From assembly GCA_934254985.1 (NCBI GenBank), contig CAKQMS010000044.1, forward strand, positions 1 to 18,887: a stretch of 18,887 bases of DNA, written 5' to 3'. Made by a program: the position numbers and the translations under genes. Each line of letters begins with the position of its first letter. Position 1 is the stretch's first letter. Below, one piece after another: positions 1-18,887 of the stretch. The DNA is from an uncultured Prevotella sp. Lineage in GTDB: Bacteria > Bacteroidota > Bacteroidia > Bacteroidales > Bacteroidaceae. Below the pieces are notes generated by a model. It searched no databases. It was not told the origin of the DNA and worked only from the letters and a program-made list of their open reading frames with translations.

Positions 1-1
1 T

Positions 2-985
2 TCTTCATGTATCGTTTAGCAACAGTTTTGGGTTAGCATCTGCACGGCCTACTCCACAGGGTTTGTCGGGTGCGCCGTTTTTATTGATAATGTGCGCAAG
101 GAGAACCGACAGGCGGAGGAGTATGCTCTAAACCTAACACCTGAGCAAGAGGTGGCGCTATGGTCAAATCTTGACAATGCGGTAGACAACAGAATAAACT
201 ATCCGTTTTCGCCATCTGAATACAACTGCTGTTCGACGATTCTTAGCATGATAGAATTGGCAGTAGAGGATGGTCTGTTTTCATCGCCAGAAGTGATGAG
301 CAGCCTGGAGAGTTCGGGACGAAAGTCGATAGAGGATTTCTTTTGTGGCTCACCATTCACAGGTTTGCTATGGAATATCCTACTGGGCAGAGAATTCGAT
401 TCACCCAAGCTGGCTGTGAACCTATATTATCCAAAGATGATTGGTCACACGCTATCGCTGATAAAGAATCCTGCTAACGGTAAGTTTCTCGTAAGTAGCA
501 AAAAGGGCAATGCGGAGTTTCCGTCAGGCGGATATGGTGCTTTTGCCCCACACATCATGTTCTTGCTGGTGTTTATAGCGGCATTTGTGCTAACCATAAT
601 GAATATCAAGGGCAAATTGCGTAGGAGTGCACAAATATTCGATTGCAGTCTGCTAACTGTCAATGCAGCCATAGGTTGCGTTTTGTGGTACATGTTCTGC
701 TCCTCGGTATTTACGGAAGAAGTGTATGTTAATTATCTAATGTTCGTATTCACTCCGCTTCCCATTGCTCTGATGTTTATTCGCAAGCATAATGTCAGAC
801 TATGGTTTGCCATAATCCTGTCGGCAGCGTGCGTTGCATCTTTAGTTGGCGTAGCGTTCGTGCCTCAGCTACAATACTATTGCCTGTGGCTATTCGTGCT
901 GACAATGCTTGTTAGAGGACTATACTACATCTATAATGTATATAAAACCAACATAAAATTAACCCTAAAAACAAAAGAATTATGA
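2..985 (+). pseudogene. DUF4105/Lnb-like membrane protein, C-terminal part; frame broken at left edge
   Basis: The frame that is intact from GTG 92 gives 297 residues. The start is doubtful: there is no ribosome binding site, and the same frame is open back to a TAG at 17-19. Frame 1 enters the window reading FFMYRLATVLG and stops at 34-36. Dropping one T near 33-34 would fuse it smoothly to the gene frame. Residues 1-75 have the pattern I know from the end of the DUF4105 catalytic domain: LNLTPEQ followed about 30 residues later by YNCCST, where the family usually has a DNCTT-like motif. Residues about 153-285 form four membrane helices, as in the C-terminal part of Bacteroidota DUF4105 proteins. 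Gram-positive members (Lnb) are lipoprotein N-acyltransferases, but the function here is not shown. The N-terminal catalytic half would lie before the window. The stop overlaps the next start (ATGA). It may instead be intact with a sequencing error, so pseudogene is a cautious label. Confidence 0.5.
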
Positions 986-1905
986 AACAGACTAAGACTC
1001 TAAGATTGTTTTTTGTTCTTGCAGTTCTGCTGTTCTCAAGCCCCACTTGGGCTGGAAGTTCGTACTACAAGAACCTGTCATTCACTGTTAAAAATCCTGA
1101 GACGGCAAAAGGAATAGTGTATCTCGCTCCATACACGGAAAGCGACAATGACTACTGCGAGGTGAGCAAAGACCCTAAAGTTGCCAGAGTAAGGGGCAAC
1201 ATGACAGCATCAGGAAACGAATTCAAAGTTAAAATGTTTGCGCTTCCTGCTGATGGGTATGTTCTTGACTGTCTGACGTCGCCTAAAGCCTATGCAAGCA
1301 AAAAATACCATGATGAAGCAATAAGAAGTTCAGAAGGATACCCGCTGTCGAGCTTAAAAATAACAATAGACAACGACACGGCTTCTAATTGTACTTTTTC
1401 ACGTCCTAAAGATTGGAAGAACGAAACACCTGTATATTCATGGGAATTGTATTCTTATTTTATTCCTGCCACAAAGGCTACTGTTAAAAACTCAAGAGCT
1501 GGAGCACTTGAAAAAGCTGTAAAGTCTTGTCGATATGGTGAACGTACCAATACGCTGGTTGTAAAAGGTCCACTTTCAACAACAGACTTCAAATATCTAA
1601 ATAAGCTCAGTAGAGAGAAAGGACTGATACGTCTTGACCTTAGCAAAGCTTCCATAACGTCAATTCCAGACAGCGCCTTTTACGAAACTGGACTATATGA
1701 AATAAAGTTGCCAACAACAATCAAGAATATTGGTAATGGGGCATTTGCCAACAGCATGGGACTGAAGCCGGTAAATATACCTGCCTCTGCAACAAAAGGA
1801 ACTGGCATAATAAAAGGATGCAAATTGATGGAACTTATGGGAGTCAAAGACGATAGCGAAGGTGGTAGTGTACTTCCATATCTTTTGCCATACCTCTTTT
1901 TATAA
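982..1905 (+). CDS. BspA-like leucine-rich repeat (LRR_5) exported protein
   Basis: 307 residues. Residues 1-24 are a Sec signal peptide (KTLRLF, then a hydrophobic stretch, cleavage probably after TWA). Residues 30-165 match no family I can name. Residues 188-275 carry two to three LRR_5/BspA-type repeats, seen as LIRLDLSKASITSIPDSAF and IKLPTTIKNIGNGAF. Such repeats usually form surface-exposed binding modules in Bacteroidota. The protein is short for a BspA-like protein and lacks a visible type IX or Por sorting domain. It ends in a hydrophobic SVLPYLLPYLFL that may be a membrane-associating tail or a sign of C-terminal truncation. Its ATG overlaps the stop of the upstream membrane protein by 4 bases, so the two are probably translated from one mRNA. 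It converges on the citrate synthase operon, with a shared terminator between them. Confidence 0.75.
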   Translation: MKQTKTLRLFFVLAVLLFSSPTWAGSSYYKNLSFTVKNPETAKGIVYLAPYTESDNDYCEVSKDPKVARVRGNMTASGNEFKVKMFALPADGYVLDCLTSPKAYASKKYHDEAIRSSEGYPLSSLKITIDNDTASNCTFSRPKDWKNETPVYSWELYSYFIPATKATVKNSRAGALEKAVKSCRYGERTNTLVVKGPLSTTDFKYLNKLSREKGLIRLDLSKASITSIPDSAFYETGLYEIKLPTTIKNIGNGAFANSMGLKPVNIPASATKGTGIIKGCKLMELMGVKDDSEGGSVLPYLLPYLFL

Positions 1906-1960
1906 TTGACCCCACAATAACGAGTAAATCCCATACTCTAATCTAATAGACAAAAAAAAG

Positions 1961-2001
1961 CTCCCCCGACAAATATGATTTCAGCATATTTGTCGGGGGA
2001 G
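1961..2001. terminator. Bidirectional intrinsic terminator between convergent genes
   Basis: A perfect 17-bp stem, CTCCCCCGACAAATATG at 1961-1977 and its complement at 1985-2001, closes a 7-nt loop. On the plus strand the stem is followed by TTTTT (2002-2006). On the minus strand it is followed by a G/C pair and eight U (A run at 1952-1959). It therefore serves both the LRR gene arriving from the left and citrate synthase arriving from the right. The U tract is stronger in the citrate synthase direction. Confidence 0.92.
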
Positions 2002-2047
2002 TTTTTAGTTTTGCTTATCTTTTTATTTAGCTATAATTCTATCTTTA

Positions 2048-3391
2048 TTATCTATCAGCAAGTGGAGTATACTCTTTGCTGTCTTGGATATTCTTGTAAG
2101 CAGGACGGATGATACGACGGCTCTCGAAGTTGAGCTCTTCTATGCGGTGGGCAGTCCAACCAACGATACGTGCCATGGCAAATATAGGAGTATAGATTTC
2201 CTGTGGCAAACCAATCATCTCGTATATGAAACCTGAATAGAAGTCGAGGTTAGCACAAGCTGGTTTTGTACGTCCGCGAGCCATCAAGCACTTGATGCCC
2301 TCTTGCTCTATGAGCTTCAAGAATTCGTATTCCGCCACTCTACCCTTCTCCTTGGCTAATTCGCCAGCCAACTTCTTTAGCTCAACGGCACGAGGATCGC
2401 TCATGGTGTATACGGCATGGCCAAGACCATAGATAAGACCAGACTGGTCGTAAGCCTTCTTGTCGAGCATGCGCATGAGATAGGTGTCTATCTCGTCAAT
2501 GTTTGTCCAATCGGCAATCTGCTCCTTTAGATGGTGGAACATGTTGATAACCTTGATGTTGGCACCACCATGAAGCGGACCTTTAAGCGAACCAATACCT
2601 GCTGCAATACTTGAATATGTGTCGGTGCGTGTAGAACTTGTTACACGAACTGTGAAGGTAGAGTTGTTACCACCACCATGCTCAGCCTGGATGATAAGCA
2701 GAAGGTCGAGCATACGAGCGTCGAGTTCGGTATAGTTTTCATGCTTGAGCATATAGAGGAAGTTTTCGGCAATACCGAGATTCTCTTTTGGGTGACGAAT
2801 GTGGAGGCTACGTCCCTGCACAGAGTGGCGATAGATGTTGTAAGCATAAGCCACGATAGTTGGGAACTTAGCGATAAGCTCTATAGACTGACGCATGAGG
2901 TTGTCGCGCGAAATATCATCGGGATTAGGGTCGAAGGTGTACATTTCGAGCACACAACGGGCAAGGATGTTCATGATGTTGGCACCCTCTAGGTCGATGA
3001 TGTGTACGATGGTACGATGGTCGAGAGGCATATTATCGTTGAGCAACTCGCGGAAGGCAGCAAGCTCTTCCTTGTCAGGCAGATTGCCTGAGAGCAAGAG
3101 GAAAGCAATCTCTTCGAAACCGCAACGCTTCTCTTTGAGCAACGGAGTTACGATGTCGTCGAGCTCATAGCCACGATAGTATAGTTTACCTTCTGTAGGC
3201 TGTAGTTTGCCTTCTGCATCACGCTCGTAGCCAACCACATTACCTATGTTGGTCAATCCCACCAACACACCACTACCATCCTCGTTTCTCAAACCGCGCT
3301 TAACACCATATTTGGTGAAAGCCTCGCGGTCTATCTTGCACGAGTTTTTAACCTCGTCGCTAAGCTTATATATTAGATATTCTTTCTTCAT
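2048..3391 (-). CDS. gltA: Citrate synthase
   Basis: 447 residues. It condenses oxaloacetate and acetyl-CoA to citrate in the cytoplasm, the entry step of the oxidative citrate branch. Catalytic residues are visible: His274 in GPLHGGAN, His325 in YGLGHAVYTM and Asp383 in NLDFYSG. His238 in AEHGGGNNSTF and the C-terminal RRIIRP are the substrate-binding elements expected of the family. The N-terminus (about 45 residues before the core) is of the length I expect for Bacteroidales-type enzymes, with no extra domain. The gene follows aconitase after a 14-nt gap and is surely cotranscribed with it. It ends at the strong terminator at 1961-2001. The notable point is the absence of icd, which I recall as lying between aconitase and citrate synthase in Bacteroides. 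Confidence 0.96.
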   Translation of the reverse strand: MKKEYLIYKLSDEVKNSCKIDREAFTKYGVKRGLRNEDGSGVLVGLTNIGNVVGYERDAEGKLQPTEGKLYYRGYELDDIVTPLLKEKRCGFEEIAFLLLSGNLPDKEELAAFRELLNDNMPLDHRTIVHIIDLEGANIMNILARCVLEMYTFDPNPDDISRDNLMRQSIELIAKFPTIVAYAYNIYRHSVQGRSLHIRHPKENLGIAENFLYMLKHENYTELDARMLDLLLIIQAEHGGGNNSTFTVRVTSSTRTDTYSSIAAGIGSLKGPLHGGANIKVINMFHHLKEQIADWTNIDEIDTYLMRMLDKKAYDQSGLIYGLGHAVYTMSDPRAVELKKLAGELAKEKGRVAEYEFLKLIEQEGIKCLMARGRTKPACANLDFYSGFIYEMIGLPQEIYTPIFAMARIVGWTAHRIEELNFESRRIIRPAYKNIQDSKEYTPLADR

Positions 3392-3405
3392 GTTGTGCTA
3401 TTGTT

Positions 3406-5655
3406 TTACATATTGTTCAGACAACTTCCAGCCTTAAACCATGCTATCTGTGTGTCGTTGTAAGTATGCTGTGCAAGGAACTCTTCGCTTGTGCCGTCGG
3501 CATGCTTCAAAACTACTGTTAGCGGTTTGCCTGGAGCAAACTCTTTGAGTCCGACAACGCTGATACGGTCGTCTTCCCTCACCTTGTCGTAATCATTCTT
3601 GTCTTGGAACGTTAGGGCGAGCATACCCTGCTTCTTAAGGTTTGTTTCGTGAATACGGGCAAAGCTCTTTGCCAACACCACCTTTACATTAAGGAATCGA
3701 GGCTCCATGGCTGCATGCTCACGACTTGAACCTTCGCCATAGTTGTCTTCTGCCACAACGATGCTCGACAATCCTTCTGCCTTGTATGCCTTGGCTGCGG
3801 TAGAAACCTCTACATAGTCGCCTGTGAGTTGGCATTTCACATGGTTTGACTCTCCATTGAAAGCATTCACGGCACCCATCAGCAAGTTGTCGGAGATGTT
3901 TTGCAGATGACCACGGAAGCGGAGCCAAGGACCAGCCATAGAGATATGGTCGGTGGTACACTTGCCTTGAGTCTTTATCAATAGTGGCATGTCTGTATAG
4001 TCGTTGCCGTCCCAAGGAGCGAAAGGCTGCAGACGTTGCAAACGCTGAGAATCAGGATTGATAACCACTTCCACATCCTTTGCAGCCTCAGAAGGAGCTA
4101 TGAAGCCCTTGTCTTCAACTTCAAAGCCGCGTGGAGGGAAACAATAGCCTGAAGGTTCGTCAAGCATCACGCTGTTGCCATTCTTATCTGTAAGGCTGTC
4201 TACAGCAGGATTGAAATCCAGGCGACCGGCTATTGCGAGAGCTGTGGTAAGCTCAGGAGAACCAATAAAGGCGTAGGTATTTGGGTTGCCGTCAGCACGA
4301 CGACGGAAATTGCGATTGAATGATGTTACGATGGCATTCTTGCGATTGTTGTCGTCGGTATGGCGCTTCCATTGTCCGATACATGGTCCGCAGGCATTTG
4401 TCATTATCAGCGCTCCCATCTGCTTAAAGATGTCGAGTATGCCGTCGCGCTCTGCAGTATATCTAATTTGCTCAGAACCGGGGTTGATAATCAATTGCCC
4501 CTTTGGCTCAATACCCTTGTCTAAAGCCTGCTTCACTACCGAAGCTGCACGACAGAGGTCTTGGTAGCTCGAGTTGGTACAAGAACCTATCAGTCCTACT
4601 TCTACCTCCATAGGATAGTCGTTGGCAGGACCCTTAGCCTTCATCTGCGAGATTGGTGTGGCAGCATCAGGAGTAAACGGACCGTTGAGATGTGGCTCTA
4701 TGGTAGAAAGGTCGATTTCCAACAGCTGGTCGAAGTAAGTCTCAGGATTTGCCAACACCTCGTCGTCGGCACGAAGTTCTGCAGCATTCTGCTCTGCCAT
4801 CGTGGCAACCTCCAAGCGCTCTGTTTGGCGAAGATAATCTGAGGCATTGTTATCGTAAGGGAATATAGAGCATGTGGCTCCAAGTTCGGCTCCCATATTG
4901 CAGATTGTTGCACGACCTGTGGCAGTAAGGCTGTCCAAACCAGGACCGAAATATTCGAGTATGGCATTGGTGCCACCCTTTACGGTAAGAATGCCAAGAA
5001 TCTTAAGAATCACATCCTTTGGTGCTGCCCAACCGGATAGTTTGCCTGTGAGGCGCACACCAATGAGGCGTGGCATCTTTAGCTCCCAAGGCTGTGCTGT
5101 CAGCACGTCTACTGCATCTGCTCCACCAACACCTACGGCAACCATACCAAGTCCACCAGCATTTGGAGTATGCGAGTCTGTACCAACCATCATTCCTCCA
5201 GGGAACGCATAGTTTTCCAATACTACCTGATGGATGATTCCTGCTCCTGGTTTCCAGAAGCCAATATGATATTTCTCAGATACCGACTTCAGGAAGTCGT
5301 AAACCTCTTTGTTGCCTTCCATAGCTGCAGGAAGATCGTATTCTACACCCTTGTCGGCACGAATCAAGTGGTCGCAATGCACGCTTGCAGGAACAGCCAC
5401 ACGCGATTTGCCTGCATTCATAAACTGAAGCAGAGCCATCTGGGCGGTAGCATCCTGCATAGCCACACGGTCGGGACGGAAGTTAACATAAGATTCGCCA
5501 CGGCTGAATGGTTTCATATCATTGTTGTCGAACAAGTGGGCGTAGAGAACTTTCTCTGCGTATGTCATCGGACGGCTAAGCACCTGCTTAGCAGCTTTTA
5601 CACGGCAAGAATAAGAGTCATAAAATGACTTCAACATTTCGATATCCAGTATCAT
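3406..5655 (-). CDS. acnA: Aconitate hydratase (mitochondrial-type aconitase)
   Basis: Isomerises citrate to isocitrate through cis-aconitate using a [4Fe-4S] cluster in the cytoplasm. I take the start at MILDIEML (ATG 5653-5655, 749 residues), because AAAGGAAAG lies just upstream. An in-frame extension to 5751 would run through the promoter and is rejected. Cluster ligands are Cys359 (GSCTN), Cys422 and Cys425 (CGPC). Other family motifs are HCDHLI (93-98), [13 protein letters not shown] (158-170) and the swivel-domain [10 protein letters not shown] (640-649) with the conserved Ser pair at 643-644. Length and motifs fit the mitochondrial-like aconitase class described in Bacteroides fragilis. 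It is the first gene of an acn-gltA operon with its own consensus promoter (5708-5737), which is overlapped by an inverted repeat. Confidence 0.96.
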
Positions 5656-5707
5656 ATTATCTTTCCTTTTATTGTTATATATCTGTGTACGCTTACAATA
5701 TTGGCTG

Positions 5708-5738
5708 CAAATATACAACAAATTATTCATAATGCAAT
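5708..5738 (-). promoter_or_regulatory. Promoter of acnA-gltA
   Basis: On the minus strand the -7 box TATATTTG (5708-5715) matches the Bacteroidota TAnnTTTG consensus. Exactly 19 nt upstream is ATTG (5735-5738), a near match to the -33 TTTG element. Transcription would begin about 45 nt before the aconitase ATG at 5655. Confidence 0.75.
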
Positions 5739-5793
5739 AAATATCTAACAAAATATTTCTTTTTGATAGAGAAATAAAACATTTATTGCATTA
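5730..5793. repeat. Inverted repeat over the acnA promoter (candidate operator)
   Basis: TAATGCAATAAAT at 5730-5742 is repeated exactly in inverted orientation at 5781-5793, 38 nt apart. The left arm covers the -33 element of the acn promoter and the right arm lies just upstream. It could be a paired operator or a hairpin downstream of dinB, which also reads leftward and has no other visible terminator. Confidence 0.6.
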
Positions 5794-5839
5794 TTATTCA
5801 TAAAAACCCATATAAAAGCGAAAAATTAAAAAAGAAGCC

Positions 5840-6916
5840 TTAGACCTCTTTCCACAGCCAACCTTCTTGCCATTTGCCTTCTGTTTCCGTTCCGTTTGGA
5901 TTCGACACCGAGAGACCGAGAAGGCGAACCTTCATTATTGGCGATACTGAGATTTGGGATAATAATGATTTGGCAATGGGCAGAATGTCGGTCTTGGTGA
6001 TGAGATAGGAGTCGACTGAAATGCTGCGCGTAATCTGACGGAAGTCGGCATACTTAATCTTCAATGTTAGTGTGCGACCGGAGAAAGAGGCCTTGGCAAT
6101 ACGCTCCACCAATTCCAATACCGCATGGTAAAGCTCTATTAATAATATGGTACGCGAAGCGATGTCTTCAGCGAAAGTACGTTCGCAACCTACCGATTTG
6201 CGCACACTGTCGGTTTCCACCTTGCGCACATCAATGCCCAACGAGAAATTATGGTATATTGTGCCCACTTTGCCAAACACTTCCACCAAATGGGCTTCCG
6301 AAACCTTGCGCAAATCGTAGCCCGTAAAGATGCCCATGCTGTGCATACGTGCTGCCGTCTTCGAGCCAATGCCCCAAAACTTCTCTATAGGCAAATCGGC
6401 TATGAAGTCGAGTGCCTTGTCGGGATGAATCACGGTCATGCCATTTGGCTTGCGATAGTCGGAAGCCACCTTGGCAAGAAACTTGCAATACGAAATGCCT
6501 GCTGAGGCTGTGAGATGCAGTTCGTCGGCTATGCGCTGTCTTATTTCTCGCGCTATGTCTACCGCCATCTCTATACCTTTCTTATTATTAGTAACGTCGA
6601 GGAAAGCCTCATCAATAGACAAAGGTTCTATCTCGTCGGTATAGTCTTGGAATATCTCGTGCACCTGCTGCGACACTCGCTTATACTCTTCCCTATCGCC
6701 TCCCACCACTATCAGCTCCGGGCAGAGTCTGTGCGCAGTCTGTATCGACATGGCGGAATGCACTCCCCAGCGACGGGCTTCATAGCTCGCCGTCGACACC
6801 ACACCACGAGGACCGTCATAGCCCACCGCAATAGGTTTTCCGCGCAATTCCGGATTGTTTCTCTGCTCTACCGAAGCAAAGAAAGCATCCATATCTACAT
6901 GTATAATCTTTCTCAC
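5840..6916 (-). CDS. dinB: DNA polymerase IV (Y-family translesion polymerase)
   Basis: 358 residues. Error-prone translesion synthesis past damaged bases. The N-terminus MRKIIHVDMDAFFASVE aligns directly with E. coli DinB. Metal ligands are Asp8, Asp102 and Glu103 (LSIDEAF), and the steric gate is Phe13. Palm and fingers occupy about 1-165 and the thumb, with its helix-hairpin-helix (IEKFWGIGSKTAARM), about 166-235. The little finger is about 240-340. The start codon is GTG at 6914-6916, with an in-frame TAA directly before it, so there is no longer start. The usual C-terminal QLxLF-type clamp-binding motif is absent; the tail is KWQEGWLWKEV, whose QEGWLW may be a divergent version. I see no SOS-type operator that I can defend. 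It is monocistronic, with the acn operon downstream on the same strand. Confidence 0.95.
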   Translation of the reverse strand: MRKIIHVDMDAFFASVEQRNNPELRGKPIAVGYDGPRGVVSTASYEARRWGVHSAMSIQTAHRLCPELIVVGGDREEYKRVSQQVHEIFQDYTDEIEPLSIDEAFLDVTNNKKGIEMAVDIAREIRQRIADELHLTASAGISYCKFLAKVASDYRKPNGMTVIHPDKALDFIADLPIEKFWGIGSKTAARMHSMGIFTGYDLRKVSEAHLVEVFGKVGTIYHNFSLGIDVRKVETDSVRKSVGCERTFAEDIASRTILLIELYHAVLELVERIAKASFSGRTLTLKIKYADFRQITRSISVDSYLITKTDILPIAKSLLSQISVSPIMKVRLLGLSVSNPNGTETEGKWQEGWLWKEV

Positions 6917-6922
6917 TTACTA

Positions 6923-6953
6923 CAAAAGTACTACTAACCAAGCAATTACGCAA
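6923..6953 (-). promoter_or_regulatory. Promoter of dinB, nearly leaderless
   Basis: The minus strand has TACTTTTG (6923-6930), a TAnnTTTG -7 box, with TTG (6951-6953) 20 nt upstream as the -33 element. Only 6 nt separate the box from the GTG start, so the transcript should begin at or within a few bases of the start codon. Confidence 0.6.
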
Positions 6954-6958
6954 GCATA

Positions 6959-7057
6959 ATCACATTTTTCGCACGACTTTTATGCTACTTCATCACATTT
7001 TCCGCACGAGTTTCATACCATTTCATCACATTTTCCGCACGAGTTTTGCACTTTATA
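6959..7057. repeat. Three tandem 33-bp repeats upstream of dinB
   Basis: Units at 6959-6991, 6992-7024 and 7025-7057 all begin ATCACATTTTyCGCACGA. They diverge mainly in the last 10-12 bases, and units 2 and 3 are the most alike. The unit is 11 codons long; on the minus strand it reads as a repeated TRAENVMK motif in a short frame that I do not believe is a gene. There are no unique spacers, so it is not a CRISPR. It abuts the dinB promoter. Confidence 0.85.
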
Positions 7058-7258
7058 GTTAACATAAACCAAGATAAACACCCTATGCTGGGCAAACTCT
7101 CATACTTCGAGTTTTTGATGTAAAGCCTTGCCAATGCGCTTTCGTAAGCAAGCTGTACGACGCGCCTTGCCAAGCCTTTCCATCAAGTGCAGTTCCTGCA
7201 CTTTGCCCAACATAGGGCGATAAACAAAGATAAACCGTTGCTGGAGGTAGTGGGTAGT

Positions 7259-7314
7259 GGGTAGTGTTTAGTGGGTAGTGTTTAGTGGGTAGTGTTTAGT
7301 GGGTAGTGTTTAAT
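7259..7314. repeat. 14-bp tandem repeats in the middle arm
   Basis: Four units of GGGTAGTGTTTAGT at 7259-7272, 7273-7286, 7287-7300 and 7301-7314 (the last ends AAT). They are flanked by partial GTAGTGG and GGGTAATGGGT copies. They fill the loop of arm 2 of the cloverleaf element (7247-7335). The strand is strikingly G/T-rich. Confidence 0.9.
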
Positions 7315-7364
7315 GGGTAATGGGTGTGCGATATTCTCCAGCAACGGTTTATTTTGGTTTATTG

Positions 7365-7489
7365 CCTGATTGTTTTCTGAGAGGCGTGCGCGCCTCTGGT
7401 TCTTAGTATAGTTCAGACTGTCGAGAGTTCGCACTCTCGTAAAGGCTGAGCTATACTAAGAAACAAGCTCTGCTCAGAAAACAATCAGG
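7365..7489. repeat. Arm 3: doubly nested hairpin
   Basis: Within the perfect 17-bp outer stem lie a short hairpin and a longer stem. The hairpin is GAGGCG-TGCG-CGCCTC (7381-7396). The longer stem is TTCTTAGTATAGTTCAG (7400-7416) paired with 7446-7462, one G-T or mismatch position, and is itself capped by CGAGAGT-TCGC-ACTCTCG (7422-7439). No U tract follows, so it is not an ordinary terminator. Confidence 0.8.
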
Positions 7490-7511
7490 GGTTTATTTGG
7501 TTTATGTTTAA

Positions 7512-7641
7512 GCACTCGGAAAAACATTCAAGTAAACTTGCTGATTTTTCGCTCGTTTGCATTATCTTTAAATAAGATAAGCTGCACTCGGAAAAACATT
7601 CAAGTAAACTTGCTGTTTTTTCGCTTGTTTGCATTATCTTT
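7512..7641 (+). repeat. Duplicated 58-bp promoter module
   Basis: The segments 7512-7569 and 7584-7641 are the same 58 bases with two substitutions, separated by 14 nt. Both contain the palindrome CAAGTAAACTTG (7529-7540 and 7601-7612) and end in GTTTGCATTATCTTT. Only the downstream copy keeps the G that completes the TATCTTTG box; the upstream copy has A. Confidence 0.9.
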
Positions 7642-7642
7642 G
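7610..7642 (+). promoter_or_regulatory. Promoter of the alpha/beta hydrolase gene
   Basis: The -7 box TATCTTTG is at 7635-7642, and TTG at 7610-7612 is 22 nt upstream, slightly longer than the usual spacing. The palindrome CAAGTAAACTTG (7601-7612) overlaps the -33 position and could be an operator. The leader to ATG 7661 is only about 12 nt and has no Shine-Dalgarno site. The promoter at 18170-18200 has a very similar GTTTGCAnTATCTTTG core. Confidence 0.7.
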
Positions 7643-7660
7643 CAAACAAAAGCATACATT

Positions 7661-8608
7661 ATGAAGAAGACATATAGAATAACATTGGCAGTAATAGCCA
7701 TTTTCATTTTGGCAACAATAGGTGGCAGCGTATACATGCTCAACTTCTCATTGTCGCCCGACCCTAACCGCACCGACTTAGACAGCACTTACGCCATATT
7801 ATATAAGCACTTCCCCGATATGAAACCATGGGTAGACAGCATGCAGACAAATGGATATTTGCGTGACACATTCCTCACCATGCCTACTGGAGAGCGACAT
7901 CATGCCCTTTACTTCAGAGCCGACTCGGCAAAGGGTCGCACAGCCGTGTTGGTGCATGGCTACAAGGATTGCGCTGCTAAGTTTCTTTATTTAGGTAGAA
8001 TGTATAATCGCGACTTAGGATACAATGTCGTGATGCCCGACTTGCATGCACACGGCCTAAGCGAAGGCAACGACATACAAATGGGATGGAAAGATCGTCT
8101 CGACATAAAGCGGTGGACAGAAATGGCTGCTGAGACATTCCGCGATTCTGTATATGGAGTAAACATCGTGGTACACGGAGTGTCGATGGGTGCAGCCACA
8201 ACCATGAGTCTTTCGGGCGAAGAGCTACCTGCCTACGTCACTCATTTCATTGAAGACTGCGGATACACCAGCGCATGGGACGAGTTTGCCGTGCAGCTAA
8301 AAGCTCAGTTCTCGCTTCCTCAGTTCCCTTTGATGTACACCACCAGTCTGCTATGCCGTATAGTCCATGGCTGGAGCTTTGGCGAATGTTCCCCTATCAA
8401 GCAAGTAGCGAAATGCCAGCGTCCTATGTTCTTCATCCATGGCGATGCCGACGACTTCGTACCATTCTATATGATGCAGCAAGTCTACGATGCCAAAACC
8501 CACGGCAAGAAAGCCATGTGGGTGACAAAAGGCACCACCCACGCCCGCTCCTATGCCGACTATCCAAAAGAATACACCGAAAGAGTAAGAGCCTTTTTGA
8601 AACAATAA
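7661..8608 (+). CDS. Membrane-anchored alpha/beta hydrolase (YqkD-like)
   Basis: 315 residues from ATG 7661. A longer frame back to 7538 would translate the promoter repeats and is rejected. Residues 7-29 form one hydrophobic segment with positive residues before it, so the enzyme is probably anchored in the inner membrane facing the periplasm, or is exported. The alpha/beta hydrolase fold follows: oxyanion region VLVHGYKDC (97-104), nucleophile Ser175 in HGVSMGAAT, acid Asp264 in HGDADDFVP and His294 in TTHARSY. Overall layout resembles Bacillus YqkD-type hydrolases of the S9-peptidase clan. The substrate is unknown; it could be an esterase or acyl-peptide hydrolase. It is monocistronic, and converges with the lipoprotein gene at 9410 across a hairpin. 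Confidence 0.88.
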   Translation: MKKTYRITLAVIAIFILATIGGSVYMLNFSLSPDPNRTDLDSTYAILYKHFPDMKPWVDSMQTNGYLRDTFLTMPTGERHHALYFRADSAKGRTAVLVHGYKDCAAKFLYLGRMYNRDLGYNVVMPDLHAHGLSEGNDIQMGWKDRLDIKRWTEMAAETFRDSVYGVNIVVHGVSMGAATTMSLSGEELPAYVTHFIEDCGYTSAWDEFAVQLKAQFSLPQFPLMYTTSLLCRIVHGWSFGECSPIKQVAKCQRPMFFIHGDADDFVPFYMMQQVYDAKTHGKKAMWVTKGTTHARSYADYPKEYTERVRAFLKQ

Positions 8609-8612
8609 GGAA

Positions 8613-8656
8613 ATGCCTTATTTTTCTTGGATATAATCCTTGAAAAGTAAGGCATT
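8613..8656. terminator. Stem-loop between convergent hydrolase and lipoprotein genes
   Basis: AATGCCTTATTTTTC (8613-8627) pairs with 8642-8656 over 15 positions, including one G-U, around a 14-nt loop. It begins 4 nt after the hydrolase stop and ends 13 nt before the lipoprotein stop. There is no good U tract on either side, so termination is likely but not proved by sequence. Confidence 0.55.
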
Positions 8657-8669
8657 ATGAATTTAAGTT

Positions 8670-9410
8670 TTAATAATTGATATCCTTCAACATATTTGTA
8701 TAATGAGACTTTATCTGTTTATGAACAGAAATCTTACTTTTTGTCAAATCGACAGGATAATACATCACCTGTATGTTTGAAGAATTATACACTTGTACAG
8801 ATACTGCCATTGTTATAGTTTCTTTGCTTGAACCATTTACACAATAAGCTGTCGAGGTATCTTCATCATAATCTAATGGCAAATATCTTTCAGAAATGAA
8901 ATCCATTAATGAAGAAAGATAAGTACTCTTAACCATCATTGAGGAAGCCTTTAATTTATTATTGTCGTCAAAAAGATACGCATAGGCATTTATCCTTGAA
9001 GAAGTACTTCTATAGGCTAATCCATTATCAGTTTCATTATAAGGAGTCCCTAATTTTGATTTTACATTAGCCTTTGTGAGATTAAAATCATACAAAGGCT
9101 CTACGAAATAAGTATTAACAGGATTAACTGTTACTTTAACTGCACGTTTGCCATTTACTTTAATATAAGTCTGACCTATACAGTTTGCCGTAACAAGACC
9201 AGATGTAGAAACCGTTGCTACGAATTTGTTCTCAGATTCATAAGTTACATTGCTTGCAGAGCAAGTAATCTGAGAAGTTTGTTCATGACTCAACGACAAT
9301 TCTTTTGATGATGTTACAATAGTACTGTCATCATCATCACTACTTGAGCAACTGGCAAATACAAAGACTTGCATTAAAGTAAAAGCGACTAAAAACAATT
9401 TTGTTTTCAT
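8670..9410 (-). CDS. Surface lipoprotein with bacterial Ig-like (Big_2) domain
   Basis: 246 residues. The signal peptide ends in a lipobox (FVFASC) with lipid Cys21. It is followed at once by SSSDDDD, an acidic stretch of the kind that acts as a lipoprotein export signal to the cell surface in Bacteroidota. Residues about 34-97 look like a Big_2 domain, seen as ELSLSHEQTSQITCSASNV, FVATVSTSGLVTAN and GQTYIKVNGKRAVKVTV. Residues 100-246 have no family I recognise and may bind a ligand or partner. The 5' side is unusual. Only 55 nt separate the start from the terminator of the candidate RNA at 9466-9672, so the gene either reads through from that RNA or uses a weak promoter of its own around TAGGTTTA. 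Confidence 0.75.
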   Translation of the reverse strand: MKTKLFLVAFTLMQVFVFASCSSSDDDDSTIVTSSKELSLSHEQTSQITCSASNVTYESENKFVATVSTSGLVTANCIGQTYIKVNGKRAVKVTVNPVNTYFVEPLYDFNLTKANVKSKLGTPYNETDNGLAYRSTSSRINAYAYLFDDNNKLKASSMMVKSTYLSSLMDFISERYLPLDYDEDTSTAYCVNGSSKETITMAVSVQVYNSSNIQVMYYPVDLTKSKISVHKQIKSHYTNMLKDINY

Positions 9411-9465
9411 AGGGCTAATTAGTTTTTTATGGTTAAGTGCCTAAACCTAATTAATTATTCAAGAC

Positions 9466-9672
9466 GAAAAAAGCGTGGCACTAACTATGCCACATCTTGA
9501 ATTGGAGGTCGTAGGAAAAACCTTGTGTACAGATATGGTAATAGCAGCCCACGCTATAGCGTGAGAACCACTATGCCTTCCTTGTACACAATTGTGAAAT
9601 TTCCTACGTTTCCAATTCACAAGATAAGCATAACGCTTCTTCTTCAAAGTTTAGAGACGGTTTTCGCCAACT
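9466..9672 (-). ncRNA. Candidate structured small RNA, about 205 nt, with own -7 box and terminator
   Basis: Read on the minus strand, a TATCTTTG -7 box (9679-9686) predicts a 5' end near 9672. A long irregular hairpin follows, built of stacked helices. 9612-9623 pairs with CTTGAATTGG at 9496-9505 (2-nt bulge). TTTCCTAC at 9600-9607 pairs with 9511-9518. TGTACACAA at 9583-9591 pairs with 9523-9531. The cap is CACGC-TATA-GCGTG (9550-9563). Internal loops separate the helices. A second hairpin, GTGGCA-7 nt-TGCCAC (9475-9493), followed by GCUUUUUU (A run 9467-9472), is a textbook intrinsic terminator. A long interrupted hairpin ending in a terminator resembles 6S RNA in shape and length, but I cannot confirm a family. 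The -33 element is not evident. The alternative is a leader or attenuator of the lipoprotein gene 55 nt downstream. Confidence 0.65.
9475..9493 (-). terminator. Intrinsic terminator of the candidate small RNA
   Basis: On the minus strand a perfect 6-bp stem GTGGCA/TGCCAC with a 7-nt loop is followed after GC by six U (positions 9472-9467). It lies between the RNA body and the lipoprotein start at 9410. It would either end the RNA or act as an attenuator. Confidence 0.8.
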
Positions 9673-9678
9673 CTACTG

Positions 9679-9686
9679 CAAAGATA
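9679..9686 (-). promoter_or_regulatory. -7 box of the candidate small RNA
   Basis: TATCTTTG on the minus strand, identical to the boxes at 7635-7642 and 18193-18200. The expected -33 TTG at 19-22 nt is not seen in the AT-rich sequence upstream, so promoter strength is uncertain. Confidence 0.55.
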
Positions 9687-9801
9687 GAAATATTTCTTCA
9701 ATATTAATATATTTTCTTGTATTTTTTTGTAGTTTTTTGTCACTACATTAATTATTCAAGTTTTATTCCATTATAACAGGTTGAAGCATTCGTCTATCAT
9801 A

Positions 9802-12000
9802 TCACTCCATCCCCTCCAACACGAGTCTTATATCCTCGTACGAGATGTTGTCAGGGCACAGTTCTTTAACAGCTGTGAGGGTGAGCGGAGAGCCACTGTC
9901 GGCATTGGCACTACGCACATCGGCTATAGCACGAGCGATTACTGGAATCTTCTTTTCGTCTATCAGGTCGGAGATGCTGATTTTCCCATCACGCACATAG
10001 CGCGACAGATGGCTCATAACAGTAGCCTGCGTTAGGCTACGCTCTTTGGCTATTTCGTCAACCTTCTTTCCTTCGCTATACAGGCGATAAGACAATTCCC
10101 ACGTTTTCTCTTTACGCTCTTTTGGTTCTGCCGCCACCTTTTGCTTACGCTCACGAGGCTTGCGCGACGAACCCTTACCCTTGTCCTCATCCAGAGCATC
10201 CATCACAGCCTTGCGCTTTTCATCAAGATAGATAGTTGTAGAAAAAGGCTTCTCGCCCATCGACTGCAACAGCAGCACCTTCGTGCGCCATTGTATCTTC
10301 AGGTCGCCACCCACATCCTTCATTCTCTTCATGGCATATTTGTTTTCGCTCTGAGCAGAAAGAGCCAACGACAGAGGCTTGGAAAGAATACTTATCAATG
10401 CTTCTGAGAAATAGTCGGCACTACGCTGCACACGCTCAAGAAAAGCCTCAGAATGCAGCTGCTCTATTGTCATCATAGCCATTTGGGTTTGCCATTTGCC
10501 AGCCACATCCGTCACACGGGTCTTCAGCTCGTCTGCAGCTGTGCGATGGAGCGAAGCCAACTGCGAGAAAGCCTGCGAGAAATGTTCAAGCAGCAATCGC
10601 AATATAGCATCCTCAAGGCGCTGCAAGCTTGAGAAATCAAACAATTCAATGAGCAGAGAGCGATGATATTCCTCTTTCAGGTCGGGCAACACGGCAATAC
10701 TCTTTTGCGCTTCAAGCTCCTGATTAGCCATGTAATGCTCCACGTCATTATCCCCAATTATCGCACTCTGACCTATTCTCGACGACAACACCAAGCCCTC
10801 AAGACTGCGACAACGGCTCAATGCCACATACACCTGACCAGGAGCAAACGAGCTGCCGGCATCGATGATGGCACGGTCGAAAGTCAGTCCCTGACTCTTG
10901 TGAATGGTTATTGCCCAAGCCAAACGCAGAGGATATTGCTTAAACTCTCCGAGCACCTCAGTCTCTATCTCCTTAGTCTTCTCGTTCACCGTGTAGCGTT
11001 CGTTCTGCCAAGCCGTTTTCTCCACCACTATAGGCTCCGTCTGCCCCACTCCAAGCACACGAATTTCCTTGTCGTCGGCATAAACCACATGCCCAATCAT
11101 ACCATTATAATATAGATGCTGCGCAGTAGCATCGTTGCGCACAAACATAACCTGCGCCCCCTGCTTCAGCACAAGATGCTGCGCTGTAGGAAACGAATAC
11201 TCGGGGAAAGAACCCGTAATCTCAGCATCATAACACCACTCACGCCCCTGCAGCCTCCTCAGTTCCGTTTCATTCTGATGGTCAGCCATGCGGTTGTGAG
11301 TAGTCAGACGAATATACCCCTCCTCCGTCTTTGGTGAAAAATCAGGAATATACCGTTTGTTCAAACTATTCAGCTCGTCGAGCGAAAGATGCCCCTCGCG
11401 CACACGATTCAATATGCCCACAAAAGCATTATCCTGCTGACGATAAATCTTATCCAGCTGAATAGTCACATAGTCAACATCCGCCAAAGCCTTACTACCA
11501 AAAAAATAAGGAGTGGAATAAGTATTGCCCAGCACAGCCTCGTCTTCCGGAGTAACCACAGGAGTAAGCTGCGCCAAGTCGCCAATCATCAGCAGTTGCA
11601 CACCACCAAAAGGCTTACGCCAATCGCGGAAGTGGCGCAACACAGCGTCCATAGCGTCCAGCAAGTCGCTGCGCACCATAGAAATCTCATCGATGATAAT
11701 CATATCGAGCGAAGCAATAATCTTTCGTTTCTCCTTGCTAAAGTTAAACATCGTGTTCACCTTAGTGCCAGGAAGATATGGCGACAATGGAAGTTGGAAG
11801 AAAGAATGAATAGTAACACCGCCCGCATTTATGGCAGCCACACCAGTAGGAGCGAGCACAATAGTCTGCTTGCAACTCTTTTTCACCACCGTGCGCAAGA
11901 ATGTTGTTTTACCAGTCCCCGCTTTTCCTGTCAGGAAAACGCTACGCCCAGTATTCTCTACAAAGTCCCATGCCTGACGAAGTTGTATATTTTGTTCCAT
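9802..12000 (-). CDS. Pif1/RecD2-like SF1B DNA helicase with C-terminal helix-turn-helix
   Basis: 732 residues. ATP-driven 5'-3' DNA helicase by family. Walker A GKAGTGKT (25-32, Lys31), motif Ia APTGVAAINAGG (50-61), Walker B IIIDEIS (101-107), motif III GDLAQLTPV (140-148) and Arg187 in IYRQ. The second RecA-like (UvrD_C_2) half is seen in ITIHKSQG (364-371) and VYVALSRCR (390-398). Residues 440-600 are helical and unassigned. Residues 605-632 are a charged, basic linker. Residues about 633-690 (WELSYRLYSEGKKVDEIAKE onward) are a helix-turn-helix of the type also found at the C-terminus of some RecQ helicases. The role is probably genome maintenance, such as removal of replication-blocking structures. 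The start follows a consensus promoter, and the gene stands alone between the rnf operon and the small-RNA region. Confidence 0.9.
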   Translation of the reverse strand: MEQNIQLRQAWDFVENTGRSVFLTGKAGTGKTTFLRTVVKKSCKQTIVLAPTGVAAINAGGVTIHSFFQLPLSPYLPGTKVNTMFNFSKEKRKIIASLDMIIIDEISMVRSDLLDAMDAVLRHFRDWRKPFGGVQLLMIGDLAQLTPVVTPEDEAVLGNTYSTPYFFGSKALADVDYVTIQLDKIYRQQDNAFVGILNRVREGHLSLDELNSLNKRYIPDFSPKTEEGYIRLTTHNRMADHQNETELRRLQGREWCYDAEITGSFPEYSFPTAQHLVLKQGAQVMFVRNDATAQHLYYNGMIGHVVYADDKEIRVLGVGQTEPIVVEKTAWQNERYTVNEKTKEIETEVLGEFKQYPLRLAWAITIHKSQGLTFDRAIIDAGSSFAPGQVYVALSRCRSLEGLVLSSRIGQSAIIGDNDVEHYMANQELEAQKSIAVLPDLKEEYHRSLLIELFDFSSLQRLEDAILRLLLEHFSQAFSQLASLHRTAADELKTRVTDVAGKWQTQMAMMTIEQLHSEAFLERVQRSADYFSEALISILSKPLSLALSAQSENKYAMKRMKDVGGDLKIQWRTKVLLLQSMGEKPFSTTIYLDEKRKAVMDALDEDKGKGSSRKPRERKQKVAAEPKERKEKTWELSYRLYSEGKKVDEIAKERSLTQATVMSHLSRYVRDGKISISDLIDEKKIPVIARAIADVRSANADSGSPLTLTAVKELCPDNISYEDIRLVLEGME

Positions 12001-12041
12001 GATGTTCGGCTATATTATACGCTTTGATTGTTTAGTAGCCA

Positions 12042-12071
12042 CAAATATACTACTTTTATCTGATATTACAA
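12042..12071 (-). promoter_or_regulatory. Promoter of the helicase gene
   Basis: On the minus strand TATATTTG (12042-12049) is the -7 box, and TTG (12069-12071) lies exactly 19 nt upstream. A TTTG at 12072-12075 is an alternative -33 at 22 nt. The predicted leader is about 35 nt. Confidence 0.72.
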
Positions 12072-12097
12072 CAAAGCTGGAAGAAAAATATAAATAA

Positions 12098-12182
12098 GAA
12101 TAGTCTCATTGGTCTATACGACTAGTCTCATTGGGCTTTGCGACTAGTCGCATTGGGCATCAAGACTAGTCGCATTTTTGAG
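12098..12182. repeat. 22-bp tandem repeats with GACTAGTC palindrome
   Basis: Units start at 12098, 12120, 12142 and 12164, each 22 nt apart (the last is cut short). They share the form GACTAGTCkCATTGGGC, and the first unit begins GAATAGTC. GACTAGTC is its own complement, so each full unit offers a symmetric 8-bp site at helical-turn-like spacing. They lie upstream of the helicase promoter. There are no spacers, so this is not a CRISPR. Confidence 0.85.
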
Positions 12183-12220
12183 ATATATTTACTTCGTCTG
12201 TTAGCCGAACAAGAATCGTG

Positions 12221-12255
12221 GTCATTAAGGTCATTTGTCATTAAGGTCATTAAGG
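12221..12255. repeat. Short GTCATTAAG repeats
   Basis: GTCATTAAG recurs in a 35-nt run, with one copy degraded to GTCATTTG. The run lies between the rnf terminator and the 22-bp repeats. It is probably a simple-sequence tract; I see no function. Confidence 0.7.
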
Positions 12256-12279
12256 ATTTTAAGTTTCAACCTTCCAGGC

Positions 12280-12334
12280 TTAAAACTAAAAACGCCCGAT
12301 AAATGGCGAGCTATGAAGCTGCCATTTATCGGGC
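12280..12334 (-). terminator. Intrinsic terminator of the rnf operon
   Basis: GCCCGATAAATGGC (12294-12307) pairs perfectly with 12321-12334, and an inner AGCT/AGCT pair extends the stem. On the minus strand it is followed by GUUUUUAGUUUU. It lies 48 nt after the rnfA stop. Confidence 0.9.
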
Positions 12335-12381
12335 TGATTCAATTTATTTACCGCAAATGATTGCAGTATGGAAAGGTCAGT

Positions 12382-12984
12382 TTATTCTAATCCGAATACT
12401 ACTCTCAAACCTCCGTCTACTCCGCTGAAGCCCATGAAAGCCAAAGAGAGCAAGCCGGCTGTTACAAGAACGATAGCCATGCCCTGCATGCCCTTAGGGA
12501 TGCGAACCAAAGAGAGCTGCTCGCGCAAACCTGCGAAGACTACCATTGCCAAAGCAAAGCCAATGGCGGTAGAGAAAGCGTAGACAATGCTATGAACCAA
12601 AGAGAAGTCTTTTTGGATAACGAGGATTGCTACACCAAGCACAGCACAGTTGGTGGTGATAAGAGGAAGGAAGATACCGAGTGCCTGGTAAAGGGCTGGC
12701 GACACTTTCTTCAACACAATCTCAACCATCTGAACCAGGGCTGCGATGACGAGGATGAAAGACAGGGTCTGCAGATACTGCAAGCCGAAAGGATTGAGCA
12801 CATAGATCTGCAAAAGATAGGTTACGACGGTTGCCAATGTCAACACGAAAGCTACTGCTGCTCCCATTCCCAAGGCGGTGTCTACCTTCTTGGATACTCC
12901 AAGGAACGGGCAGATACCCAAGAACTGCGAAAGGATGATATTGTTGACGAATATCGCTGAAATGAAAATCAATATGTATTCCAT
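12382..12984 (-). CDS. rnfA: Rnf complex membrane subunit RnfA
   Basis: 200 residues, six predicted membrane helices. It is one of two paired, inverted-topology subunits of the ion-pumping ferredoxin:NAD+ oxidoreductase. Conserved Cys25 (LGICPFLG) and Cys113 (TTNCAVLG) match the positions that, together with the pair in RnfE, hold an intramembrane iron-sulfur cluster in Rnf and Nqr complexes. It is the last gene of the operon, 12 nt after rnfE, and is followed by the terminator at 12280-12334. Length is normal for the family. Confidence 0.96.
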   Translation of the reverse strand: MEYILIFISAIFVNNIILSQFLGICPFLGVSKKVDTALGMGAAVAFVLTLATVVTYLLQIYVLNPFGLQYLQTLSFILVIAALVQMVEIVLKKVSPALYQALGIFLPLITTNCAVLGVAILVIQKDFSLVHSIVYAFSTAIGFALAMVVFAGLREQLSLVRIPKGMQGMAIVLVTAGLLSLAFMGFSGVDGGLRVVFGLE

Positions 12985-12996
12985 AATATATTCTCC

Positions 12997-13581
12997 TTAT
13001 GCTTTAAATTTGTTGATAACGGCAATGAGATAGCCCAAAGAGATGAATGCTCCAGGAGGCAACACGAACAGCAGGAGGTTGGTGGTTTCAGGGAGCAAGG
13101 CGAAGCCAAAGAGGCTGCCTGCACCGAGCAACTCGCGAACGCAACCGAGCGATGTCAAGCCGAGGGTGAAGCCGAGACCCATGCCGATGCCATCGAAGAG
13201 GCTGGCAACAGGGGTGTTCTTGGCAGCGAAGCTCTCTGCACGACCAAGGATCAAGCAGTTGACCACGATAAGTGGAATATAGATGCCCAACGCCTTGTTG
13301 ATGGAGTCAGGAGCATAAGCCGACATAAACATCTGAAGGATTGTTACGAAGGCTGCAATGACTACGATGAATACCGGTATGCGCACCTTGTCAGGAGTGA
13401 TATTCTTGATGCAGGAAATCACGAAGTTAGTGCAGATGAGCACCGACATAGTGGCCAATCCCATAGATAGGCCATTGATGGCACTGGTGGTAGTTGCCAA
13501 TGTAGGACACATACCGAGAAGGAGTACAAAGGTAGGGTTCTCCTTCAGAATGCCGTTGGTAATGGTTTTTATATAGTTCAT
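12997..13581 (-). CDS. rnfE: Rnf complex membrane subunit RnfE
   Basis: 194 residues, about six membrane helices, homologous to RnfA but in opposite topology. Cys25 (LLGMCPTLA) and Cys109 (PLIVVNCLILGRAE) are the matching iron-sulfur ligands for the RnfA pair. The acidic VNCLILGRAESFA motif distinguishes it from RnfA. It sits 12 nt after rnfG and 12 nt before rnfA in the same operon. Confidence 0.96.
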   Translation of the reverse strand: MNYIKTITNGILKENPTFVLLLGMCPTLATTTSAINGLSMGLATMSVLICTNFVISCIKNITPDKVRIPVFIVVIAAFVTILQMFMSAYAPDSINKALGIYIPLIVVNCLILGRAESFAAKNTPVASLFDGIGMGLGFTLGLTSLGCVRELLGAGSLFGFALLPETTNLLLFVLPPGAFISLGYLIAVINKFKA

Positions 13582-13593
13582 GATGCTACAATA

Positions 13594-14232
13594 TTAATTA
13601 TGTTGAACAGATGCACCGCTTGCGCCATCAGCGCCCTTAGCGTTGGCTGCATGATTGTCCTGATATGCAGAGTAAGCCTGGTTGACTGCCTTGAGGAAGG
13701 CACGAGAGGTGATGGTAGAGGCTGTGATGGCATCTACGTCGCCACCATCTTTGCTGACCTTGAGGTCGCCCTTGGCAACGCTCTTGCCGATGATGTTTCC
13801 CTTGCCGTCTTTCTGGAACCACTTGTCGGCTTTAGCTCCAAGACCTGGAGTTTCGGAAGCCTGAAGAATGGTATAGCCAAGAATTGTGCCCTCGGCATTG
13901 AAGCCTACAAGAACCTTGAGGTCGCCACCGAAGCCCATTGTGGTGCTCTCGACAGCCGAACCAAGATAGGCACCGTCTGTGGCATATACATTGTGGATAG
14001 TGAAGATGCTCTCCTTGCCTTGTATTTCCATTTTTACGGTGTCAGGGTCTTCAACCTTGATATCCGTAGAGTTCATAACCTCCTTGATACCTGCTGCAAG
14101 AGTCTGCTGCGCCTTTTCAGCGATAGGTTTCTCTGTGATATTGTTTACCCAAGCCAATACGGCTCCTATTACTACAGCCACGCCCACGAGGACGAGAACC
14201 ATATTGGTAAGTGATGATTTGAGTTTTTCCAT
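13594..14232 (-). CDS. rnfG: Rnf complex flavoprotein subunit RnfG
   Basis: 212 residues. One N-terminal membrane anchor (about 9-29), then a periplasmic FMN-binding domain. It carries FMN covalently bound to a Thr and passes electrons through the complex. The usual flavinylation motif (S/T)GAT is here TAST in DAITASTITSRA, so Thr173 is the expected FMN-phosphate attachment site, with Gly-Ala replaced by Ala-Ser. Other family features are GFGGDLKVLVGF (100-111) and SETPGLGAK (126-134). The tail from about 194 (HAANAKGADGASGAS) is Ala/Gly-rich. Flavin attachment would need an ApbE flavin transferase, which is not in this window. It is 20 nt downstream of rnfD. Confidence 0.94.
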   Translation of the reverse strand: MEKLKSSLTNMVLVLVGVAVVIGAVLAWVNNITEKPIAEKAQQTLAAGIKEVMNSTDIKVEDPDTVKMEIQGKESIFTIHNVYATDGAYLGSAVESTTMGFGGDLKVLVGFNAEGTILGYTILQASETPGLGAKADKWFQKDGKGNIIGKSVAKGDLKVSKDGGDVDAITASTITSRAFLKAVNQAYSAYQDNHAANAKGADGASGASVQHN

Positions 14233-14252
14233 TTGTTTGTTCCTCCCACTAT

Positions 14253-15257
14253 TTATTTCTGCTTTGCTGGCACTTCACCAAAGCGTTTTGGTTTGATATA
14301 TGTATTGATGAGAGGGGTGAAGGCATTCATTATCAATATGGCAAACGACATACCCTCTGGATATGAGCCCCAATTACGGATAACGATTGTCAACACACCG
14401 ATGGCAACGCCATAGACGAGCTGTCCCTTGTGAGTCATTGGCGAGGTGACATAGTCGGTTGCCATGAAGATGGCTCCGAGCATCAAACCACCGCTCAACA
14501 ACACCTGCACAGGATTGGCGTAAACAGGACTTGCAAGATGGAGCAAACCGCTGAGCACGAATACTGTAGCGAGGATGGAAACTGGAATGTGCCATGTGAT
14601 GATCTTCTTCCAAAGCATGTAAGCCAAACCAAGGAGTAAAGCCAAAGCACAGATTTCGCCAATGGTGCCGGCTCCCATACCGTTCTGTACATTGCCAAGG
14701 AGCATGTCGACAGATGATGGCAACTTATCCAACACGCTGGCGTCGCCACTCTTGATAGCCCACTTCATAAGGCTCAACGGTGTGGCACCGGTCTCTGCAT
14801 CGAGGTATGCTGCCTGCTGACCTACTACCGGCCATGATGTCATGGCTGCAGGGAAGCTAACCAAGAGGAAGCAACGACCCACCAAGGCAGGGTTGAAAGG
14901 ATTGCTACCCAATCCGCCAAAGGTCATTTTGCCAACGCCTATTGCCACCAAGGCTCCGATGATGATCATCCATATAGGGAAATTGCTTGGAAGGTTCATG
15001 CCAAGAAGCAATCCCGTTACTACTGCCGAACCATCAGTAAGCGATGGCTGGCGCTTCATTATACACTTTGATATGGCCCACTCGAAGAACATACATGCTG
15101 CCACACTCGACAGGCATACCACTACTGAGCCAAGACCGAAATAGAAGAACGAAACGAGCAAGGCTGGCATCAATGCCAACACTACGCCATACATATTCTT
15201 CTCTACGCTGTCGGCACCATGTGCGTGTGGTGACAGCGAAACTATTAACTTACCCAT
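14253..15257 (-). CDS. rnfD: Rnf complex membrane flavoprotein subunit RnfD
   Basis: 334 residues with about nine membrane helices. A second covalent FMN is expected on Thr159 in the canonical motif ETGATPLS (155-162). Other conserved stretches are LTDGSAVVTGLLLGMNLP (73-90) and GSNPFNPALVGRCF (117-130). The N-terminus (MGKLIVSLSPHAHGADSVEKN) matches the family's PH or PHxH start. The gene begins one base after the rnfC stop, so the two are tightly coupled. Confidence 0.96.
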   Translation of the reverse strand: MGKLIVSLSPHAHGADSVEKNMYGVVLALMPALLVSFFYFGLGSVVVCLSSVAACMFFEWAISKCIMKRQPSLTDGSAVVTGLLLGMNLPSNFPIWMIIIGALVAIGVGKMTFGGLGSNPFNPALVGRCFLLVSFPAAMTSWPVVGQQAAYLDAETGATPLSLMKWAIKSGDASVLDKLPSSVDMLLGNVQNGMGAGTIGEICALALLLGLAYMLWKKIITWHIPVSILATVFVLSGLLHLASPVYANPVQVLLSGGLMLGAIFMATDYVTSPMTHKGQLVYGVAIGVLTIVIRNWGSYPEGMSFAILIMNAFTPLINTYIKPKRFGEVPAKQK

Positions 15258-15258
15258 T

Positions 15259-16611
15259 TTATTTCTTAGCGTTTCTTGATTTGATGATACCCATTACGAC
15301 GCCCTTGACCTGAAGGATGTTGTCGAGAATAGGACGATGTGAAGGACAGGTGAACTGGCATGAGCCACAAGAGATACAAGAGGTAACCTGCTCTGCCTCA
15401 AGACGTTCCCACTCCTTGAATGAAGAAAGAGTTGCAAGCAAGTATGGTTCGAGACCCATAGGACATGCGCTAACACATTTGCCACAACGAATACATGGCT
15501 GAGCAGCCTTGCGGTGGGCGTCGGCATCGGTGAGGATGGTGATAGAGTTGGTGCCCTTGCATACGGTGACATCGGTAGAAACTACCGACTTACCCATCAT
15601 CGGACCACCTGCCAACACCTTGTTGTCGCCCTCAGGCATACCGCCACAAAGGTCGATAAGCTGGCGCATCGGTGTTCCCATACGAACGAGGAAGTTGCCT
15701 GGATTCTTGAGTTGCTTACCTGTAACGGTGGTGTAGCGCTCGAACAAAGGCTTGTTCTTCATAACAGCCTGGTAGACAGCGAAGGCAGTACCTACGTTTT
15801 GAACGATAGCACCGACATTAACAGGGATAGCTGGAGGAGCTGGAACCTGACGGTTGATGACAGCGTCTACCAACTGCTTTTCACCACCCTGTGGATATTT
15901 CTTAGCCAAAGCTACGATCTCGATGCGTGGGTCGTTGGCTGTTTTCTGTTCAAAGAGCTTGATAGCCTCAGGCTTGTTGTCTTCGATACCGATGTAGCCG
16001 CGCTCTACCTTGGCGCCCTTCATCAGAAGGTCAAGACCTACGAGAATCTCGTCGGCATGTTCCATCATAAGACGGTAGTCGGAGGTGATATAAGGCTCAC
16101 ACTCTACACCATTAAGAATTACGCACTCAGCCTTTGCGGTAGGAGGAGGGCAAAGCTTGATGAATGTAGGGAAGCCAGCACCACCCATACCTGTTACGCC
16201 AGCCACCTTGATGCGGTTGACGATTTCTTCAGGTGTGAGCTCAGGATGCTTGTCGAGAGTTTCGAGAGTTTCGCTGCGGTCGATGCTCTCTTCCCACTCG
16301 TCGCCCTCTACATTAATATATATGGCAGGCTTGCGATAGCCAGTGGCGTCGATAGCGGTGTCGACCTTTAATACAGTTCCCGACACTGAAGAATAGATAG
16401 GTGCAGATACGAATCCATTTGCCTCGGCTATGAGAGTACCAACCTTTACCTTGTCGCCACGATTAACGACAGGCTTGGCTGGTGCGCCGATATGCTGGCT
16501 CAATGGGAATATTGCCTGCTGTGGCAATGGAGCTACAACGGTAGCAACCTCAGCAGTAATCTTGTTTTCCTCTGGGTGTACACCACCCATGCTAAAAGTT
16601 TTCAGTTTCAT
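15259..16611 (-). CDS. rnfC: Rnf complex NADH-dehydrogenase subunit RnfC
   Basis: 450 residues. Soluble NAD(H)-binding subunit on the cytoplasmic face. The N-terminal part (about 30-105) contains a lipoyl/biotinyl-like sandwich domain (PVVNRGDKVKVGTLIAEANG). The flavin/NADH-binding fold carries GMGGAGFPT (141-149), NGVECEPY (167-174) and YPQGGEKQL (239-247). Two ferredoxin-type [4Fe-4S] motifs follow: Cys373, 376, 379, 383 and Cys412, 415, 418, 422. The final 27 residues are short; there is no long Ala/Lys-rich extension as in E. coli RsxC. It begins 2 nt after the rnfB stop. Confidence 0.96.
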   Translation of the reverse strand: MKLKTFSMGGVHPEENKITAEVATVVAPLPQQAIFPLSQHIGAPAKPVVNRGDKVKVGTLIAEANGFVSAPIYSSVSGTVLKVDTAIDATGYRKPAIYINVEGDEWEESIDRSETLETLDKHPELTPEEIVNRIKVAGVTGMGGAGFPTFIKLCPPPTAKAECVILNGVECEPYITSDYRLMMEHADEILVGLDLLMKGAKVERGYIGIEDNKPEAIKLFEQKTANDPRIEIVALAKKYPQGGEKQLVDAVINRQVPAPPAIPVNVGAIVQNVGTAFAVYQAVMKNKPLFERYTTVTGKQLKNPGNFLVRMGTPMRQLIDLCGGMPEGDNKVLAGGPMMGKSVVSTDVTVCKGTNSITILTDADAHRKAAQPCIRCGKCVSACPMGLEPYLLATLSSFKEWERLEAEQVTSCISCGSCQFTCPSHRPILDNILQVKGVVMGIIKSRNAKK

Positions 16612-16613
16612 GC

Positions 16614-17519
16614 TTAAGCCTCCTTGTTTTCTGTTGTGGTGGTAGCAGCAGCCTCGGCAGGAGCAGCAGGAGCAGCCTCTGGCTTTGGCTTGCGTACAGG
16701 GAAATTAACTTTTACCAAAGCGCCTGTAGGACATTCGTCGACACACTTTGTACACATGCGGCACTTGTTGAAGTCGATGTAAGCCACATTGTTTTCAACT
16801 GTGATGGCATCGAAGTTGCAAACCTTCTGGCACTTACCGCAACCGATACAAGCTACGGCACAAGCCTTCTTGGCAACAGCGCCCTTGTCCTTGTTGACAC
16901 ACTGAACATAAACGCGGCGACCCTTAGGACCCTTTTTGCGTAGCTCAATGATGTGGCGAGGACAAGCCTTGGCACATGCACCACAAGCGGTACACTTCTC
17001 TTCGTCGACTACAGGCAAGCCTGTTTCTTCGTCCATGGTGATGGCGCCAAACTGGCAAGCAGCAACACAGTCGCCACATCCGAGGCAACCGAATCCGCAA
17101 CCGGTTTCGCCAGCACAGGTAGCATTGACAGCCTGACAAGAATGCAAGCCATCATACTCTACGATGCGTGGACGATGCTCGCATGTACCGTTGCAACGAA
17201 CAACAGCCACCATAGGGTCGGTGTTGGCAACAGCCATACCGAGCAAGTCGGCAACTTGGCCCATAACATCGGCTCCACCAACAGGACACATAAGTCCGTC
17301 GATGCTACCGAGGTCGGCACCCTTAACTAAAGCGTCGGCCATACCGGCACAACCGGCAAAGCCACAGCCACCACAGTTGGCACCAGGCAATAGTTCTACT
17401 ACCTGTCCAATACGTGGATCTTCCTGAACAGCAAACTTCTTGGAAACGGCATACAGCACAATGGCTGCGATGAGTGCTATCGCTCCCAACACGATTACTG
17501 CGGTCAAAATGAAATTCAT
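16614..17519 (-). CDS. rnfB: Rnf complex ferredoxin-like subunit RnfB, long multi-cluster form
   Basis: 301 residues, versus roughly 190 in E. coli RsxB. It accepts electrons from ferredoxin. A membrane anchor (3-25) is followed by the Fe-S domain Cys49, 52, 57, 78. Four ferredoxin-type motifs come next: Cys145/148/151/155, Cys176/179/182/186, Cys224/227/230/234 and Cys253/256/259/263. Five further Cys (109, 113, 128, 135, 141) are not explained by these and could hold another centre. Long RnfB forms with extra clusters are known in anaerobes. The last 28 residues are a Pro/Ala/Thr-rich tail of unknown role. It follows rseC by 29 nt and is tightly coupled to rnfC. Confidence 0.96.
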   Translation of the reverse strand: MNFILTAVIVLGAIALIAAIVLYAVSKKFAVQEDPRIGQVVELLPGANCGGCGFAGCAGMADALVKGADLGSIDGLMCPVGGADVMGQVADLLGMAVANTDPMVAVVRCNGTCEHRPRIVEYDGLHSCQAVNATCAGETGCGFGCLGCGDCVAACQFGAITMDEETGLPVVDEEKCTACGACAKACPRHIIELRKKGPKGRRVYVQCVNKDKGAVAKKACAVACIGCGKCQKVCNFDAITVENNVAYIDFNKCRMCTKCVDECPTGALVKVNFPVRKPKPEAAPAAPAEAAATTTTENKEA

Positions 17520-17548
17520 AACTTATTTAATTGTTTTAGTTCATTAAT

Positions 17549-17968
17549 TTAGTATTTTGTTTGTGTTATCTCTACCGACAACGACTTCCCTATCCTGTCT
17601 CTATTGAAATATAGCAAAAGATAGTAAGGCACGAGGGCTCCCAAGCCCAAGAGAGCGGAAAGAGGTTCGTTGGCCGTGAGATTGTTGACCAGGATTATTA
17701 CTGCTACCAACAACAGGAATGGCAATCCGAAGCCCAGCAATACTGCTTTATAGCCCATGGAGGCTGATACGGAAACAACTACGTGTTGGCCTACTTCGTA
17801 ACCTTGCACATCGGTATGCACATCGATAATCTTTTCTTTACTCTCCGACGAACTGCAATGTTTTGCGAGTCCACAAGCGGCACAAGCTGATGTCTGCAAT
17901 ATGCGCACTTTAACGGTGTCTACCTCTATTTTGTCGACGATGCCGTCGTGATTGATTTTGCTACTCAT
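17549..17968 (-). CDS. rseC: RseC/MucC-like SoxR-reducing system protein
   Basis: 139 residues, first gene of the rnf operon. The N-terminal domain carries Cys29, Cys32 and Cys38 (SACAACGLAKHCS), the conserved cysteine motif of the RseC family. Two membrane helices follow at about 74-95 and 102-120. In E. coli RseC works with the Rsx (Rnf) complex in keeping SoxR reduced. In Bacteroidota, where the gene heads the rnf operon, a role in assembly or redox tuning of Rnf is more likely than SoxR reduction; this is inference. The promoter just upstream is an exact consensus match. Confidence 0.93.
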   Translation of the reverse strand: MSSKINHDGIVDKIEVDTVKVRILQTSACAACGLAKHCSSSESKEKIIDVHTDVQGYEVGQHVVVSVSASMGYKAVLLGFGLPFLLLVAVIILVNNLTANEPLSALLGLGALVPYYLLLYFNRDRIGKSLSVEITQTKY

Positions 17969-18025
17969 TTATGATGATGGATAAGGGTGTATAACTCAAA
18001 TATTGTAATGTCGAGTTTACAAATG

Positions 18026-18056
18026 CAAAATTAATACTATATTTCCAATCTACAAA
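18026..18056 (-). promoter_or_regulatory. Promoter of the rseC-rnfBCDGEA operon
   Basis: On the minus strand TTTG (18053-18056), exactly 19 nt, then TAATTTTG (18026-18033): a full match to the Bacteroidota -33/-7 consensus. The predicted leader to the rseC ATG at 17968 is about 50 nt. I see no hairpin or riboswitch in it. Confidence 0.8.
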
Positions 18057-18169
18057 TAAATCATCAAAATAATTAAAGAAATATGTAGCTCTGTTAACAA
18101 TTCTTATCCGTAATCGTTTGCAGAGGGGGAGGGAAATACGTGTGCGACATAAGAAATATCATGATTTCT

Positions 18170-18200
18170 TTTGTTATTTCATTCGTTTGCACTATCTTTG
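18170..18200 (+). promoter_or_regulatory. Promoter of the small acidic protein gene
   Basis: TTTG (18170-18173), exactly 19 nt, then TATCTTTG (18193-18200), a perfect consensus. The core GTTTGCACTATCTTTG closely matches the hydrolase promoter at 7627-7642. The leader to ATG 18222 is about 15 nt. It diverges from the rnf promoter; about 115 nt of AT-rich DNA lie between, without a clear feature. Confidence 0.8.
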
Positions 18201-18221
18201 TACAATCAAATACAATACCAT

Positions 18222-18662
18222 ATGAAAGCAACAGAACAGACAACACAGCAGATTGAAAGAGCAATAAAGAAAATTGCCCAGAAATTTCCTACAGATGAAG
18301 AAACATCTATCCTCACCGATGTTCATCTGCGCGTATCGCAAGACAGCGGAGAGATATTGGCTTTCGACGACGATGAGCAGGAGATAACTCGCTGTGTGGT
18401 AGAACAATGGATAGACAATAAGGATGAGGACTTTTATGATGAGATTACAGGCATATTGCGTAGCTCTCTGAAAACCCTCCACCCTATCATCGACACTATG
18501 GGCATATTGAAGCCTTTCAGCTTCGTGCTTGAGAATGATGATAAGGAAAGCATTGCCGAACTGTATGTTGCCGACGACGAAACCATAATCATAGATGGTG
18601 AACTAATGGAGGGACTGGATAAAGACCTCGACACTTTCCTCGATAATCTGCTGAAAGAATAA
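18222..18662 (+). CDS. Small acidic protein of unknown function
   Basis: 146 residues from ATG 18222. A frame extending back to 18171 translates the promoter and is rejected. No family recognised. There is no signal peptide, membrane helix or obvious metal site, so it is probably cytoplasmic. Residues 5-24 form an amphipathic helix (TQQIERAIKKIAQKF). The rest is strongly acidic (AFDDDEQE, DNKDEDFYDE, ENDDKES, VADDE) with alternating helix and strand character. It ends in an acidic helix (EGLDKDLDTFLDNLLKE), which suggests an adaptor or protein-protein interaction role, but this is a guess. It has a strong promoter of its own, stands alone, and lies divergent from the rnf operon. Confidence 0.8.
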   Translation: MKATEQTTQQIERAIKKIAQKFPTDEETSILTDVHLRVSQDSGEILAFDDDEQEITRCVVEQWIDNKDEDFYDEITGILRSSLKTLHPIIDTMGILKPFSFVLENDDKESIAELYVADDETIIIDGELMEGLDKDLDTFLDNLLKE

Positions 18663-18687
18663 GAGAACTGAAGTTTCGTATGTACGG

Positions 18688-18802
18688 AAGTTATAGTAGT
18701 TAAAGAAGTTATCACTCCCTTCGGTCGTTAGAAGTTATAGCCAATAGCCTTTTTGGTTGTATATTTAGCTATAAAGCATATGGCTTTAACTTCTCTAACT
18801 TC
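18688..18802. repeat. Nested inverted repeat after the acidic-protein gene
   Basis: The outer arm GAAGTTATAGTAGTTAAAG (18688-18706) pairs with 18784-18802 at 17 of 19 positions. Inside, TTATAGC (18735-18741) pairs with 18768-18774. GAAGTTAT recurs directly at 18688, 18706 and 18731. It has no clear U tract. It may act as a convergent-gene terminator or be a dispersed palindromic repeat. Confidence 0.65.
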
Positions 18803-18843
18803 TTTTAATTCTTGGCGAATTCAACTGGCAAGTGCAATCGTTA

Positions 18844-18885
18844 CTATTGTATGTTGTCTATCTCATCGTTAAGAACTTGCTGGAC
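18844..18885 (-). CDS. Possible 3' end of a gene continuing beyond the window
   Basis: On the minus strand one frame enters from the right edge, reads VQQVLNDEIDNIQ and stops at TAG 18844-18846. Composition looks protein-like, and a convergent gene would suit the inverted repeat at 18688-18802. Thirteen codons are far too few to identify anything, and the plus strand is also open here. Confidence 0.25.
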   Translation of the reverse strand, partial: VQQVLNDEIDNIQ

Positions 18886-18887
18886 AG

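Follow-up and report, generated by a model that had tools for sequence, protein, structure and literature searches.

Two inverted cloverleaf units form the ends of an intergenic, probably mobile DNA element in a Prevotella-like genome

The stretch of DNA analyzed here (the window) comes from a Prevotella-like genome and is 18.9 kb long. In it, a non-coding element of 448 bp, at positions 7061-7508, lies between two divergent genes, dinB (5840-6916, minus strand) and a gene for an alpha/beta hydrolase (7661-8608, plus strand). The limits of the whole element were drawn from its folds, its inverted repeats and the same plan in relatives, and it contains no open reading frame of 80 amino acids or more. 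From left to right it consists of a linker, a cloverleaf unit, a second linker, a variable middle, an inverted linker, an inverted unit and a final inverted linker. The outer left linker L1 (AACATAAACCAAGATAAAC; 7061-7079, plus strand), recognized by its repeats and by counterparts in relatives, carries two ATAAAC-like half-sites about 10 bp apart; the inner left linker L2 (ATAAACAAAGATAAAC; 7220-7235, plus strand), the inner right linker L2' (7346-7362, minus strand) and the outer right linker L1' (7489-7508, minus strand) were delimited by repeat comparison. As the initial annotation had described, the junctions carry versions of one linker, with direct copies at 7064 and 7220 and inverted copies at about 7346 and 7489. 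By eye, each linker is a double half-site, with copies of ATAAAC or AAAACC set about 10-11 bp from each other, a spacing that would suit binding on one face of duplex DNA. L1 and L1' together with the whole inverted units form terminal inverted repeats.

Arm 1 (7080-7219, minus strand) was identified by the T2 nhmmer profile and the R1 model described below as a T2-type cloverleaf unit that runs from inner to outer on the minus strand; its inner stem and AAGTGCAG-TTC-CTGCACTT hairpin are present as originally described, and its outer stem has 1 mismatch in 14 positions. Arm 2 (7230-7352), the middle, is an inverted repeat with a perfect 17-bp stem (7230-7246/7336-7352, 17/17) around a large loop, which holds a tandem array of heptamers, a GGTAGTG/TTTAGTG minisatellite (7246-7325, plus strand). 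Arm 3 (7363-7488, plus strand), assigned by R1, is a T1-type unit whose outer stem, also perfect (7365-7381/7473-7489, 17/17), encloses a short, a long and a short hairpin, and the terminal sequences of the element pair with each other in a closing repeat (7061-7072/7497-7508, 12/12). The three arms and closing stem proposed from the first inspection fold far better than shuffled sequence: z was -10.3 for the plus strand and -14.8 for the minus strand folded as RNA, so that each strand folds beyond chance, and likewise -13.3 with single-stranded DNA energies, with 0 of 100 shuffles as good in every case. Beside the element, a 33-bp repeat in 2.7 copies is present upstream of dinB (6959-7047), and a 72-bp tandem duplication (58 bp at 97%) lies just upstream of the hydrolase gene (7512-7641); pieces of this duplication match in related genomes and in three phage records.

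The relationship between the two arms was examined with R1, a covariance model made from 13 T1 units of three other genomes and containing no window sequence. R1 matched arm 3 at 7357-7493 on the plus strand (54.7 bits, E 8.7e-15) and arm 1 at 7077-7225 on the minus strand (48.5 bits), with scores of 12.6 bits and 9.1 bits, respectively, on the opposite strands. Because the antisense strands of true units elsewhere receive 19-60 bits from this model, the strand contrast in the window (54.7 versus 12.6 and 48.5 versus 9.1) matters. Over 228 genomes of the order, the top R1 score outside genome G142 was 42.6 bits. A T2 nhmmer profile, likewise made without window sequence, matched arm 1 at 7236-7065 on the minus strand (E 2.6e-6); a T1 profile based on sequence alone missed arm 3 at E 0.1. 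The initial annotation was therefore wrong to hold that arms 1 and 3 share no sequence, since R1 finds both, on opposite strands. Most simply, the arms are diverged inverted copies of one unit, and the R1 and T2-profile matches make the element a two-ended object.

The arms, which by the first reading should recur in other genomes, do so: the full plan is present in six other Bacteroidales genomes (G455, G142, G401, G412, G752 and G751), and in two more (G215 and G759) units were seen with no partner detected. The spread is patchy and multicopy. Five of the 58 genomes of one genus carry the element (R1, E 1e-8), two of these carriers having been known beforehand; another genus, with 139 genomes, has at least two carriers (G455 and G412), and several copies each are found in G142, G401, G455, G412 and G759.

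These relatives were reached by several routes, which define how the counts are to be read. The whole-element DNA search gave matches in 1 of 14 genomes and, with two candidates scored per genome, in 17 of 301, where 27 of the 29 places were the heptamer loop. Arm 1 matches in two genomes (G070 and G106) fell by eye in apparently coding sequence and were taken as chance. When a loop-free query was run against 139 genomes of one genus, the best match, of borderline significance (E 0.002), fell in G455 and had two more pieces beside it. The linker pattern led to G142, G401 and G215, and R1 to more copies and to G412, G752, G751 and G759. Genomes matching the linker pattern numbered 34 of 399, and among the 12 whose surroundings were read, 4 were real (G142, G401, G215 and G455); another pattern scan matched 11 of 139 genomes, with G455 alone real, and as it missed G412, which R1 found, the pattern counts are lower bounds. 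Stricter filters were applied in searches of more than 40 genomes. Since most copies came via the inner-linker pattern or a model built from such copies, the sample is not neutral.

A plasmid search with the element returned nothing, and a phage search returned three records, matching only the promoter repeat downstream of the element. The gene dinB was absent from the fetched flanks (up to 3.5 kb) of all 14 hydrolase loci, and a linker scan at 30 dinB loci (dinB matched in 166 of 399 genomes) found none. In IMG/VR, a first loose linker pattern had an inverted copy nearby in 5 of at least 120 loci, a second gave 13 loci, none with the element plan, and two specific patterns gave no match. Separately, four other genomes of the order contain single cloverleaf folds of similar layout (L395-L398) that score 38-43 bits with R1, their likeness to the units being that of layout and R1 score; they lie directly 3' of tRNA-Ser, tRNA-Pro and tRNA-Met or, for L397, of an apparent tmRNA end that was uncalled by ARAGORN.

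Complete copies have the order L1, unit, L2, middle, L2', unit, L1'. The module at each end measures about 165 bp and has a cloverleaf unit of about 130 bp between two double half-site linkers; from linker to linker the unit spans about 143-152 bp, and 156 bp in arm 1 of the window. In T1, read from the inner to the outer linker, three hairpins stand within an outer stem: first a short one, then a long one whose tip is commonly GTTAAGAGCTTGCTCTTATAAG, then another short one. The layout of T2, read in the same direction, is similar, and most T2 copies have an inner stem of the form TGAAAATC...GATTTTCA. The window arms retain the layout and the linkers but lack the T1 and T2 tips of the relatives. 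Most pairs combine one T1 with one T2; both units are T2-like in the G751 pair, so one of each type is not general. Loops, tips and linkers are conserved across genomes, and unit length is near-constant. By tallies made by eye, the facing order is identical in all 16 detected pairs, the units being inverted, as in a REPIN, with their inner linkers facing; a further 15 unit matches had no detected partner in the stretch read, and 5 are truncated on their inner side by the end of a contig.

The part between the units is variable. The two unit matches of a pair can lie as close as about 14 bp (L354) or as far apart as about 310 bp (L350), and the middle, at the position of arm 2, differs among relatives in length and content. 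The G455 locus has two elements in tandem, of which copy A follows the window plan; in copy B the outer arms are reduced and the middle is large and branched. Units were apparently lost between direct linkers at two loci (L349 and L353b, by eye). The relatives are a few hundred base pairs long, and short frames overlap some of them. Two middles (L402 and L405) are filled with a stack of hairpins of the CACAGATT type, which inspection by eye and folding again show as nested palindromes. Arrays of GGTAGTG/TTTAGTG-like heptamers also recur in related genomes at places with no matched arm.

The initial annotation had proposed that a force maintains the pairing and had pointed to compensatory changes as its mark; such changes are present in the stems of both unit types beyond shuffles. 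Two-sided compensatory change occurs in 13 of 43 pairs for T1 and in 20 of 38 pairs for T2, whose alignment includes the window, counts that are not independent because copies within one genome are related. Nine of the 10 covariation measures lay above all 500 shuffles, and the remaining one ("further pair types" in T2) was reached by 21 of the 500. Watson-Crick pairs dominate, in 449 of 479 cells (T1) and 306 of 350 cells (T2). Among pairs predicted from both strands alike, G.T exceptions outnumbered A.C exceptions by 11 to 6 (T1) and 9 to 5 (T2), and on the union of pairs by 30 to 22 and 15 to 10; this lean is to the inner-to-outer strand and is not significant by our reckoning. Stem covariation without a significant strand bias favors folding DNA over RNA. 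Copying between hairpin arms could likewise keep the arms complementary.

These data bear on a reading in which the element is a large structured non-coding RNA or an RNA leader, read from one strand. The very strong fold, the compensatory changes, the excess of G.T over A.C exceptions in the inner-to-outer strand and the position of some copies shortly before a start codon (51 bp for G455 copy A) would all fit such an RNA. However, the two units are mutually antisense on any one transcript, the G.T lean on shared pairs is slight, adjoining genes vary among copies, units can be missing, and a search of the window against Rfam gave no match at the gathering score. Below that threshold, arm 3 gave mir-5615 on each strand (E 0.0024 and 0.0039), and the G455 locus gave mir-577, MIR8643 and SCARNA6. 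The antisense units, the lack of significant strand bias, the Rfam result and the varied neighbors thus weaken the folded-RNA possibility raised at first, and we consider it improbable.

Several observations concern whether the element moves. The T1 units are more alike within genomes (mean identity 0.930 over 23 pairs, lowest 0.766) than between genomes (mean 0.774 over 55 pairs, highest 0.820), the two ranges partly overlapping, and neighboring reading frames vary by copy (20 copies or part copies, by eye). In several copy comparisons, similarity stops within about 15 bp of a linker tip, namely in G142:C213, at the right-hand end of G142:C224 and between copy b of G401:C59 and C75. A left flank of 34 to 108 bp is common to 4 of the 5 G142 copies compared, the right flank being shared too in three, and copies a and b of G401:C59 agree for 37 bp beyond the right tip, so some of the spread may be larger duplication or recombination. 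In G759 and G142, contigs end within units, as is usual at repeats. By eye, no consistent target-site duplication was seen at the tips (19 rows, about 16 with both tips); in the window alone, TTA occurs at 7059-7061 and 7508-7510, a single case indistinguishable from chance.

No autonomous copy with a transposase inside, and no parent element, was found in the stretches read. At G215 locus L345 (6255-7422), a T2 unit lies 50 bp from a gene for an Rpn-like nuclease (PD-(D/E)XK by eye) with RAEG repeats; this was rejected as an autonomous copy, since a second unit was not detected in the 8.2-kb contig, the end of which is masked. A unit at a contig end in G142:C256 was also set aside, its 4.1-kb contig encoding by eye a Fur-like protein and a TonB-type receptor and no transposase. 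A phage-like replication module adjoins the G455 copies and pointed to a phage origin, which was dismissed: for two of the module's proteins no relatives in viral contigs were confirmed, and other copies adjoin ordinary genes.

Elements of this family also occur inside other palindromes. With 1 of 18 copies left out for short flanks, 3 of the remaining 17 sit inside another palindrome, with scores that were unreached by 232 mismatched flank pairs; a looser control (15 copies, 156 control pairs, highest score 37) singled out these three again, 0.6% of its pairs scoring as high. By eye, the middle of L350 holds another inverted-repeat element. The G752 copy and the palindrome that encloses a G455 copy are flanked by similar outer sequence (CTTTCCCACCC; flanks of L393 and L401), and the G752 flanks pair with each other only at a score of 22 (1.7% of controls). 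The suggestion of a composite palindrome that grows by nested insertion is thus borne out in relatives, by the three nested copies and by L350.

Nesting, together with the nearly complete predominance of Watson-Crick pairs without significant strand bias, the flanks common to four G142 copies and the apparent unit loss between direct linkers, is also what would be expected if palindromes accreted with no dedicated mobility, through hairpin-templated copying and nested insertion of unrelated repeats, with recombination spreading the copies. Such a process accords poorly with the near-constant unit length, with the conservation of loops, tips and linkers across genomes and with the common facing of all 16 pairs, and we regard it as unlikely, if less so than an RNA.

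We therefore keep from the initial annotation the multi-arm fold, the force on pairing and the composite palindrome, and give up the unshared arm sequence, the folded RNA being weakened. From the sequence comparisons, 7061-7508 is probably one copy of a mobile DNA element that is dispersed, non-autonomous and without genes, and by analogy its construction is best read as that of a giant REPIN or MITE. Its ends would be recognized by a trans-acting enzyme, which would read either the duplex linkers or the units in folded form, as extruded or single-stranded hairpins, and would carry the element from one intergenic site to another. The middle, which in the window is the heptamer minisatellite, would be passenger sequence. 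Loss of units between direct linkers seems to occur, and the elements can evidently nest in other palindromes.

REPINs, doublets of REP sequences in inverted order for which RAYTs are the proposed movers, resemble the element in having two inverted palindromic units around a less conserved spacer, forming one hairpin, in extragenic positions (PMC3116915). This shared logic, the "clover" configuration of a REP doublet named in a supplementary figure legend of the same paper (PMC3116915) and the lack of an observed target duplication would fit a strict REPIN, moved by a Y1 (RAYT) transposase. Unlike REPs, which measure 20-40 bp (PMC3733652), the units here are branched cloverleafs of about 130 bp with flanking double linkers; moreover, copy number is low and no link to a Y1 transposase was found. 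Y1_Tnp exceeded the cut-off in 5 of 8 element-bearing genomes and in 33 of 68 others, a comparison in which genome completeness is unstated and 15 of the others, from the genus of G455, had no R1 search; none was detected in G401 and G412, whose completeness is likewise unstated, and the four Y1 loci examined contained no unit. In this sample of sequences, Y1 transposases do not appear clearly linked to the element and the link is not supported; we hold a strict REPIN to be highly improbable, the least probable of the alternatives weighed here.

The giant REPIN-like or MITE-like reading was also compared with other families. Bacterial MITEs such as Correia/NEMIS, ERIC and RUP are, like the element, short, non-autonomous, mainly intergenic and strongly base-paired, with inverted ends (PMC2229807), and MITEs are given as 50-1000 bp long (PMC4596501); in contrast to Correia/NEMIS, ERIC and RUP, the element has far longer, branched ends, and neither a consistent target duplication nor a parent transposase was found. 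CIR elements of Caulobacter and Brucella also have two structured arms joined by a linker, whereas inverted homologous cloverleaf ends with four linkers belong to the present element, CIR being compared by description only (PMC2229807). BrickBuilt of Porphyromonas gingivalis is a Bacteroidales MITE that likewise holds internal tandem repeats, which are predicted to fold, but it is described with short inverted ends, 23-nt repeats and no cloverleaf ends (PMC4596501). The human-microbiome candidate RNAs HMP2_4078, 4205, 1065 and 1032 are palindromic folds of 80-132 bp, mostly or entirely from Bacteroidetes, for which the passages compared mention no pairing into two-ended elements (PMC8040213); single units may already be among such candidates (PMC8040213). 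Searches of open-licence papers, judged by titles and the beginnings of abstracts, turned up no description of paired branched cloverleaf ends in bacteria.

In short mobile DNA without genes, the ends are usually short and simple or are single hairpins that are recognized in single-stranded form (PMC3116915 and PMC2229807). For ends that measure about 165 bp, fold into branches with covarying stems and carry four double half-site linkers, recognition would call for a mechanism outside the families compared. We raise, tentatively, the possibility that the folded cloverleaf itself, extruded or single-stranded, and not a short duplex repeat, is the recognition structure at each end; it is equally speculative that such recognition would constitute a new class of transposon terminus, read by a putative Bacteroidales enzyme. 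Such an enzyme may also favor other palindromes as places to insert the element. The R1 and R2 models provide a direct handle for seeking the autonomous partner and the enzyme in Bacteroidales, and the element family explains at least some of the large nested palindromes in these genomes.

Elsewhere in the window, two more tandem arrays lie between the helicase and rnf genes (12094-12176, with 22-bp units, and 12220-12255, with 9-bp units). A second strongly folding intergenic stretch (z -5.4) is found at 9440-9690 on the minus strand, upstream of a gene with a Big_2 domain; near its start stands a promoter-like site, TATCTTTG. A human fecal phage record (MT836071.1) contains a stretch that is 85.6% similar over 66% of the 9440-9690 query.
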